Assembly: GCA_020718845.1 (NCBI GenBank)
Contig: DYRG01000001.1
Span: 186,001 to 250,000, forward strand
Source: Thiomargarita sp.
GTDB taxonomy: Bacteria; Pseudomonadota; Gammaproteobacteria; Beggiatoales; Beggiatoaceae
Direction of reading: 5' to 3'
DNA: 64,000 nucleotides
Part shown: positions 1-64,000 of the stretch, piece by piece
How the letters are laid out: every line of letters begins with the position of its first letter
How positions within the stretch are numbered: position 1 is the stretch's first letter
Translations under genes and position numbers: made by a program
The notes under the pieces: model-generated
Told to the model about the DNA's origin: nothing
The model's database searches: none
Seen by the model: only the letters and a program-made list of their open reading frames with translations

Positions 1-959
1 TGATATAAACTCTCTCCTTCGCGGACTTTTTCACTCGCATTTAAAACCGCTAAACGCATAGGACGATTAGCCATCACTTGCGCAGTTATTTTTAAAGCAT
101 CTAATACTGGAACGCCGCCCGCAGTTAAAATACTTAAAGTTCGAGTAAAACGTGCAGAATTTAAATGTTGTTCTAAATGTCCTAAAATCGGTAATTTTAA
201 CAAAACCTGATGCCATTTTCTTTTAACTCTTTCGTCTTTCATTAACCATGAAATTGTTAAAATAAGCGATATAAAAAAAATCAATAAATACAATGCGTTA
301 TTTTTTAAAAAGTCGCTAATTGAAATCAAAATAGTAGTTAAAAGGGGTAATTGTTGTTTTTGATGCGCAAAGACTTGAACAACTTGCGGAACAACATAAG
401 TTAATAAACCAATCACCACTAATAATGCAACCGATGTTAAAAGCAATGGATAAAACAACGCCATTAAGGTTTTTTGACGTAATTGTTGGCGGTTTTCTAC
501 ATAGTCTGCTAAACGTTCTAAAACCGCATCCAAATGCCCTGCTTGTTCTCCCGCAGCAACCGTTGCACGATATAATTCTGGAAATACATTTGGGAAATCC
601 GTTAAACTTGCCGCCAAACTATGACCTTCAGTCACTCTTGCTCGCACGGCTACCAATAAACTTTTAATTGCTGGTTTCTCTGCTTGATCTGCAATCGCTT
701 GTAATGCCGTTTCTACCGCCAAACCTGCGCGACTTAAGGTTGCTAATTGTCGAGTTATTAATGCTAAATCAGCGGTTTTAATGCTAAAACGTTGCGATTT
801 TCTTTTGCGAGAAATCGGTTGTAACACCGCGTCGACTTTCAAAGGTGTTAAACCTTGGTCGCGTAATTTTTGGCGAATGTGGCGAGCGGTATCGCCTTCT
901 AAAACGCCTTTTTTCGTGTTACCTTGTGCGTCGAGCGCAGCAAATTCAAATGCGGGCAT
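1..959 (-). CDS. gspF: Type II secretion inner-membrane platform protein GspF (3' end outside window)
   Basis: Polytopic inner-membrane platform protein of the type II secretion system; it anchors the assembly ATPase and the pseudopilus. I translated it by hand from the ATG at 957-959: it begins MPAFEFAALDAQGNTKKG, the usual GspF opening. A cytoplasmic helical domain follows (residues about 60-165, with RQLATLSRAGL and AAGEQAGHLDAVLERLADY), then a transmembrane segment (LLLTSVALLVVIGLLTYVV), a second one (YLLIFFISLILTISWL), and the start of the second F domain (FTRTLSILTAGGVPVLDAL). About 319 residues are visible; the family is around 400, so only the C-terminus is missing. Start codons of this gene and clpV are only 26 bp apart, and no good ribosome-binding site precedes gspF. 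Confidence 0.93.
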   Translation of the reverse strand, partial: MPAFEFAALDAQGNTKKGVLEGDTARHIRQKLRDQGLTPLKVDAVLQPISRKRKSQRFSIKTADLALITRQLATLSRAGLAVETALQAIADQAEKPAIKSLLVAVRARVTEGHSLAASLTDFPNVFPELYRATVAAGEQAGHLDAVLERLADYVENRQQLRQKTLMALFYPLLLTSVALLVVIGLLTYVVPQVVQVFAHQKQQLPLLTTILISISDFLKNNALYLLIFFISLILTISWLMKDERVKRKWHQVLLKLPILGHLEQHLNSARFTRTLSILTAGGVPVLDALKITAQVMANRPMRLAVLNASEKVREGESLY

Positions 960-985
960 ATTTAACTATTTTGAGGAATTTTGCA

Positions 986-3706
986 ATGAGTTTAGAACTA
1001 AAACCACTAATTGGCAAATTAAATACCACTTGTCGTCGGGCGTTTGAATTAGCCGCCGAATTATGTGTTTCACAAAATCACTATAGCGTAGAAATTGAAC
1101 ATTTGCTCATTAAATTATTAGAACAACCCGATACCGATATTCGGCGTATTTTACGTTACTATGATGTTGAATTATCTCGTTTAAATCGTGAATTAAATCA
1201 ATCGTTAGATAAATTCAAACGGGGAAATTCCCGTACACCCACCATGTCACCTTATATTTTATCATTATTGAAAGAAGCATGGTTAATTTCTTCTTTAAAT
1301 TTTAATGCAGATAATGTGCGTTCGGGTGCGATTTTGCAAGGTTTAATTGATCACGATACGTTACGAGGGATTTTATTAGAAGCCGTGCCTTGTTTAAGCA
1401 AAATTTCTCGTGAGTTTCTTCGCAATGATATTCGAGATTTAATTAAGCAATCCGCAGAGGAAATTTCTTCTCAATTCAAACAGGATATGAAATCCTCAGA
1501 AACCACTGCAAAAGTTAATTCAAATACGCCTTCTTTAGAGCAATTTACCGTCGATTTGACGGAAGAAGCACGCTTAGGAAAAATCGATGCGATTGAAGGT
1601 CGAGATAATGAAATTCGCCAAATTATCGATATTTTAACCCGTCGGCGACAAAATAACCCAATTTTAACTGGCGATGCGGGCGTTGGAAAAACCGCCGTTG
1701 TGGAGGGTTTTGCGCTCCGAATTGCCAAAGGCGACGTGCCGCCTGCGTTACGCAATATTTCGGTTCGTGCATTGGATTTAGGGTTATTGCAAGCGGGAGC
1801 GGGTGTCAAAGGTGAATTTGAAAATCGTTTAAAATCAATCATTAACGAAATCAAAGGATCGCCTCGACCGATTATTTTATTCATCGACGAAGCGCACACT
1901 TTGATCGGCGCAGGCGGATCGGCGGGTCAAGGTGATGCCGCAAATTTGCTAAAACCCGCACTCGCACGCGGAGAATTGCGCACGATTGCCGCCACAACTT
2001 GGGGCGAATACAAAAAATATTTCGAAAAAGACCCCGCTTTAACGCGGAGATTTCAAGTCGTGAAAGTCCCCGAACCCGACGAAGAAACCGCAATTTTTAT
2101 GTTGAGATCGGTGGTTGCAAAATTAGAAAATCACCATAACGTGTTGATTTTAGAAGAAGCTGTGCGCGAGGCAGTGCGTTTATCGCATCGCCACATCGCC
2201 GATCGCCAATTGCCCGACAAAGCCGTCAGCGTGCTCGACACCGCGTGCGCCCGCGTCAATTTGGCACAAAATAGCGAACCGCCCGTCATCGAAGCCGCTC
2301 GTCGTCGCCTCGAATTAATGACCGAAGAATTACGTTTATTAAACCGCGAACAAGCAACCGGTAGAAATCACCAAACTCGTATCTCAGAAATCACTTCAGA
2401 AATAGAAAATGTTCAAAAATTACAAACCAATTTAGAAACCCGATGGAAAGAAGAACTTGCTTTAGTTAAAAAAATTCATGCTTTGGAAGAAAAAGCTGCC
2501 AAAAAATCAACCGATAAAATACTCCATGAATTAGAAGAATTAAAAAATAATTTGAGCGAATTACACTCTAATGATCAAATGATTCCTTTGTGTGTGGATG
2601 CGCAAATTGTCGCAAAAATTATTTCTGCGTGGACAGGCATTCCAGTCGGTAAAATGCTCACTGATGAAATTAATATCATCTTGAATATAAAAGAAAAAAT
2701 GGCAGAACGAATTGTGGGTCAAAATACCGCTTTGGATACGTTAAGTCGTCGAGTTCAAACGTATCATGCGAGTTTAGATGATCCTCAAAAGCCAGTCGGG
2801 GTTTTTCTTTTAGCGGGACCGAGCGGTGTTGGTAAAACAGAAACCGCTGTGACTTTAGCTGAGTTGTTATATGGTGGTGAAAGAAATTTAATCACTATTA
2901 ATATGTCAGAATATCAAGAATCTTACACCGTTTCTTCCTTAAAAGGTGCACCGCCTGGATATGTTGGTTATGGCAAAGGCGGTGTTTTAACTGAAGCAGT
3001 GCGGAGAAATCCTTATTCGGTGGTTTTATTAGATGAAATTGAAAAAGCGCATCCAGATGTTTTAGAAATCTTTTATCAAGTGTTTGACAAAGGAACATTA
3101 GAAGACGGTGATGGCGTGGTGGTTGATTTCAAAAATACTTTAATTTTGCTCACCACTAATTTGGGTACAGATACCATTATGTTTCAAACCCGTCAGCAAT
3201 CGGTTCAAGCAGATATATTGCAAGAGGCGTTGAAACAAGAGTTGCTCAAACATTTCAAACCCGCTTTTTTAGGAAGAATGGTTTTAATTCCTTATCATCC
3301 TTTAGGTGACAATCAAATCCGAGACATTGTGCGTTTGAAATTAGATAAATTAGGAAAACGTTTTTTAGAAAATCATCGGGCAATGTTTAGTTATGATGAG
3401 AGCATTATTGATGCAATTACATGGCGTTGCACAGAAGTCGATAGCGGTGCGAGAAATATTGATCATATCTTAACTCAAAGCGTTCTTCCCACTTTATCGA
3501 TGGAAATTTTGCAACGTATGGCAAATGAAAAACGTTTCTTACAAGTGCATTTATCTTGTGATTCGTTGGGAGAAATTTTCTATCAATTTGATAGTGACGT
3601 TGCAATCAATGGAGAAACCTTAAAACCAACGTCTTCATCTACTACTAATCCAAATCAATTGCTCGGTGATTTAGATTCATTGCTCAATTGGTTGAAATCA
3701 AGTTAA
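986..3706 (+). CDS. clpV: T6SS sheath-disassembly AAA+ ATPase ClpV/TssH
   Basis: Hexameric Clp/Hsp100 unfoldase that recycles the contracted VipA/VipB sheath of type VI secretion. I start it at the ATG at 986 (906 residues) because GAGG lies 9 bp upstream and the protein then opens SLELKPLIGKLNTTCRRAFE, the ClpV N-domain; a longer frame from 845 would run through the gspF start. Seen: N-domain 1-160, first Walker A GDAGVGKT at about 229-236 with Walker B FIDEAHTLIGAGG, a coiled-coil middle domain, second Walker A GPSGVGKT with LLDEIEKAH, and a C-terminal D2-small domain. The GNSRTPTMSP segment and the N-domain match ClpV rather than ClpB. No other T6SS gene is in the window. The stop is 1 bp from that of the convergent gene, with no terminator between. 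Confidence 0.9.
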   Translation: MSLELKPLIGKLNTTCRRAFELAAELCVSQNHYSVEIEHLLIKLLEQPDTDIRRILRYYDVELSRLNRELNQSLDKFKRGNSRTPTMSPYILSLLKEAWLISSLNFNADNVRSGAILQGLIDHDTLRGILLEAVPCLSKISREFLRNDIRDLIKQSAEEISSQFKQDMKSSETTAKVNSNTPSLEQFTVDLTEEARLGKIDAIEGRDNEIRQIIDILTRRRQNNPILTGDAGVGKTAVVEGFALRIAKGDVPPALRNISVRALDLGLLQAGAGVKGEFENRLKSIINEIKGSPRPIILFIDEAHTLIGAGGSAGQGDAANLLKPALARGELRTIAATTWGEYKKYFEKDPALTRRFQVVKVPEPDEETAIFMLRSVVAKLENHHNVLILEEAVREAVRLSHRHIADRQLPDKAVSVLDTACARVNLAQNSEPPVIEAARRRLELMTEELRLLNREQATGRNHQTRISEITSEIENVQKLQTNLETRWKEELALVKKIHALEEKAAKKSTDKILHELEELKNNLSELHSNDQMIPLCVDAQIVAKIISAWTGIPVGKMLTDEINIILNIKEKMAERIVGQNTALDTLSRRVQTYHASLDDPQKPVGVFLLAGPSGVGKTETAVTLAELLYGGERNLITINMSEYQESYTVSSLKGAPPGYVGYGKGGVLTEAVRRNPYSVVLLDEIEKAHPDVLEIFYQVFDKGTLEDGDGVVVDFKNTLILLTTNLGTDTIMFQTRQQSVQADILQEALKQELLKHFKPAFLGRMVLIPYHPLGDNQIRDIVRLKLDKLGKRFLENHRAMFSYDESIIDAITWRCTEVDSGARNIDHILTQSVLPTLSMEILQRMANEKRFLQVHLSCDSLGEIFYQFDSDVAINGETLKPTSSSTTNPNQLLGDLDSLLNWLKSS

Positions 3707-3707
3707 A

Positions 3708-4856
3708 TTACAATATAAAAGAACGATCATTTCTAAAGGCGGGTAATTGGATATTTAAGTTTTTGCTTAATCCAATGACCTTAAACAACTCGCCCATTTC
3801 ATGAGGTAAAGTAAGTTGTTTAATTTGTTGAGCAAATTTTAAGCGTTCTTGCATAGGAAGTTCTTCAAAATTAGTCATTAAATTTAATAAACCACCTTGC
3901 AATAAAAAATCTCCTTGAGAAGTGTACCCGATTAAATCTAAACCCGCTTGTTGAGCCGCTTTTGCAATGGCTGTGAAATCAACATGAGCGGTAATATCTT
4001 GTAATCCCACATAGAGCAACGGATCGCCATGCGCGTAATGTCGATAGTGACACATTAGCGTTCCTTGATCGCGTTGAGGATGATAGTATTCTCGGCGAGG
4101 AAATCCGTAATCAATTAAAAGAATTGCTCCCTTTTTAAGCATTTCTCCAAGGCTTTGAATCCAAGGATTTAGAAATAAATTGATTTCAGAGGAATAATTT
4201 ACAGGGAAATTTTGATTTAAATTTTTAACCGTTTCTTTTAATATTTCATCCGCAGGTTGTAATATCCATTCAAACTTATTTTCTTTAAAAATTACAACCC
4301 ATTCTTTTATTTCTTTATGTTCATCAATATAAAACCTTCTCACGGGCATTGCATCTAAAACTTCATTTGCTAAAATGACTCCTTCAAATTGTTCTGGTAA
4401 ATGCTCTAACCAAACAACTATTTCTTTAAAAGATTGTAATTTTTCTTGTTGGCGTTGTTTTAAGGTTTCACTAATTTCTAAAATATAGTAATGTTTAGGT
4501 AATTTATTTAAGTGTTGTAATTCATTTAAAATATCCAGAGCCATTTCTCCACTGCCCGCCCCAAATTCTAAAATATCAGCATTTTCAAAAAGTTGGATAC
4601 ATTGATGGGCTAAACATTGGGAAAATAAAGGCGACAATTCTGGAGCAGTAATGAAATCACCCGTTTCTCCAAATTTCCTCAAATCTGCACTGTAATATCC
4701 TAAATTAGGTGCATATAAAGCAAGTTGCATAAATTTTTCAAAAGAAATTGCGCCACCAGCACTATCGATTTGCTCAACGATATATTGTTTTAAAAATTGG
4801 CTATGTTGAAGGGCTAATTCATTTGGACGTGGTAATTGAGAGGCTGTCAATTTCAT
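3708..4856 (-). CDS. MidA/NDUFAF7-like SAM-dependent methyltransferase (COG1565)
   Basis: 382-residue class I methyltransferase of the MidA/NDUFAF7 family. In eukaryotes the family methylates an arginine of a complex I subunit; the bacterial substrate is not established. Visible features are FEKFMQLALYAPNLGYY near residue 40, DFITAPELSPLFSQ near 70, the SAM-binding glycine motif EFGAGSGEMALDIL near 95, and ILLIDYGFPRREYYHP near 245, all typical of COG1565. It is the last gene of a minus-strand group and starts 6 bp after the xdhC-family stop. The name rests on family resemblance; the reaction is not shown by sequence. Confidence 0.85.
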   Translation of the reverse strand: MKLTASQLPRPNELALQHSQFLKQYIVEQIDSAGGAISFEKFMQLALYAPNLGYYSADLRKFGETGDFITAPELSPLFSQCLAHQCIQLFENADILEFGAGSGEMALDILNELQHLNKLPKHYYILEISETLKQRQQEKLQSFKEIVVWLEHLPEQFEGVILANEVLDAMPVRRFYIDEHKEIKEWVVIFKENKFEWILQPADEILKETVKNLNQNFPVNYSSEINLFLNPWIQSLGEMLKKGAILLIDYGFPRREYYHPQRDQGTLMCHYRHYAHGDPLLYVGLQDITAHVDFTAIAKAAQQAGLDLIGYTSQGDFLLQGGLLNLMTNFEELPMQERLKFAQQIKQLTLPHEMGELFKVIGLSKNLNIQLPAFRNDRSFIL

Positions 4857-4862
4857 TGAAAA

Positions 4863-5627
4863 TTACTTTAGTTGAGAAAGGGAGTTTTTGAGAAAGTTTT
4901 TACGTTGAAATACTACAATTTCACTGATAATTGATAAAGCAATTTCTTCTGGAGTTTGCGAACCTAAATCTAAACCCGCAGGCGCAGAAATCCGAGATAA
5001 ATCTTTTTCTTCACAAGTTTCTAATAGCAATTTAGCGCGTTTTCTACTCGCAATTACCGCAATGTAATGTGCTTGAGTGGTTAATATTTGCTTTAATGTT
5101 TCACTATCGTTAATATGCAAAGTTGCAATAACAATAAAATCATTTTTTTTAATCAATGGGAGGATTTGATCTAATTGTTGATAAATTTGTTCATTTATAA
5201 AACTATCTGTATCTATTTCTTTATCATAAAAATGTATTTTGAAATCCAAAATATGAGCAAATTTACACAGTGTTTGAGCAATTTGATTATGACCTAAAAT
5301 CCACAACGTTGGTTTAGGTAAAATAGGTTCAATAAATACTTGCATTTGACCTCCACACGCCATACCTTCTTTTAAAGTTTCTGCATTCATTTGAATATCA
5401 ATTAAAGCAGTTTTTTCTAATCCTAAACATTTCAACGCTTCCTCACGAATCTCTGCTTCAGCACAACCTCCCCCAACCCAACCATAAATCACGTCACCTA
5501 CTTGATTTATAACGGCTTTTGCAGCAGGTTTTGCAGAAGAAGAGCCTTTTATTTGCACCACAGTTGCAATCGCAAAAGATTCATTTTTCTTTTGAAATTC
5601 ATTTACAAAATTAAAAAAATCTTTCAT
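4863..5627 (-). CDS. XdhC/CoxI family protein
   Basis: 254 residues. XdhC/CoxI proteins help mature molybdenum hydroxylases (xanthine dehydrogenase, CO dehydrogenase) by handling or sulfurating the molybdenum cofactor. Seen: an N-terminal XdhC domain with [17 protein letters not shown] and [14 protein letters not shown] (the conserved Cys pair region), then a Rossmann-like C-terminal domain ([48 protein letters not shown]). The start overlaps the stop of the upstream phytochrome gene by 4 bp, so the two are probably translated together. No molybdenum hydroxylase gene is in the window, so the client is unknown. Confidence 0.88.
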
Positions 5628-8614
5628 AAATAATTTGCCAGTATATTTCGTAATTGAGTAATCTCAAAGTTCTTTGCTAAACAATCAATTTCATCCACTA
5701 AAGGTTTCAAATGAGAAAGATGAGATAATGCTTGTATTTCATTACTAATGCTAGAAATATCACCAATTTTAACTAATTCAGAGATATTTTTGAGGATTTC
5801 TAAGTGTTCAAATGATAACTCTTCTTTGGTTGATAAAGCTAGATTTTTAGTAATATCGTTCTCACTTATTTCATAAATCCATTCTAAGTTTAAATGCTCT
5901 TGTAAAATATTGAGTATTTCATAAAGTTTAACGGGTTTTCTAACAAACGCATTACAACCCGCATTAAAACTATTTTTATGATCTTTCTCAAAAACACTCG
6001 CCGACATTGCAATAATAATAACAGAATCACCCTTAGGTAAGGTTCTGATTTTTCTCGTTGTTTCAAAACCATCGGGATATGGCATCACCAAATCCATAAA
6101 GATAACATCTGGTTGCCATGTTTGAAATAGTTCAATTGCAATATTTCCACTATTGACGGTGGTCACTTCAAAATTTAAAGGTTCTAATAAACGCTTGATT
6201 ACAGACAGATTTTCAAAACGATCATCCACTGCTAAAATACGATATTTTTTACCATTCAATTGAGGTTTATAGCCCTCAACAACTTGATGTGATTTTTCAA
6301 TGCTTTCTAATGCTGTTCCTAAAGGAAATGGGATTTTAATATTGAAATGCGTACCTATCCCAAAAGAACTTCTAAATACAATTTCTCCGTGCATTAAATC
6401 AACGAGCCTTTTTGTAATGGATAAACCTAAACCAGTTCCTTGTGCCCGATAATTACTATTTCCTACTTGGTAGAAAGGTTCAAATATTTTATCTTGTTCC
6501 TCAATTGGAATACCAATGCCAGTATCCTCAATTTCAAAACAAACTTGTTCCTTTTCATAAGAAATATTAAAAGTAACACCACCATATTCGGTAAACTTAA
6601 TCGCATTTTCTAAAAAGTTAATTAAAATTTGGCGTAATCTTTTTTCATCACCATATAAAATAGGCGGCAAAGTTGATCTCTTTTCATAAAGAAAACTCAA
6701 ATGTTTTTGTTTTGCGCGAATTTCAAAAAGTTTCACTAAATTTTCAACTAAATGTTCAAACTGAAAGTTTTGTGGATAAATTTCCATTGCTCTCGCTTCA
6801 ATTTTTGAAAAATCTAATACATCTTCAATTAAACTTAAAAGGTATTCTCCACTGTGTTGAATAACTGCAATATCTTCGTGATATGAACGTTCTAAGCTAT
6901 GATCTCTTAATAAAATTTGTGTATAACCTAAAATCGCATTTAAAGGTGTGCGTAATTCATGGCTCATATTTGCCAGAAATGAGCTTTTTGCTTGATTTGC
7001 TGATTCAGCTTGTTCTTTAGCTTGTTCTAATGCTTGTTGATTATCACGCATTAAGCGGTTTTGGATTTCTAATTCAACTTGTTTCGTTTGTAAAGTTTTA
7101 ATCAGTTGTTGTAATTTAGTTTCGGCTAAGTTTCTCGCTGCAATATGACGTAAATTAATCAAATCCTTGGTATTATTAATTTCATTTTTAGTCCAAGGTT
7201 TTGATTTGAATTTAACTTCTTCTTTCCACAATTCCAATCCATTTTCAAAAGGTAAATTAATTTCAGGTTTATCAAGAAGTTGATGTTTTTTTGCACTTGG
7301 ATTATGTCCCCAATATCTTTCAAAAATTATTTCTGGGCGCAACCAAATAATGCAATCTCTAAAATTATCATTTAATGCAAGCATAATAATACCACATCCA
7401 GACTCTTTAAATTCAATCGCGGGAGGATATAAAAGCGGCAAACTATCGGTATAAAATAGAGGAAAATAAACTTCTGGATTTAACCATTTTAGTAGTTTTT
7501 TGATTTGAATTTCAGTGGGTGTTTTTCCATACGAAACGATTTGATTATCAAAACAAACTACCGCCCCTTCGGCATTTACTGTTTTAAGCAATAATTCACC
7601 ATAATTGATTAGAACATTTAAAAAGTTATTATTGCTTCGAGAAAGCATATCAAACAAATAGGAACGAACCGATTTAAATGATAAAATTTCACGATAAATT
7701 TGATTTTCTTTTAAAGCAATTAAATTAATCGACGCGGCTTGAACTAAGAGCTCTAAAATAGAGCGCGTTTGATAAGAAATGTGAAGCACTTCTTTTGAAT
7801 GACAAACAATTAAACCCCACAAATTTTTCTCTGTGCGCAAAGGAATACTTAAACTCGTTGAAACGCCCATATTTTTTAAATATTTGCAATGAATATTTGG
7901 AACACCTCTTAATAACGTGAGGCTCAAATCAAGCGGCTGATTTGTTATCGGATTAAGTTGAGGAACTAAATAAGCTGGTTTAGCATCTGAATTAACAATT
8001 AAACGAGAAGAAATTATCTCATATAATAACCTAACGGGTTGAGGAACATCATGCGAAGGAAAATACAAATTCAAATAACTTGGCAAATACTCTTCCTTTG
8101 CTTCAGCAACGACTAAACCATCCCATTGTTCATCAAAACGATAAACTAAAACTCGATCAAAATTAGCGAGTTCTTTAATTTCTTTGACTAAAAAAGCAAC
8201 TAAATTTTCAATACTTTGCAAATGCCTCATTCTCGATAATAACAAACGCGCCCGTTGTGTATTGTGAATTGCTAAAAGTTCCTCTGTATCGGGTTCTAAT
8301 TCAATAACGAGTTGCTCACCTTGACGATATAAGAAAACATTTAAATTTTGAATACGCAAAGGATTAATTAAATTAAGTTGTTCCTCTGTTGGCAAAGGAA
8401 GCAAAGTTGGAAAAGCAGTCGGTCCAAAGATTTTGCTCAAATTTTTTCCAAGCAACATCGTGTGAGAAATACCTAAAATTTTATCAGCATTATCAGACAC
8501 TTGAATAATATGTAATTGTTCATCAACCACCATAAGCGCGCCGTGCGGTTGAATGTAACCCAAATCGTGAATTTGTGTTTGTTCACAATTCTCAAAATTT
8601 GCTTGCGTGAGCAT
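5624..8614 (-). CDS. Bacteriophytochrome hybrid histidine kinase (PAS-GAF-PHY-HisKA-HATPase-REC)
   Basis: Red/far-red photosensor kinase of 996 residues from the ATG at 8614, chosen because GAGG lies 8 nt upstream; an in-frame ATG at 8677 has no such site. The N-terminal Cys in NCEQTQIH followed by [11 protein letters not shown] is the biliverdin-attachment Cys of bacteriophytochromes (C10). GAF has FPSHDVP (DIP-like Asp), [20 protein letters not shown] and GLIVCH (chromophore-pocket histidines). PHY has YWGHNP, but the usual tongue motif PRxSF reads as FENGL before ELWKE. HisKA has [15 protein letters not shown] (His about 552). HATPase has ENAIKF, DTGIGI and GTGLGLS. The C-terminal receiver has VDDR and phosphoacceptor FMDLVMP. 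A 60-residue helical tail follows. Its output partner is not identified. Confidence 0.92.
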
Positions 8615-8735
8615 TTCAGTCGCCTCTATTTTCTCTTTTCTTTGACGTATTTTGCCGCAATTACAATAATTTCTCATCTAAATTTATAAGCGAATACTAA
8701 AAAACATATCATAATTATCAGGTTAGATAAAAAAA

Positions 8736-8762
8736 TTAGCACTCTATCGTAAAGAGTGCTAA
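8736..8762 (+). promoter_or_regulatory. CIRCE operator (HrcA-binding inverted repeat) upstream of rpoH
   Basis: The sequence TTAGCACTC-N9-GAGTGCTAA is an exact match to the CIRCE consensus, with both 9-bp arms perfect and the spacer exactly 9 bp. It ends 36 bp before the rpoH start codon and upstream of the GGAGG site (8787-8791), so it lies in the promoter/leader region. CIRCE is the DNA target of the heat-shock repressor HrcA, normally found before groESL or hrcA-grpE-dnaKJ. No hrcA gene is in the window. Confidence 0.93.
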
Positions 8763-8798
8763 AATAAACTTAAAAAATACCTTGATGGAGGTTTTGTT

Positions 8799-9680
8799 AT
8801 GCAAGAGGCTCAAGCATTATCTATGAATATCAATCAGTTACCTTCAATTTCTGAGGAAAGTATCGACCGTTATATGCAAACCGTGCGGGCAATTCCAACG
8901 CTCACTGAGCACGAAGAACGCCAATTAGCTGAACGTTTCTTTAATGAAAGTGATTTAGAAGCGGCGCGTAAATTAGTGGTTTCTCACTTGCGTTTTGTGC
9001 TTTATATTGCGCAAGGTTATCGCGGCTATGGTTTGCCCATTGCAGATTTAGTGCAAGAAGGTAACATCGGTCTAATGAAAGCAGTGAAACGTTTTAATCC
9101 AAATGTGGGTGTAAGATTGGTTTCATTTGCAGTGCATTGGATTCGTGCAGAAATCCATGAATTTATTTTAAAGAACTGGCGAATTGTGAAGGTTGCAACG
9201 ACTAAAGCACAACGCAAATTGTTTTTTAATCTACGAAGCGCCAAAAAACGCTTAGGATGGCTTTCTCACAAGGAAGTAGAAACCGTTGCAAAAGATTTAG
9301 GGGTTTCTACCAAAGAAGTCCTAGAAATGGAAAAACGTTTAAGTAGTTATGATACTTCCTTTGATATGCCAGTCGATGCAGATGACGACGATGATCAAAA
9401 CTTTTCGCCTTCGGCTTATTTAGAAGATAATCGTTATGATCCAGCGGTTTTAATTGAGGAAATTGAATGGGAAACTTGCCGAGATTTACAATTACAACAA
9501 AGCGTAGAAAAATTAGATGATCGGAGTAGAAATATTTTAGAGAAACGTTGGTTAGATGATGATAACAAAACGACATTACAAGAATTAGCCGATCATTACA
9601 AAATTTCTGCGGAACGCATTCGCCAAATTGAAAACAGTGCAATGAAGAAAATCCGCAAACAAATGACTTTGCTAGCGTAA
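8799..9680 (+). CDS. rpoH: Heat-shock sigma factor RpoH (sigma-32)
   Basis: 293-residue sigma-70-family factor directing RNA polymerase to heat-shock promoters. Region 2 is visible (SHLRFVLYIAQGYRGYGLP, DLVQEGNIGLMKAVKRFNP, RLVSFAVHWIRAEIHEFIL, NWRIVKVATTKAQRKLFF). The last part with KLFFNLR is the RpoH box, which separates RpoH from RpoD and RpoS. Region 4 has RWLDDDNKTTLQELADHY and ERIRQIENSAMKKIR. GGAGG at 8787-8791 sets the start. The gene stands alone, preceded by a CIRCE operator and followed by a strong hairpin shared with the convergent gspM. An acidic run, DADDDDDQ, sits at about residues 193-200. Confidence 0.95.
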   Translation: MQEAQALSMNINQLPSISEESIDRYMQTVRAIPTLTEHEERQLAERFFNESDLEAARKLVVSHLRFVLYIAQGYRGYGLPIADLVQEGNIGLMKAVKRFNPNVGVRLVSFAVHWIRAEIHEFILKNWRIVKVATTKAQRKLFFNLRSAKKRLGWLSHKEVETVAKDLGVSTKEVLEMEKRLSSYDTSFDMPVDADDDDDQNFSPSAYLEDNRYDPAVLIEEIEWETCRDLQLQQSVEKLDDRSRNILEKRWLDDDNKTTLQELADHYKISAERIRQIENSAMKKIRKQMTLLA

Positions 9681-9692
9681 TCTAATTGAAAT

Positions 9693-9725
9693 AAAACCTC
9701 TCATTTTAAACGTGAGAGGTTTTTT
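9693..9725. terminator. Bidirectional rho-independent terminator between rpoH and gspM
   Basis: Inverted repeat AAAACCTCTCA (9693-9703) and TGAGAGGTTTT (9713-9723) with a 9-nt loop. It is followed by a T-run on the plus strand and by TTTTATTT on the minus strand, so it can stop both rpoH and the convergent gsp operon. Its right side overlaps the gspM stop codon. Confidence 0.88.
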
Positions 9726-10134
9726 ATTGCTCCAAAGGAAGAATTAATTGCGCTTTCACCGTTTCTGCATTATTTGTTTCGACTGTAATATTGGTTGCGC
9801 TGAGATTATATTGTTGATGTAAATCTGCTAATAATTTAATCAAACTATTAAAATCAACTTGCTCAAATTTAATATGTAATGTTTTATTATCGGGTTGTGT
9901 AATAATTGCGGTATTTTGCAAACGTTGTTGAAGAATGGTAGTAAGATTCTTTTCAGACGATTTCAATTGTAATGCAGCTTGCTGCATCCACGCCAAATCA
10001 TTTTGATATTCTATTTTTCGAATTTGCAAAATTTTTAATTCCGCTTGATAAGGCAACCAAACCCAACCATAACTTATTAATATTATTGATAAAATTCCAC
10101 CGCTACTTAGAATAACTTTCTCACGAATATTCAT
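9724..10134 (-). CDS. gspM: Type II secretion protein GspM
   Basis: 136-residue bitopic inner-membrane protein. Near the N-terminus it has a transmembrane helix (VILSSGGILSIILISYGWVW). A coiled region follows, then a small ferredoxin-like periplasmic domain (LHIKFEQVDFNSLIKLLADL...ITVET). GspM partners GspL in the secretion platform. The sequence alone is weakly diagnostic; the call relies on size, topology and position directly after gspL (4-bp overlap). It is the last gene of the dnaB-to-gspM series. Confidence 0.8.
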   Translation of the reverse strand: MNIREKVILSSGGILSIILISYGWVWLPYQAELKILQIRKIEYQNDLAWMQQAALQLKSSEKNLTTILQQRLQNTAIITQPDNKTLHIKFEQVDFNSLIKLLADLHQQYNLSATNITVETNNAETVKAQLILPLEQ

Positions 10135-11276
10135 TTGATTTTCATCCGAAATTGACCTATTTTATCACTAAGTTGAATTTCCCAACCTTGTGATTGTAAT
10201 TGCGTTTGAATCGTAGCAAATAACTTTGAATCATTTGCTTCAATAGTTGCAATAAATTCTTTGTTTTTAAACTCTATTTTCTTTAAAATAAAACCACTTT
10301 CTGGGAGTGCTTGATGCAATTGTAATAATGTTTCTAAAAAGGGTTCTTTTGTATGAGAAGTTTTGGTTTGTTCATTTAATTTTGCTGCCATTTGTGCTCG
10401 AGGATTTACGATCTTTTTACTTTGAGGAAAAGTGGTTTTATAAAGTGTTTCAATTTGTTGTGATAAATCATTGGTTGTTTGCCGTAATGTTTGTAATTCT
10501 TGAAACATTGCAACGATTTGAACAATGCCTAAAGAAAATGCTAATGCAGCGGTTAAAATTAAAGGTTTTATGTATTGTTGAATGGGTGATTGCTTTCGAT
10601 ATTCGCCTTGCAATAGATTAATTATTTTAGATTTTTCTATATTATTTGCTAATAAACTTAATGGATGATCTGGAAGAGTTTTCTCAACAAGATTAGGAAA
10701 ATTCAAATCCCATTTCCAATGCGAAGATTGATATAACCAAATGATTTTAGGTGTATTTTTGGATGTTTCATTCAATACCATTTCTAATATAAAAGACAAT
10801 AATTCTACTTCAATCGCAAAACCACTTTGTTCTCCCGTTCTTACCAACGCCAATCCATTCAAATATAAAATCGCCCATCCATCAACAGGATATGGAATTG
10901 CTAACACATCTGGCATTAGAATTGTCGGTTGTAATTTCTTCTTTTCAAATAGAGAAAGTATTTGTTTAATTAGCGAATGTGGAATAGAAGAAACTGTTAT
11001 ACCGCCTTCTTTATCTTTCTTACCTAATGCAAAATGAAGTTCTTCTACATTATCTACAAACTTTTCTTCCAAATGAAAGGGCACAGCTTGACGCAATTGT
11101 TGAAATGAACGCGCTGGTATCTTTATGTAATTTAAAGTAATTTTCGTGGTTGGAATTAAAATAATTAAATCACCTTGAAAGGCGGGTAAATTTTCAATTA
11201 AACCTTCGTAAATTTCACCCGCAATCCACGCTTGACAGGCTTGTTCCGTTACACGCACCACCGCTCCAATTTGCAT
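10131..11276 (-). CDS. gspL: Type II secretion protein GspL
   Basis: 381 residues. GspL links the cytoplasmic ATPase GspE to the inner-membrane platform. The N-terminal part (to about 230) is an actin-like cytoplasmic domain with IPARSFQQLRQAVPFHLEEKF near residue 57 and VDGWAILYLNGLALVRTGE near 131. A single transmembrane helix (LILTAALAFSLGIVQIVAMF) lies at about 240-260. A periplasmic ferredoxin-like domain follows (LLQLHQALPESGFILKKIEF). The start codon shares a base with the gspK stop (TAATG), suggesting translational coupling. Confidence 0.87.
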   Translation of the reverse strand: MQIGAVVRVTEQACQAWIAGEIYEGLIENLPAFQGDLIILIPTTKITLNYIKIPARSFQQLRQAVPFHLEEKFVDNVEELHFALGKKDKEGGITVSSIPHSLIKQILSLFEKKKLQPTILMPDVLAIPYPVDGWAILYLNGLALVRTGEQSGFAIEVELLSFILEMVLNETSKNTPKIIWLYQSSHWKWDLNFPNLVEKTLPDHPLSLLANNIEKSKIINLLQGEYRKQSPIQQYIKPLILTAALAFSLGIVQIVAMFQELQTLRQTTNDLSQQIETLYKTTFPQSKKIVNPRAQMAAKLNEQTKTSHTKEPFLETLLQLHQALPESGFILKKIEFKNKEFIATIEANDSKLFATIQTQLQSQGWEIQLSDKIGQFRMKIK

Positions 11277-12190
11277 TATTCACCTCTAAAATTACGCATA
11301 AGAACGCGGCTTTGTTGACCATCACGTTGTAATAAACTTTCTAATATCATAGTGTTTTCACCGATGCTCACCGTTGCTTCTAAACGAAAATAATCACTTG
11401 CAACACCCAATCCTTTCATATCTACTTTCAAATTATTTAATGCGCTTTCTTTAAGAAACTCATCAACCGTTTTATAAATACCTTTATGGGCTTTTTCTAA
11501 CAGCGTTTTTGCTGCCGTTTCGGGTAAGTTTTCTATCATACTATTTAAAATAACTTCAGTCGTTGTATTTAAATTAATCGGTGTAATACTTGGTAATACC
11601 GTAATATGAGGTAATAATGTTTTAAAATGCTCTTCTTTCATATTTAATAATAAACGCAGTTCCTCAACACTTTGAAATCTAGTATTTGCTGTTCGATAAG
11701 AGGGTGTTTGTAAAGCATATTCATTATCTTCTGCACCACTCGTTTGCACAGTTGAATCATTATCAATCCAATCTAAAACTTGTGTGACAAGATTAGTTGG
11801 TAAATTAAGTTTTTTTAATAATTTTTCAAACCGCTGAATGTTTTCTGGTGAAGGTTTATTTTCACTATCTAACAAATTATTTAAATTAAATTTACCTTGC
11901 TCATCATTTAATTTCCCATTTAATTGTCCACCAGAAATAAAAGCGGGCGGTAGTTGCTTTGCCCACATTTCACCCAAATGATCCACATTATTTTGTTGCC
12001 GATCTCGCATTAAAACTTTCATTGCCCAACTTTCTGCACCTAACGCATACAAATACGCTTGTTCTTGTTGTAAATGATTTGCAGTTCTTCTCATCATAAA
12101 ATGTTGCTTTTCTAATAAACTCGTTGCAACAATTACCACTAAAGCAACAATCAATAATGCTGTAATTAATGCAACCCCTCTTTGTTTCAT
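11276..12190 (-). CDS. gspK: Type II secretion minor pseudopilin GspK
   Basis: 304-residue minor pseudopilin expected at the tip of the T2SS pseudopilus. It has a short prepilin leader, RG then VALITALLIVALVVIVATSL, lacking Glu5 as usual for GspK. The following region (GKLNDEQGKFNLNNLL; VLDWIDNDSTVQTSGAEDNEY; INLNTTTEVILNSMIENLP) is the GspK alpha domain with its helix-hairpin-helix-like stretch. The start overlaps the glrR stop by 4 bp, which places T2SS genes in one transcript with a two-component system. gspG-J are absent here. Confidence 0.9.
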   Translation of the reverse strand: MKQRGVALITALLIVALVVIVATSLLEKQHFMMRRTANHLQQEQAYLYALGAESWAMKVLMRDRQQNNVDHLGEMWAKQLPPAFISGGQLNGKLNDEQGKFNLNNLLDSENKPSPENIQRFEKLLKKLNLPTNLVTQVLDWIDNDSTVQTSGAEDNEYALQTPSYRTANTRFQSVEELRLLLNMKEEHFKTLLPHITVLPSITPINLNTTTEVILNSMIENLPETAAKTLLEKAHKGIYKTVDEFLKESALNNLKVDMKGLGVASDYFRLEATVSIGENTMILESLLQRDGQQSRVLMRNFRGE

Positions 12191-13554
12191 TTTTCTTCAT
12201 CAGTTGTTTTAAAAGAAGCGGGTGTTAAATTATGACGTTCTAATAATTTATAGAAATCTGTTCGATTACGCTGTGCTAAACGAGCAGCTTGCGCAACATT
12301 TCCGCCCGTAATTTGCAGAATTTGAATTAAATAATCTCTTTCAAAACGTTGTCGTGCTTCATTAAAAGGTAAAATTTCAACTGGTTTATCTCGTAAAGCC
12401 TTTTGCACTAAAGTTGCGGGAATAATGGGTGTTAAAGATAAAGCGACACATTGCTCAACAACATTAAAAAGTTGTCTTACATTTCCAGGAAAGTTTGCGT
12501 GAACTAATAGTTCTAAGGCTTCTGGCGCAAACCCACTGATATTTTTACGATTTTTTGCAATTAATATATTTAAAAAATACTTTGCTAATAAAGAAATATC
12601 TTCACGACGTTGTGATAATGTAGGGATTTCTAAATTAACCACATTTAAACGGTAATACAAATCTTCTCTAAATAAACCTTTCTTTAAACGATCTTCTAAA
12701 TTAACATGGGTTGCAGAAATAATTCTTACATCAATATCCACTGCTGTGGTTGAACCAACGGGACGAATTTTTCTTTCTTGTAAAACTCTTAATAATTTGG
12801 TTTGTAAAGTTAAAGGTAAATCACCAATTTCATCTAAAAATAACGTTCCTAAATTCGCAGATTGAAATAACCCTCGATGATCTTTTAATGCACCTGTAAA
12901 TGAACCTTTTACATGACCAAACAACTCAGATTCAAATAAGGTTTCTGGAATTGCACTACAATTGACTGGCACAAAGGCTTTGTTCCCACGCGGACTTGCT
13001 AAATGAATTGCTTGTGCTAAGAGTTCTTTACCCGTTCCAGAATCACCATGAATAAACACATTTGCTTCACTTTCTGCAACCAATTTTGATTGAGAAAGTA
13101 ACTCTTCCATACTCGGACTTCGAGTAATAATTGCAGCTCGCCATTTCTCTTTTTCTGATTTGTCTTCTCTATCATTTGAATTACTACTTAATTTCAAAGC
13201 CTGCGCAATATGTTCTAATAAAATTTTGCTATCAAAAGGCTTAGTTAGAAATCGAAAAACGCCTTGATGTGCGGCTTCAACAGCATCAGGAATTGTTCCA
13301 TGTGCAGTTAAAATAATAACGGGCAAAGCTGGATTACTTTGTTGGAGGAATTTAAACAAGGTTAAACCATCCATTCCATCCATTCTCAAATCAGTAATTA
13401 CCAAATGCGGTCTTACCACTGGAATGAGAGCTAATGCTTCTTTACCATTTTGAGCAGTTCTAACCGTATATCCAGCGGCTTTCAAACGCATTGATAGTAA
13501 CTGCAACAAATCAGTATCATCATCGACTAATAAAATATGATATGCCGTGTTCAT
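12187..13554 (-). CDS. glrR: Sigma-54-dependent response regulator, GlrR/QseF type
   Basis: 455-residue NtrC-family activator. The receiver (residues 1-120) has VDDDTD, phosphoacceptor Asp in ITDLRMDGMDGL, and LTAHG. The AAA+ domain has Walker A GDSGTGKE, the sigma-54 contact loop GSFTGA (the common GAFTGA with Ser), Walker B TLFLDEIGDLP and the arginine-finger region FREDLYYRLNVV. A C-terminal Fis-type helix-turn-helix follows (GGNVAQAARLAQRNRTDFYKLL). Domain order and the RNRTDFYKLL end match GlrR, which in enterobacteria responds to envelope conditions with GlrK and acts at glmY and rpoE. Its targets here are unknown. It sits between its kinase gene and gspK. Confidence 0.9.
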   Translation of the reverse strand: MNTAYHILLVDDDTDLLQLLSMRLKAAGYTVRTAQNGKEALALIPVVRPHLVITDLRMDGMDGLTLFKFLQQSNPALPVIILTAHGTIPDAVEAAHQGVFRFLTKPFDSKILLEHIAQALKLSSNSNDREDKSEKEKWRAAIITRSPSMEELLSQSKLVAESEANVFIHGDSGTGKELLAQAIHLASPRGNKAFVPVNCSAIPETLFESELFGHVKGSFTGALKDHRGLFQSANLGTLFLDEIGDLPLTLQTKLLRVLQERKIRPVGSTTAVDIDVRIISATHVNLEDRLKKGLFREDLYYRLNVVNLEIPTLSQRREDISLLAKYFLNILIAKNRKNISGFAPEALELLVHANFPGNVRQLFNVVEQCVALSLTPIIPATLVQKALRDKPVEILPFNEARQRFERDYLIQILQITGGNVAQAARLAQRNRTDFYKLLERHNLTPASFKTTDEEK

Positions 13555-13561
13555 GTAATGT

Positions 13562-14998
13562 TTATCCTTTTAAGTTACTTAAAATAATTCTAAAGCAAGT
13601 TTTAGCGTTTTTATTATTCATTAAATTAATTGTTCCTTGATGCGCTTCAACGTATTCTTTAACAATCGACAAACCCAATCCGCTCCCTTTAATTGCTCCT
13701 TTAGAACGATTTTTTCCTTGATAAAATGCCTCAAAAATTTTAGGTTTGTCATGTTCACTAATTCCAATCCCATCATCTTCTACTTCAAAGATAATATTTT
13801 TCTCACTTTCATATAATCGCAGAGAAATTATGCCTTGTTGTGGAGAAAACTTGATTGCATTTGATAATAAATTATCAATAATTGAAAGAAGTTTCTCTCG
13901 ATCTCCCATTATTGAAATCAGATCAAGTTGTTTATTTATATTCAAGTTTTTAGTTTTAATTGCTAAACTATGTTCATTCAACCCTTGTTCTATTAAATCA
14001 TTTAAGTTTTCTAAAGAATATTGTAAATGAAGCGTTTTAAAATGTGCTGCACTAAAATCTAATAAGTTTTCAATTAAATGTTGTAATTGTAAGCTATTTT
14101 TATGTAATATTTCTACAATATTGCGTTGCTCTGGATTTATTTTACCCGCTATTTCATCGATCATTAATTGACTTCCTTCACGAATTGCTGCCAATGGGGT
14201 TTTTAATTCGTGAGAAACATGGCGAAGAAAACGATTCTTTTCTGCTTCTAGTTCCAATAATCTCAAACGCAACCAATCTAAGCGTTCTCCCAAATAAACT
14301 AAATCATCTGGTCCTTTAATTTGAATAGGCACATTAAAAGCTGCATTTCCTAAGTCACGAATCGCCTGATCTATTTGACGAATCGGTTGCGTAATTAAAA
14401 CCGTAAAAATACCCGCTAGAATAAACGCTATAATACCTAAACTAATCGCTTGCCAAATCAACATTTCCTCTGCATTAGTTGCAGTTATTTTTAAAGTATT
14501 TAATTTGTAATGCAATATCCGATGACTTTCATTTAAAATCTGTTCTGCAACCGTTGCTAAACCTTCAAAACCTACCAATGCTCGACCTATTTCAATGCTA
14601 TTTACATTTGGAATGCTCAAACGTTGAAAAATCGCTTCTTCTTTCGTTTTAAACTCCTCTAATAAAGATTGATAATTTTGATCATCTGGTAATAATTCAG
14701 TTAGTGATTGCAATATATTTTTAACATCTTTTCGATTTTCATTATAACGCTCTAAGATATTGATTTGTATATTATTTTTTAAAGATTGAATATCATGTTC
14801 CATATCATCAACTAATACCGTTAAACGATAGCTAGTTTGAGTTATTTTGGTGCTTTCTACCATTGCTTGTTCAGTTTGACGAGTAAGCGTATTTACGGAT
14901 AATGCTGTACTAATTAATGCTAAAACAAAAGGCAAAGAAACTAAACAAAATCCTAATAAGGTTAGAATTAAAATAGAACGTGGTCGATAAAATCTCAT
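13562..14998 (-). CDS. glrK: Membrane sensor histidine kinase, GlrK/QseE type
   Basis: 478 residues. Transmembrane helix 1 is at about 8-33 (SILILTLLGFCLVSLPFVLA). A helical periplasmic sensor spans about 34-180, helix 2 about 181-205 (ISLGIIAFILAGIFTVLI), and HAMP follows (PIRQIDQAIRDL). HisKA has FLRHVSHELKTPLAAIREG with the phosphoacceptor His, and the ATPase has NLLSNAIKFS, DDGIGI and SGLGLSIVKEY. It pairs with the glrR gene 7 bp downstream. The predicted signal is an envelope one; nothing in the sequence names the ligand. Confidence 0.9.
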   Translation of the reverse strand: MRFYRPRSILILTLLGFCLVSLPFVLALISTALSVNTLTRQTEQAMVESTKITQTSYRLTVLVDDMEHDIQSLKNNIQINILERYNENRKDVKNILQSLTELLPDDQNYQSLLEEFKTKEEAIFQRLSIPNVNSIEIGRALVGFEGLATVAEQILNESHRILHYKLNTLKITATNAEEMLIWQAISLGIIAFILAGIFTVLITQPIRQIDQAIRDLGNAAFNVPIQIKGPDDLVYLGERLDWLRLRLLELEAEKNRFLRHVSHELKTPLAAIREGSQLMIDEIAGKINPEQRNIVEILHKNSLQLQHLIENLLDFSAAHFKTLHLQYSLENLNDLIEQGLNEHSLAIKTKNLNINKQLDLISIMGDREKLLSIIDNLLSNAIKFSPQQGIISLRLYESEKNIIFEVEDDGIGISEHDKPKIFEAFYQGKNRSKGAIKGSGLGLSIVKEYVEAHQGTINLMNNKNAKTCFRIILSNLKG

Positions 14999-15336
14999 GA
15001 TTTAAATATAAAATAAACTGCACCCATTAAACACAAACCCGCCCATAAATAATCTAGTTTTATAGGTTGATTCATATAGAAAATACTAAACGGAATAAAA
15101 ACCGCTAATGTTAAAACTTCTTGTAATATTTTTAATTGTGCGAGATTAAGTTGCGTGAAACCAATTCGATTCGCTGGAATTTGAAATAAATATTCAATAA
15201 ATGCAATGCCCCAACTTACTAAAATTGCAATGTAAAGGGGTTTGTCACTCAAATCTTTTAAATGCGCATACCATGCAAATGTCATAAAAATATTTGCAAT
15301 CAATAATAATAAAATTGTTTGTAATAAAATCGGCAT
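14995..15336 (-). CDS. DUF486 (DMT superfamily) small membrane protein
   Basis: 113 residues with four hydrophobic helices. The motif-like stretches IANIFMTFAWYAHLK, YLFQIPANRIG and NLAQLKILQEVLTLAVFIPFS are characteristic of DUF486, a half-size relative of drug/metabolite transporters. No function is established for the family. It overlaps the glrK start by 4 bp and follows alr by 8 bp, so it is within the same operon. Confidence 0.85.
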   Translation of the reverse strand: MPILLQTILLLLIANIFMTFAWYAHLKDLSDKPLYIAILVSWGIAFIEYLFQIPANRIGFTQLNLAQLKILQEVLTLAVFIPFSIFYMNQPIKLDYLWAGLCLMGAVYFIFKS

Positions 15337-15344
15337 TTATTTTC

Positions 15345-16427
15345 CTAATTTTGAAATAAACGTGGAACGCGCATTGTAATACCGCATAATAATGGATATG
15401 AAATTGTTTGTGCACACTGAGCAACTTCATCGATAGAAATATGCTTTCCCCATAATTCAACTTCATCTCCAATTTGAGGATTTTCACATAATCTCAAATC
15501 CACCGCTAACATATCCATTGAAACCCGCCCAATTAGAGGAATTTTTTGATTATTCAAATAAATTGGCGTGCCCGATTTTGCATGACGCGGATAACCATCT
15601 CCATAACCCGCTGCAATAATGCCAATTTGCATAGTTTCAGGACATTCCCACGTTGCACCATAACCTACAGTTTCTCCCCGCTGACAGGTTTTAACACTAA
15701 TCAATTTTGATTTCAAAATCATCACGGGTTTCAAATCAAAATTGCTCGCAGGTTGTTCTAAAAAAGGTGAAGAACCATATAACATAATCCCTGGTCGTCC
15801 CCAATCTGCATGAGTTTGTTTCCAACCTAACAACGCCGCAGAATTTGAAAGCGATTTTTCATTATTTAATGCTTTCGTTAGTTGTTCAAAATGTTGAATC
15901 TGGTTTAATGTAAAATTATTTCTCAATTCATCGGCACAAGCAAAATGGGTCATCAAACGAATTTTATTTGAAATATCAGGACGTTCTAATAATTTTTGAT
16001 AAACAACTTTGAACTGTTCAAGATTAAAACCTAAACGATTCATACCGCTATCAAATTTCAACCATACTGAAATGGGTTTTAAGGGAGGATTTTCTAATAA
16101 ATAAGTGAGTTGTTGAGGATGATGTAAAACGGTTTGTAATTGATTTTCTACTAATAAAGGGATTTCATTTTTCTCAAAAAAACCTTCTAATAAAATAATG
16201 GGTTTTTTTATATCATTTTCTCGAAGTTGCAACGCTTCTTCTAAACAAGAAACCGCCAAAGCATCTGCGCCCACTTCTTCAAACGCTTTTGCACACTCAA
16301 TTAAACCATGTCCATACGCATTTGCTTTCACGACTGCCATGAGTTTTTGTTTAGGTGAGATTTGTCGTGCAATAAGGAAATTATGTTTTAATGCGGATAA
16401 ATCTATAATTGCTTGTAATGGACGCAT
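15345..16427 (-). CDS. alr: Alanine racemase
   Basis: 360-residue PLP enzyme interconverting L- and D-alanine for peptidoglycan. It has the PLP lysine in LMAVVKANAYGHGL (about residue 34), the barrel segment VWLKFDSGMNRLGF, the DWGRPGIMLYGSSP region, the catalytic-tyrosine motif ETVGYGATW, and GYGDGYPRHAKSG followed by IGRVSMDMLAVDL. Length matches the family. It begins 2 bp after the dnaB stop, the usual gammaproteobacterial dnaB-alr arrangement. Confidence 0.95.
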   Translation of the reverse strand: MRPLQAIIDLSALKHNFLIARQISPKQKLMAVVKANAYGHGLIECAKAFEEVGADALAVSCLEEALQLRENDIKKPIILLEGFFEKNEIPLLVENQLQTVLHHPQQLTYLLENPPLKPISVWLKFDSGMNRLGFNLEQFKVVYQKLLERPDISNKIRLMTHFACADELRNNFTLNQIQHFEQLTKALNNEKSLSNSAALLGWKQTHADWGRPGIMLYGSSPFLEQPASNFDLKPVMILKSKLISVKTCQRGETVGYGATWECPETMQIGIIAAGYGDGYPRHAKSGTPIYLNNQKIPLIGRVSMDMLAVDLRLCENPQIGDEVELWGKHISIDEVAQCAQTISYPLLCGITMRVPRLFQN

Positions 16428-16429
16428 TT

Positions 16430-18859
16430 TTATTCTTCAGAGTAGTATTGTTCAGCAGCAAAATTTTCAAATCGGGTGAATTGTCCACGAAATGCCAATC
16501 TAACCATTCCAATCGGACCGTTTCTTTGTTTTGCAATAATAATTTCAGCCGTTCCTTTGTCGGGACTTTCTTCATTATAAACTTCATCACGATAAATAAA
16601 CATTACCAAATCGCTATCCTGTTCAATTGCTCCACTTTCTCGAAGATCAGCTAATTGAGGACGTTTGTCCTGACGATGTTCTACGCCACGATTTAATTGA
16701 GAAAGCGCAATTACCGGAACTTGAAGTTCTTTTGCAAGCGATTTCAAAGCGCGTGAGATTTCACTAATTTCGGTGGCACGGTTTTCTTTTCCTCCACTTA
16801 ATTGCATTAATTGCAAATAGTCAATGACGATTAAACCTAATTGTCCTTCTTCACGCACTAAACGTCGTGCTCTTGCTCTAATTTCTGAGGGAGAAACCCC
16901 AGGCGTATCATCAATAAATAATTTAGTTTCTGCTAACATATTGATCGCCATTGTTAAACGGGGCCAATCGTCATCTTCTAATCGTCCAGTTCTCACTTTT
17001 TGTTGATCAATTCTTCCCAACGATGCAATCAAACGCATCGCCAGTTGCTCACCAGGCATTTCTAAAGAAAATACCGCCACAGGCAAACCACTTCCTACCG
17101 CGACATTCTCCGCAATATTCATTGCAAAACTGGTATTATGTACTACTGTCATATCTTCTAATAAAAACAAACGATTTCCATCACACACAAATCCATAATA
17201 ATCATCTATTTTATCATACTCAATTTGAATACCAGTTTGTTGCCATGTTCTATAGGATGTCCAAACATCTGCTTTCTTGCGCGTTATTTTAACAGGGATT
17301 TCATTGGTATTACCCGAAAAACGCACTCGATAAACGGTGCATTCATAATCAATTTCTTTAATTCTCGCTTGTTTTTCGATAAGAGAAGTTTTAAATCCCA
17401 AGCTATCACATAAAAATTTGATTTGTCTAGCTAAATTATAATTTTTCTGAGTTATTTCATAAGTTTTACATTCAGCAGCATAATAGCCATCACTATCAAT
17501 CAATCCAGCTAAAAGTTGTAATCTATTTTGACGAGAATTTACTAAAAACAATTGAGGAATATGTTTATTATTTAATACACCTAGTTCTCTCAAAATTCCT
17601 TGCAATGAAAAACGATCTTGAGAACCCCCTTGTTGCTGAGAAGTAATCGAATACATTGGGCATTTTTGCTTACCATCTTTATCCATTGAAATACTTTCAG
17701 TTAAATATAAATCTAAAAACTGTGCATAATCTTTCAGATAATCAATGATTTCTTGGTCGGTTGTTGCAATGCTTACAGATGACTTCGTACCATCACCTAA
17801 CCACAAACCTAAAAAGTAAGGTGAAATAGGTAAAGGTTGTTCCTTAAATTCAACAGCAACTTTATAACCTTTGTAATTAGAGCGAAATTTAGGAGAAGCA
17901 TTTAAATAATCCATTAAAGAAATATTAAGAATATCTCCTGTTTTATGAGCACCTTCATTACGGCTACGTTTTAAAGATAAAATATGAGATTCATTAACAC
18001 GATAATCCATACCTTTGTTTTGGCGAATCCAATACATTTTCTCTTGTCCGCGCGCTAAGGATAAAACCTTTCTTGGCGTAGAATCATTACCCATTAATAA
18101 ATCACCCACTTGGATTTCTTCAACGGGTTTTATTTCTCCAGAATACATTAAAATAGGCGTACCTTTTCCAAAACATTTGCCCATTGAAGGTCGTCCAGCA
18201 ATAATAATTAAATCGGAAGGTTGCAAACCAGCGGTTTTATCATCTAAATCTGAAAAGCCGCTTGAAACGCCTGTAATTGAAGTGTTTTTTTGGAAAAGTT
18301 CGTCGATTTTATCGATGGCTTTAGTTAAGATTTGGCGAATCGGGAGAAATCCACCTTTTCGATTGGTTTGTTCGGCAATTGCAAAGATTTTTTTCTCAGC
18401 GTCTTCTAATAATTCACCAGGGCTTTGACCTTTTGCATTAAAAGTGCTTTCGGTGATTTCTGTTCCAACCCGATTTAATTGTCTTAAAACCGAGCATTCT
18501 CGAACGATTTCAGAATAAGTTGCAATGTTTGCTGCGCTGGGAGTATTTCTCGCAACATTCACTAAATATTCAAATCCACCGGCGGTCGATAAAAGGTTTT
18601 GTTTTTCTAACCAATCAGAAACCGTAATAACATCAAAAGGGATGTTTTGTGCGGATAAGGCGGCAATCGCACGAAAGATAAGTACATGATTACGATGATA
18701 AAAATCGCCTTCAACAATTAAATCTGCGATTTGAAACCATGCTTGATTGTCGAGCAACAATCCGCCGAGCACCGACTGTTCGGCTTCGGTGGCGTGTGGC
18801 ATGGTTTTGAGAGAAGCCAGCTGCGGTCGCGGCACGTCCCATTCAGCTTGAGAACGCAT
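16430..18859 (-). CDS. dnaB: Replicative DNA helicase DnaB, interrupted by an intein
   Basis: 809-residue precursor. After removal of the 347-residue intein (229-575) the mature helicase is 462 residues, the normal size. The N-terminal collar domain (EAEQSVLGGLLLDNQAW; NIATYSEIVRECSVLRQL) is followed by a linker helix and a RecA-like motor. The Walker A motif GRPSMGK-T is split between K228 and T576. After the intein come VAVFSLEMPGEQLAMRLIAS (H1a), DYLQLMQLSGG (Walker B), EISRALKSLAKELQVPVIAL and the C-terminal DLRESGAIEQDSDLVMFIYR. The gene follows the rpsF-rpsR-rplI terminator and starts the series reaching gspM. The helicase cannot bind ATP until splicing occurs. Confidence 0.96.
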   Translation of the reverse strand: MRSQAEWDVPRPQLASLKTMPHATEAEQSVLGGLLLDNQAWFQIADLIVEGDFYHRNHVLIFRAIAALSAQNIPFDVITVSDWLEKQNLLSTAGGFEYLVNVARNTPSAANIATYSEIVRECSVLRQLNRVGTEITESTFNAKGQSPGELLEDAEKKIFAIAEQTNRKGGFLPIRQILTKAIDKIDELFQKNTSITGVSSGFSDLDDKTAGLQPSDLIIIAGRPSMGKCFGKGTPILMYSGEIKPVEEIQVGDLLMGNDSTPRKVLSLARGQEKMYWIRQNKGMDYRVNESHILSLKRSRNEGAHKTGDILNISLMDYLNASPKFRSNYKGYKVAVEFKEQPLPISPYFLGLWLGDGTKSSVSIATTDQEIIDYLKDYAQFLDLYLTESISMDKDGKQKCPMYSITSQQQGGSQDRFSLQGILRELGVLNNKHIPQLFLVNSRQNRLQLLAGLIDSDGYYAAECKTYEITQKNYNLARQIKFLCDSLGFKTSLIEKQARIKEIDYECTVYRVRFSGNTNEIPVKITRKKADVWTSYRTWQQTGIQIEYDKIDDYYGFVCDGNRLFLLEDMTVVHNTSFAMNIAENVAVGSGLPVAVFSLEMPGEQLAMRLIASLGRIDQQKVRTGRLEDDDWPRLTMAINMLAETKLFIDDTPGVSPSEIRARARRLVREEGQLGLIVIDYLQLMQLSGGKENRATEISEISRALKSLAKELQVPVIALSQLNRGVEHRQDKRPQLADLRESGAIEQDSDLVMFIYRDEVYNEESPDKGTAEIIIAKQRNGPIGMVRLAFRGQFTRFENFAAEQYYSEE
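17135..18175 (-). other. LAGLIDADG-containing intein in DnaB Walker A
   Basis: 347-residue in-frame protein intron. It begins with Cys (CFGKGTPILM) and ends in VVHN, and the next extein residue is Thr, so the splicing nucleophiles are Cys1, Asn347 and Thr+1. The block B region reads NESH, with Asn where Thr is common. Two endonuclease helices are recognisable: FLGLWLGDGT and LLAGLIDSDG, both with their acidic residues. This suggests an intact homing endonuclease. The terminal block F/G region is YYGFVCDGNRLFLLEDMTV. Codon checks at both junctions place Cys at 18175-18173 and Asn at 17137-17135. Confidence 0.93.
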
Positions 18860-18881
18860 GGGAATTTGCCCCTTGGAGCGT

Positions 18882-18920
18882 AAAAAACGGACTGCTATTT
18901 ATACCAAAAAGCAGTCCGTG
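18882..18920 (-). terminator. Terminator of the rpsF-rpsR-rplI operon
   Basis: Perfect 9-bp inverted repeat CGGACTGCT (18888-18896) and AGCAGTCCG (18910-18918), followed on the minus strand by a run of six T. It separates rplI from dnaB, though some readthrough is likely because dnaB starts only about 25 bp beyond it. Confidence 0.85.
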
Positions 18921-18933
18921 TAAAGGGAGGTTT

Positions 18934-19383
18934 TTATGCTTCAGCAACGACGTGAACAGTCACATTTGCGTTCACATCGGTGTGTAAATGCACCGCAACG
19001 ACGTATTCACCGACCAAACGCAACGCGCCAGAAGGCAAACGCACTTCGCTACGAGATAAGGCAACGCCCGCTTGTGTGACGGCTTCAGCGACATCGTGCG
19101 CGCTCACCGATCCGAATAATTTGCCTTCGCCCGCGGCACGACGTGCAATAACTACACTTAAAGTGCTTAATTGTTGAGCGCGTTGTTGAGCGTTAGCTAA
19201 TTGATCTGTTTGCGCTTTTTCTAATTCAGCGCGTCTAGTTTCGAAAGCCGCGAGGTTGTTTTTGGTTGCTGGGACAGCTTTATGTTGGGGAATCAAATAG
19301 TTACGACCGTAACCCGCTTTCACTTTGACTTTGTCGCCCAAATTGCCCAGATTTTTAACTTTTTCTAATAAAATCAATTCCAT
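18934..19383 (-). CDS. rplI: 50S ribosomal protein L9
   Basis: 149 residues, full length. The N-terminal RNA-binding domain [19 protein letters not shown]...[17 protein letters not shown] is diagnostic. A long connecting helix ([19 protein letters not shown]) leads to the C-terminal domain ending in VTVHVVAEA. It is the third gene of the S6-S18-L9 operon, 12 bp after rpsR. Confidence 0.97.
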
Positions 19384-19395
19384 GATAATAAACCC

Positions 19396-19629
19396 TTAAA
19401 ACTCGTGCGCGTCGGAATACGGCAATAACGACAAATAGCGGGCTTGTTTGATCGCTTTTGACAATTGACGTTGATAACGGGCTTTCGTGCCAGTGATGCG
19501 GCTGGGAACAATTTTGCCAGTTTCAGTGATGTAGCCTTTCAAAATAGCGAGGTCTTTGTAATCAATTTCCTCAACTTTCTCAGCGGTGAAACGGCAGAAT
19601 TTTTTACGACGAAAAAAACGTGATGACAT
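19396..19629 (-). CDS. rpsR: 30S ribosomal protein S18
   Basis: 77 residues. [35 protein letters not shown] and [20 protein letters not shown] are the conserved S18 segments. S18 binds S6 on the 30S platform, and the two genes are adjacent here (18-bp gap) as usual. Confidence 0.97.
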
Positions 19630-19647
19630 TAGTAGTTGCTCCCTTGA

Positions 19648-20067
19648 TTATTCTTCAATTTCTTCAATTTCTTCATCATCATGATCATCATGCGCCATGA
19701 CATCATCTTCTAAAGAAACACGATCGTCGTGATGAGATGTTTTTTCTTCTTTAGTTTTGAGCATGGGAGAAGGTTCAGTAACCGCTTTTTTCCGTGCAAT
19801 CACTAAGTTACGAATGACCGCGTCATTAAAACGAAACGCGCTTTGTAATTCATTGAGGGTTTCAGCATCGCACTCGATGTTCATTAAAACATAATGCGCT
19901 TTGTGAATTTTTAAAATCGGATACGCTAATTGACGGCGACCCCAATCTTCTAAACGGTGCACTTGACCATTACCCGCAGCAATCATGCTTTTGTAACGAT
20001 CAATCATGTGAGGAACTTGCTCACTTTGATCTGGATGAACCAGAAATACAATTTCGTAATGTTTCAT
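19648..20067 (-). CDS. rpsF: 30S ribosomal protein S6
   Basis: 139 residues. [36 protein letters not shown] and [19 protein letters not shown] identify S6. The C-terminal tail is long and strongly acidic, ending in [13 protein letters not shown]. That recalls the Glu-rich tail of enterobacterial S6, which receives extra glutamates from RimK. First gene of the rpsF-rpsR-rplI operon. Confidence 0.96.
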
Positions 20068-20090
20068 TAAAACTCCTTACGGATGAAAAA

Positions 20091-20120
20091 CAGCCTTGCA
20101 ACCACGCGCAAAGCAAGGAG
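20091..20120 (-). promoter_or_regulatory. Leader hairpin before rpsF, possible S6:S18 autoregulatory element
   Basis: On the minus strand CCTTGC (20118-20113) and GCAAGG (20099-20094) form a 6-bp stem with a 13-nt loop about 25 nt before the rpsF start. A CCG occurs between the hairpin and the AAGGAG site. S6 and S18 are known in many bacteria to repress their operon through a leader stem bearing a CCG-type bulge. The fit to that motif is only approximate, so this is a candidate. Confidence 0.4.
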
Positions 20121-20277
20121 AAAGACCATAAAAACCGTTAATTATATAAATTTTTAAAAACTTTAGCAAGTAACATTATCGAGAATGACTAATTAATATT
20201 TCCACCCACATAAAATTAAGGTAACTAATTAATAAATATGGTTTTTAACACCAATAATTCAATTATAATAATTGGGA

Positions 20278-20306
20278 TTGGTTATTTCTTAAGTTTGTAT
20301 TAGAAT
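20278..20306 (+). promoter_or_regulatory. Predicted sigma-70 promoter of prfB
   Basis: -35 TTGGTT (20278-20283), 17-bp spacer and -10 TAGAAT (20301-20306), ending 31 bp before the prfB start codon. It is the best promoter match in the 270-bp gap between the divergent rpsF and prfB; the rest of that gap is AT-rich with no other feature I can support. Confidence 0.5.
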
Positions 20307-20337
20307 ATCCAATTAGATCAAGAATAAGGTTCGAACA

Positions 20338-21433
20338 ATGGAATTAAATTTAGTATTTGAACAACTCAAAGAAATGTCTACCCGTTTGGACGCATTAAGG
20401 GGGTATCTTTGACTATGCTATTAAGAAAGAAAGATTAGAGGAAGTTTGCCGAGAATTAGAAGATTCCAATATTTGGAATAATCCAGAGAAAGCTCAAACG
20501 TTAGGTCAAGAACGCACTGCTTTAGAAAAAATTATTTTTAGCATCGATAATCTTGAGCAACAAATTAATGAAAATCGTGATTTGTTAGAAATGGCGGAAT
20601 CCGAAAATGATCCTCAAACTGCTGAAATGGTTAAAAATGATATTGAAAGCGTAGAAAAACATTTAGTAACGTTAGAATTTAACCGAATGTTTTCGGGAGA
20701 AATGGATAGTCAACCCGCGTTTCTGGATATTCAATCGGGTTCGGGAGGAACAGAAGCCCAAGATTGGGCAGAAATGCTATTAAGAATGTATTTGCGTTGG
20801 GCGGATAAAAGAGGTTTCAAAACAGAGGTTTTAGAGGTTTCTGTAGGCGATGTTGCAGGAATAAAAAGCGCGAGTTTAAGAATTGAAGGAGATTATGCGT
20901 TTGGTTGGTTGAGAACTGAAACGGGCGTGCATCGTTTAGTGAGAAAATCTCCTTTTGATTCAGGTAATCGTCGACATACCTCTTTTGCAGCGGTGTTTGT
21001 TGCACCAGAAATCGATGATGATGTTGCCATTGAAATCAATCCAGCGGATTTGAGAGTGGATGTGTATCGAGCAAGTGGCGCGGGTGGACAACACGTTAAT
21101 AAAACTGAATCGGCGATTAGAATTACTCATTTGCCGACAAATATTGTCGTGCAATGTCAAAACGACCGTTCTCAACATAAGAACCGTTCAACTGCGATGA
21201 AACAATTGCAAGCAAAATTATATGAATTAGAAATGCAGAAACGTAATGCGCAACAACAAATCCTTGAAGAGAACAAATCCGATATTGGCTGGGGAAGTCA
21301 AATTCGTTCGTATGTGTTAGATCAATCGCGCATTAAAGATTTGAGAACCGGATATGAAGTGGGAAATACGCAGGCGGTTTTAGACGGTGATTTAGATGCT
21401 TTCATGGAAGCTAGTTTGAAACAAGGACTTTGA
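20338..21433 (+). CDS. prfB: Peptide chain release factor 2 (RF2), programmed +1 frameshift
   Basis: RF2 terminates translation at UGA and UAA. The first 24 codons (20338-20409) are followed by an in-frame TGA at 20410. Skipping T20410 continues at GAC (20411) to the stop at 21431-21433, giving 364 residues, the normal RF2 size. Seen: the SPF stop-codon recognition tripeptide in [14 protein letters not shown], the GGQ catalytic loop in [16 protein letters not shown], and [15 protein letters not shown] at the C-terminus. The gene is intact, not broken. murB follows by 6 bp; lysS, a common neighbour, is absent. Confidence 0.97.
20398..20413 (+). promoter_or_regulatory. RF2 autoregulatory +1 frameshift site
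   Basis: AGG GGG TAT CTT TGA C: a Shine-Dalgarno-like AGGGGG three bases before the CTT-TGA slippery codon pair, with C after the stop. This is identical to the classic RF2 site. Low RF2 slows decoding of UGA and raises +1 shifting, restoring RF2. Confidence 0.97.
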
Positions 21434-21439
21434 AAACAA

Positions 21440-22315
21440 ATGCGTGGAGAAATGCGATTTCAAGAACCTTTATCAAAACATACTACTTGGCGAATTGGTG
21501 GAAAGGCGGATCGGTTTTTTATTCCTGCGGATGTCTTTGATTTAGCTGATTTTTTAAAAGAAAATCCTCACGAATTTTTATTTTGGTTGGGATTGGGAAG
21601 CAATCTTTTGATTCGTGACGGCGGGATTCGAGGAACGGTGATTTCTACCGAGAAACTTAATTGTTTAGAACAAGTCAAAGAAACTCTGTGGAAAGCCGAC
21701 GCGGGCGTTTCCTGTGCGAAATTAGCGCGGCAAACGGCGAGAGCGGGGTTAGGGGGCGGCGAATTTTTGGCGGGCATCCCAGGCTCTTTAGGTGGCGCGT
21801 TGGCGATGAATGCAGGGGCGTTCGGCGGCGAAACGTGGAATTTGGTCGAATCGATAATTATGTTAAATCGTGATGGCGAATTAATCCAACGCCAACCCTC
21901 TGAATTTATTGTGAATTATCGCCATGTGATAAAACCTGTTGAAAATGAATGGTTTACGTCGGCGATTTTACGTTTTGATTTAAATAATGAAAATTCTATT
22001 AAAATCAAAGTGTTATTAGAACAACGAAAAAATACTCAACCGATTGGATTACCGAGTTGTGGATCAGTTTTTCGTAATCCCAAGCCCTTATTTGCGGCGA
22101 AATTAATTGAGGACGCGGGTTTAAAAGGTTTTCAAATCGGAGGCGCGCAAATATCTGAAAAACATAGCAATTTTATTATCAATGTGGGAAATGCAACTGC
22201 AAAAGACGTTGAGGAATTGATTGCGTTGATTATTTCAAAAGTCGAGGAAAAATTTGCGGTTCGATTACAACCCGAAGTGCATATTGTGGGTGAATTTGAA
22301 AATGATCGACCTTGA
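21440..22315 (+). CDS. murB: UDP-N-acetylenolpyruvoylglucosamine reductase MurB
   Basis: 291-residue flavoenzyme of peptidoglycan precursor synthesis (NADPH reduction to UDP-MurNAc). [15 protein letters not shown] opens the FAD-binding fold. [39 protein letters not shown] and the catalytic serine segment [11 protein letters not shown] are present; the end has [20 protein letters not shown] and [11 protein letters not shown]. Size and the short C-terminal part match the type II (compact) MurB. AAGGA precedes the first ATG; a second ATG at 21452 lacks correct spacing. Confidence 0.95.
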
Positions 22316-22380
22316 ACCCATTATCGTTGGGCGTTACACTTGAATTTTTATTTTTCTTTTTTTCAAATAGGCGGGTTCTT

Positions 22381-22737
22381 ATGAGTGCAGCAGTTGAAAT
22401 CGAAGCAGCAAATCCTTTAATTTTCACCGACAACGCAGCCGTTAAAGTGAGTGAATTAATTAAAGAAGAAAACCAACCAGGTTTAATGTTGAGAGTATTT
22501 GTCCAAGGCGGTGGTTGCTCTGGTTTTCAATACGGATTTACTTTTGACGAAGCCGTTCAAGATGGCGATACAGTCGTTGAAAAACAAGGGGTTAAATTAT
22601 TAGTTGACCCGATGAGCATGATGTATTTAACCGGTGCAGAAATTGATTACGTTGATAACTTAGAAGGCGCGCAATTTGTAATTCGTAATCCTAATGTTTC
22701 TACCAGTTGTGGTTGCGGTTCATCTTTCTCCGTTTAA
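22381..22737 (+). CDS. erpA: Iron-sulfur cluster insertion protein ErpA
   Basis: 118-residue A-type carrier that delivers Fe-S clusters to apo-proteins. The cluster-binding cysteines are in [11 protein letters not shown] and [29 protein letters not shown] is typical of ErpA. I start it at the ATG at 22381 after AGGCGGG; a longer frame from 22312 would overlap murB. It ends before the first copy of the 40-bp terminator repeat. Confidence 0.93.
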
Positions 22738-22753
22738 TTTTTTTCTTTTAATT

Positions 22754-22800
22754 ATAAAAAAACCTTCCTACTTGATTTGAAATAGGAAGGTTTATTTTTG
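22754..22800 (+). terminator. erpA terminator, copy 1 of a 40-bp direct repeat
   Basis: Hairpin AACCTTCCTA and TAGGAAGGTT with a 10-nt loop, followed by TATTTTTG. Bases 22754-22793 are identical to 24784-24823, beyond the requirement for a hairpin (the loop is identical too). The G+C-rich insert carrying the esterase gene begins soon after, within roughly 22860-22896. Between 22800 and 22895 I see no gene. Confidence 0.85.
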
Positions 22801-22895
22801 GGTAGTGATCAAATTGAGATGCTAATTAAATCTATAATTTACTGAAAATAAACACAAAAGTAGTGCGATTGGTGGCTCGGTTGGGTGGTGTGAGA

Positions 22896-24623
22896 TCAAG
22901 GATTGGCTGCCACCTTGGACTTGATCCACGAAAAGGCTTCCTGAACATCATAATTTCCACTGTGAGAAACAAGATAGGGCATTGCGTAACTCACGTCCTT
23001 GACGGATGCGTCATTTTTAATGGCGTAGTACAACAGGGTTTGCATCGCAAAGGAGGTGTCACGGTCAATCATGCCATGACGCACATACCAGTAAGGTGCC
23101 GTATCAGTCAAGGTATTGAGGTAAGACAGCGGATTGATGAGTTTGAGCTGGGTTGCCAAATTATTGTTGGAATTCAACAAGTATTGCGTCCAACTCATCC
23201 CCGTATCATCAATGCCTGAGCCATCGCCCGTGATGCTGTTGTTAGCCCAAGTCCATTCGTTAAAGTTGGAGTATTGCGCGCTGGCAGAGCCAAACAAATT
23301 CGTTTCGCCCGAAATGGCAGTGTTCCCAGTGACACCCACCGCGTCAAAGGCAACAACCGATTTCAAGGACTGGATCGTTGCCACAAACGCAAGGAACTTG
23401 GCGTAATCGATATTGGTCACGGTAGCACTGGTGCCACTGCCACTGAGTGTCAGCCAGTCGTTAACGATGGCTTTCGTGCTGGGTGCAACGCCCGGACGAC
23501 CACCGACGCTCAATGAAAAATTGCCGCCTAGTGCCGGAACTGCGGTGCCCTTGGCGATCTGACGTTCAATTTCAGCCTTGAGCAAGGCTTGCGTGGCATT
23601 TTTTAAGCTGCTGTCGCTTAATGCCGTGCCATTCTCCAGTTTCAGACCCAATTTATTGAGATAGGACGGAAAAATGGTTTTTAAAGCAAATGAGGCGTTC
23701 ACTTGCGGACCAGCAGAGTAAGCCACGCTGTTCAAGGAGGGCGTGTTGCTGTCGGTGCGCGTCGCGTTGTATTCCCATTCGTAACCCGCATCGGCATTGC
23801 CCAAGTTGTTGATCGGGCAGTAAGCAACGGCGGCAAAGACATCATCTTTGAGGGTGCTGGTGGCTGTAGTGCCGGAGCCTGCTATACCGGCGGCACCAAT
23901 TTCGGCTAGGAACGGTAAAAAGTCCACGCTATTGCCGCTGGCAGAGACGACAGCCGTCAAGCCACCACCCCCGCTGGTACCAGTGACAATAATGCGCTCT
24001 GCTGAGCCCGGCATCGCGCTGTCGTTGAGGCGCAAATAGCGAATTGCCGCTTTGGCATCGACCACTGGCGCAGGGGCTTTGCCCGTCCAAGTACCGTCTT
24101 CGGCGCGCGCACCTCGGCTACGGGTGCCGACGTTAATCATGACGTAACCCGCCTTCAACGCGGCACCAACGTTGTCGCTGTCGCCTGTACTGGTAAATGC
24201 CTTGCCTTCTGTGACCGAAGTTGTCACTGGACTGGCAAGCCAGCCGCTGTTGTTCACCAAGAAATAAAGGGGTGCCTTCTGATCGCTGACCAAGGCATCT
24301 GACACCGAAACAATCATGGTTTGCATGGAGTAGGGGTCGGTGAGTGCTTGGGCGTTGCCAGATATGCCGAGGGTCGTTGCGGATTTGACTGGTTTGGCGA
24401 CATAAACAATTTTGTATTGGCGCAATTTGGTGGGCACGCCATCAATAGTCACGTTGATGGTCGTGTAGTTGGTGGCATCAAATTTCAGGGCGGCGTTTTC
24501 CGCGTCAACTGTGGTGTCAACGACCGGAGTGGAGGCAGCCTCCTCGCTTGAGTCGTTACAACCGGCAATGAGTCCTGCGGTAAGCAGCGCAGCAATGGTG
24601 CGGCGTTTGAAGTGAAATTGCAT
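22896..24623 (-). CDS. Tannase/feruloyl-esterase-like alpha/beta hydrolase lipoprotein
   Basis: 575 residues from the ATG at 24623, chosen because the protein then begins with a clean lipoprotein signal (KRRTIAALLTAGLIAGC, Cys22); an upstream TTG-started frame extends to 24686. The catalytic serine is in VTGTSGGGGL, probable acid and base in YWYVRHGMIDRDTS and YLVSHSGNYDV. PLYFLVNNSGWLAS and YVMINVGTRSRGA form the oxyanion side. This pattern resembles subtype B tannases; the substrate is unproven and other esters are possible. Base composition is clearly unlike its surroundings (hand count: 37 of 60 G+C at 23701-23760 against 17 of 60 at 22441-22500), and the gene lies between two copies of a 40-bp repeat, so it looks acquired. 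Confidence 0.78.
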   Translation of the reverse strand: MQFHFKRRTIAALLTAGLIAGCNDSSEEAASTPVVDTTVDAENAALKFDATNYTTINVTIDGVPTKLRQYKIVYVAKPVKSATTLGISGNAQALTDPYSMQTMIVSVSDALVSDQKAPLYFLVNNSGWLASPVTTSVTEGKAFTSTGDSDNVGAALKAGYVMINVGTRSRGARAEDGTWTGKAPAPVVDAKAAIRYLRLNDSAMPGSAERIIVTGTSGGGGLTAVVSASGNSVDFLPFLAEIGAAGIAGSGTTATSTLKDDVFAAVAYCPINNLGNADAGYEWEYNATRTDSNTPSLNSVAYSAGPQVNASFALKTIFPSYLNKLGLKLENGTALSDSSLKNATQALLKAEIERQIAKGTAVPALGGNFSLSVGGRPGVAPSTKAIVNDWLTLSGSGTSATVTNIDYAKFLAFVATIQSLKSVVAFDAVGVTGNTAISGETNLFGSASAQYSNFNEWTWANNSITGDGSGIDDTGMSWTQYLLNSNNNLATQLKLINPLSYLNTLTDTAPYWYVRHGMIDRDTSFAMQTLLYYAIKNDASVKDVSYAMPYLVSHSGNYDVQEAFSWIKSKVAANP

Positions 24624-24783
24624 AGGGTTTTCTTGATGATAAGGATAATTGCGAAAATTCTTGCACATACACAGGAGAGCCGTCAAGCAAAGTGGCTTGC
24701 TGGAGTCCGCCCTATCAACACTTTGCCATTATCCAAATTCCATTTTAGGCTACACCCATTTTAAAACCCGCCATTTTGTGGGC

Positions 24784-24823
24784 ATAAAAAAACCTTCCTA
24801 CTTGATTTGAAATAGGAAGGTTT
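24784..24823 (-). repeat. 40-bp direct repeat copy 2, terminator of rpsT
   Basis: Identical over 40 bp to 22754-22793. On the minus strand the hairpin is followed by seven T, so it is a strong terminator for rpsT, which ends 18 bp away. The two copies start exactly 2030 bp apart and bracket the esterase gene. Confidence 0.9.
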
Positions 24824-24841
24824 CTTTATTTTAAAACGAAA

Positions 24842-25120
24842 CTAAGCGGCAGCAGCGGCGCTCATTGCTTTGATGTGGGCGCTCAAACGGGTTTTATGGC
24901 GATTGGCTTTATTTTTGTGGATAATGCCAGAGTTTGCCATGCGATCGATCACTGGCACGGCATCTTTGAACGCCGCTTCCGCAACGGTTTTATCGCCGCC
25001 TTCGATGGATTTAATGACTTTTTTGATATAAGTCCGCAACATAGAGCGGCGGCTGTTGTTGTGCAAACGATGAGACTCGGCTTGACGAGCGCGTTTTTTT
25101 GCTTGAGCAGTATTAGCCAA
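24842..25120 (-). CDS. rpsT: 30S ribosomal protein S20
   Basis: 92 residues: ANTAQAKKRARQAESHRLHN, SRRSMLRTYIKKVIKSIE and IHKNKANRHKTRLSAHIKAM are the S20 segments. The start codon is TTG after a GGGAG site. E. coli rpsT also starts with UUG, which is linked to its low initiation and autogenous control, so the weak start is probably functional. Single-gene unit. Confidence 0.96.
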   Translation of the reverse strand: MANTAQAKKRARQAESHRLHNNSRRSMLRTYIKKVIKSIEGGDKTVAEAAFKDAVPVIDRMANSGIIHKNKANRHKTRLSAHIKAMSAAAAA

Positions 25121-25225
25121 CGTGTAACTCCCTGATATTCCTTAAAAATCTAACATTAAAAATCTGAATTGAATCTAATATTTTCCAATGCAGACAAGCA
25201 CTTGTCAAGTAAAATCTCTTTTCCT

Positions 25226-28200
25226 TTAAGAAATAAAGAACAAAATTTGTTGAAAACCGTCTGGATATGTAATGAGGAAATCATTAATCCCATCTTGGTT
25301 TTTATCTGGAATACTAGAAATGTTTAATTCTCCATTGGCTGGCGCAGTTCCTTTCGTAACAATGTAATCAAAAATACCTTTGTACAAATCATTTCCTACC
25401 TTGATATTTACAACGCCGTCGGGGCTAAATGTCAGATTAAATTGATATTTTTGCGCCCATGCTCTCCACGCATTGAAAGCATAAGCCGTGCGATAAATAA
25501 GTTGTTGTTTGCGCTGTCCTAAAATGTCGTCAAATAAAAGAACTACATTATCGACGTTTTTCAAATAACCGTTAGTGGTTATGATTTCGAATGGACGATT
25601 TAATTTATCAACAATGGTCGGTGATCCAACAATCATGCCCATTCTAAAAATTACAATAGAATCATTAGGTTGATTAATATAAACGTTTCCGTTGGGTTGC
25701 ATCAAAAATGTTAAATTCATGGTGTTGGCGATATTTGTTGCCAAAACAGGCTGCGCAGTGATATTTCGCCCTTGTGATGTGATGAATTGAACACTATGAT
25801 TATCGTTAATAATCAAGTTCATAGCGTCAGTTGTTTGGGTAATTTTAACAGGCACTAAATAAACATAATTCCCATCGCCCAACGCTAACACCATTAAGCC
25901 ATTATTTAATTGCGTGAAGGCTAAACGATTGTTTGATAATAACGGTATCTGATTGATTTGTGACAATAAAGGCGTGCCGAATCTGATTGCGTCGATGCTT
26001 AAATTGATCGCTTGAATGTTTAAGCCTGCGACGGGAATTGTTGCTAAAATGGGCGTTAAATCCGTTCCAGCGGAGATTTGGTTATTATTGGTAAATTGGA
26101 CGTTTGCGCCGAAAGTAATTGCCCCGTCAAAAATTACGCCCGATCCGATTAACACGCCGTTTAATGTGGTATTTGCTGCGACGTGGATATTTTGTAAAGT
26201 GCCGCCATTTCCAGTGATATTTCCTCTGATAATTCCGCCACTTAGCTGCGATCCCGCGTTTAAATACACATTTTCGATGATGCCCGAAGATTGGATTGTG
26301 CCGTCTAATTTTCCACCGCTGACGAGTGCATTCGTGGCAATTTGTGCCTTTGAAATCAAGCCGTTATTGTCGATTCGACCCGCTAAAACACCACCCGTCA
26401 CGCTTCCGCTGTTGCTAATTCGCACGCCGTTTAAGGTTTTATTGGTATTGTCGTAAGCTATGCTGATGATATTATTAGTAATTTCAACCAACGCGCTAAT
26501 TTGATTCGGCGAAGAGGGATCGACTTGTGTTGCAGAAACAACGGCTTGGGTTTGTAAAATGCCTGTTTGAAGTGGATCGACGCTCAAATTCCCCACAAGT
26601 TCCGCTTGATTATCAAGCCGCGCCACATAACAACTCACGACGTTGTTTTGAATACCGCACAACATATCGCCCAAATTTGCCGCCGTAAAACGCACTGTGC
26701 TCGGTAAAGTGATGTTTAATTTGACATTATCGGCATGATCGGGTCCCGCGTTTGTTAATGTGATTTTGTAAGTTAATGAATTTCCTAGCGTAATTGCATC
26801 GAACTCTGGGATTAAACTTAATTGTAAATCTGCGCGTCCTAAAATCGTGGTGTTTAAAATCGCCGTATTATCAACGAGTTGCGGATCGATTTGTTGTCCC
26901 GTGACTTTTGCGGAAAAATTCGCCACGCCTTGCGCAGTCGGCAATACCGTTATGCGTAAAGTGGTGCTTTTGCCCGCATCCAAACCCGCTAATTGGCAAT
27001 CGATTGAATTTGCTTGACAAATTGCCCCAGAATTAGTAGAAATCGCTTGCAACGTTAAACCACTTGATAATTGTGCGGTTAAATTCAAATTGCTCGACGG
27101 ATCAGGTCCCGCGTTGTGGATTGTTAATAAATACGCGAAAGTTTGTCCTGATACGGGATCGGAAGTATCTGTTTGGATTGATAATTTTAGATTGGCTTGC
27201 GGCGGACGAAACATCGCAATCGCGCCGTCGACCAAACTCGCGGTATAAATATTTCCGTCATTGCTGATCGCCATCGATCGCACGCCCGCCAAGCCGCTGA
27301 CGTTGTTTTGGGCGTTCACTAAAGGCGTGGAAGATTTGAGCAAACCCGTTGATTTATCACGACTAAATATATTTAACGTCCCGACATTGCCTGCCGCCGC
27401 GTATAACCATGATCCGTCTGCGCTTATTTTTAATTGCGACACGCCGTCCAATTGTGTGCTCGGATAACTGGCGAGGGGTGTTAAAGTGCCGTCGGATTCG
27501 CGTTTGGCGGCGAAAATGGTGTGATCGGTGCTGCTTGCGGCGTAAATGTGCGCATGATCGGGGCTGATCGCAACCCCAGACGCGCCGTTGATGACATTTG
27601 TGTAACTTTGGACAAACGTTAAATTTCCCGCCGCCGTCCGATTGAAAACGGTTAAAGCATTGTCATTTAAAGCGGTTAAGTAAAGTCTTGATCCGTCTTG
27701 AGAAATTGCCATCGCATTCACGCCATCCAAACCTGTTACGCCGTCGACGTTTTGTTTGAATGAGGCTAATCCTGTGATTTTTCCCGCGCTATCGATTTGA
27801 AATCCAAGGAGATTTTTCGTTCCCAATCCCGACACATAAATGGTTTGTCCAAACGCCGTCATCGATAATGGACCCGTTAAAAGATCAGGGGCTTTGAGGC
27901 TTTGCTGCCAAATCAATTCGCCCGAACTTGCGTTGCGTTGAAAAACTTCAATCGAATTATTAGCATACGCCGCGACTAACACCCAATTTCCATCGCCTGT
28001 TGTGACAACACTGACGGGACGTTGTAAATTTTCATGGCTAACTATTTGAATTTCCTGTAATTTTCCGTCGACATCTCGTGAAAAAGCGGTGACTTGATTT
28101 GAGTTAAACGCCGCCGCGTACAAATGTTTTCCGTCGGGGCTTAATGTCAAATCGGTCGCGCCCGCTAAGTTATTGGTTTGCCAACTATTTACATAAAACA

Positions 28201-31189
28201 ACGCGGGTGGCAAATTGACGGTTATTTTGGAAGTGGCTGAATTATTTGAAGTTTTAGTATCCGCTTGCAAACCCGCCGCGTCGACCGTCACGTCGCCCGA
28301 ACCCGCTTGTTGCGCAATCGCCCGCACATTTAAAGTAATGGTTTTCGCCACCCCAATCGTTCCAACCGAACAATTGATTTCTTGCTGATTTGTTGTGCAT
28401 GATCCTTGATCGGTCGAAGCCGCTGATATTGCTAATAAATTTGGAATTTGCCAACGCGCAAACACCGTATCCGCTTGAGCAGGTCCGTTATTGGTTATTT
28501 TTAATCCATAATTAATTTCATCGCCTAGCAAAATGCTCGTTTTATCAACGGTTAAGGTGCTTTGTAAATCGACTTTTGCTTCATTAACCGTTAAAAGCAA
28601 CGTATTGCTATTATTTGAGGAATTTGGGTCAAAAGTATCCGCCGAAACTTGCACGCTGTGTTGCAAATTCCCCAAATTACGCGGACGCACGCTAATGTCA
28701 ATTTTAGCGGTGCTTTTTGGCTGAATTTCGCCCAATAAACAACTAATTACGCCCGCACTTTCATTGCACGTTCCTTGCGTCGATAAAACCCCAATAAAAT
28801 CAACACCTAACGGTAATGTATCGCTCAAACGCACATTGGTGGCTTTTTTCGTGTCGTTGCTATTGGTGATTAAGGTATTGAAAACAATCGGATTATCGAG
28901 TGCCGCTGGATTGGGCGATGCCGTTTGCGAAACCCCTAAATCCACCGCATCTCCCGTGACATTCAAATTTAAAGTCGAGGAATTATCGGTGGGTTTGGTG
29001 TCGGTTGCGTTGGCGGTGACTTTGGCAGTAACGCTTAAAGTCCCTGATTTTAAAGGATATAATGAAAATTGCAGCGTTTGATCCGCACTGTTTTGAGCGA
29101 ACGCGCCCATCGCACATTTGAATTGTCCCGCCGCGATTTCGACGCAAAGCTTTGATGGATCAGCAATATTTACGCTGGTGGTTGCCCCTAAAAATCGTGC
29201 GCCATCGCTTGGCGTAAAAGTCAAACCCACAGTCACATTTGAAGTGTCGTGGGTGCTGATATTTGCAAAAATCGTTGTAAAAACAGAGCTTTGCCCCAAA
29301 TCGACCGCTAACGGTTTTGCCTCGAATTTTTTGATCGCCAAATCAGTGTACATCGGCTGAATTTTCACGGTGCTCGACGCAGAATTGTTTGCAGAATCAG
29401 GGTCTTTGGTCGATGAGCTTACGTTTGCCGAGGTTATTAAATCAATCACTGCGGTCGGGGTAATTAAATACACCGTGACTTTCGCAGTGGCTTTGCTGGT
29501 GATCAAACCCAAACTGCATTTCAAATTCGGAGCGGTGTAAGCGCATGATCCAGATGAAGTTTCGACGCGAGAAAACACTGCTGTATCAGGGAGTTGCATA
29601 TTTAAAACGCTTAAAGTCGCATCGTCTGCGCCCGCGTTCGTGACGGTTGCGGTATAAACTAAGTCACTGTTTGAATTCACTAAAGTTGCCGACGGCGTTA
29701 ATGTCACGCTTAAATCGGCTTGTAAAATCTTCGCTAATACATTGATTGAACTGGTATTTTTATTATTTAAAGAATTGCTATCTTGTTCGGTGCTCGTTAC
29801 GCTTGGGTTGTGATTCAATAACCCCGCAACAGTTGGTGTTAAAGTCAAATTTACCGTCGCGGTTGCATTTGCCGCTAAAGTGCCGACATTGCAAGTGATT
29901 GTATTTGAAGCATTTGTGCACGTTCCTTGCGAAGCCGTCGCCGAATTCACCGTCACGCCCGATGGAATTACGTCAGTTAAAATAACGTTCGTGGCATTAT
30001 CAGTTCCCACATTTTTAATCGAAATTTGTGAGGAAAATGAAGTATTTATCAAACCTTCGGCGGGCAACGTTTGAGAAACACTTAAATCAATCACTTTGGT
30101 GCTAAAAACCCCTAAACCACTGCTATTTAAACCCGTCGCGTATAAATTCAATCCATCATAACTCATTGAAATATCACTAATTCCTGAAATGCCACTCACG
30201 CCATTTACGCCGTCTTGCAACATCATTTTTTTGACCAAACCCGTTGAATTTATTGCAAATTCTGTTAAAGCGTGTTGATTGCTTGCTGCCGCGTACAATT
30301 TTGAATTATCGGGACTAATCACCAACGTTCGCACGCCCAACAAACCATCATCAAAATAACTCTTTGAAAAGGTTAAAGTTCCTGTGGTCACATCTCGATT
30401 AAATTCCGCAATCGCATTGTCAGTATTTGCTGCAACATAAACCTTTGATCCGCTTGGATTTATGATTACATCGTACGCGCCGCTTAAACCCGTTATCTCA
30501 TTGATTCCATTGGTATAAGTTGCCATTAATGTCAAACGTCCCGATGCCGCGTCACGACTAAATAGTTGAACCGCATTATCATTGCTGGCGGTGGTGTAAA
30601 GATGTTTATTATCGGCACTTAATGCGGTCGATGTTGCATTAGAAACGCTTTTAATTTCAACGAATTGCAATAATCCAGAAGTTACATCTCGACTAAAAAC
30701 CACAATTCCCAAACTTGAGGTTGCGTATAAAAATTTACTATCGAATGAAAGGCTTAGAGAATTGACTTGCGTTAAACCGTCGGCATTTCGAACGCCATTT
30801 TTGAGCAATTCGACAAAAGTTAATTTCCCATTCGTTGCTCGACTAAATACTGAAATACCATTTGCAAAGACATTTGCCGCATAAACAAATTTGCCGTCTG
30901 AAGAGATTAATAAATTATTGATTCCATTTAAGTTTATTGCATTTGTATAGGTTTCAACAAAGGTTAATTTCCCAGTGCTTTGGCGAGAGAAAGTGACGAT
31001 ACTTTGTTCGCTAAATCCCGCCGCATACACTGATGAACCGTCGGGCGAAATGACGGTCGACACCGCTCCTCCTAACCCAATGATTTCATTAGTATTATTG
31101 AGTTGAGATTCGATAAAACCAATCGCCTGAGATTGCGCGCTGCTCAAAAAAAATGCCCAAGTTAGGGCATAAAATATTTTTAAAATCAT
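25226..31189 (-). CDS. Giant secreted beta-propeller/DUF11 repeat protein, last gene of the minor pilin operon
   Basis: 1987 residues with a signal peptide (FYALTWAFFLSSAQSQA). Domain order: beta-propeller 1 (about 23-365) of blades such as ISPDGSSVYAAG and LTFVETYTN followed by VFSR; five DUF11-type immunoglobulin-like repeats starting near 367, 491, 614, 748 and 872, each with a DLxV(S) strand and a Cys pair (GTC...ITC); propeller 2 (about 997-1335) of the same type; two more DUF11 repeats; a Gly/Asn-rich repetitive stretch (NSGSVTGGVLAGRIDNNGLI) resembling a beta-helix or bactofilin-like fold; and a C-terminal domain of about 300 residues I do not recognise. No LPxTG, autotransporter barrel or T1SS repeat was seen. 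It starts 4 bp after pilE. It could act as a pilus-tip adhesin, in the place of PilY1; that is inference. Confidence 0.75.
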   Translation of the reverse strand: MILKIFYALTWAFFLSSAQSQAIGFIESQLNNTNEIIGLGGAVSTVISPDGSSVYAAGFSEQSIVTFSRQSTGKLTFVETYTNAINLNGINNLLISSDGKFVYAANVFANGISVFSRATNGKLTFVELLKNGVRNADGLTQVNSLSLSFDSKFLYATSSLGIVVFSRDVTSGLLQFVEIKSVSNATSTALSADNKHLYTTASNDNAVQLFSRDAASGRLTLMATYTNGINEITGLSGAYDVIINPSGSKVYVAANTDNAIAEFNRDVTTGTLTFSKSYFDDGLLGVRTLVISPDNSKLYAAASNQHALTEFAINSTGLVKKMMLQDGVNGVSGISGISDISMSYDGLNLYATGLNSSGLGVFSTKVIDLSVSQTLPAEGLINTSFSSQISIKNVGTDNATNVILTDVIPSGVTVNSATASQGTCTNASNTITCNVGTLAANATATVNLTLTPTVAGLLNHNPSVTSTEQDSNSLNNKNTSSINVLAKILQADLSVTLTPSATLVNSNSDLVYTATVTNAGADDATLSVLNMQLPDTAVFSRVETSSGSCAYTAPNLKCSLGLITSKATAKVTVYLITPTAVIDLITSANVSSSTKDPDSANNSASSTVKIQPMYTDLAIKKFEAKPLAVDLGQSSVFTTIFANISTHDTSNVTVGLTFTPSDGARFLGATTSVNIADPSKLCVEIAAGQFKCAMGAFAQNSADQTLQFSLYPLKSGTLSVTAKVTANATDTKPTDNSSTLNLNVTGDAVDLGVSQTASPNPAALDNPIVFNTLITNSNDTKKATNVRLSDTLPLGVDFIGVLSTQGTCNESAGVISCLLGEIQPKSTAKIDISVRPRNLGNLQHSVQVSADTFDPNSSNNSNTLLLTVNEAKVDLQSTLTVDKTSILLGDEINYGLKITNNGPAQADTVFARWQIPNLLAISAASTDQGSCTTNQQEINCSVGTIGVAKTITLNVRAIAQQAGSGDVTVDAAGLQADTKTSNNSATSKITVNLPPALFYVNSWQTNNLAGATDLTLSPDGKHLYAAAFNSNQVTAFSRDVDGKLQEIQIVSHENLQRPVSVVTTGDGNWVLVAAYANNSIEVFQRNASSGELIWQQSLKAPDLLTGPLSMTAFGQTIYVSGLGTKNLLGFQIDSAGKITGLASFKQNVDGVTGLDGVNAMAISQDGSRLYLTALNDNALTVFNRTAAGNLTFVQSYTNVINGASGVAISPDHAHIYAASSTDHTIFAAKRESDGTLTPLASYPSTQLDGVSQLKISADGSWLYAAAGNVGTLNIFSRDKSTGLLKSSTPLVNAQNNVSGLAGVRSMAISNDGNIYTASLVDGAIAMFRPPQANLKLSIQTDTSDPVSGQTFAYLLTIHNAGPDPSSNLNLTAQLSSGLTLQAISTNSGAICQANSIDCQLAGLDAGKSTTLRITVLPTAQGVANFSAKVTGQQIDPQLVDNTAILNTTILGRADLQLSLIPEFDAITLGNSLTYKITLTNAGPDHADNVKLNITLPSTVRFTAANLGDMLCGIQNNVVSCYVARLDNQAELVGNLSVDPLQTGILQTQAVVSATQVDPSSPNQISALVEITNNIISIAYDNTNKTLNGVRISNSGSVTGGVLAGRIDNNGLISKAQIATNALVSGGKLDGTIQSSGIIENVYLNAGSQLSGGIIRGNITGNGGTLQNIHVAANTTLNGVLIGSGVIFDGAITFGANVQFTNNNQISAGTDLTPILATIPVAGLNIQAINLSIDAIRFGTPLLSQINQIPLLSNNRLAFTQLNNGLMVLALGDGNYVYLVPVKITQTTDAMNLIINDNHSVQFITSQGRNITAQPVLATNIANTMNLTFLMQPNGNVYINQPNDSIVIFRMGMIVGSPTIVDKLNRPFEIITTNGYLKNVDNVVLLFDDILGQRKQQLIYRTAYAFNAWRAWAQKYQFNLTFSPDGVVNIKVGNDLYKGIFDYIVTKGTAPANGELNISSIPDKNQDGINDFLITYPDGFQQILFFIS

Positions 31190-31193
31190 AAAA

Positions 31194-31628
31194 TTACCAA
31201 CAATCTGGATTAGTTGCAGTTTTTTGTCCGCGAGAATCGATTGAAAAAGTCAAACACCGATCGTCTTTCTTTTGCGAAGCTGAATTTGCAGTGGCGGTAA
31301 TTGTGTAAGCATTTCCCGTTATGACAATCGCTAAAACGTAACTTTTACCATCCAAAGTATCTGGCGCGGTAGTTTTTTCATCTGAATTACAAACGCCTTT
31401 CTTTTGACAATTCAAACCACCTGTTCCTAATTTAGTTGCATAGCGATTATTGTTTGCAAAGAAGGATTCCTGCATTTGTGCAAGCGAACTCAAAGCAACT
31501 TTTGCATCTGAACGTTTGCTCTTTATCAAATAGGAATTATATTGAGGAATTGCAATAGCTGCTAAAATGCCCATTACACCAACCACGATCATCAATTCAA
31601 CCAATGTAAAACCCAAATTTCTTTTCAT
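31194..31628 (-). CDS. pilE: Type IV pilin, PilE-like minor pilin
   Basis: 144 residues. The prepilin leader MKRNLG is cleaved before FTLVELMIVVGVMGILAAIA, with Glu5 present and IPQYNSYLIKSKRSDAK after it. The C-terminal Cys pair (about C123 and the Cys of NPDCW) can form the D-region disulfide, and LAQMQESFFANNNRYAT is typical of PilE-type pilins. It follows pilW by 2 bp and precedes the giant gene by 4 bp. Its position after pilW marks it as a minor rather than the major pilin. Confidence 0.88.
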   Translation of the reverse strand: MKRNLGFTLVELMIVVGVMGILAAIAIPQYNSYLIKSKRSDAKVALSSLAQMQESFFANNNRYATKLGTGGLNCQKKGVCNSDEKTTAPDTLDGKSYVLAIVITGNAYTITATANSASQKKDDRCLTFSIDSRGQKTATNPDCW

Positions 31629-31630
31629 TA

Positions 31631-32767
31631 TTAACTCCGATTTCTTAACATAATTGTATTAGAAAACACCCGCCGCAGACGATTCAAATCTTTGGGCGTG
31701 TAATTATTAAAACCGCTGTCTTCATCTAAACTATAAGTTTGTGAATTTGTATCACGATCTGTACGAGATTCAGTGGTTTGCATTAACAAAGTCATTCGAA
31801 CTCCTCTCACTTGTTCCCAATTAGTAACATTGGGTGCTGTTACATATTGGAAATTAGGGGCGGTGTCTGAACCATTATTCATTAGATAACGCAACTGCAT
31901 ATTTTCAACGCCTTCCACTAAAACTTCTGCACCATTTGCAACATTGCACGTCAAATCTGCATTTAATGCCAAAGTATCGCGGCATATAACTGATCTGCCA
32001 TCGACTCCAGCTACATAATAACGATGCGTTACTAAGCGGCGCATTTCTGAACCGTAACTTTGACCGCCGTTGAAATAGTTTCTCGTCAAACCCGTTGCTA
32101 AAGTCACGCTGGTTAAACGACCGCCCGTAAATCCAACATTACCGACTTGATAACGATCCGAGCCATTGCAATCTGAAACAATGACGGTATCACCCTTTTG
32201 AAGATCACCACCGATCCCAAAACAAGCAGTTCCTGTTAGGGTTTGATTGCAATCGGCGAAAGTTGGAACGACGGTCGAATCAAAAGTAAAAGTTGTTTTA
32301 TCCGCCATTAAGGGTGTGGGTGACGGGAAGTTTTCATTTCCAACTGGCAGGCACACCGCATCATAAGCAGTTGAAGTTAAACCAAACAATTGACCGTACA
32401 CCTCAAAAGGCGGACAGTGCATAATAGCAAACGCATTTCGGCTGGTATCAGCAAATGAAATCATCAATACATCTGAAGTAATGCTACTTGTCCACCCGCT
32501 GATAGTTTGATTATCACGCCCTTGAATGGCTTGAGAAAGCCCACCGCTACACCCTTGATAACCCGCCATGCGAGCATCTTTAGCGATGGCATTGACCACA
32601 AACCGAGAATTTTCTTGCAAACCCGCGAGATCATTTTGCACATTATAAGCGCGTTTGCTATTGATCATTAAGGAAATCACTCCCGCCATCAACACCAATC
32701 CGATCACTAAGGAAATAAGGATTTCGATGAGGGTCATGCCTTGTTGTAAGTGCTTGTTCTGTTTCAT
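31631..32767 (-). CDS. pilW: Type IV pilus minor pilin PilW
   Basis: 378 residues from the ATG at 32767, which overlaps the pilV stop as ATGA. The leader and N-helix read KHLQQGMTLIEILISLVIGL, with Glu5. LVLMAGVISLMINSKRAYNVQNDLAGLQENSRFV and AKDARMAGYQGC are typical of PilW. Several Cys residues lie in the globular part. PilW belongs to the priming complex at the pilus tip. Confidence 0.9.
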   Translation of the reverse strand: MKQNKHLQQGMTLIEILISLVIGLVLMAGVISLMINSKRAYNVQNDLAGLQENSRFVVNAIAKDARMAGYQGCSGGLSQAIQGRDNQTISGWTSSITSDVLMISFADTSRNAFAIMHCPPFEVYGQLFGLTSTAYDAVCLPVGNENFPSPTPLMADKTTFTFDSTVVPTFADCNQTLTGTACFGIGGDLQKGDTVIVSDCNGSDRYQVGNVGFTGGRLTSVTLATGLTRNYFNGGQSYGSEMRRLVTHRYYVAGVDGRSVICRDTLALNADLTCNVANGAEVLVEGVENMQLRYLMNNGSDTAPNFQYVTAPNVTNWEQVRGVRMTLLMQTTESRTDRDTNSQTYSLDEDSGFNNYTPKDLNRLRRVFSNTIMLRNRS

Positions 32768-33243
32768 AAATCTAACACCCAAGTGCGAGTTCTGACAGCG
32801 TCTTCGGTATCGGGATCGTCGCGCATGAAATCCGTAGGCGACCAGATAATGGTAATAGTATAGCGCACACGGTTATTAACGGTTGTACCAGTAATTGTTC
32901 CTGTTCCGTTGGGCAAATTAGCTTTTAAGGCTTCGCCCCAGATAAACAAATCATAATTGCGAGTGTTCTCATTTGAGCAGGCTGCTGTTGCACAACTTGA
33001 GGCAGACGTTGGAAGAGGAGAAACCGCGTATGTAAAACTGGAGGTATTCGCATAATTTGCGTTTAAACGAATTCGATCCATAATTTGATTCGCTAAAACA
33101 GTGGCTTGCGTGACGAAATAAGATTCTTGAGTGAATTGCTGCCCTCGAGTTTGCAAAGCGGCGATCCCCAACAAACCCAGCGACAACACCGCCAACGCCA
33201 CCAAAACCTCGATGAGCGTAAAACCTTTATGTTTAGTCTTCAT
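32764..33243 (-). CDS. pilV: Type IV pilus minor pilin PilV
   Basis: 159 residues from the ATG at 33243, just before KTKHKGFTLIEVLVALAVLS; an in-frame extension upstream overlaps fimT and adds nothing typical. LGLLGIAALQTRGQQFTQES and LANQIMDRIRLNANY are standard PilV features. A Cys pair (SSCATAAC) follows. Last base overlap with pilW start. Confidence 0.9.
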   Translation of the reverse strand: MKTKHKGFTLIEVLVALAVLSLGLLGIAALQTRGQQFTQESYFVTQATVLANQIMDRIRLNANYANTSSFTYAVSPLPTSASSCATAACSNENTRNYDLFIWGEALKANLPNGTGTITGTTVNNRVRYTITIIWSPTDFMRDDPDTEDAVRTRTWVLDL

Positions 33244-33253
33244 AATCAACACC

Positions 33254-33916
33254 TTACTTAAGGGGGCACGCGCTTGGATTAACGGCATCGCTCACTAAAC
33301 TCACGCGACCTGTGCGACTAATATTTAATTGACGACCCGGGCGACGCTTGCTCGCTTCACCGAAAGCATCTGAATCACAAATGTATAAATTAATCGATGC
33401 TGCCCCATTTCCTAATGCTAAACTCCCATCACTTCCTCGAAACATTAATGTGCCTTTCAAATAATTTGCATCGGTTAAATTCGCGGCACTGACCGTTTCT
33501 AAAGTGGCGGGCGTGGTGGTAATTTTAGGATAAGTTTTTGCGTCGCTCGCATAATCAAAAATTCGCAGAGATTCGCAAGCATCATAAACGCGATTGACGG
33601 GATTTGCACCTGATGTACAAGTGCCATCGCCATCCAAACGACCATCGACCCACACTTCCCAGCCTTTGCCCCAAGTGTTTGTCGAATCGGACATATTCAA
33701 CGCAGAAATAAAAACGTTTTGATTTCGGGTAATGGCTTCGCCGCGAGCAAAGTTAATGGTTGCAACTAAGGTATTGGTCTGGCTGGTCAAACGGTTGTTG
33801 CGGAGATATTCTCCAACCGCTGGCAACGCCGCCGATAATAAAGTTGCGCCAATCGCAATCACCACTAATAACTCAAGCAGCGAGAAACCTTGTTTTTCTT
33901 TTAGCACAGTGTTCAT
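33254..33916 (-). CDS. fimT: FimT/GspH-family minor pilin
   Basis: 220 residues. N-terminus KEKQGFSLLELLVVIAIGAT with Glu5, then LRNNRLTSQTNTLVATINFARGEAITRNQ, diagnostic of FimT/GspH pseudopilins. The C-terminus has RPGRQLNISRTGRVSL. First gene of the operon fimT-pilV-pilW-pilE-giant protein. FimT proteins in some bacteria bind DNA during uptake; that role cannot be read from the sequence. Confidence 0.88.
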   Translation of the reverse strand: MNTVLKEKQGFSLLELLVVIAIGATLLSAALPAVGEYLRNNRLTSQTNTLVATINFARGEAITRNQNVFISALNMSDSTNTWGKGWEVWVDGRLDGDGTCTSGANPVNRVYDACESLRIFDYASDAKTYPKITTTPATLETVSAANLTDANYLKGTLMFRGSDGSLALGNGAASINLYICDSDAFGEASKRRPGRQLNISRTGRVSLVSDAVNPSACPLK

Positions 33917-33980
33917 AATGTTTAGTTTGCTCTTAAACAGATGAATTAGACTACAAAATTAAGACAGAAGGTAGAATTTT

Positions 33981-34808
33981 TCAGACAAATGGAAATCGCC
34001 CACCGCTCACCCGTTCTTGCCCATTTGAATCTTGATAAGTATTGATATTAGTATAACAAGCGGTTTTTAGCAAAGAATTTATGACAAAGCCTTGATCAAA
34101 TCCATGTTCTAAAAACAGCCAACCGTTTGGATTTAAAAAATCTCTAGATTTATCAATGAGATAAAATAAATCATCTAAACCATCTTTTCCCGACACTAAA
34201 GCACTTTGCGGTTCAAAACGCACATCACCTTGCATTAAGTGCCGATCATTTATTGCAATATACGGCGGATTTGAAACAATTATATCAGCTTTTATTTCAA
34301 TTTTTGAGAACCAATCGCTTTCAATCCATTCAATCTCTAAATTCAAATTGTGAGCATTTTGTTTTGCTATATTCAGAGAATTCAAAGAGTTATCAACACC
34401 TATTACTTGACAATCGGGACGTTCTTTTTTAATGGCTAATGCAATACAACCCGATCCCGTTCCCATATCAAAAACAATTCCATTTTTTGGGAGATGATTT
34501 AAAGCAACTTCAACTAATAATTCAGTTTCTGGGCGCGGAATTAATGTGTGTTCATTAACTAAAAATGGCATCGACCAAAATTCCCGTTTTCCAATCAAAT
34601 ACGCAATCGGTTTTCCTCGCAATCTTTCTTTAAAAAGTTCTTTAAATTTGGTAATTTCAAAAGGTTTCAATTCATACTCTCCCCATGCGTAGATAAAAAA
34701 ACGGTTTTTTCCAAGCGCGTGCATTAAAAGAATTTCAACATCTAATCTTGGCGATGACGATTCAATTAATTGCAATGGATATAGTTGTAAAATTTGAGCA
34801 ATTTGCAT
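33981..34808 (-). CDS. prmC: Release factor glutamine methyltransferase PrmC
   Basis: 275 residues from the ATG at 34808; the frame extends to 34889 but the extra part overlaps the divergent gene and is not PrmC-like. PrmC methylates the Gln of the GGQ motif in RF1 and RF2, so the prfB product is a substrate. Seen: KPIAYLIGKREFWSMPF, VNEHTLIPRPETELLVE, SAM motif VFDMGTGSGCIAL and the catalytic NPPY in IVSNPPYIA. prfA, its usual neighbour, is absent. Confidence 0.95.
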   Translation of the reverse strand: MQIAQILQLYPLQLIESSSPRLDVEILLMHALGKNRFFIYAWGEYELKPFEITKFKELFKERLRGKPIAYLIGKREFWSMPFLVNEHTLIPRPETELLVEVALNHLPKNGIVFDMGTGSGCIALAIKKERPDCQVIGVDNSLNSLNIAKQNAHNLNLEIEWIESDWFSKIEIKADIIVSNPPYIAINDRHLMQGDVRFEPQSALVSGKDGLDDLFYLIDKSRDFLNPNGWLFLEHGFDQGFVINSLLKTACYTNINTYQDSNGQERVSGGRFPFV

Positions 34809-34882
34809 AAGAAAAAGACCAACGGTATCAATGGCGCGACAACTGAGAGTGAGAAAATAAATAACTCGTGTATAATGACGCA

Positions 34883-35602
34883 ATGTCACTTATCAATCAA
34901 GCAAATATTATCATCCTTATCCCCGCTAGAAATGAAGCCGCGAGCATTCACGAAGTAATTTTAGATATTCGTGATCATTTCGACGGAGAAATCCTTGTTA
35001 TCAATGATGCAAGCACCGATCAAACCGCTCAAATTGCCGAACAATTGGGCGCAAAGGTCTTGAATTTACCTTTACAATTAGGGGCTTGGGGAGCAATGCA
35101 AGCGGGTTTGCGTTACGCTTTGAAACACGGATTTGAAATCGCCATTACGATGGATGCCGACGGTCAACATCAAGCCGATTCTTTATTAGATTTACAAATG
35201 CCTATTTTAACAAATGAAACCGATGTTGTTATTGGTGCATTTCCTCAACGTGGAAGTGCTGCAAGAGTTTTTGCATGGCATTTATTTCGTTTATTATCGG
35301 GGATTTCTCAAGAAGACTTAACGTCGGGATTTCGTGCGTATAATCAACAAGCTATTAAACTCTTAGCCTCACCCGAAGCGACTTTATTAGATTATCAAGA
35401 TTTAGGCGTTTTATTATTATTACATACTGAAGGATTACGCATTCAAGAAATCCCCGTTGAAATGCGTCCAAGAACTTTAGGAAAATCAAGAATTTTTAGT
35501 TCATGGTGGGCAGTTGCAAATTATATGTTTTACACGCTAACACTTTGTATTGCAAAGGGTTCTTTTAATTTATCATTTATTTCACGTCGTCGTTTCTCAT
35601 GA
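34883..35602 (+). CDS. GT2 glycosyltransferase, DPM1/polyprenyl-phosphate type
   Basis: 239 residues from the ATG at 34883. GT-A fold: ILIPARNEAASIHEVI, GEILVINDASTDQTAQIAE and the DxD-type metal site ITMDADGQHQADSLL. The LTSGFRAYNQQAIKLL segment and RTLGKSRI are typical of undecaprenyl- or dolichyl-phosphate sugar transferases. No transmembrane helices follow, unlike the ArnC-type enzymes. Its stop overlaps the start of the DUF2304 gene by 4 bp, a pair often found together in polysaccharide-related loci. The sugar is unknown. Confidence 0.83.
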   Translation: MSLINQANIIILIPARNEAASIHEVILDIRDHFDGEILVINDASTDQTAQIAEQLGAKVLNLPLQLGAWGAMQAGLRYALKHGFEIAITMDADGQHQADSLLDLQMPILTNETDVVIGAFPQRGSAARVFAWHLFRLLSGISQEDLTSGFRAYNQQAIKLLASPEATLLDYQDLGVLLLLHTEGLRIQEIPVEMRPRTLGKSRIFSSWWAVANYMFYTLTLCIAKGSFNLSFISRRRFS

Positions 35603-35955
35603 TTTCTACCCAAATAATAACCGCCATTCTCGGTTTAATCCTTGCAACCACGATTATTGTTTTAATTCGCCGCGATCATTTGCACACCCGCCACGCTTTG
35701 TGGTGGTTAATGTTAGCAATGGGAATTGTTATTCTAGGTTTCTTTCCAACTATTATCGATAAAATAGGTTTTTGGTTAAATATCAAATATCCGCCTACTT
35801 TATTGTTTATCTTAGGATTAAGTATGTTGTTGCTCAAAGTTTTAAGCCTTGATATTCAACAATCTTCTCAAGAACAACAACTCCGTCGTTTAATTCAAAA
35901 AATTGCGATTTTAGAAACCGAATTAAAACAATATCAAAACCATGATCACAAATGA
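35599..35955 (+). CDS. DUF2304 membrane protein
   Basis: 118 residues with three hydrophobic helices (IITAILGLILATTIIVLI; LWWLMLAMGIVILGFFP; TLLFILGLSMLLLKVLSL) and a C-terminal coiled coil (LRRLIQKIAILETELKQ). It matches DUF2304, which accompanies GT2 glycosyltransferases and may anchor them. It overlaps the bioF start by 14 bp. Confidence 0.82.
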   Translation: MISTQIITAILGLILATTIIVLIRRDHLHTRHALWWLMLAMGIVILGFFPTIIDKIGFWLNIKYPPTLLFILGLSMLLLKVLSLDIQQSSQEQQLRRLIQKIAILETELKQYQNHDHK

Positions 35956-37033
35956 TTTAGAAACCTTTTTGCAACAACGCAAAGAACAGCATTTATATCG
36001 TTCGCGTCAAATCAACGATAATAAACAACTTATTTTTTGCAGCAATGATTATTTGGGCTTGTCATCTCAAAATTATCAATTAAATCAACAAATTGGCTCA
36101 TCGGCTGCGCATTTAGTGTGTGGTCATCACGATATTCACCACGAATTAGAACTTGCTTTAGCTAATTTTGTAAGATATAAAAAAACACTTTTATTTTCAA
36201 CGGGTTATATGGCGAATCTTGGAGTCATTAGCGCGCTTATGGGAAGAAACGATGCAGTTTTTTTAGACAAACTTTCTCACGCTTCTTTAGGCGATGGCGC
36301 GATCTTATCGAGAGCAAAGTTATTTCGTTATCCTCACAATGATTTGCAAGTGCTTGAAAATCAACTTAAAAAATCCACATCAAAACGTAAATTAATTATT
36401 TCTGATGGCGTTTTTAGTATGGATGGGGATTTGGCAAAATTACCACAACTCATTGAATTATCTAAAAAATATCAAGCGTGGTTAATGATTGACGATGCGC
36501 ATGGATTAGGAGTTTTGGGAGAAAATGGTCGTGGAACGTTAGAATATTATCAATGCAATCAAGAGGATATTCATATTTTAATAGGAACTTTAGGCAAAGC
36601 ATTTGGTACATTTGGGGCATTTGTCGCGGGTTCAGAAACCTTAATTGAATACTTAATTCAAACTGCCCGTTCTTATATTTATACCACCGCATTTCCTCCG
36701 ATTATTGCTCAAGCAACGCTGTATAATTTAGAAACCGCTCAAAAAGAAAGTTGGCGACGAGAAAAGTTGTTTAAAAATATAAATTATTTTAAGAGCAAAA
36801 CGCAACATTTACCTTTAATGCCGAGCGATACCCCGATTCAACCTTTATTATGTAAAACAAATGAACAAGCACTTAACGCAAATAAATACTTAAAAGAAAA
36901 TAACCTTTGGGTAAGTGCAATTCGTCCGCCAACCGTTCCAACTCCAAGATTGAGAATTACGTTAACTGCCACGCATAGCTTTGAAAATATTGATTTTTTG
37001 GTAAATAAACTAAATGATTTCTTCAAACCTTGA
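35942..37033 (+). CDS. bioF: 8-amino-7-oxononanoate synthase BioF
   Basis: 363-residue PLP enzyme that condenses pimeloyl-thioester with L-alanine in biotin synthesis. FCSNDYLGLSSQ, SAAHLVCGHHDIHHELE, DDAHGLGVLGENGRG and the PLP lysine in GTLGKAFGTFGAF are all present. It is about 20 residues shorter than E. coli BioF at the N-terminus. The start lies inside the preceding gene and the end overlaps birA by 20 bp. No other bio genes are in the window. Confidence 0.93.
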   Translation: MITNDLETFLQQRKEQHLYRSRQINDNKQLIFCSNDYLGLSSQNYQLNQQIGSSAAHLVCGHHDIHHELELALANFVRYKKTLLFSTGYMANLGVISALMGRNDAVFLDKLSHASLGDGAILSRAKLFRYPHNDLQVLENQLKKSTSKRKLIISDGVFSMDGDLAKLPQLIELSKKYQAWLMIDDAHGLGVLGENGRGTLEYYQCNQEDIHILIGTLGKAFGTFGAFVAGSETLIEYLIQTARSYIYTTAFPPIIAQATLYNLETAQKESWRREKLFKNINYFKSKTQHLPLMPSDTPIQPLLCKTNEQALNANKYLKENNLWVSAIRPPTVPTPRLRITLTATHSFENIDFLVNKLNDFFKP

Positions 37034-37775
37034 ACCCTTAAATGCAATTCAAATCCGCGATCAAATGAAATATCAACTCGCTAATATTTTGATATTCGAA
37101 AATATCCCTTCGACAAATCAATTTCTTTTAGATCAAGGTATTATTAAAAAAGAAGTTTGTTTAGCAAATGCACAAAGCAACGGTAAAGGTCGGCAAGGTA
37201 AAAGTTGGTTATCGCCACCAAATAGTGGAATTTGGTTATCTTTGCAATGGTTTGAAAACACGCCACCACCTTCAACATTAGGTTTGAAATTAGCTTTAAC
37301 TTTAGTAGAAACTTTGAACATTTCAAATCTAGGTATCAAATGGTCAAATGATATTGTGTGGAAAGAGCAATATAAATTAGCAGGTTTTTTGATCGAAACC
37401 AAACAAATTGGCAAACAATGGCAGTGGGTAATTGGGTTAGGTTTGAATATAAAAATGCCAGAAAATCATCAGGTTAATCAATTGTGGACAGATTTATATC
37501 GTATTTCTGGGAAGATTTTTAATAGAAATCAATTAGCAGCACAAATCTTAGATAATTTTATCGATATATTAAAAAACAAAAATTTTCAAATCGATCCAGA
37601 AGTTTGGAGAAAATACGATGTTTTATTTCAAAAACCTGTTATTTTACACTTTTCAAATCAAAGTTCTTTAGAAGGCATTGCAATGGGTATTTCAGAACAA
37701 GGTGCTTTAAAATTACAAATACATAATGAAATCAAAATTTTTATGAGTGGCGATATAAGCGTAAGATTAATTTAA
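37014..37775 (+). CDS. birA: Biotin-[acetyl-CoA-carboxylase] ligase, monofunctional
   Basis: 253 residues. The catalytic core has NIPSTNQFLL, the biotinoyl-AMP loop SNGKGRQGKSWLSPPNSGI and the lysine segment IKWSNDIVW, plus a C-terminal SH3-like domain. The DNA-binding winged helix of E. coli BirA is absent, so it cannot act as a biotin repressor by that route. It overlaps bioF upstream, coupling biotin synthesis and attachment, and its 3' end overlaps a convergent gene by 4 bp. Confidence 0.92.
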   Translation: MISSNLEPLNAIQIRDQMKYQLANILIFENIPSTNQFLLDQGIIKKEVCLANAQSNGKGRQGKSWLSPPNSGIWLSLQWFENTPPPSTLGLKLALTLVETLNISNLGIKWSNDIVWKEQYKLAGFLIETKQIGKQWQWVIGLGLNIKMPENHQVNQLWTDLYRISGKIFNRNQLAAQILDNFIDILKNKNFQIDPEVWRKYDVLFQKPVILHFSNQSSLEGIAMGISEQGALKLQIHNEIKIFMSGDISVRLI

Positions 37776-38581
37776 AAATATTGATTTAAGCCTTTATTTG
37801 CAATGATTTGTTTTGATTGAAGAATTTGTTGCAAACGTTTGAAGTTTTCAACCTCATTTTTACGATCATTTTCTGGATGCCACAAATGCAAAACAGGAGT
37901 TGCAAAACGCCCTTCTTTTCTTTGTATTTTATTTCTCAACAAACGCACCACCAAATCCGCATCTTCATGTCCCCAACCTTGATAACGTTCATCAAATCCA
38001 TTAATCGCTTTCAAATCCTTTAACCAAACCCCTAAATTACAAGTTTTTGCTCCCTTCCATGTTTGGTTAAATTTACGCCAATTTCCATTCGGTAATGTTA
38101 GAAGTGGAGAAAGCCGATTAATTTTCTTTTTTAATCTCAATTGAATCCAATCGCAAAAACACCATTTTGAAATATCAAATTCTCTTTTTAAAATTTCATC
38201 GGTTAAATCAGAATTAGCTAAAATTCTATTGCCCACAACAAAGCAATTTTGCTCTGCTAATTTGCAATGTTGTTCAACAAAATTAGGTAATGGAATACAA
38301 TCACCATCTAAAAACATAATATAAGGCGTTGTTGCTTGAGCAATTGCTTTATTTCTAATTGCCGCCGCTTGAAATCCATTATCGGGTTGCCAAACGTGAG
38401 AAAGCGAATATTGAGATGAAAAATTATGAATTAAATCAGTAGTTTCAGAAGTTGATCCATCATCTGCAATAATAACTTGAAAACCTTGAATTGCTTGCAT
38501 ATTCAAACCCCGCAACACTGCTAATAATGCTGCGGGGCGATTGTAAGTTGTAATGACTAAAGAAATATCTGTTGCTAACAT
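37772..38581 (-). CDS. GT2 glycosyltransferase with galactosyltransferase-type C-terminal part
   Basis: 269 residues. The GT-A core opens ISLVITTYNRPAALLAVLRG, with IIADDGSTSETTDLI and the metal site YIMFLDGDCIPL. The C-terminal part CNLGVWLKDLKAINGFDERYQGWGHEDADLVVRLL is the DUF4254/Glyco_transf_7-like module seen in many capsule and LPS enzymes. No transmembrane segments. It starts directly after the ssb stop (no gap), which makes it the third gene of yajR-ssb-GT2. Acceptor unknown. Confidence 0.85.
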   Translation of the reverse strand: MLATDISLVITTYNRPAALLAVLRGLNMQAIQGFQVIIADDGSTSETTDLIHNFSSQYSLSHVWQPDNGFQAAAIRNKAIAQATTPYIMFLDGDCIPLPNFVEQHCKLAEQNCFVVGNRILANSDLTDEILKREFDISKWCFCDWIQLRLKKKINRLSPLLTLPNGNWRKFNQTWKGAKTCNLGVWLKDLKAINGFDERYQGWGHEDADLVVRLLRNKIQRKEGRFATPVLHLWHPENDRKNEVENFKRLQQILQSKQIIANKGLNQYF

Positions 38582-39076
38582 TTAGAAAGGCACATCGTCA
38601 TCAAAATCTGCTTTCGGTGGGGGAGGAACAGGTGGACGAGAAACAGGAGCATAATTAGAAGGTGGCGGCGCATAATTCTGACGCGATGCAGAAACAGGAG
38701 CAGCAGTTTCCGCGGGAGGAGAATAACTCGCAGTTTCTCCCTTACTTCCTAACATTGTCATTTGATTTGCAATAACCTTAGTTGTATAACGATCATGTCC
38801 TTCTTTATCTGTCCATTTGTCGGTTTGTAATTTACCTTCCAAATAAACTAAACTACCTTTTCTCAAATACTGCCCCGCGATTTCTGCAACCTTATCAAAC
38901 ATAACAACATTATGCCATTCAGTTTTCTCTGTTTTCCCACCAGATTGCTTATCTTTCCATTGTTCACTGGTTGCTAAACTAAAGCTCGCAATTGGTGCTC
39001 CCGCCGCCGTGTAACGCATTTCTGGGTCTTTGCCCAAATGCCCAACTAAAATTACTTTATTAACACTTCCAGCCAT
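38582..39076 (-). CDS. ssb: Single-stranded DNA-binding protein
   Basis: 164 residues. The OB fold [33 protein letters not shown] and [20 protein letters not shown] is followed by a Pro-rich linker ([18 protein letters not shown]) and the acidic tail DFDDDVPF that recruits repair proteins. It follows yajR by 15 bp. Confidence 0.97.
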
Positions 39077-39091
39077 AATTTTTCTCCAAAA

Positions 39092-40450
39092 TTAAATTAA
39101 AACTTGCTCTAAGGCATTTTCATCTAAAAGGGTTTTGTCTATTTTAAGATAGGCGACTTGTTCTTCATACACGACAACTGCTTCGGCAACGCCTGAAATT
39201 GCTAATAATTGTTGTGTTAAAGTTTGAGCGTGTTGTTCATCTTTACAATTCAAATGTAATAAATGATTGCTCAAATAACGGGGTGCTTGCATCGAGAAAG
39301 CAACGCCTAACCACAGAAGATTTAAAATACCACAAAAAACAAAGACTTCCATAATGCCAAATTTATGCAACCAACCACCCATCACGCCGCCGACAAATGC
39401 ACCGAGAAATTGCCATGTTGCAAAAACTCCTAACGCAGTTCCTTTACTGTCAGCGGGTGCGGTTCGACTAATTAAAGACGGTAAATTTGCTTCCAAAAAA
39501 GTGAATGCTGTGAAAAATAACCATAATAAAATAACTAAACCGATTAAACTTTGATGTAGAAAGACTAAACCGATTTGCACAAATGCCAAAGTTGCAATCG
39601 CTAAAATAAAAAAGAATTTTACACGATGTTTCTTTTCAGAAATCACAATAAAAGGCACAGCCGCTAACATTGCAAAAACCATCATCGGCAAATAAATCCA
39701 ACCATGTTGCTCAGCAGGCAATCCAGCATCTTGTTGTAATGCCAAAGGAATGACGACAAACATCGCCGTTAATTGAGAATGCAACAACAATGTTCCCGCG
39801 TTCAAACGCATTAAGTTGAAATCTTTTAAAACCCGTTTGAATTGCGAAGGAACAGCTTCTGCGTCGCGGTGAATGTGGCTTTCTTTGGGATTGGGAACTA
39901 ATAAATATAAAACCCCAATCGCTAGAAATGCTAACACCGCAATTAACCAAAACATCCTTGGAACGCCAATTAAATGGCTTAAAACGGGTCCCGCCGCCAT
40001 TCCAACCATGAACGCCATGCCGATGCCCATGCCGAGAATGCCCATTGCTTTGGAGCGGTGTTCTTCGGCGGTTAAATCAGCGACTAACGCCATTAATGCG
40101 GCAGAAATCGCGCCCGCGCCTTGCAATGCTCGCCCGATCAAAACACCTTCGATGGTCGTCGATAAAGCCGCGACAACACACCCAATTGCGAATAAAATCA
40201 ATCCCATAGTGATGATCGGTTTGCGTCCAAATCGATCCGACAACATTCCAAACGGAATCTGAAACACGGCTTGCGTCAAACCATAAATGCCGATGGTCAA
40301 GCCGATCAAAGTCGGGGTGACGTTTTGTAATTGGGTTGCGTAAAGCGAAAAAACCGGCAAAATCATAAACAAGCCAATCATTCGCAACGCCATAATGCCG
40401 CCCAACGCCCACACGGCGCGGCGTTCTTGCGGGGTAATATCCGTATTCAT
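39092..40450 (-). CDS. yajR: MFS transporter, YajR family
   Basis: 452 residues with 12 predicted helices and a soluble C-terminal domain (about 385-452; HLNCKDEQHAQTLTQQLL, VVYEEQVAYLKIDK). This matches the YAM domain that marks YajR. GIYGLTQAVFQIPFGMLSDRFGRKP carries MFS motif A, and GRALQGAGAISAALMALVADL the antiporter motif region. The transport substrate of the family is not settled. It is divergent from glnD, 90 bp away. Confidence 0.9.
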   Translation of the reverse strand: MNTDITPQERRAVWALGGIMALRMIGLFMILPVFSLYATQLQNVTPTLIGLTIGIYGLTQAVFQIPFGMLSDRFGRKPIITMGLILFAIGCVVAALSTTIEGVLIGRALQGAGAISAALMALVADLTAEEHRSKAMGILGMGIGMAFMVGMAAGPVLSHLIGVPRMFWLIAVLAFLAIGVLYLLVPNPKESHIHRDAEAVPSQFKRVLKDFNLMRLNAGTLLLHSQLTAMFVVIPLALQQDAGLPAEQHGWIYLPMMVFAMLAAVPFIVISEKKHRVKFFFILAIATLAFVQIGLVFLHQSLIGLVILLWLFFTAFTFLEANLPSLISRTAPADSKGTALGVFATWQFLGAFVGGVMGGWLHKFGIMEVFVFCGILNLLWLGVAFSMQAPRYLSNHLLHLNCKDEQHAQTLTQQLLAISGVAEAVVVYEEQVAYLKIDKTLLDENALEQVLI

Positions 40451-40540
40451 TCTGTGATTATCAGTGCGTCAATGCCATAACCTTGCTATGATACTATAAA
40501 AATTCACCATAAAAATCCCCCATTTTGTAGGCACACACCC

Positions 40541-43192
40541 ATGTACCATTCAGAACAAATCATTGATCCGCAACTATTTGATAATGAAGCCTTTACGCAA
40601 GCATTATCCCAAACCAAACAACCTATCTCATTGTTTCGTGAGGCTTTATTGAAAGGACGCGACACTTTGTATGCGCGCTTTGAAGCAACCAAATCCGCCA
40701 ACGAAGTGGTGCATCAACGGGCTTGGTTAATCGATCAAATCCTTCGCCAAGCATGGACGTTATTTCATTTTCAAACCCCACTTGCTCTAGTTGCCGTGGG
40801 AGGTTATGGACGCGGAGAATTACACCCTTCCTCTGATATTGATATTTTAATTCTTTCTCAAGATGATCTCAAGGAACAAACCCAAGAAGAATTACAAAAA
40901 TTTGTCACTTTTCTTTGGGATATTAATTTAGAAGTCGGAAGCAGCGTGCGTAGCGTTCCAGAATGTGTAGAAATCGCTGAAAAAGATATTACCGTTATTA
41001 CTAATTTGATCGAATCTCGTTTATTAATCGGTGAAAGCAAATTATTTGAAGAATTACAAACCTTAACTAGCTCAGATAAACTTTGGCGAGATCGTATTTT
41101 CTTTGAAGCAAAAATGAATGAACAACGTCAACGTCATTTAAAATTTAATGATACCGCTTATAATTTAGAACCCAATATTAAAGAAGGTCCAAGTGGTTTG
41201 CGTGATTTACAAACCATTGCTTGGGTTACAAAACGTCATTTTGGTACTGGCGTTTTATATGATCTTGTAAAATACAAATTCCTCACTGAAGAAGAATATA
41301 AAACTTTATTAGAATGTCAAAGTTTTCTTTGGAAAATTCGCTACATTTTACATAAAATTACTAATCGTCATGAAGATCGCTTACTCTTTGATTATCAAAG
41401 AGAAGTTGCAAAAATCTTAGGCTTTAAAGAAGACGATGAACACATGGATGTTGAAAACTTCATGCAACATTATTATCGTACTGCACGAGAAATTACTGTC
41501 TTAAATGAAATGCTTTTGCAACACTTTCAAGAAGAAATCCTCCATGATGGACCCACAGAAATCAAACCTTTAAATAGTCGTTTTCAAATTTGTAATGAGT
41601 TTATTGAAGTAGTGCACGACAAAGTTTTTGAACGTTATCCTTTCGCTTTATTAGAAATTTTCCTCCTTTGGCAATACCATCCAGAAATCAAAGGTATTCG
41701 AGCAAGTACGGGACGTTTAATTCGCCGTTATAACAAATTAATTGATCAAGCATTTCTTCGTGATATTCGAGCACGGAGTTTGTTTATTGAAATCATTCGC
41801 CAACCTATTGGTGTTACCCATGCTTTTCGAGCAATGAATCGCTATGGTATTTTATCCGCTTATATCCCTAGTTTTGGAAAAATTGTCGGACAAATGCAAT
41901 ACGATTTGTTTCATGTTTATACCGTTGATCAACATACGTTATTTATTATTCGTAATTTAAGACGTTTTGCCATTGAGAAACATAGTCATGAATTACCAAA
42001 ATGCTCAGAAATTATGCAAAATTTACATAAGCCAGAATTACTGTATTTAGCAGGTTTATTTCATGATATTGCAAAAGGTCGTAGAGGAGATCACTCAGAA
42101 TTGGGTGCAAAAGACGCATTTGATTTTTGTTTGGCGCATGGTTTGAGTGGCACAGATAGTCGATTTGTTTCTTGGTTAGTACAAAATCATTTGGTGATGT
42201 CTACAACAGCGCAAAGAAAAGATATTGCTGATCCAGACGTAATTAATGCATTTGCTCAACAAGTCGAAGATATTAGACATTTAAATTATTTGTATTTATT
42301 AACCGTAGCAGATATTCGAGCAACTAGCCCTAAATTATGGAATTATTGGAAAGCATCATTGCTCTATAATTTATATTCAAGAACTAAACAAGCTCTATTA
42401 AATGGATTGCAAAGTCCAATTGATAAACGAGTTAAAATTCATGATTTACAAAATCATGCGTTAGAATTATTAATTCCAGAAGATCGTATTAAAGCAAAAG
42501 AGTTGTGGAATGCAATTGACGATGATTATTTTTTGAGAGCAACAGCGGCAAATGTTGCCCATGAAACACAGGCAATGCTACACAAACCCTCTGATAGTCC
42601 TTTAGTCTTGATTCGACACAGTAAAGAAGGCGGTGTGACAGAGTTTTTGATTTACACTGAAGATAAAGAATCTTTATTTGTCGATACGACTTATTGTTTA
42701 GAATTACAGCACGTTAATATCGTGGATGCGTACATTATTACCACTGCAAATCGCTTTACTTTAGTAAATTATACCATTTTAGAGGAAGATAATTCACCAA
42801 TTGCAAATAATGAGCGCGCAGAAAACATTAGAAAAGCATTAGAAATTGCAGTACAAGAAACTCAACCCATTAAACCCATTAATCGACTCTGGGCGAGATT
42901 TTTGAAATATTTTCCTGTTCCAACTCGCGTAATTTTTAATATCGATAATAAGAACAACCAAACGATTATGGAAATCATTACAACGGATCGCCCTGGGGTT
43001 TTATCTAGGATTGCACAGGCATTAGTCAATGGTGATGCAAAAGTGAAGAACGCAAAGATTGCAACTTTTGGAAATCGGGTAGAAGATACCTTTGTAATTA
43101 CTGATAAGAATAATCAAGCAATTCGTTCTCCTGAACAATTAGATTATTTACAAGAACAGCTTTCTCAATTGTTAGATAATACCGCCCGTTAA
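40541..43192 (+). CDS. glnD: PII uridylyltransferase/uridylyl-removing enzyme GlnD
   Basis: 883 residues, full length. GlnD senses glutamine and adds or removes UMP on PII proteins. Nucleotidyltransferase domain has GGYGRGELHPSSDIDIL (about 87-103, catalytic Asp pair). The central helical part has EGPSGLRDLQTIAW. The HD domain has LAGLFHDIAKGRRGDHSELG (about 500-520). Two ACT domains end the protein (near 700 and 805: TTDRPGVLSRIAQAL). With draG at 50.7 kb it points to nitrogen-status control; no PII gene is in the window. Confidence 0.96.
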   Translation: MYHSEQIIDPQLFDNEAFTQALSQTKQPISLFREALLKGRDTLYARFEATKSANEVVHQRAWLIDQILRQAWTLFHFQTPLALVAVGGYGRGELHPSSDIDILILSQDDLKEQTQEELQKFVTFLWDINLEVGSSVRSVPECVEIAEKDITVITNLIESRLLIGESKLFEELQTLTSSDKLWRDRIFFEAKMNEQRQRHLKFNDTAYNLEPNIKEGPSGLRDLQTIAWVTKRHFGTGVLYDLVKYKFLTEEEYKTLLECQSFLWKIRYILHKITNRHEDRLLFDYQREVAKILGFKEDDEHMDVENFMQHYYRTAREITVLNEMLLQHFQEEILHDGPTEIKPLNSRFQICNEFIEVVHDKVFERYPFALLEIFLLWQYHPEIKGIRASTGRLIRRYNKLIDQAFLRDIRARSLFIEIIRQPIGVTHAFRAMNRYGILSAYIPSFGKIVGQMQYDLFHVYTVDQHTLFIIRNLRRFAIEKHSHELPKCSEIMQNLHKPELLYLAGLFHDIAKGRRGDHSELGAKDAFDFCLAHGLSGTDSRFVSWLVQNHLVMSTTAQRKDIADPDVINAFAQQVEDIRHLNYLYLLTVADIRATSPKLWNYWKASLLYNLYSRTKQALLNGLQSPIDKRVKIHDLQNHALELLIPEDRIKAKELWNAIDDDYFLRATAANVAHETQAMLHKPSDSPLVLIRHSKEGGVTEFLIYTEDKESLFVDTTYCLELQHVNIVDAYIITTANRFTLVNYTILEEDNSPIANNERAENIRKALEIAVQETQPIKPINRLWARFLKYFPVPTRVIFNIDNKNNQTIMEIITTDRPGVLSRIAQALVNGDAKVKNAKIATFGNRVEDTFVITDKNNQAIRSPEQLDYLQEQLSQLLDNTAR

Positions 43193-43222
43193 AGTTGGCA
43201 AGATTTATGAATCAAGCCTAAC

Positions 43223-46200
43223 ATGTTGAATAAAACCTGTTTTTTATTATTGCGTGTTTTATGGCGGGCGGTATTTTTATCCCTGTTAGCGGGTTGTTTG
43301 TTTTTGATTTTAACTTATACGGCTTTTTGGCAATTAGCGCAGCAACGTGAAAACCTTACGCATTGGTTATCTAATCTTTTACAACAACCCGTTTCTTTAC
43401 AAACTTTAAAACCAATTTGGGAAACCAATAATCCTCAAATTCGTTTAGAGAATTTACAAATCGGATCGCATCACCTTCAAAGTGCAACCGTTGAAATAGA
43501 TTTATTTGCAACTATTCTCACCCAAAAACCTATTTTAAAATACATTAGTTTAAATGGTTTAAAAGTTTCCATTGAAACATCTACAAATACCCCGCCTCTT
43601 TTAGATAAAGAAATCATTAAACTCGCGCAAAACATCGATCCTTTCATTTCTCAAACCCATCTTTATTTAGAAAATATTGAGTTTTATAATGCACACTTTA
43701 AAATCAATATTAAACGCGCTGAATGGTTAAAAAATGACGACAATTATATCCTAACTGGTGAATTAGAAAGGTTTTTTTCAAATATCTATATTCCCAGAAC
43801 TGTTACAAATGGGCAATTGAATTTTAAAGCAACTTTAAATCCTTATTCTTTAGAAGCCACGTTGCATTTATTTTTACAACAAGCTGATTTACAAATTGCT
43901 AATCAAATTTTTCAAGTTCCTCACATAAAAAGTGATTGGAAAGCTCAGTGGCTAAAAACGCTAAATGTAACGGGTCAAATTAATATTCCAAGCATTGATC
44001 TTGAAATGCTATCTGCATTGAATTTACCTATCAAATCCAGCGGATTTTTAAAAGATATTGAAATCACGATGGAAAATCACTCTTTAACTGCAAATTTTCA
44101 AGGAAATGATTTAGTATTTCATATCAAGGATGTTTATGATGATCCGATTAAAGTTTCTCACTTAAAAACTCATCTAATTTGGGATGAAAATCCTCACTTT
44201 AAAATAAATGTTTCAAATGAAGATATTGAAAATTTACAAATCAAAGGCTCATTAGAACATTGGCAAGCAGCATTAAAAAATGCAGATTTATCAAAAGTTT
44301 ATTATTACGTTCCTAAAATGGCAGTCGGGGCAAAAAAATGGTTAACTCACGGATTACCTTCAGGAAAAATTAAATCCGCACAAGCAGAATGGAAAAATCA
44401 TCAATTAACTGCTTCAGCACACGTTGAGGATGGAACTATAGATTATTCAATGGGTTGGCAATCTATTACCAATGCTGATGCGGAAGTTTTATTTGAAAAT
44501 GACACTTTAACGATTCAAGCAAAAAAGGGAGAAATTGCCAATAATAAAATTTTGCCGACAACTCAAGTAGTTATCGAACATTTAACTTCCAACAAACCGA
44601 TTTTAACCGTCGATGGGCAAGCAACGGGTGCATCGGCGGATGGGTTGAAATTTATTCATGAAAGCCCTTTAGAGGAAGTAATTGATTTACAAGGATTAAA
44701 TTTGCAAGGTCAAATGGATTTGGATTTGAAATTGGTGATTCCTTTGGCAGGAAATGCTGAAATTATCACAGAAGGACAAATTAACTTAAAAAACAATCAG
44801 TTATCTAATGATTTGTTGGCAAAAAAAGATTTATCCTTAACAAATTTAAATGGAATAATTTATTTTGATGACGACAGTTTGCATACAGAAGAAATTAAAG
44901 CAAATTTATTAGATTATCCAGTTGAATTAGAAATAGAAAGAACCGAAGAAAATGGCTTACAAGTTGATTTGAATGGGAACGCTGATCGAGTCTTTTTGGA
45001 ACGTTTATTTCAACGTTTGAATCCAAAAATAATCCCATTTCTTTGGCATTTGAGTGGACAAACTAATTGGAACGCACATATTAATTATCCGATTGAAGAC
45101 ATTGCAACATTAAAAATAACAACTGATTTGCAAGGTGCGGCGATTTCTTTACCTGATCCTTTAGGAAAAATAGCTGATCAAGAGCGTTTTTTACGTTATC
45201 AAATTCCTTTAGAAGAAGATAATGAAGGTATTTTTCAGTATGCTAATCTTTTCAATGGGATATTTAATAGCGATTTTAGAAAAGGAACGTTTCAATGGGG
45301 AGAAAAATTAGCTAAATTAGAAAATAGATCGGGTTGGACAATTAAAGGAAATTTTCCAAATATTGATATAAACAACTGGTTATTTTTATTTGAAAATACT
45401 TCGCACACTTCTTCAAATAAATTGCCCGTAATATATGTTGATATTTCTATGCCGTCCTTAAAATTTGCCGATCAAGATTGGCAATCTTTTTCATTAAAAG
45501 GGGATTTAAAAAATCTTTCTATTAACTCAAATAAAATTAAAGGAAAAATTAATTATAACAATGAGTTATTAAAAGTAGATTTAGATTATTTGCATATTAA
45601 TACGCCTACTCATGATATTCAAATTCCTCAAAATATTCCAGACTTAGAAAATAGAGAAACAGTTTATCAAAATATACGTTTTGATCCACGACAATTACCG
45701 AGCATTCAGTTCAAGTGTCGAGAATTAAAACTAAATGATTTGAATTTAGGAGATTGGCGATTTCAAGCAACACCATTTGAAGATGGTTTAAACATTGATC
45801 GATTACAAGCACATACGGAACATTTAGATGTTTTAGCGAGTGGAAGTTGGCAAACAAATCCCCATTGGACATCATTACAAATGGAATTAAGTAGCGATGA
45901 TTTTGGTAAAGGATTAAAGGAGTTAGGTTATGGTAGCGGTGCAATCAGTGAAGGAAAAGTGAAAGCAACTTTTCAAGGAAATTTTCCAGGTGATCCATTA
46001 CAATTTGATCGAGGATATTTGGAAGGAAATTTAAGTTTAAAAATTTCTGATGGGCGATTAGAAGATGTTAACCCTGGCGTTGGAAGAGTATTTGGATTAT
46101 TTGATTTGCATTCTGTGCCGAAACGCTTATTTTTAGATTTTGGAGATGTGTTAGGAAAAGGTTTGAAATTTGAAAACATTGAAGGTGAATTTTCTTTTGC

Positions 46201-46495
46201 AGATGGATTTGCAGAAATTAAAGGATTAGTCCTAGAAAGTGCAATGAGTAAAGTTATTTTTCAAGGAAAAACTGATTTGAGAAGACATTTGTACGATCAA
46301 ACCATGATTGTAATGCCAAATGTAATGGATACGTTATCAATTGCGTCGTTAAGTTTGGGAGGAATTGGGATTGGATTAAAGGCAGCAACTTTCTTATTAC
46401 AATCAATGCTAAAAGATGAATTAAATCAAATCATTCAATTTCGTTATCGAATCACAGAAAGCTGGGAAAAACCTAACATCGAAATGGTCGAATAA
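43223..46495 (+). CDS. yhdP: YhdP family (AsmA-like) protein, phospholipid transport
   Basis: 1090 residues, somewhat shorter than E. coli YhdP (about 1266). An N-terminal membrane anchor (AVFLSLLAGCLFLILTYTAFW) precedes a long beta-rich periplasmic region of AsmA/DUF3971 type. The hallmark C-terminal part is clear: DPLQFDRGYLEGNLSLKISD, VNPGVGRVFGLFDLHSVPKRL and FQGKTDLRRHLYDQTM. YhdP, TamB and YdbH are bridge-like proteins that carry phospholipid to the outer membrane. It begins 30 bp after glnD, probably co-transcribed. The hairpin right after it has no T-run on this strand. Confidence 0.9.
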   Translation: MLNKTCFLLLRVLWRAVFLSLLAGCLFLILTYTAFWQLAQQRENLTHWLSNLLQQPVSLQTLKPIWETNNPQIRLENLQIGSHHLQSATVEIDLFATILTQKPILKYISLNGLKVSIETSTNTPPLLDKEIIKLAQNIDPFISQTHLYLENIEFYNAHFKINIKRAEWLKNDDNYILTGELERFFSNIYIPRTVTNGQLNFKATLNPYSLEATLHLFLQQADLQIANQIFQVPHIKSDWKAQWLKTLNVTGQINIPSIDLEMLSALNLPIKSSGFLKDIEITMENHSLTANFQGNDLVFHIKDVYDDPIKVSHLKTHLIWDENPHFKINVSNEDIENLQIKGSLEHWQAALKNADLSKVYYYVPKMAVGAKKWLTHGLPSGKIKSAQAEWKNHQLTASAHVEDGTIDYSMGWQSITNADAEVLFENDTLTIQAKKGEIANNKILPTTQVVIEHLTSNKPILTVDGQATGASADGLKFIHESPLEEVIDLQGLNLQGQMDLDLKLVIPLAGNAEIITEGQINLKNNQLSNDLLAKKDLSLTNLNGIIYFDDDSLHTEEIKANLLDYPVELEIERTEENGLQVDLNGNADRVFLERLFQRLNPKIIPFLWHLSGQTNWNAHINYPIEDIATLKITTDLQGAAISLPDPLGKIADQERFLRYQIPLEEDNEGIFQYANLFNGIFNSDFRKGTFQWGEKLAKLENRSGWTIKGNFPNIDINNWLFLFENTSHTSSNKLPVIYVDISMPSLKFADQDWQSFSLKGDLKNLSINSNKIKGKINYNNELLKVDLDYLHINTPTHDIQIPQNIPDLENRETVYQNIRFDPRQLPSIQFKCRELKLNDLNLGDWRFQATPFEDGLNIDRLQAHTEHLDVLASGSWQTNPHWTSLQMELSSDDFGKGLKELGYGSGAISEGKVKATFQGNFPGDPLQFDRGYLEGNLSLKISDGRLEDVNPGVGRVFGLFDLHSVPKRLFLDFGDVLGKGLKFENIEGEFSFADGFAEIKGLVLESAMSKVIFQGKTDLRRHLYDQTMIVMPNVMDTLSIASLSLGGIGIGLKAATFLLQSMLKDELNQIIQFRYRITESWEKPNIEMVE

Positions 46496-46577
46496 AAAAG
46501 GCACGACGGTTGTCGTGCCAAACCACCAAAGGAGGATGGAGGAGTCTGTGATTGCCAAAACCATCTCAGCAACCAAT
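46494..46577 (-). ncRNA. Candidate small RNA with anti-Shine-Dalgarno loop
   Basis: Predicted transcript of about 84 nt, with a promoter upstream and a rho-independent terminator at its end. Terminator: GGCACGAC/GTCGTGCC (46500-46519, 4-nt loop) followed by six U. Two further hairpins are visible in the transcript: UGGUUGC (46575-46569) with GCAAUCA (46555-46549), and CCAUC (46539-46535) with GGUGG (46527-46523). The loop of the second is CUCCUUU, and CCUCCUU (46535-46529) equals the anti-SD core of 16S rRNA. A second C/U-rich stretch ACUCCUCC (46545-46538) is unpaired. I recognise no known RNA family. It may also be processed from the 3' end of the histidine-kinase operon. Confidence 0.65.
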
Positions 46578-46584
46578 GAAGCGT

Positions 46585-46613
46585 ATTCTACAGAAAGTTA
46601 GTATATTAGTCAA
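46585..46613 (-). promoter_or_regulatory. Sigma-70 promoter of the candidate small RNA
   Basis: Minus strand: -35 TTGACT (46613-46608), 17-bp spacer, -10 TAGAAT (46590-46585); each box has five of six consensus bases. Start of transcription expected near A at 46577. No open reading frame on this strand uses it. Confidence 0.7.
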
Positions 46614-46634
46614 TACTAATATTTTCAATATTAG
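46598..46634. promoter_or_regulatory. Two inverted repeats overlapping the small-RNA promoter
   Basis: TTAGTAT-N8-ATACTAA (46598-46619) spans the -35 box, and CTAATATT-N3-AATATTAG (46616-46634) lies directly upstream and shares four bases with it. Both are perfect. Their placement is that of repressor or activator operators. The AT-rich composition makes chance palindromes more likely than usual. From 46635 to 46733 I see nothing further. Confidence 0.5.
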
Positions 46635-46733
46635 CGACTTGAATCCTTAAAAAATTATCGGGATATTGGGTTTTTTTAGGGGGTGAAATGGCGTTTAAAT
46701 AAATTATAGAAAATAACTTGACAAATCAACTGG

Positions 46734-47702
46734 TTAAAAATAAGGGAGATAAAAAATAAAAGTACTTCCTTTGTTTAATTCACTATTCACAGAAATATGA
46801 CCACCGAGCATTTTTGCAAAGGCTTTACTAATCGCTAAACCTAAGCCAGTTCCTCCAAATTTACGGGTAGTTGAACTATCAGCTTGCATAAAAGGTTGAA
46901 ATAGAGAATCAATTTGTTGTTTTGTCATTCCAATGCCTTGATCAATGATATTAAATACAATCCAGTTCTTATCATCTTTGATTTCATGTTTTGCAACGAA
47001 AGTAATGAGACCGTTCTCAGTAAATTTTGCCGCATTTCCTAACAAATTAAAAAGAATTTGCCTCACTTTAGTTAAATCAGAATGAACATTACCCAGTTGC
47101 TCTGTAATTTCTAAGATTAATTGGTTATTTTTTTGACGAACAAGGGGTTGAATGGTTGAAATAATCTCGTGGATAAGGCAATTAATATCAAAAGTTTCCA
47201 AATAAACTGTCATTCTACCCGCTTCAACTTTTGAAATATCCAAAATATCATCAATTAATCCCAACAAATGATGCGCAGCAGAGAGAATTTTATCCAAATC
47301 ATTTACCAAATCTAAATAATTATCTTCAGTCAGTTCCTCAACAAGCAACTCACTATATCCTATGATTGCATTTAAAGGGGTGCGTAATTCGTGGCTCATA
47401 TTAGCTAGAAAGGCACTTTTTGCTCGGTTCGCCATTTCTGCTGCAATGCGTGCTTGCTCGGCAACTTCTTTAGATTCGAATAACTCAGCGTTCTTTTCAG
47501 CTAATTCATGGGTGCGTTCTTGAACTTTGCTCTCAAGATTCTCTTGGATTTCTAATAATTGGGCTTCTATTAAATCTGCGTGTTCAGTAACCGCTTCCAA
47601 GGAAATTTGTAATTGAAGATTTTCTTTCTCCAATATTTGGATTCGGTGGCGTAATTGCACACTTTCATTATTTTGTTCCATTGGCAAAATATTTAAGCAC
47701 AT
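46734..47702 (-). CDS. Cytoplasmic histidine kinase with coiled-coil N-terminus
   Basis: 322 residues, no transmembrane helix and no recognised sensor domain. Residues 10-95 form a long coiled coil ([40 protein letters not shown]). HisKA has [20 protein letters not shown]; the ATPase has [30 protein letters not shown] and [17 protein letters not shown]. There is no receiver domain, so the partner must be encoded elsewhere. It is 8 bp after the STAS gene and ends the PP2C operon, suggesting its input comes from that switch. Confidence 0.88.
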
Positions 47703-47710
47703 TAAAATAC

Positions 47711-48073
47711 TTAGTATTCAAATAGTTGGATTTGTAAGGAAGGCAATAAACGCTGCAAATTAATACATAATTTTTCTTGCCATGCAATAGACTTTTTTGC
47801 TTGCATTGTAATAGTTAGCGTTAATTTTTTTATATCGCTCACATACATAACAAATTTGGTAAGCATATTAATGCCAGAACTATTCATAAATTTTAAAGAA
47901 CGCACATCTATTGTCAAACCATTTGGTTCATGGGTTTCAGCGGCAGATTTTAATAGTTGTAAAATGGGTTCATAAGCGGGTGCACCATTGAGCAACAACG
48001 ACCCCTCACAAATCACTATTGCGGTTTCTGGATCATAACAAATGCGGTATTTGTTATCTTTTAATTCTATCAT
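47711..48073 (-). CDS. STAS-like antagonist, slr1659-type regulator
   Basis: 120 residues. [20 protein letters not shown] and [20 protein letters not shown] (with the Ser-Ser phosphorylatable site of STAS antagonists), then [18 protein letters not shown], resemble the cyanobacterial Slr1659 family. In partner switching such proteins are phosphorylated by a GHKL kinase and dephosphorylated by a PP2C enzyme; both are encoded immediately upstream. Spacing to the GHKL gene is 10 bp. The downstream effector is unknown; the next gene's kinase is a candidate. Confidence 0.78.
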
Positions 48074-48083
48074 GGCAGTTCCT

Positions 48084-48686
48084 CTAATTATTGTTTTCTA
48101 GTGTGACCATTGTTGTAACAGTAACAAGTGGCACGCCGTCGATGCTTTCAAACTTCCAACCTAGTTTCGCATTATAATCGCAAATCATGCTTAACAAACC
48201 TATTCCAGAACGATGAGCATTTTCTTCCCGCGCACTTTCTCGCATTGCTTCCATATAAAGCGCTTGTGGATCATTTTCTAATACTTTTTTAATGAAAATT
48301 TCAAATGATTCCGCTTGTTGCGCAGTAATGCTGTGCTTAATATAAAACACCAGTTTGTCATTATACAACGATAAGAAAATTCGTGCAGCAGTGGGATAAA
48401 TAATGGGTGCTTGAAATTTCATAGCATTTTCAAGGAGTTCATTTGCAACATATTTCACACTGTTTTGAAGATTTTCTAATAAAATATCATTTAATATATC
48501 ACCATTTTCTTCTTGCCGACTTACATAGAAAATTTTGAAATATTCTGAAATAAAGTCCGCAGACAACCCATTGTTTTCCCAGCGTTTTTTTAATGGCAAT
48601 CGACTCGGTGAAAATCGAATTGACAAATACTCTTCGCATTCAGGTTGTTTTTCATCGTTGAAATCACCGAAGATTTCTGTGCTCAC
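48084..48686 (-). CDS. GHKL ATPase-like regulator, slr1658-type
   Basis: 200 residues from GTG at 48686, chosen because AGGAG lies 6 nt upstream; the TTG six bases earlier abuts that site. SIRFSPSRLPLKKRWENNGLSADFISEYF opens the protein. YVANELLENAMKF is an N-box and HRSGIGLLSMICDYNAKLGW a G-box-like element, so the fold is a HATPase as in anti-sigma kinases. It matches the Slr1658-type family found in cyanobacteria and in some gammaproteobacteria. Predicted to phosphorylate or sequester the STAS protein encoded 10 bp downstream. Confidence 0.78.
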   Translation of the reverse strand: MSTEIFGDFNDEKQPECEEYLSIRFSPSRLPLKKRWENNGLSADFISEYFKIFYVSRQEENGDILNDILLENLQNSVKYVANELLENAMKFQAPIIYPTAARIFLSLYNDKLVFYIKHSITAQQAESFEIFIKKVLENDPQALYMEAMRESAREENAHRSGIGLLSMICDYNAKLGWKFESIDGVPLVTVTTMVTLENNN

Positions 48687-48799
48687 GTTCAACTCCTCAT
48701 TATGTTTTTTAAATCATTTTCATATTTATGGGCAGTGTTTTCTCACGATTCCCATAAATAGTTCAAATAATGTTTCTCAACTTTAAACCAACTATTTAA

Positions 48800-50518
48800 T
48801 TACATACTGGTTCTTTTCACAACAAGCAATGTAATATCATCTAAAACAATTTGATCACCAATATATTGACGAACATCTTGAATAATGGCTTTTTGAACCT
48901 CTTGTGCATTTGAAGTTGTCCAATGTTTTGCAACCACTTCACATAAACGTTCAACGCCATACATTTCTTCAAGATTGTTTTGAGCTTCAGTTAAACCATC
49001 CGTGTAAAGAACAATCCCATCACCGATTTCAAGTTCAATTTCACATTGTCCTAAAAATTGGCTAATGTTTGCTTTTAATCCTACCATGAATCCTAAATTA
49101 ATCGTATTCACTCTTTCTATGCTGCCGTTCTTTCTCACAACTAACACTTCTTCATGCTGACCTGTTAATTGTAATTTACCATTTTCGTAATCCAATAATG
49201 TTAAGGTTAAATTCTTATCAGAATTCATCCGTTGCATATTTTCAAATACCGCCCGATTTAAAACATCTAAAAAGATTTCAGGATCAGTGACACCGTTTTC
49301 TAATAAAGTTCTCACCGCCATTTGAACCATAAGCATAACTACGCCACTTTCTAATCCGTGACCTGTTACATCTCCTATGCCGATTTTAGTGCGTCCATCA
49401 TAATGTAAAACGTCATAATAATCGCCGCCGATTTCATTTGCAGGTTCCATAAAACCAGCAATATCTAATCCTTTAATAGCTTGCAGTTCTTTTTCTTTAG
49501 GTAAAACCATTTGTTGTAATTTGCGGGTAATATCGAGTTCAGCACCCATTCGGAGGTTTTCAATTTGTAATCCTTCATTAAGGCGACTAATCTCTTTATT
49601 TGCGGCGGCTAATTCAGCGGTGCGCAAAATAACTCGTTGTTCTAATTGGTTATTTAAGGATTGCAAGGTTTGTTGTTGTTCGTTAATTTTGAAAGTCATA
49701 TTATTAAAACCATGACTAATTTTTGCAAACTCACCTTCAAATCCATCTAATCGATGCGTGTAATCTCCTTCAGAAATCGCTTGCATACCCTGTTCAAGTT
49801 GAGCCATTGGATTTGTTACATTACGTTTTACAATAACTAAAACGGCAAAGAAAATACTCATAAATCCTAAGAAATGAATCGTTGCACCTTTCTTAAAAGT
49901 TTCCCAAGCGCGTGCATTCACGGTCGAGGCAGGAATTTTAATACTTAACAAACCGCGTAAATCTCCAACTTTGTAATTCCATGCGGTATCATAAGTTTCT
50001 CGAATATGTTTAGGTGCTTCTTCACGATTGCCGTGACAACTTAAACAATATTGCTCTGTCCAAATTGGGCGAGCATACAAATAATATTCTTCCCCATTTT
50101 TCTTTAGATTATTAAAAGGTTTGAACAAGACTTGTTCTTTAGGATTTTGACGGAAATATTCCATTGCAGCTAATTCAGTTTCATCGGCAGTGTGTTCAGG
50201 GTTGCGAGGAATATCAGAAACGTTTTCAAAGCTAAAACCAGAATTATCCCAATTAGGGTATTCTTGAGAAATCTTTCCAACTGCAAATGCGGGCAAAAAA
50301 TTTAAATTAATTTCATCCATCTCAATATTATTTTTTAAAATAACTTGTTGGTGATAACGGCGATATGCCATTAATAATGAGCGAACTTTTTCTGCTTGAT
50401 CTTGTAAGTCGTGGATTGCATTGTTTTTGGCATCTTTGTAACTGCTATATTCGACCGCGGTAAAAACCACTAATAACACCATTCCAATCGCCCCTAACAA
50501 TTTAGTTTGTAGACGCAT
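48800..50518 (-). CDS. Membrane PP2C (SpoIIE-type) phosphatase with CxxCH periplasmic sensor
   Basis: 572 residues from the ATG at 50518 (AGGGAG upstream). Transmembrane helix 1 (LLGAIGMVLLVVFTAVEYSS), then a periplasmic DUF3365/Tll0287-type domain (about 30-215) carrying CLSCH, a c-type heme attachment motif; helix 2 (IHFLGFMSIFFAVLVIV); HAMP; coiled coil; and a PP2C/SpoIIE domain. Metal ligands are in EIGGDYYDVLHYDG, IGDVTGHGLESGVV, GIVLYTDGLTEAQN and LDDITLLVV. It heads the operon PP2C-GHKL-STAS-kinase. Expected role: dephosphorylate the STAS protein when the heme or its ligand state changes. Confidence 0.88.
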   Translation of the reverse strand: MRLQTKLLGAIGMVLLVVFTAVEYSSYKDAKNNAIHDLQDQAEKVRSLLMAYRRYHQQVILKNNIEMDEINLNFLPAFAVGKISQEYPNWDNSGFSFENVSDIPRNPEHTADETELAAMEYFRQNPKEQVLFKPFNNLKKNGEEYYLYARPIWTEQYCLSCHGNREEAPKHIRETYDTAWNYKVGDLRGLLSIKIPASTVNARAWETFKKGATIHFLGFMSIFFAVLVIVKRNVTNPMAQLEQGMQAISEGDYTHRLDGFEGEFAKISHGFNNMTFKINEQQQTLQSLNNQLEQRVILRTAELAAANKEISRLNEGLQIENLRMGAELDITRKLQQMVLPKEKELQAIKGLDIAGFMEPANEIGGDYYDVLHYDGRTKIGIGDVTGHGLESGVVMLMVQMAVRTLLENGVTDPEIFLDVLNRAVFENMQRMNSDKNLTLTLLDYENGKLQLTGQHEEVLVVRKNGSIERVNTINLGFMVGLKANISQFLGQCEIELEIGDGIVLYTDGLTEAQNNLEEMYGVERLCEVVAKHWTTSNAQEVQKAIIQDVRQYIGDQIVLDDITLLVVKRTSM

Positions 50519-50692
50519 GACAGTTCTCCCTTGATTCTTAAATTGAAATACCCATCGTTGTTTCAATAACATATCGGGTACGTTTGGGTAATTATAAACC
50601 TAAAATAGAAGCAGTCACTTAAATAATTTTTGATTTCACGCATTAAGATATTTAATATGGTAACTTTGAAATCAAAAAACGAGGTAAATGCT

Positions 50693-51601
50693 ATGCAAAC
50701 AACAGAAGAACTTCTCATTGAACGCGCCGTCGCTGCTTATTTAGGATTAGCCGTCGGTGATGCTCTCGGTGCAACCGTTGAATTTATGACCCCGCGTGAA
50801 ATCATTTACCAATACGGACAACATAAAGAAATCATTGGGGGCGGTTGGTTGAAACTTCCCGTCGGTAGTATTACTGATGATACCCAAATGAGCCTTGCTT
50901 TAGGTCAAAGTATTATTAATACAAAATCTATTTCTGCACAAAGCATTGCAGAGGCATTTAATGAGTGGATGAAAACCAATCCGCCAGACATTGGTTTAAC
51001 GGTTCGACGTGGTTTATTACGTTATCGCAAAACACAACAACCCATTGATTTAATTGAAGATTTTCAATGTGCGGGTAATGGTGCTTGTATGCGGTTGTTA
51101 CCGATAGCATTAGCGACTTTTGAACAATCTTCAGAAATTATTAAAAACGCTAATTTAAAACACGCTCACATTACCCATCCCAATGCACTTTCTGATGCCG
51201 CTTGTTATATGGTAATTCAATTGATTCATTTGGGTTTAAAAGGTGAGAAAAACTTGGAAGATTTGCAAAGGGTTGTTAATGAATGGCTAGAAACCAATCC
51301 TCAATTTGAATATCGGAAGAAAGTTTGTCAAAATCCTTCCGCTTTTATTGTTGAAACTTTACAAGCCGTCTTTCAAAGTTTCTTTAATACAACTTCATTT
51401 GAAGAATGCTTAATTGATGTTGTAAATCGTGGCGGCGATGCCGATACGACGGGCGCAATTGCGGGAATGATTGCGGGGGCTTTTTATGGAAAAAATGCCA
51501 TTCCAATCAATTGGTTAGAAAAATTAAATCCAAATATTTCTCAACAATGTGAGGAACAAGCCATTAAAATCATGCAATTAAGACAACAGATTGTTTTTTA
51601 A
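50693..51601 (+). CDS. draG: ADP-ribosyl-[dinitrogen reductase] hydrolase DraG
   Basis: 302 residues from the ATG at 50693 (GAGG 8 nt upstream). DraG removes ADP-ribose from an Arg of nitrogenase Fe protein. Strong resemblance to Rhodospirillum DraG: AYLGLAVGDALGATVEFMT, IIGGGWLKLPVGSITDDTQM (metal-binding TDDT), GNGACMRLLPIALATF, ITHPNALSDAACYM and VNRGGDADTTGAIAGMIAGA (second metal site). The partner transferase DraT and nif genes are not in this window. The 3' end overlaps the convergent EAL gene by 24 bp. Confidence 0.88.
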   Translation: MQTTEELLIERAVAAYLGLAVGDALGATVEFMTPREIIYQYGQHKEIIGGGWLKLPVGSITDDTQMSLALGQSIINTKSISAQSIAEAFNEWMKTNPPDIGLTVRRGLLRYRKTQQPIDLIEDFQCAGNGACMRLLPIALATFEQSSEIIKNANLKHAHITHPNALSDAACYMVIQLIHLGLKGEKNLEDLQRVVNEWLETNPQFEYRKKVCQNPSAFIVETLQAVFQSFFNTTSFEECLIDVVNRGGDADTTGAIAGMIAGAFYGKNAIPINWLEKLNPNISQQCEEQAIKIMQLRQQIVF

Positions 51602-53296
51602 GAGATTTTCAATCACACTTGCGGGTCTGGGTTGGTAAAATAAAAAGCCTTGCCCAATATTGCAACCGATTTTAATTAAGAAATCTTTTTGCTCGCAAGT
51701 TTCTACCCCTTCTGCAACGGTTTCTAAATGTAAATTATGCGCTAAAGTAACAATGCCTTGCACTAATTCTGCATTATAGGGTTCGATAAACAAATCTCGA
51801 ATAAACGATTGATCGATTTTTAAAGTATCTAAACGAAATCGCCGTAAATATCCCAACGATGAATAACCTGTTCCAAAATCATCAATTGCTAAACGAATTC
51901 CTAATTTGCGTAAATCTCCTAATATTTCAAGGATATACTTATCATCTTGTAAAAATAAACTTTCGGTAATTTCTAACTCTAAAAACGTTGGATCAAATCC
52001 TGTTTCTTCTAAAATACTTTTAACAATTTTCAACCAATTTGTTTGCTTAAATTGTAAGCTAGAAACATTCACAGAAATCCGCAAGTTGAAACCTTGTTGT
52101 TGCCATAAAATTCCTTGTTGACAAGCATGGCGTAACACCCATTCTCCTAAAGGAATAATTAAGCCCGATTGCTCAGCAACTTGAATAAATTCATTTGGAC
52201 ATAACAAACCCCGATCGGGATGCTGCCAACGCACTAAAACTTCTACACCACTGATCGTACAATGATCTTGGTTTAATTCTAATAAAGGTTGGAAATATAA
52301 GACTAATTCATCATTTTCAATCGCACGCCGTAATTGAGATTGCAATACCAAATGCTTTAAAGCCGTATCATTCATTTGGACGGTAAAGAATTGATAACCA
52401 TGACGTTTTTGAAGTTTTGCACGCGATTTTGCAGTGTCGGCGTGTTTGAAAAGTTCTTCGGCAGTTTTACCATCATTTGAATACAATGAAATCCCGACAT
52501 TTGCGTGCAAAATGATTTCATGTTGTGAGCAAAATAACGGCATTGAAATGACATCTAACCATTGTTGCGCACGGTCGGCGAGGTTTTGTTCTGTTAAAAC
52601 ATTGCTCATTTGAGTTAAAACAGCAAATTCATTTCCAACCACTCGCGCCAAAGTTTCTCCCGCATCACAACAATGTCCCAATCGTTGAGAAATTTGTTTT
52701 AAAACCGTGTCGCCTTCTATTCTTCCGAGGGTTTCGTTGATTTGTTTTAAACCGCGTAACTCTATGTAAAATAAAGCAAAAACTTGATTATTATGTTGAG
52801 AATGATTGATTTGTTGGGTAATCCGTTCGATGAGCAAATTTCGATTAGGAAGATTGGTTAATGCGTCGTAATTCGCCAAACGGTTAAGTTTCTCGGCGGA
52901 ATCTAATAAACGACGATAGCGATTTAAGCGCGTAATCGTGCGCACCCGCGCTCGCAGTTCAACTTGATCGTAGGGTTTGGAGATCACGTCATCTGCGCCC
53001 GCCTCGATGCCTTGCAAGCGGGTTTCTCGATTGGAAAAGCCCGTGATCATCACAATTGGCAAATCCGCCAAGGTGGGGTTCGCTCGCAATCGACGACAAA
53101 CCTCAAAACCTTGCATCGTTGGCATGATGACATCCAACAAGATCAAGTCGGGCAAGAGTTTCTCGGCTTTTTCCAATGCTTCGGGACCGTCGGTTGCAAA
53201 TATCAATTCGTAACCGTCGGGTTCGAGCAGCATTTCCAACGCCATTCGAGCGACAATATCATCGTCGGCGATTAAAATAGTTGATTTATCGGGCAT
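51578..53296 (-). CDS. Response regulator with degenerate GGDEF and EAL phosphodiesterase
   Basis: 572 residues from the ATG at 53296; an upstream TTG adds three residues. Receiver (1-120): IADDDIVARMAL, acceptor Asp in LILLDVIMPTMQGFE, ISKPYDQVEL. The diguanylate cyclase domain has VGNEF where GGDEF is needed, so synthesis of c-di-GMP is unlikely. The EAL domain keeps GVEVLVRWQHP (E-x-L), LELEITESLF, IDDFGTGYSSLGYLRRF, DTLKIDQSFI and AEGVET, so it should hydrolyse c-di-GMP. No kinase gene is adjacent on this strand. Confidence 0.9.
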   Translation of the reverse strand: MPDKSTILIADDDIVARMALEMLLEPDGYELIFATDGPEALEKAEKLLPDLILLDVIMPTMQGFEVCRRLRANPTLADLPIVMITGFSNRETRLQGIEAGADDVISKPYDQVELRARVRTITRLNRYRRLLDSAEKLNRLANYDALTNLPNRNLLIERITQQINHSQHNNQVFALFYIELRGLKQINETLGRIEGDTVLKQISQRLGHCCDAGETLARVVGNEFAVLTQMSNVLTEQNLADRAQQWLDVISMPLFCSQHEIILHANVGISLYSNDGKTAEELFKHADTAKSRAKLQKRHGYQFFTVQMNDTALKHLVLQSQLRRAIENDELVLYFQPLLELNQDHCTISGVEVLVRWQHPDRGLLCPNEFIQVAEQSGLIIPLGEWVLRHACQQGILWQQQGFNLRISVNVSSLQFKQTNWLKIVKSILEETGFDPTFLELEITESLFLQDDKYILEILGDLRKLGIRLAIDDFGTGYSSLGYLRRFRLDTLKIDQSFIRDLFIEPYNAELVQGIVTLAHNLHLETVAEGVETCEQKDFLIKIGCNIGQGFLFYQPRPASVIENLLKNNLLS

Positions 53297-53425
53297 AATT
53301 CTCAAACGGGGCGAATCACAAATGAATTCACTCCCTATAACTCACAGAAATGTCGAAAAATAATCGCATATTTTGGCAAAATATGCTTGAATGAAACTGG
53401 AAAACTTATTCTAAAAGGCGCGCTT

Positions 53426-54070
53426 ATGATCTATAAATCTTTGTGTACGCTCACAATGACCGCTGTGCTGTCAAGTTGTGCGTATCAACCTGTTCCGATT
53501 GAAGCCAATCGCCCCCCGACTTATCAACTGGATATGCAAGCTATTCAGCATTGGGACAGATTGGCTGATGTTATCGCTACCAATATCGAAACCTATGTTC
53601 CCAAAGCGGAATCGTTGCCCGCGCAGACTTCCAACGTCGTACAATTGGATTTAAACGCGCCCACTTTAGGCTCGACCGCTGCTTCAACCGACGATTTGAC
53701 CCGCGTCGTGATTTATATCAATCCTCCTCGTGGCGGCAAAGAAACTCATTTTGCTAATAATTTCAAAGAGTTAGTGCGTGCAAGGCTCGTCCAAAAAGGC
53801 ATTCCCGTCACAATTCGTTCTGATGCCGCAACAACCTATTGTTCGCAGGCTAGATTCTGTAAGCCTATGATTTTAGACTATAATATCGACGTTGTCCACC
53901 ACAAAAATCGTTCCCGTTGGATCGAAGAGCCTAAAAGCGAAGTGGTCGTTCACACCGCCTTATTGGACGGCGATTTGGTGATTTTCAGCCGTTCCGATAC
54001 GTTTTACATTAACACAGGCGACGACGATCATTATTCCCGCAATACCAAAAGTTTAAAGGTAGTTGATTAA
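53426..54070 (+). CDS. Uncharacterised lipoprotein upstream of FlgO-family gene
   Basis: 214 residues from the ATG at 53426 (AAAGGCG upstream). The lipobox TMTAVLSSC predicts outer-membrane lipidation. The mature part has a mixed alpha/beta pattern (VVIYINPPRGGKETHFANNF; LVQKGIPVTIRSDAA; VVVHTALLDGDLVIFSRSD). I do not recognise a family. Its stop overlaps the next start as TAATG, so the two lipoproteins are made together, probably as one assembly. Confidence 0.75.
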   Translation: MIYKSLCTLTMTAVLSSCAYQPVPIEANRPPTYQLDMQAIQHWDRLADVIATNIETYVPKAESLPAQTSNVVQLDLNAPTLGSTAASTDDLTRVVIYINPPRGGKETHFANNFKELVRARLVQKGIPVTIRSDAATTYCSQARFCKPMILDYNIDVVHHKNRSRWIEEPKSEVVVHTALLDGDLVIFSRSDTFYINTGDDDHYSRNTKSLKVVD

Positions 54071-54678
54071 TGAAACGTATTTTTATCTCTTTGATTTTAT
54101 TGAATTTGATCGGTTGCGCGCCCTTAAACGATCCCTCTTTTGTCGAACCCGCTAAACAAAGCGCCCGTGATAGCTTTCAACGCGATTCGTATTTGATTCG
54201 GGCAAATTACGATGCGCTGGACAGAACTTTAGAAGCCATCGAACACAGTCGTTTGAATTTTCGTTTGAACAAAAATCGCCCGATGATTGTCACAACTTTT
54301 GCTGACATCGACGACGTGCGTTTTTCGTCGACGTTTGGACGGATGATCGGTGAACAAATTGGCTCGCGGCTTTCTCAAAGTGGCTATCGCGTCATCGAAC
54401 CCAAAATGCGCGGAAATATTTTTATTCCGCATCCCGATCGAGGCGCGTCGGGCGGTGAATTTATGTTGTCGCGTGAATTGGTGAATTTGAGTTTCGAGCA
54501 CGATGCCCAAGCCGTGATCGTCGGAACGTATGCCGCTGCCAAAGATTTGGTGTATGTCACGATGAAAGTCATGGATGTTAAAGACAATTCCATTGTTTAT
54601 TCAACTGATTACGCGATCCCTCTCGACGATAACACCAAAAAACTTTTACGCGATGAAAAACGCCGTAAAGGTGGTTAA
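54070..54678 (+). CDS. FlgO-family outer-membrane lipoprotein
   Basis: 202 residues. Lipobox LLNLIGC near residue 15. The core IVTTFADIDDVRFSSTFGRM, IGEQIGSRLSQSGYRVIEPK and HDAQAVIVGTYAAAKDLVYV matches the FlgO domain, first described in Vibrio as needed for flagellar outer-membrane stability. No flagellar genes are nearby, and similar proteins occur in non-flagellated bacteria, so a flagellar role should not be assumed. Confidence 0.82.
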   Translation: MKRIFISLILLNLIGCAPLNDPSFVEPAKQSARDSFQRDSYLIRANYDALDRTLEAIEHSRLNFRLNKNRPMIVTTFADIDDVRFSSTFGRMIGEQIGSRLSQSGYRVIEPKMRGNIFIPHPDRGASGGEFMLSRELVNLSFEHDAQAVIVGTYAAAKDLVYVTMKVMDVKDNSIVYSTDYAIPLDDNTKKLLRDEKRRKGG

Positions 54679-54757
54679 AATGCTATCTTTTTGGAAAGGC
54701 TGGGCGCGCTAGTCTTTCTTTTGATTAAAATAAAATGGGAGCTTAAAAAGCATTTTT

Positions 54758-55300
54758 ATGTTAAAAAAAGTTGTTTTAAAAGTGGGCTTTGTATTTGTTA
54801 TTCAAATAATGAATGCAATTAATGTGTTAGCTGCTGAAACACCCAAAGAATATGAAATTAAAGCAGTTTTTTTATTTAATTTTACGAATTTTATTCGATG
54901 GCCCGAAACAGTTTTAGCAGCAAATGAAGAAATCAAACTTTGTATTTTAGGAAACGACCCTTTCGGTAATTCATTGGATAATGCTGTAACAAATGGCAAA
55001 GGGAGTAAATATCAAGTTTCTGTTCAACGTTTGACCTTTCCTAAAGATGATGTTGGTGAATGCCATATTTTATTCGTGAGCCGTTCTGAACAAGATAATT
55101 ATCCAAAAATCTTATCTCTGATTGCTCAAAAACCTATCCTAACTATCGGTGAAACCGACGATTTTTTAGCTCAAGGCGGTATGATTGAGTTTTTTATCGA
55201 GAACAACCGCGTGCGTTTGGCAATTGCATTAGCCCGCCTTCGTGCCGCACAATTAAATGCTAATGCTAATTTGCTCAAAGTTGCAAAGGTGCATGGTTAA
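54758..55300 (+). CDS. YfiR/DUF4154 family periplasmic protein
   Basis: 180 residues with a signal peptide (FVFVIQIMNAINVLA). YEIKAVFLFNFTNFIRWPE, LCILGNDPFGNSLD, CHILFVSRSEQDNYP and GGMIEFFIENNRVRLAIAL are the conserved DUF4154 strands. YfiR itself represses a periplasm-sensing diguanylate cyclase (YfiN) in Pseudomonas. No membrane cyclase is adjacent here; a c-di-GMP phosphodiesterase lies 2 kb away on the other strand. Confidence 0.85.
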   Translation: MLKKVVLKVGFVFVIQIMNAINVLAAETPKEYEIKAVFLFNFTNFIRWPETVLAANEEIKLCILGNDPFGNSLDNAVTNGKGSKYQVSVQRLTFPKDDVGECHILFVSRSEQDNYPKILSLIAQKPILTIGETDDFLAQGGMIEFFIENNRVRLAIALARLRAAQLNANANLLKVAKVHG

Positions 55301-55433
55301 TCGATATTGCAACATAAAAGTTTAATTATCACGTCGAATATATTTAAAAAACTAGTTTATAATGTGAATTTTTTAAAATGGCATGGCACATTAATTAAGT
55401 CATGCAAAACAAAGACTTAGAAAGGTAATGATT

Positions 55434-56039
55434 ATGCGCAATGATACGCTCTCTCCTCCAACCGAACCCAATTCTGGCACACCTCGCACAACGGTCGATG
55501 ATTGGGCGGATGTTCATCAACAACAAGTTAAAGTACCGCGTCGTCGCATGGTTGTATTGCGTAAAACGGCTTATCCTTGGCTAAGTTTGTCGGTGCTGGT
55601 GTTGATCGTCGACCAACTCACCAAAGCATGGATCACTGATAACATGGATTTGGGTGAAATCAATCGGTTATTTCCTTTTCTAAACATCACGTTAGCGTAT
55701 AACCCCGGCGCGGCGTTTAGTTTTTTAGCGGATGCGGGCGGTTGGCAACGTTGGTTTTTTGCGGGCGTTGCTGCAATCATTAGCCTTGTTTTATTTGTGT
55801 GGATTACCCGCACTCCACGCAGCGGTCATCATTTACAAGCCGCCGCGCTCGCTTCCATTTTAGGAGGCGCGTTGGGTAATTTGTGGGATCGTTTAGAATA
55901 CGGTTATGTTATTGATTTTATTGATTTTTATATCAAAAATTGGCATTGGCCCGCCTTTAACGTCGCAGACACCGCCATTACAATTGGCGCAGTTATCTTA
56001 CTATTACAAATCATCTTTGAAAAAGAACCTGAAAATTAA
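55434..56039 (+). CDS. lspA: Lipoprotein signal peptidase LspA
   Basis: 201 residues from the ATG at 55434, with AAGG 8 nt upstream. LspA removes signal peptides from diacylglyceryl-prolipoproteins. Four membrane helices are present: LSLSVLVLIVDQLTKAWI, a second ending at FAGVAAIISLVLFVWI, and two more. Catalytic aspartates are in YVIDFIDFY and FNVADTAI; YNPGAAFSF is also conserved. An extra cytoplasmic N-terminal segment of about 40 residues, rich in Pro, Thr and Arg, precedes helix 1. ileS is not upstream as it often is. A TATAAT at 55358-55363 may be its -10 box. waaA follows. Confidence 0.93.
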   Translation: MRNDTLSPPTEPNSGTPRTTVDDWADVHQQQVKVPRRRMVVLRKTAYPWLSLSVLVLIVDQLTKAWITDNMDLGEINRLFPFLNITLAYNPGAAFSFLADAGGWQRWFFAGVAAIISLVLFVWITRTPRSGHHLQAAALASILGGALGNLWDRLEYGYVIDFIDFYIKNWHWPAFNVADTAITIGAVILLLQIIFEKEPEN

Positions 56040-56042
56040 TTG

Positions 56043-57299
56043 ATGATGGCGCGGTTGTTTTACGGGTTGCTCGGATATTTACTAATCCCAATTATTATTG
56101 GGCGGTTGTTGTTTAGAGGTTTCAAAGCCCGCGATTATTGGCGCAGATGGTCAGAACGGTTCGGTTTTTTCAAACCACTTTCTTCTCACAAACGCATTTG
56201 GATTCACGCAGTGTCTTTTGGTGAAATTCAAGCGTCAGTTCCTCTCATTAAAGCATTACAACTCAAATATCCTTCCTTTGATTTTTTAATCACCACCATG
56301 ACACCGACGGGTGCGCAACGTTCTAAAGAACTTTTTGGAGAAACTATTACGCATTTGTATTTGCCTTATGATTTGTGGCACGCAGTGTTTTTATTTCTCA
56401 ATAAAACCAAACCAACGATTGGAATTATTATCGAAACTGAATTATGGTTTAATTTATTCCACGCTTGCAAAAAACGCCACATTCCTCTTTTTTTAATCAA
56501 TGCGCGTTTGTCTGAAAAATCCTTTCAAAAATATCAAAAATTCATTCCCAATTTAATTAAACAAACCTTGCAATGTTTAACTCACATCGCCGCGCAAACT
56601 ATTGATGATAAAAGAAGATTAGAAAATCTTGGCGCGAAAAATATTACGATTACGGGAAATTTGAAATTTGACGTTGAAATCGATAAGTATACATTTGAAA
56701 AAGCGGAAGAATTAAAAAGAAATTTTGAGAATCGAAAAATATGGATTGCCGCAAGCACCCATGAAGGCGAAGAAACTATTCTTTTAAATGTTCATCGTCA
56801 GATTAAACAAAAAATACCTAATGTTTTGTTAATTTTAGTGCCGCGTCATCCCGAACGTTTTAATCAAATATTTCAGTTGTGCGAACAAAGAGAATTTAAA
56901 ACAAGTCGTCGCAGTCTTTCTCAAAAAATATCAATAAAAACAGATATTTATTTAGGCGACACAATGGGCGAATTGTTAATGTTATATGCGGTGGCAGATG
57001 TGGCATTTGTGGGAGGAAGTTTGATTTGTCGCGGCGGACATAATTTGATCGAACCAGCGGCGGTTGGAAAACCTATTTTAACGGGTCAATTTATGTTCAA
57101 TTTTGCAGATATTACCAAACGTTTATTAGAAATCAATGCCGCAGAACAAATTTTTGATGAGCAACAATTGATTGAAAAAGTATTATTTTTATTAGAAAAT
57201 CCAACGCAATGCAAAATAATGGGAGAGAAAGGAAAAGCGTTTGTTGAACAAAATCGAGGGGCTTTAGAAAGGGTACTTGATTTAATTGAAATAAGGTAA
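56043..57299 (+). CDS. waaA: 3-deoxy-D-manno-octulosonic acid transferase WaaA (KdtA)
   Basis: 418 residues from ATG at 56043 (a TTG one codon earlier and an ATG one codon later are alternatives). WaaA adds Kdo to lipid IVA. An N-terminal membrane anchor (FYGLLGYLLIPIIIGRLLF) precedes the catalytic-base region IHAVSFGEIQASVPLI, TTMTPTGAQRSKELFG, IIIETELWFNLF, ITGNLKFDVE, WIAASTHEGEE, LVPRHPERF and the C-terminal FVGGSLICRGGHNLIEPA. It starts 3 bp after lspA. Confidence 0.95.
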   Translation: MMARLFYGLLGYLLIPIIIGRLLFRGFKARDYWRRWSERFGFFKPLSSHKRIWIHAVSFGEIQASVPLIKALQLKYPSFDFLITTMTPTGAQRSKELFGETITHLYLPYDLWHAVFLFLNKTKPTIGIIIETELWFNLFHACKKRHIPLFLINARLSEKSFQKYQKFIPNLIKQTLQCLTHIAAQTIDDKRRLENLGAKNITITGNLKFDVEIDKYTFEKAEELKRNFENRKIWIAASTHEGEETILLNVHRQIKQKIPNVLLILVPRHPERFNQIFQLCEQREFKTSRRSLSQKISIKTDIYLGDTMGELLMLYAVADVAFVGGSLICRGGHNLIEPAAVGKPILTGQFMFNFADITKRLLEINAAEQIFDEQQLIEKVLFLLENPTQCKIMGEKGKAFVEQNRGALERVLDLIEIR

Positions 57300-57326
57300 G
57301 AAATGCGACGATTTCTTACCCTTTTT
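57295..57326 (+). terminator. Terminator of lspA-waaA
   Basis: Perfect 10-bp inverted repeat GGTAAGAAAT (57295-57304) and ATTTCTTACC (57311-57320), 6-nt loop, then CTTTTT. The left arm includes the waaA stop codon. The csp gene on the other strand ends at 57337 and may share it. Confidence 0.88.
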
Positions 57327-57336
57327 AAAAACGTTT

Positions 57337-57549
57337 TTAGATTGGCGTTACATTCACAGCGGATGGACCTTTTGCGCTATTTTCAATTGAAAATTCCACT
57401 TGTTGATTTTCTGCTAAGGTTTTGAAACCATTGCCTTGAATCGCACTAAAATGGACAAATACATCTTTGCTGCCATCTGCGGGGGTAATAAAACCAAAAC
57501 CTTTGCTTTCATTAAACCACTTAACTGAACCTTTCATCATACTAGACAT
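57337..57549 (-). CDS. Cold-shock protein, CspA family (copy 1)
   Basis: 70 residues from the ATG at 57549. One cold-shock domain: [20 protein letters not shown] (RNP1 KGFGFI) and DVFVHFSAI (RNP2). Single-stranded nucleic-acid chaperone. Very similar to the csp gene 113 bp upstream, so a likely tandem duplication. The start could also be the ATG at 57540. Confidence 0.93.
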
Positions 57550-57661
57550 AATAAAACTCAACTCAAAAAAAATAAAAAAACAAACTTAGCACTTGCTGTG
57601 ATGCGATAAGATAAGAAATTACTCTGTAAGTGTACATTAAAATCCTATCTAAAACAAAAAC

Positions 57662-57874
57662 TTAAAGCCCAACTACATTAGCAGCAGCGGGACCTTTTTG
57701 ACCTTGTTCGATGGTAAATTCTACCCGTTGCCCTTCATTCAAGGTTTTGAAGCTAGTGCTTTGAATCGCACTAAAATGAACGAATACATCTTTGCTGCCA
57801 TCCGCCGGTGAAATAAAGCCAAAGCCTTTTTCAGCATTAAAGAACTTAACCGTTCCTGTCATTTTGTTAGACAT
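57662..57874 (-). CDS. Cold-shock protein, CspA family (copy 2)
   Basis: 70 residues from the ATG at 57874; an in-frame upstream extension is not cold-shock-like. [20 protein letters not shown] and DVFVHFSAI carry RNP1 and RNP2. C-terminus [17 protein letters not shown] is standard. The gap between the two csp genes (57550-57661) is AT-rich and could hold a cold-responsive leader, but I see no specific structure. Confidence 0.93.
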
Positions 57875-57968
57875 AAAAAAATCTACCTTACTTAAAAAAT
57901 AAAAACAATAAATCAATTAATGATTTTCATCAGTCTATCATTGTTTAAATTGTAAGTCCAGAAAAAAT

Positions 57969-59447
57969 CTAATTTATTTTCTTCTGAATCGTGAGCAAAC
58001 CATCATAACGCCCATCGCTAAACAACTTATAATTACTTAGATTGGGATAATAAAAAACATATTGATCTTCATACCACAATGGCAAATACGGCAGGGTTTC
58101 TAACAAATGCTGTTGTAATTGCTGATAAATAGGAGCTTGTTCTTCTAATTTGATTTGACTTTCAGCCATTTCAATTAGCTGATCGGTGAAAGCATCATTA
58201 TATCGACCACGATTTGCCCCAGTTGGAGGAATCGCTGTGCTATGAAACGCATAACGAAAAATATCCGGCGTTTTTATTCCAATCCAAGATAATGAAAATA
58301 ATTGAAATCTTCCCGCTTTAATATCGCTATAAAACGTTCCCCAATCATAACTGCTTAATGTGAGATCAATTCCAACATTTTTGAATTGCTGTTGTAATAC
58401 TGCGGCAAATCTCAAACTTAAAGGATTGACTGAGGTTTTGAAACCCAATTTCAAAGGATTTTGCTCTGAAAAACCCGCTTGTTGTAATAATTGTTTTGCT
58501 TTTTCTGGTTGATAAGAAAATCCCTGCAAATTCGGATTTCCAGCCCAATGATATGGCGGCAATAATCCATTTGCTAATTGTGCAGCATTCCCCAACACAT
58601 AATGAATAATGGCTTCACGATCAATAGCATACGCAATCGCATGACGAATAGTTTGATTTGCAAGCTGTTGATCTTGAAGATTAAAACCTAAATAAGCAAA
58701 ATTACTTCCCGCTATTTGTTCAAATTTAAATGTTTTTTTGTTTTGTAAATAAGTGATCAATTCAGCTGGTAATGCGCTTTGTAAAATGTCTAATTCACCG
58801 TGAAGAAACTTTAAAACTCGAACCAAAGGGTCTTTGACAGGAATGAAAACAACTTTTTGATGATCTTGTCGACGTTCACAAATGATTTCTCCAGTATTTT
58901 TCCAATCGATAAATTTAAACACACCACTTCCCATCGGTTGTCGATTAAAAGGGTGTTTCTTTTCAATTAAATGTGCGGGCAAAATCCCAACATTTAATAA
59001 ACTTGGAAAAAGTGGATTAGGTTTGCTTAAAAAGAAATCAATAGTATTTTCATTAAACACATGAATTTCTTGAATAATTTTTAATGTTCCTCGATGCGGT
59101 GAGGCGGTTTGTGGATCGAGAATTGATTGAAAAGTTGCTTTCACATCTTGAGCAGAAAGAAAACCTCCATCGACAAAAGAACGCATTTGATCATTCAAAT
59201 AAAAACGATAATGCAACGGAGAAAGTTGTTCCCAACTTGCGAGTTTTGGAATGGGTTTCAATTGATCATCAAAGTCTACTAATGACGTATAAAGCAAACG
59301 ATTTAAACGAGAGGATTCTGCATCGGTTGCAAAACGAGGATCAAGCGTAATTGGTGCAACCGCTAATCCAAAACGAATACTTGTTGCCTCTTGATTTGAC
59401 GAACAAGCATTTAGAAATAAAACAACTAGAATAAGAAAATATTTCAT
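57969..59447 (-). CDS. Peptide/nickel-type ABC substrate-binding lipoprotein (SBP_bac_5)
   Basis: 492 residues. Lipobox FLNAC near residue 15. AVAPITLDPRFATDAESSRL, FLSAQDVKATFQSIL, PMGSGVFKFIDW and HAIAYAIDREAIIHYVLG are hallmarks of family 5 solute-binding proteins (OppA, DppA). No permease or ATPase genes are adjacent. Its ATG shares a base with the stop of the STAND-WD40 gene (TAATG), so its translation is probably coupled to that gene, an unexpected pairing. Confidence 0.88.
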   Translation of the reverse strand: MKYFLILVVLFLNACSSNQEATSIRFGLAVAPITLDPRFATDAESSRLNRLLYTSLVDFDDQLKPIPKLASWEQLSPLHYRFYLNDQMRSFVDGGFLSAQDVKATFQSILDPQTASPHRGTLKIIQEIHVFNENTIDFFLSKPNPLFPSLLNVGILPAHLIEKKHPFNRQPMGSGVFKFIDWKNTGEIICERRQDHQKVVFIPVKDPLVRVLKFLHGELDILQSALPAELITYLQNKKTFKFEQIAGSNFAYLGFNLQDQQLANQTIRHAIAYAIDREAIIHYVLGNAAQLANGLLPPYHWAGNPNLQGFSYQPEKAKQLLQQAGFSEQNPLKLGFKTSVNPLSLRFAAVLQQQFKNVGIDLTLSSYDWGTFYSDIKAGRFQLFSLSWIGIKTPDIFRYAFHSTAIPPTGANRGRYNDAFTDQLIEMAESQIKLEEQAPIYQQLQQHLLETLPYLPLWYEDQYVFYYPNLSNYKLFSDGRYDGLLTIQKKIN

Positions 59448-62400
59448 TAGTGATTCGTGTTTTTAGGGAGAATGGTTTCAGCGCGTTTCATGAGGCTTTC
59501 AAGATCATTAAAAAGAGGCCAGAAACGAATAGTTTGATCGGCGGAGGCGGTGATTAGAAATGGTTCTTTAGGATGAAAAATTACGCTCATAACTGTACCA
59601 AGATGGTTTCTCAAAACGCCAATGTTATCATAATGATTTCCTTTAAAACGCCACAAACGTGCGCTGTGATCGTGTGCGGCAGTTGCAATAAAACGATTAT
59701 CGGGACTAAATGCTGCATATTTTACTTCGGCGGTGTGTCCTTTCAAAGTTTGTAATAATTTGCTTGTTTTCACATCCCACAATTTTACATTATGATCTTG
59801 TGAACTTGTTAATAAATATTTGCTATCCAAACTAAAGATCGCATGTTCTAATAAATCATTGTGTTCTAAGGATTTTGCTGCTTCATCCTCTTCTAAAGAC
59901 CAAAGTTTTGTTTGCGTATCTTGTGTGCCAATTACTACATAACGTCCATCGAAACTTAATGAAACATAACACACGCCATGTGCTTGTCGTCCAATCAATT
60001 TCTTTTCATTTGAATTAATATCCCATAATGTAATTTGCCCGTCGTTTGAAACCGTAATAATTCGGCTTTTGTTATGTATAAAATTTGCCCAATTAACTTC
60101 AGTATTATGAGAAAATATTTTAATAGGTTCTCCATTTTCGGTATTCCACAATTTAGCGGTTTGATCATTTGAAGTGGTTAGAATTTGCTTTCCATCAGAA
60201 CTAAACTTAATTCGATTGACTTTATTGGTATGACCAATCAATTCAGGCAAAGGATTTCCATTAATATCCCAACGTTTGACATTATCTCTCACCGTGATTG
60301 CAAAACTTTGACTATCTGGACTAAACAACAAATCGCTCGTTTCTTTACTTAATTCAAATGAATTTAGAAATCTTCCCATGTTTCCAGATTCGGTTTTCCA
60401 GAGTTTTGCGGTGTAATCCTCTGAAATACTTAATAAATATTCGCCATTTGGACTAAAAACCGTTTTTTTAATCACATTGGTGTGTCCAGTTAAGATTTTG
60501 AAATTATGATCAATTGGGCTGGTTGACCACAAACGTGCGGTTTTATCCATGCCTGCGCTGATGATCCATTTTCCCTCATTTGCATACGCTGCGTACGCGA
60601 CATCGCCTTGATGACCGCCAATCTTTTGAATTAATTGACCTCTTTCCACATCCCACACGCGAATAAAGGAATCTGAGGTTGCCATTAAATGTCGACCATC
60701 GGGTGAGAAAACGGCGTGTTTTACAACTTCACCTAATTGACTAAAAGAGTATTCGACATCTCTCGTTTTGGTGCTCCACATCCATACGCTGTGATCATCA
60801 AAACTTGCCGCTAAAATCAAGCCTTTAGAAACATTATCGACCTTTGGTTGAAATGCTAAATGTGATACTTTTGCTCGATGTTTTTCTCCCACTTTGAAAG
60901 TGTGCAATAAATTGCCATTGTTTCTCGACCACAAATAAATTTTTCCCGTGTCATCGCCCGCTGCAACATATTGATTATCCGCACTAAATGCCGCCGCTTG
61001 CACTTTGTCATTGGTTTTCCAAGTAAAGATGATTTTACCCGTTTGAACCTCCCACAATCGCACCGTGTGATCGTTTGAAAAGGTAAGTAATTGTTTTTCA
61101 TCAGGATTACTTAACCACATTCCATTAACTTGTTTAAGATGACGCTCAAAAGAACGGATTAAATTTCCTTTTAAATCAAAGAGTTTGACTTTTCCATCCG
61201 CGTGCGCTGTGATAATTCGCTGATCGCCCAAATCGAAACGCGCTTCGGTGATGTCAGTTTCCGCAGCATTAAATATATCTCCTTGATAAGTATCAATTTT
61301 TTGAAGAAATTCCCCCGTAAAACCGTCCCATATTTTGATAAACCTATCGTGATCGACGGTAAGTATTTTATTTCCTTGATTATTAAATCGTGCGCGTTTT
61401 ACGCCTTTAATATGTCCGTCGAGCGTGGCAATTAATTCCCCATTGATTGCCCACAATTTAGCCGTTCCATCATTAGATGCGCTAATAACCCGTTGATTAT
61501 CTTTGCTTATTCCAACACGATTTAACTCTTTTTGATGACCAATGAAAATAGCTTTTTGTTGAATTTTGCTCAATCCAGAATACAAGACTTGCTCTAATTC
61601 TAAAACGGCATCTGCGTTGGTTTTCTTATCATACTCGGTTATTTCAGATAAAGTTTTAAAGGCATATTCAGCGCCCGTGACTGGGGTTGCATTTTCAACG
61701 TGCTGAGTTGCCGCTAAAGCAATTGCTTTGTAATGTTGTTTGCGTGCTAAATCTCGATCATTGCTCGCGGCATCACGCGCTTCAATTGCTTCATACGTTC
61801 TTTGTTCTGCAATATGGGTTTGTTCTTCAGCTTTCTTTTGAAGTTTCTCTGCTTCGTAATAACTATAACCTGCAAAAATTGTTAAGATTGCAAAGGCGGC
61901 AGTTAATTGTTGAGAATGGCGGAGTTTCTTACGTTGACGTAATTGTTCAGCTTCACGGAGTTGTTCTGCAACTTGTAATGATTGCTTAATAAATTCAACT
62001 AAGGTGGGAGGTAAAGCATTTGCCCATTCATGTAATAATTCTTCGCTATCGTTGAGCATTTTTCCATCGGATAAGAGCAATTCTCTTGAACAGCCTCGAC
62101 TGCGCCAAAAGCTCGCTAAATCAGCAAGATGCGCTCTTAATCTTAATAATCCTTGATTTTGCGTGATCCAATTCGTTAAACGAGGCCAATGCGATAACAA
62201 ACATTCATGGGTAATTCTCGCAATTGATTGATTTTCAATGGAATCTGTCACAATCAAACGCGCATTAATAAAGGCTTCCAATAATTCAGATTCATCTCGA
62301 GAAACATCATTAGTTAGCCAACGTTTTCCCGCGACTGCTCGTTCTAAATCTTCACCAAATGTCACCAAAGTTCGCATTAATGCAGAGAAAGTTGCTTGGG

Positions 62401-63987
62401 CGGTTGGGCTGCACGCATCAAATACTTCCTCTGCGCGACGCGCTAATGCACCATTTAATCCGCCCAACATTTCATACGCTTGATAAGTTAAAGCCCCATC
62501 TTCTCGCCGATGTTGATACAGTTGCTCTAAGGTAAATTGTAATAATGCTAAGTTATGAGAATTAGCGATTGCTTCATCGATTAAAACCTCGTCTAAACCA
62601 ACATTTGTTTCATGATGTTTCTCAAAAAACAAACCCGCCGCGAAGGCAGGTAATCGAATAATTTGTGCGATTTCATTCGTAGAAGGAGGCGTTAATAAAT
62701 ATTGACCATTATTTTTGAGCATTTGAACTAAAATTGGGATTTCTGCGCATCGATGATAGAAATCACTCCGAAACGTTCCAATTACCCAAATTAAATTACT
62801 GGCTGATAGTTTCTGTAAAATATTAAAAAAGGTTTCTCGAACCCGCTGATCAAAATAGGGTGTTGTAAAAACTTCCTCCATTTGATCGATTATTACGAAT
62901 AATTTAGCAGTGGTATTTTCGGGTAAGTTTTGAGTTTGAGCAATAACGTTTAAACGATCTTGAATAAAATTGATAACTTCTTGAAGTTGATTGTTTTTTA
63001 AAATACTAGCTATTTCAACAACTGATTGCTCACAAGTTTCACAACTGTCTTGTTCAAGGGATAATCCCATCATTAATAATTTAGCAGTTTCAGTTGCAAT
63101 GTCGCCGCTTAAATTGCTCGGACGAAAAACGACCTTTCTCCATACGCCAACACCTTCAATTACACCCGCTTGGGTTAATAAAGGAACTATCCCCGCTCGA
63201 ACTAAAGAAGATTTTCCACTTCCGCTCATCCCCAAAACCATTACAAAAGGTTGCTGATCTTGGGCTTGTCGACGTAAAGAAGAAATGATTTCTCCAATCG
63301 CTCGAGTTCTTCCAAAAAAACCGCCGCGTGTTCCGTATCAAAAATGCTTAATCCTCGAAACGGAGAACCCTTACTCCAACGTACATTTGTTTTCGCTTGT
63401 AATGCACCGACAGGGACTTGTCTTGCAACCAGTTTTCTCAAATGAAGTTCTAAACGTTCTTCAAATTGTGCCAAATCATCAAAAGGATTAAATGCTGCAA
63501 CAAATGAACCCTCTTCATCTTGAAACCATCTTTTAAAAAATGAATCAAGCATTTCTTTTTGTTGTAACCTTAAATTGAAATCAGGTGCTTTAGAATTACG
63601 AAGAAAGGGTGGTTCAGCATTTTTCTTATAAATTAACAAATCAGGTTTATTTTTATTACGAAAACTTGTCAACGCATTTTCAAATTCAAATTCAGTTCCC
63701 GAATCATAACGACTTCCATCGGATTTTCTTATATTTGAAGGCAATCTTGTTCCAATGCGTGACCACATCACACAAATAAAAATATCGCTTTCTGAAGGCA
63801 AAGGAAGTTGGGTTTGAAAAGTTTCTGACATGAGCATTGGTTCGTGTTCCCAAAAAATCGGAACAAGTTCTAATATCCCGTAAAACTCTTCATTTAAACG
63901 TTGAATAACCCGTCCAGCTAAAATGCGTTCTTCATTCACATCACCAGGAGAAGAAATAAAAACAGTGAGTTTTGGTGTTTTATCCAT
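59447..63987 (-). CDS. STAND NTPase with WD40 repeats, split by a frameshift at residue 225
   Basis: Two frames form one protein of about 1513 residues if a -1 shift occurs at 63313-63319. Frame 1 (63987-63241) gives a TIR-like/DUF4062-type N-terminal domain (LTVFISSPGDVNEERI; SDIFICVMWSRIGTRLP; DSGTEFEFENAL) and the start of an nSTAND linker (SPFRGLSIFDTEHAAVF). Frame 2 continues with FGRTRAIGEI and Walker A VLGMSGSGKSSLVRAG, then Walker B FVIIDQMEEVF, a helical region, a transmembrane segment (LTAAFAILTIFAGYSYY), a coiled coil and about 16 WD40 blades ending in LW/IW. STAND proteins of this kind act as signal or phage sensors; the N-terminal domain would be the effector. Whether the break is programmed, a mutation or a sequencing error is open. 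Confidence 0.8.
63313..63319 (-). other. Slippery heptamer U-UUU-UUG at the STAND frame junction
   Basis: On the minus strand the run is G, seven T, GG. Frame 1 reads GUU UUU UUG GAA. A -1 slip of both tRNAs leads to GGA AGA ACU, exactly the frame that gives FGRTRAIGEI and the Walker A motif. The heptamer has the X-XXY-YYZ form of -1 sites. A small possible hairpin (AGAAA-UCA-UUUCU) lies about 20 nt downstream. Frame 1 ends in a TAATG overlap with the first ATG of frame 2, an alternative route to reinitiation. Confidence 0.55.
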
Positions 63988-64000
63988 GAGATATAGTTAA

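Follow-up and report, generated by a model that had tools for sequence, protein, structure and literature searches.

A recently acquired tannase gene between two copies of a predicted terminator hairpin in a Thiomargarita genome

Cis-mobilizable elements are flanked by attL and attR and hold their cargo between direct repeats without an integrase, and the hairpins described here are shorter than the attC sites of integron cassettes. Palindromes can also receive insertion sequences. As passages of PMC1525189 describe, insertion sequences that enter REP palindromes split the palindrome and are flanked by direct repeats of 2, 3 or 6 bp or by none. MITEs have been reported in Ca. Thiomargarita nelsonii (in an excerpt of PMC4853749), and for tannases an excerpt of PMC8958541 assigns roles to a Ser-Asp-His triad and to a Lys-Glu-Asp set that binds gallate. 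A literature search covering titles and the openings of abstracts returned no report of a gene between duplicated terminators.

We analysed a window of 64,000 nucleotides (positions 186,001 to 250,000 of contig DYRG01000001.1, Thiomargarita sp.) in which a gene of foreign composition lies between two hairpins, H1 and H2. The features of the locus are as follows, G018 being a genome from another genus of the same family that carries a close relative of the gene.

22381 to 22737, plus strand: erpA-like gene (Fe-S_biosyn, Pfam PF01521, 2.3e-20), the left neighbour
22754 to 22799, no strand: H1, of which 22754-22793 is identical to H2 and the whole agrees with the H2 palindrome at 44 of 46 positions
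22801 to 22860, plus strand: truncated MITE that keeps the initial 60 bp of an element of 93 bp (inverted ends GGTAGTGATCAAA) and lacks its right end
22861 to 22895, minus strand: G+C-rich 3′ flank of the tannase gene (GC 0.57), in which the terminator of the G018 copy is missing
22896 to 24623, minus strand: gene for a predicted subtype B tannase and lipoprotein of 575 amino acids (NCBIfam NF041556, PDB 6yq4, aligned residues, Pfam BD-FAE)
24624 to 24783, minus strand: upstream region of the tannase gene (GC 0.44), with no convincing match to G018 past about 14 bp
24784 to 24829, no strand: H2, a near-perfect palindrome of 46 bp at the terminator position of rpsT (minus strand)
24842 to 25117, minus strand: rpsT, ribosomal protein S20 (Pfam PF01649, 3.2e-28), the right neighbour

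An earlier note on this DNA had described the gene as a lipoprotein esterase. The lipoprotein signal stands, with Cys22 in a lipobox, and the esterase can now be placed more narrowly as a subtype B tannase of predicted activity. The protein matches NF041556 over its full length with 352 bits against a curated cut-off of 300, and its nearest solved structures are tannases (PDB 6yq4 at 1.4e-58, also 4j0g and others). In the alignment the catalytic positions fall on S217, D520 and H554, with GTSGG at 215-219 as the GxSxG motif, and the gallate-binding positions on K421, E440 and D522. The 575 codons have a GC of 0.532 and a GC3 of 0.606, compared with 0.375 ± 0.052 and 0.295 ± 0.088 in the 151 mechanically called ORFs of at least 200 amino acids on the contig, which bears out the view that the insert is dominated by one gene of deviant composition.

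The tannase is rare among the genomes compared. Matches were found in three of 40 genomes with the source genome included, namely the source itself, G018 (94% amino acid identity) and G010 (37%). In a sample of 369 genomes of the class the source genome alone gave a match of a significance beyond 1e-100; G018 gave no row there and evidently lies outside that sample. At the DNA level the G018 copy is identical at 1642 of 1755 positions over 22883-24637 (94%), a stretch comprising the gene and around 13 bases on either side. The two genes differ at 31 of 575 amino acids and 108 of 1728 nucleotides, giving a dN of 0.03 and a dS of 0.16-0.19, compared with a dS of 1.1 for rpsT; for erpA dS was not computable, which we read as saturation. 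GC3 is 0.61 in both copies. In G018 the gene is embedded in a 1.18-Mb contig at C11:159414, with rpsT far off at C11:42495 and erpA on another contig. A terminator-like hairpin that directly follows the stop codon in G018 is absent from the window copy, and no repeats like H1 and H2 surround the G018 gene. Beyond about 14 bp, any homology between the flanks of the two copies is suggestive at best, since shuffling gave equally good scores in seven of 300 trials with the 3′ flank and in 11 of 300 with the 5′ flank. The G018 gene too adjoins a small palindromic element, upstream of it, whose sequence is unrelated to H1 and H2 (L068:9047-9176, a 130-bp inverted-repeat element with 25-nt arms that are 92% complementary).

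In a tree of 33 sequences, which supplies the phylogeny proposed earlier, the source and G018 tannases group at 100/100. They fall with genes of Burkholderiales, Oceanospirillaceae, one unplaced bacterium and one Holophagaceae, although the fork that holds this wider group is weakly supported. Across 30 named genome loci, no homologue exceeds 68% identity. Among 29 plasmid records the top match, on an Acidovorax plasmid, is again at 68%, and a single phage record gave 29%, hence these records hold no close donor. The claim that the gene is foreign is thus upheld. Given a copy in G018 that is 94% identical in nucleotides and sits at an unrelated site, and a tannase dS that is low beside that of rpsT and the saturated erpA, recent horizontal acquisition of the gene is well supported; this evidence concerns the transfer itself rather than its direction or donor.

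Sequence comparison confirmed that 22754-22793 and 24784-24823 are identical over 40 bp, loop included. H1 lies 3′ of erpA and, on the opposite strand, downstream of the tannase gene. The repeat ends exactly at the left end of the palindrome, and when the next six bases of H1 are included the agreement with the H2 palindrome is 44 of 46, so the copied unit is approximately the complete palindrome. A chance origin of the pair was ruled out, since the 34-nt hairpin core occurs twice in the window with up to three mismatches against an expectation of 0.00 from 100 shuffles. At the same tolerance the hairpin sequence has two copies in the genome of 2,979,191 bases, H1 and H2 themselves, and a search of the other 41 family genomes gave no copy of the repeat, which disposes of the possibility, raised earlier as a refutation, that it is a common genomic repeat. 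A phage-borne hairpin was likewise ruled out, the exact 28-base core occurring in none of the viral contigs. Among 14 perfect G+C-containing hairpins with a stem of at least 9 in the contig of 250,891 bases, H1 and H2 are the sole pair with a common 14-mer. Two further sets of direct repeats were seen on contig C57 of the source genome (G000) outside the window: repeats of 51 and 126 bp at a spacing of 3166 (77856-81074), which suggest a duplicated gene, and a 110-bp repeat at 113649 and 115723.

Both hairpins have the features of intrinsic terminators, namely a position 3′ of a gene and a G+C-containing stem-loop with a run of T after it, and they begin 16 bases past the stop codon of erpA (H1) and 18 past that of rpsT (H2). 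The predicted RNA fold of H1 has −15.0 kcal/mol on the plus strand (z −3.8) and −17.8 kcal/mol on the minus strand (z −6.3), and that of H2 has −23.7 kcal/mol on the minus strand (z −9.0). A terminator consensus scan reported, of the two, H1 on the minus strand only. Hairpins of unrelated sequence lie directly downstream of erpA or rpsT in several relatives within the subset examined (13 erpA and 13 rpsT loci), and H1 and H2 therefore occupy natural terminator positions. We infer that one bidirectional intrinsic terminator is present here in two copies.

The earlier note had pictured erpA and rpsT, without the insert, as convergent genes sharing a single hairpin. The comparison of relatives did not bear this out. 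The two genes are adjacent in none of the 35 other genomes that have both, all of them of other genera, and no empty site with a single hairpin was found among them. In three of the 35 the genes share a contig at a distance of more than 90 kb, and in 32 they are on separate contigs, where contig breaks may mask a few cases. In four of nine relatives inspected closely rpsT faces another gene, of around 450 residues. The junction is thus specific to this lineage, and hence the duplication of the hairpin may date from the rearrangement that joined erpA and rpsT rather than from the arrival of the tannase. On the far side of rpsT in the window, 25226-31189 encodes a protein of 1987 amino acids with seven DUF11 stretches and matches to lactonase-type propellers.

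The insert was said to contain no transposase or integrase. This holds for genes, but the remnant of a MITE lies just inside the left hairpin. The 93-bp family to which it belongs has inverted ends GGTAGTGATCAAA and many near-identical non-coding copies, with 22 matches in the source genome against two short ones (21 and 36 bp) in the 41 further genomes of the family; judged by these searches it is private to the source genome. An exact 8-bp target duplication flanks four of the 16 complete copies and none of the other 12, the remaining six of the 22 matches having been omitted as incomplete. The window copy keeps its left end only and is broken in mid-element, at a unique point (22860), where the 3′ flank of the tannase begins. 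With a single intact flank it has no readable target duplication by which its insertion could be dated. The same end is also found on a longer element, which occurs at eight places, several of them at contig ends, and is probably the parent insertion sequence, recognised here from its ends with no transposase readable. The family, of about 20 copies, and this longer relative are found for example at L077 1501-1600 and at the contig ends of C24, C30, C78 and C57:250839, and they break the assembly at several contig ends. A preference of the MITE for terminators was unsupported, as one of the 16 complete copies has a hairpin no more than 60 bp away.

The truncation of the MITE at the junction with the tannase flank means that the left edge is remodelled and carries no clean target duplication, and that the locus arose in no fewer than two events. 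Together with the loss of a terminator of the G018 type, it points to a deletion or illegitimate join as having shaped this edge. Insertion by an insertion sequence or composite transposon was rejected because a MITE end is found at the left edge only, with no element end or 8-bp repeat at 24784. Transposition from the MITE end, whether composite or one-ended, was rejected as well, neither the 8-bp left flank nor an element end being found at the right edge by eye or by repeat search. An integron cassette was dismissed by reasoning, there being one hairpin pair, no integrase and hairpins shorter than attC sites.

The reading that we tentatively prefer, at a little less than an even chance, is ordinary horizontal transfer combined with recombination or break repair at a palindromic terminator, leaving one palindrome on each side, with insertion of the MITE and a deletion before or after. 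A horizontally acquired subtype B tannase would have lodged in the lineage-specific erpA-rpsT junction when a foreign fragment was joined at the terminator, and repair synthesis would have left a palindrome on either side of it. The resident MITE would have inserted beside H1 before or after the tannase arrived, and a deletion that began within the MITE and reached into the tannase 3′ flank would then have removed the right end of the MITE and any terminator that the gene had brought. With its own terminator lost in this way the tannase may depend on H1, which would terminate erpA in one direction and the tannase in the opposite one, while H2 would still end rpsT. This reading fits the occurrence of the hairpins here alone and the near coextension of the copied unit with the 46-bp palindrome of H2; against it stand the absence of erpA-rpsT adjacency from all 35 relatives and the lack of any direct trace of repair synthesis. 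The order of events and repair as the copying step are what we infer from the arrangement. The earlier claim that the gene entered and duplicated the terminator without a known mobile element accordingly survives in part: the gene is foreign and the copy is of palindrome size, but a MITE remnant is present and the left edge is remodelled.

The main rival separates the hairpins from the tannase. The 46-bp terminator hairpin would have copied itself beside erpA, in a REP-like manner or by template switching, and the tannase would have arrived between the copies independently. The repeat does stop exactly at the left end of the palindrome and span 44 of its 46 positions, and relatives contain five hairpin pairs with a common 16-mer (288 hairpins at 109 loci), among them the erpA terminator of G003 (L175:6445-6477), whose near-identical second copy (1449-1481) lies about 5 kb off. 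Of those five pairs, however, two (L177) share a spacing of 474 bp, a hint of ordinary tandem duplication, and a third (L068) represents the two arms of a larger inverted repeat. Since the only copies of the hairpin in the genome are the pair on either side of the single foreign gene, and the search of the 41 remaining family genomes gave none, we consider this course of events rather unlikely. The half-palindrome motif of the G003 erpA terminator is also present in the source genome (L190). Alternatively, an island resembling a cis-mobilizable element may once have stood here and been deleted, leaving H1 and H2 as its attL and attR, with a core of 11 + 6 + 11 bp; the deletion to which the broken MITE testifies would have taken the integrase and most of the cargo. 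Such a relic would agree with a palindromic core divided by a short spacer within direct repeats of 40-46 bp, with the single acquired gene that they enclose and with the broken element at 22860. Yet terminators are palindromic anyway, so the resemblance of the core to an att site is weak, and considered as a dif or Xer site the core is presumably unlike dif. No integrase was found in or beside the 2-kb insert (ORFs of the insert, with four proteins scanned against Pfam), the core is absent from the viral contigs and the other 41 family genomes, and the G018 tannase has no such flanking repeats; a relic of this kind is decidedly unlikely.

Homologous recombination over 40-46 bp with a circular or linear donor that already bore the hairpin would leave exactly two identical direct copies, and the private MITE in the insert would suit a donor of the same species. 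No donor with both hairpin and tannase appeared among the family genomes, named loci, viral contigs, plasmid records and phage records searched, and we regard this route as quite improbable. The palindromic terminator may also have been the insertion target in a stricter sense, being extruded and cut, joined to the foreign gene and re-copied on both strands, a form of gene capture free of transposase that we hold to be highly improbable. If it did operate, the newcomer would arrive insulated by a terminator on each side. An artefact or chimera of assembly at the repeats is scarcely credible. The MITE family and its longer relative do break the assembly, with several copies at contig ends, but the join leaves the MITE at a unique point in mid-element and not at the edge of a repeat, and a repeat of 40 bp is short for modern assemblers. 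The presence of the tannase inside the 1.18-Mb contig of G018 further shows that the gene is real in the family.

Collectively our data give a clear-cut example of a putative tannin-degrading gene recently passed between lineages, here two genera of one family, whose composition is yet unadapted. Nothing about the duplicated hairpin points to a novel type of mobile element. Were terminators to serve repeatedly as capture sites and to duplicate upon insertion, the entry of single genes with no mobile element involved and with their neighbours left undisturbed would be explained; a single locus in a single genome does not establish terminator capture as a general route.

In comparison with known systems, the locus resembles cis-mobilizable elements in holding cargo between direct repeats without an integrase, but there is no integrase-bearing relative with the repeat of H1 and H2, and the cargo is tiny, a single gene. 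The protein is like subtype B tannases (NF041556; PDB 6yq4 and 4j0g) in its full-length family match and its aligned triad and gallate site, and differs in bearing a predicted lipoprotein signal; hydrolysis of gallate esters is predicted from sequence. The MITE family is likened to bacterial MITEs, such as those of Ca. Thiomargarita nelsonii in the excerpted part of PMC4853749, by general features, being short and multi-copy with inverted ends and, in the four complete copies noted above, an 8-bp target duplication, whereas the window copy is truncated and the parent insertion sequence is known from its ends alone. With the insertion sequences that target REP palindromes, as passages of PMC1525189 present them, the locus shares a palindromic extragenic sequence as the insertion site; in contrast to these, no insertion sequence lies within the palindrome here, which has instead been duplicated nearly whole.

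Follow-up and report, generated by a model that had tools for sequence, protein, structure and literature searches.

The window analysed here, a 64,000-nucleotide stretch of a Thiomargarita sp. genome, carries on its minus strand a predicted small RNA gene that is flanked by a histidine kinase gene of the same strand and by a convergent yhdP gene (Table 1). Sequence inspection places the gene for an RNA of about 84 nt, from its promoter (TTGACT-17-TAGAAT) to its terminator, within 46494-46613. A second promoter-like match, TTGAAA-17-TATACT, overlaps the first at 46628-46600, but comparison between loci identifies TTGACT-17-TAGAAT, the promoter of the original prediction, as the conserved one. 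Upstream, a minus-strand operon at 46734-50572 encodes a SpoIIE-phosphatase/HAMP/Tll0287-like protein, a DUF6272-like and a SiaC-like protein (both weak matches) and the histidine kinase, and resembles a signalling module of the SiaABC type that includes a kinase. Two tandem cspA thermoregulator RNAs at 57290-57963 on the minus strand exceed the Rfam threshold. On the opposite strand, read-through of yhdP over 46494-46613 would produce an antisense of the small RNA containing AAAGGAGGATGGAGGAG, and a sponge-like effect at the window locus is possible because the hairpin after yhdP has no plus-strand T run. Two TTG-start open reading frames of 51 and 42 aa overlap the small RNA, though a peptide product was judged unlikely since the core is kept as nucleotides while the spacer and the terminator loop vary in length.

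Table 1. Positions in the window of the small RNA, its parts and its neighbours
Feature	Position	Strand	Basis
Predicted small RNA gene, about 84 nt	46494..46577	-	Start inferred from -10 box, end from T run
-35 box TTGACT	46608..46613	-	Motif reading and conservation across loci
-10 box TAGAAT, 17-nt spacer after -35 box	46585..46590	-	
ATTGACTAATAT, conserved element over -35 box, candidate operator with CTAATAT heptamer	46603..46614	-	
Stem-loop 1 (SL1), 5' hairpin, 12 bp	46549..46575	-	Fold
Linker ACUCCUCC, first anti-Shine-Dalgarno (anti-SD) stretch (= SSR1 of NmsR/NgncR)	46538..46545	-	Fold and alignment A2
Stem-loop 2 (SL2), anti-SD hairpin	46523..46542	-	Fold
SL2 loop UCCUCCUU, includes CCUCCUU	46529-46536	-	Fold
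22-nt core CTCCTCCATCCTCCTTTGGTGG	46523..46544	-	Exact match in at least 116 loci
Stem-loop 3, intrinsic terminator with U tail	46494..46519	-	Stem and T run
Upstream neighbour, histidine kinase (HisKA + HATPase_c), outside the RNA	46734..47702	-	Pfam
Convergent neighbour, YhdP family protein	43223..46495	+	Pfam; stop codon overlaps last 2 nt of U tail

The folding energy of the 84-nt RNA is -31 kcal/mol, where dinucleotide shuffles average -19.6 (sd 3.1), which gives z -3.7, and the 42 nt preceding the core reach a mean fold z of -2.87 over 146 loci, against -0.14 for the control (mononucleotide shuffles). The SL2 stem of the window copy is weak, with 5 bp and a U-U mismatch, and is without variation in alignment A2, an invariance that arises partly because the loci were retrieved using the 22-nt core. 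The terminator stem, GGCACGAC/GTCGTGCC at 46519-46500, is followed by six T, and in alignment A2 all eight of its pairs (8/8) have compensatory changes on both sides, with 98.7% of cells paired. The linker ACUCCUCC had been described as unpaired, and in the minimum-energy fold it is partly so, though four of its C residues take part in the weak SL2 stem; the centroid fold limits pairing around it to CCA/UGG.

Consensus scans of the region are insufficient to set the locus apart, counting 12 promoters where 15.1 are expected and 2 terminators where 2.2 are expected, neither above chance; it is by conservation, in the form of BLAST E-values, exact 22-mer loci and covariance-model matches, that the locus stands beyond chance. 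BLAST matches in relatives reach E-values down to 3e-20 and include contigs named Candidatus Albibeggiatoa and Thiotrichaceae. The exact 22-mer CUCCUCCAYCCUCCUUUGGUGG was found in the species-genome collection at no fewer than 116 loci, those among the matches listed including Thiothrix, Leucothrix, Thiomargarita, Thiocapsa, Thioalkalivibrio, Sedimenticola, Thiodiazotropha and Arenicella as well as three betaproteobacterial loci (L055, L148, L075). The perfect identity of this core is in part a matter of ascertainment, since the loci were retrieved with that 22-mer, while terminator covariation, the TTGAC[ATC] promoter, the 5' hairpin and the covariance-model matches are evidence independent of core retrieval. 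A covariance model built only from gammaproteobacterial copies (R1) scores 72.5 bits (E 1.5e-24) on the window at 46494-46550, a copy within its own training set; at an E-value limit of 1e-3 it has matches in 176 of the 369 genomes of the class, and at a limit of 1e-4 in 56 of the 398 genomes of the phylum, where the strongest all lie within the same class. These E-values are rough because the calibration was short, and the weakest matches include chance terminators. Comparison with relatives thus confirms a real small RNA gene, conserved far beyond chance, and bears out the prediction of a separate small RNA whose loop resembles the anti-SD: its promoter, terminator and CUCCUU loop are present here and all kept in relatives, the loop being partly ascertained by the core.

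Copy number varies between genomes. The genome of the window holds a second strong copy on contig C70, directly followed by a decayed tandem copy of 22.8 bits (L002, C70:10094-10148, minus strand). Tandem arrays of 2-5 copies with periods of 90-200 nt occur in the relatives L013, L016, L017, L020 and L021, three of these arrays lying near a malate dehydrogenase gene. Near 1479-1515 of L014 (minus strand), the 5' hairpin has a second CUCCUCCUUUGG loop, giving two anti-SD hairpins per RNA, a form that may be compared with the cuckoo RNAs.

The promoter is conserved along with the RNA. At 93 of 145 loci TTGAC[ATC] precedes the core by 45-95 nt, whereas shifted control windows have it in 0-10 of about 138, and a -10-like box was read 16-17 nt past TTGACT in L010, L011, L012, L014, L018, L019 and L027. 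This conservation bears on the suggestion, made in the original prediction, that the RNA could be derived from the 3' end of the kinase operon, or, in a related reading, that it is simply the terminator of that operon. The RNA does share the strand of the kinase, whose stop codon lies 157 nt upstream of it, and by reading there is no other terminator between the two; its promoter is nonetheless its own, and relatives keep promoter and RNA where the kinase is absent, which makes such an origin highly improbable. The terminator of the small RNA may end kinase transcripts as a side effect.

A further element appears to be superimposed on the promoter. ATTGACTAATAT occurs once in the genome of the window and was found at the small RNA promoter in five of the six relatives searched, the remaining matches lying away from the small RNA; ATATTAG is additionally present at 46616-46622 of the window. 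The heptamer ATATTAG/CTAATAT is found in 62 of 145 promoters, against 0-2 of about 138 control windows, adjoining the -10 box in Chromatiales-type promoters and sitting on the -35 box in promoters of the window type, a placement that recurs in another family (L243). The same AATATTAGAGAAT promoter box is seen in the betaproteobacterial L239. The enrichment of the heptamer points to a candidate operator or an unusual -10 context. IscR was considered as the regulator, as the -35 element is like an IscR half site, but is not claimed, the organism's own iscR promoter, TTGACTGATTTAGTGGGATA, differing beyond TTGACT.

In the Rfam scan the window copy remained below the gathering score of every family. 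RF02278, named 'Betaproteobacteria toxic sRNA' and related to Bordetella S17 and to Burkholderia bdhR1/ncS03, ncS05, ncS27 and ncS62, matched it over the full model length at 33.5 bits (E 3e-5), short of the 50 bits that would place it in the family as drawn, and NmsRb (RF02877) did so, again at full model length, at 25.9 bits (E 0.035), short of 52 bits. In the other direction, the gamma-only model R1 retrieves, with E-values from 1e-10 to 7e-18, 11 loci scoring above the RF02278 gathering threshold, which the three betaproteobacterial loci with the exact 22-mer exceed as well. RF02278 members share the core CUCCUCCA-CUCCU-UGGUGG, an anti-SD hairpin followed by a terminator, the promoter box in the case of L239, and the presence of several copies in some genomes; the window copy differs in its shorter SL2 stem and its gammaproteobacterial lineage. 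The likeness to NmsR/NgncR_162-163 of Neisseria (RF02877) is one of architecture: NgncR RNAs have three stem-loops and pair their targets through SSR1 and SL2 (PMC9973317), and the window copy has the same three stem-loops, the last a terminator, with one anti-SD seed in the linker between SL1 and SL2 and another in the SL2 loop (UCUCCUUU). Tandem sibling genes, typical of NmsR/NgncR, are found in relatives of the window genome but not at the window copy, which is single, with its strong sibling on another contig, and the Neisseria genes adjoin lrp.

The chromosomal place of the gene in the two lineages agrees with this kinship. Just upstream of rplM-rpsI and in the same direction, at a median distance of 171 nt, lie 59 of 146 loci, often beside coq7, osmC or a 2Fe-2S ferredoxin-like gene (Pfam names), and 31 of 146 lie between tgt and queA. 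RF02278 members above threshold show the order osmC-sRNA-rplM-rpsI in L245-L248 and L252 and coq7-osmC-sRNA in L249-L251, L253 and L254, and Bordetella S17 adjoins coq7 (PMC11722255). The osmC/coq7-sRNA-rplM neighbourhood is thus common to both lineages, while the window copy has moved out of it to a place between kinase and yhdP. Reciprocal model matches and chromosomal place thus make the two lineages homologous, although the window copy itself has moved and scores below the Rfam threshold. The window RNA is a homologue of RF02278/S17/NmsR and represents a new branch, in gammaproteobacteria, of anti-SD small RNAs of a kind already known; the 'new regulator' announced by the original prediction is accordingly not new in kind. 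The lineage is an ancient one, known mainly from betaproteobacteria and extending through sulfur-oxidising and other gammaproteobacteria.

The ancestral place beside rplM-rpsI also raises the possibility of a cis-acting leader or attenuator that could control read-through into that operon, for which the common orientation and short distance at the 59 loci may be cited. By reading, however, rplM apparently has a promoter-like sequence of its own between the small RNA terminator and the start codon, and its Shine-Dalgarno (SD) sequence is weak and without extended complement to the small RNA. The window and tgt-queA loci have no gene in the same direction following the RNA at that place, and everywhere the RNA retains its own promoter and terminator. 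Because rplM seemingly possesses its own promoter and many loci lack a gene after the RNA, action in cis is disfavoured and very improbable.

Other small RNAs with C- and U-rich loops are more distant. The original prediction had compared the RNA with sX13 of Xanthomonas, in which C-rich loops bind G-rich sequences close to start codons. This likeness is not supported: sX13, which is found only in Xanthomonadaceae and close to polA, presents CCCC/CCCCC loops (PMC3771888), whereas the window copy has neither the C4/C5 loops nor the polA locus, and sX13 is absent from the Rfam matches of the window up to E 10. The alpha-r14/cuckoo RNAs (NfeR1) similarly present anti-SD motifs in hairpin loops and pair at ribosome-binding sites (PMC10746234), but have three hairpins, each with CCUCCUCCC; where cuckoo RNAs carry this motif in each of 2-4 hairpin loops, the window copy has the single loop UCCUCCUU without repeat. 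Model R1 also matches PrrF (RF00444) and SorX (RF02784) at 30-33 bits through a CUCC stretch and the terminator. Neither was accepted as a member, as by reading they share little beyond the CU motif and the terminator; PrrF has other domains and is not among the Rfam matches of the window to E 10.

Taken with its relatives, the window RNA very likely is transcribed on its own, folds into three stem-loops and represses mRNAs in trans through anti-SD seeds, as the gammaproteobacterial branch of the lineage that includes RF02278 and with the architecture of NmsR/NgncR. Stem-loop 1 would cap the 5' end, the linker ACUCCUCC and the SL2 loop UCCUCCUU would form two anti-SD seeds, and stem-loop 3 would act as the terminator and provide the U tail. 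U tails are commonly bound by Hfq, and Hfq is encoded in the window genome. By pairing with purine-rich ribosome-binding sites, the seeds would keep translation of several mRNAs from starting and so lower the expression of a group of genes for metabolism, transport or energy. To the anatomy, conservation, promoter and homology established in this analysis the relatives add the mode of action, and it is from them that we infer transcription, pairing, repression and Hfq use of the window RNA. NmsR and S17 both act by pairing at ribosome-binding sites (PMC5362039, PMC11722255): NmsR represses TCA-cycle genes via two anti-SD motifs (PMC5362039), and the Hfq-bound S17 represses BP2158, with compensatory proof (PMC11722255). 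Repression of a set of mRNAs by masking of their SD sequences is the best reading because both seeds are placed as in these relatives and the genome encodes Hfq, and the original proposal that the RNA pairs with many ribosome-binding sites is most likely correct by this homology.

A more general effect on the ribosome has also to be considered: the RNA might mainly be a decoy that imitates the 16S tail and competes globally for SD sequences, or that is toxic when abundant. Its loop is identical to the anti-SD core, RF02278 owes its name to growth inhibition in E. coli (PMC5688073), and expression of NmsRB was not viable there (PMC5362039); expression of S17S, on the other hand, barely affected E. 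coli growth (PMC11722255), and the targets of the known relatives form defined sets, on which second-site mutations restore repression. Such a global action is quite improbable. In the genome, 12 genes have a perfect 9-nt seed site AAAGGAGGA ahead of their ATG, while the reversed pattern gives 2, and the genes concerned include a hemerythrin, with an 11-nt complement AAAGGAGGATG, a COX1-family oxidase or reductase and a TPP enzyme (Pfam). As a target finder the 9-nt seed with ATG was rejected, since strong SD sequences look alike and the 12 sites are explicable by ordinary SD sequences alone.

RF02278 has been described as exclusive to betaproteobacteria (PMC7011215), and one Aeromonas annotation has been reported (PMC8780938); a search of openly accessible literature found no gammaproteobacterial description of this RNA. 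What is new is the breadth, the shared place and the promoter element, the mechanism being already known in relatives. More speculatively, and less likely than not, an ancient beta- and gammaproteobacterial anti-SD regulator beside rplM-rpsI might have a dedicated ATATTAG/CTAATAT operator through which one regulator couples growth state to repression of conserved targets, Beggiatoa-like bacteria having freed the RNA and multiplied it into tandem arrays. The analysis ties RF02278 to a large set of gammaproteobacterial RNAs that are missed by the Rfam threshold, that share its place on the chromosome and among which a promoter element recurs. One conserved regulator thereby becomes testable across many genera, with a covariance model usable for annotation and a candidate operator that points to a regulator to seek.
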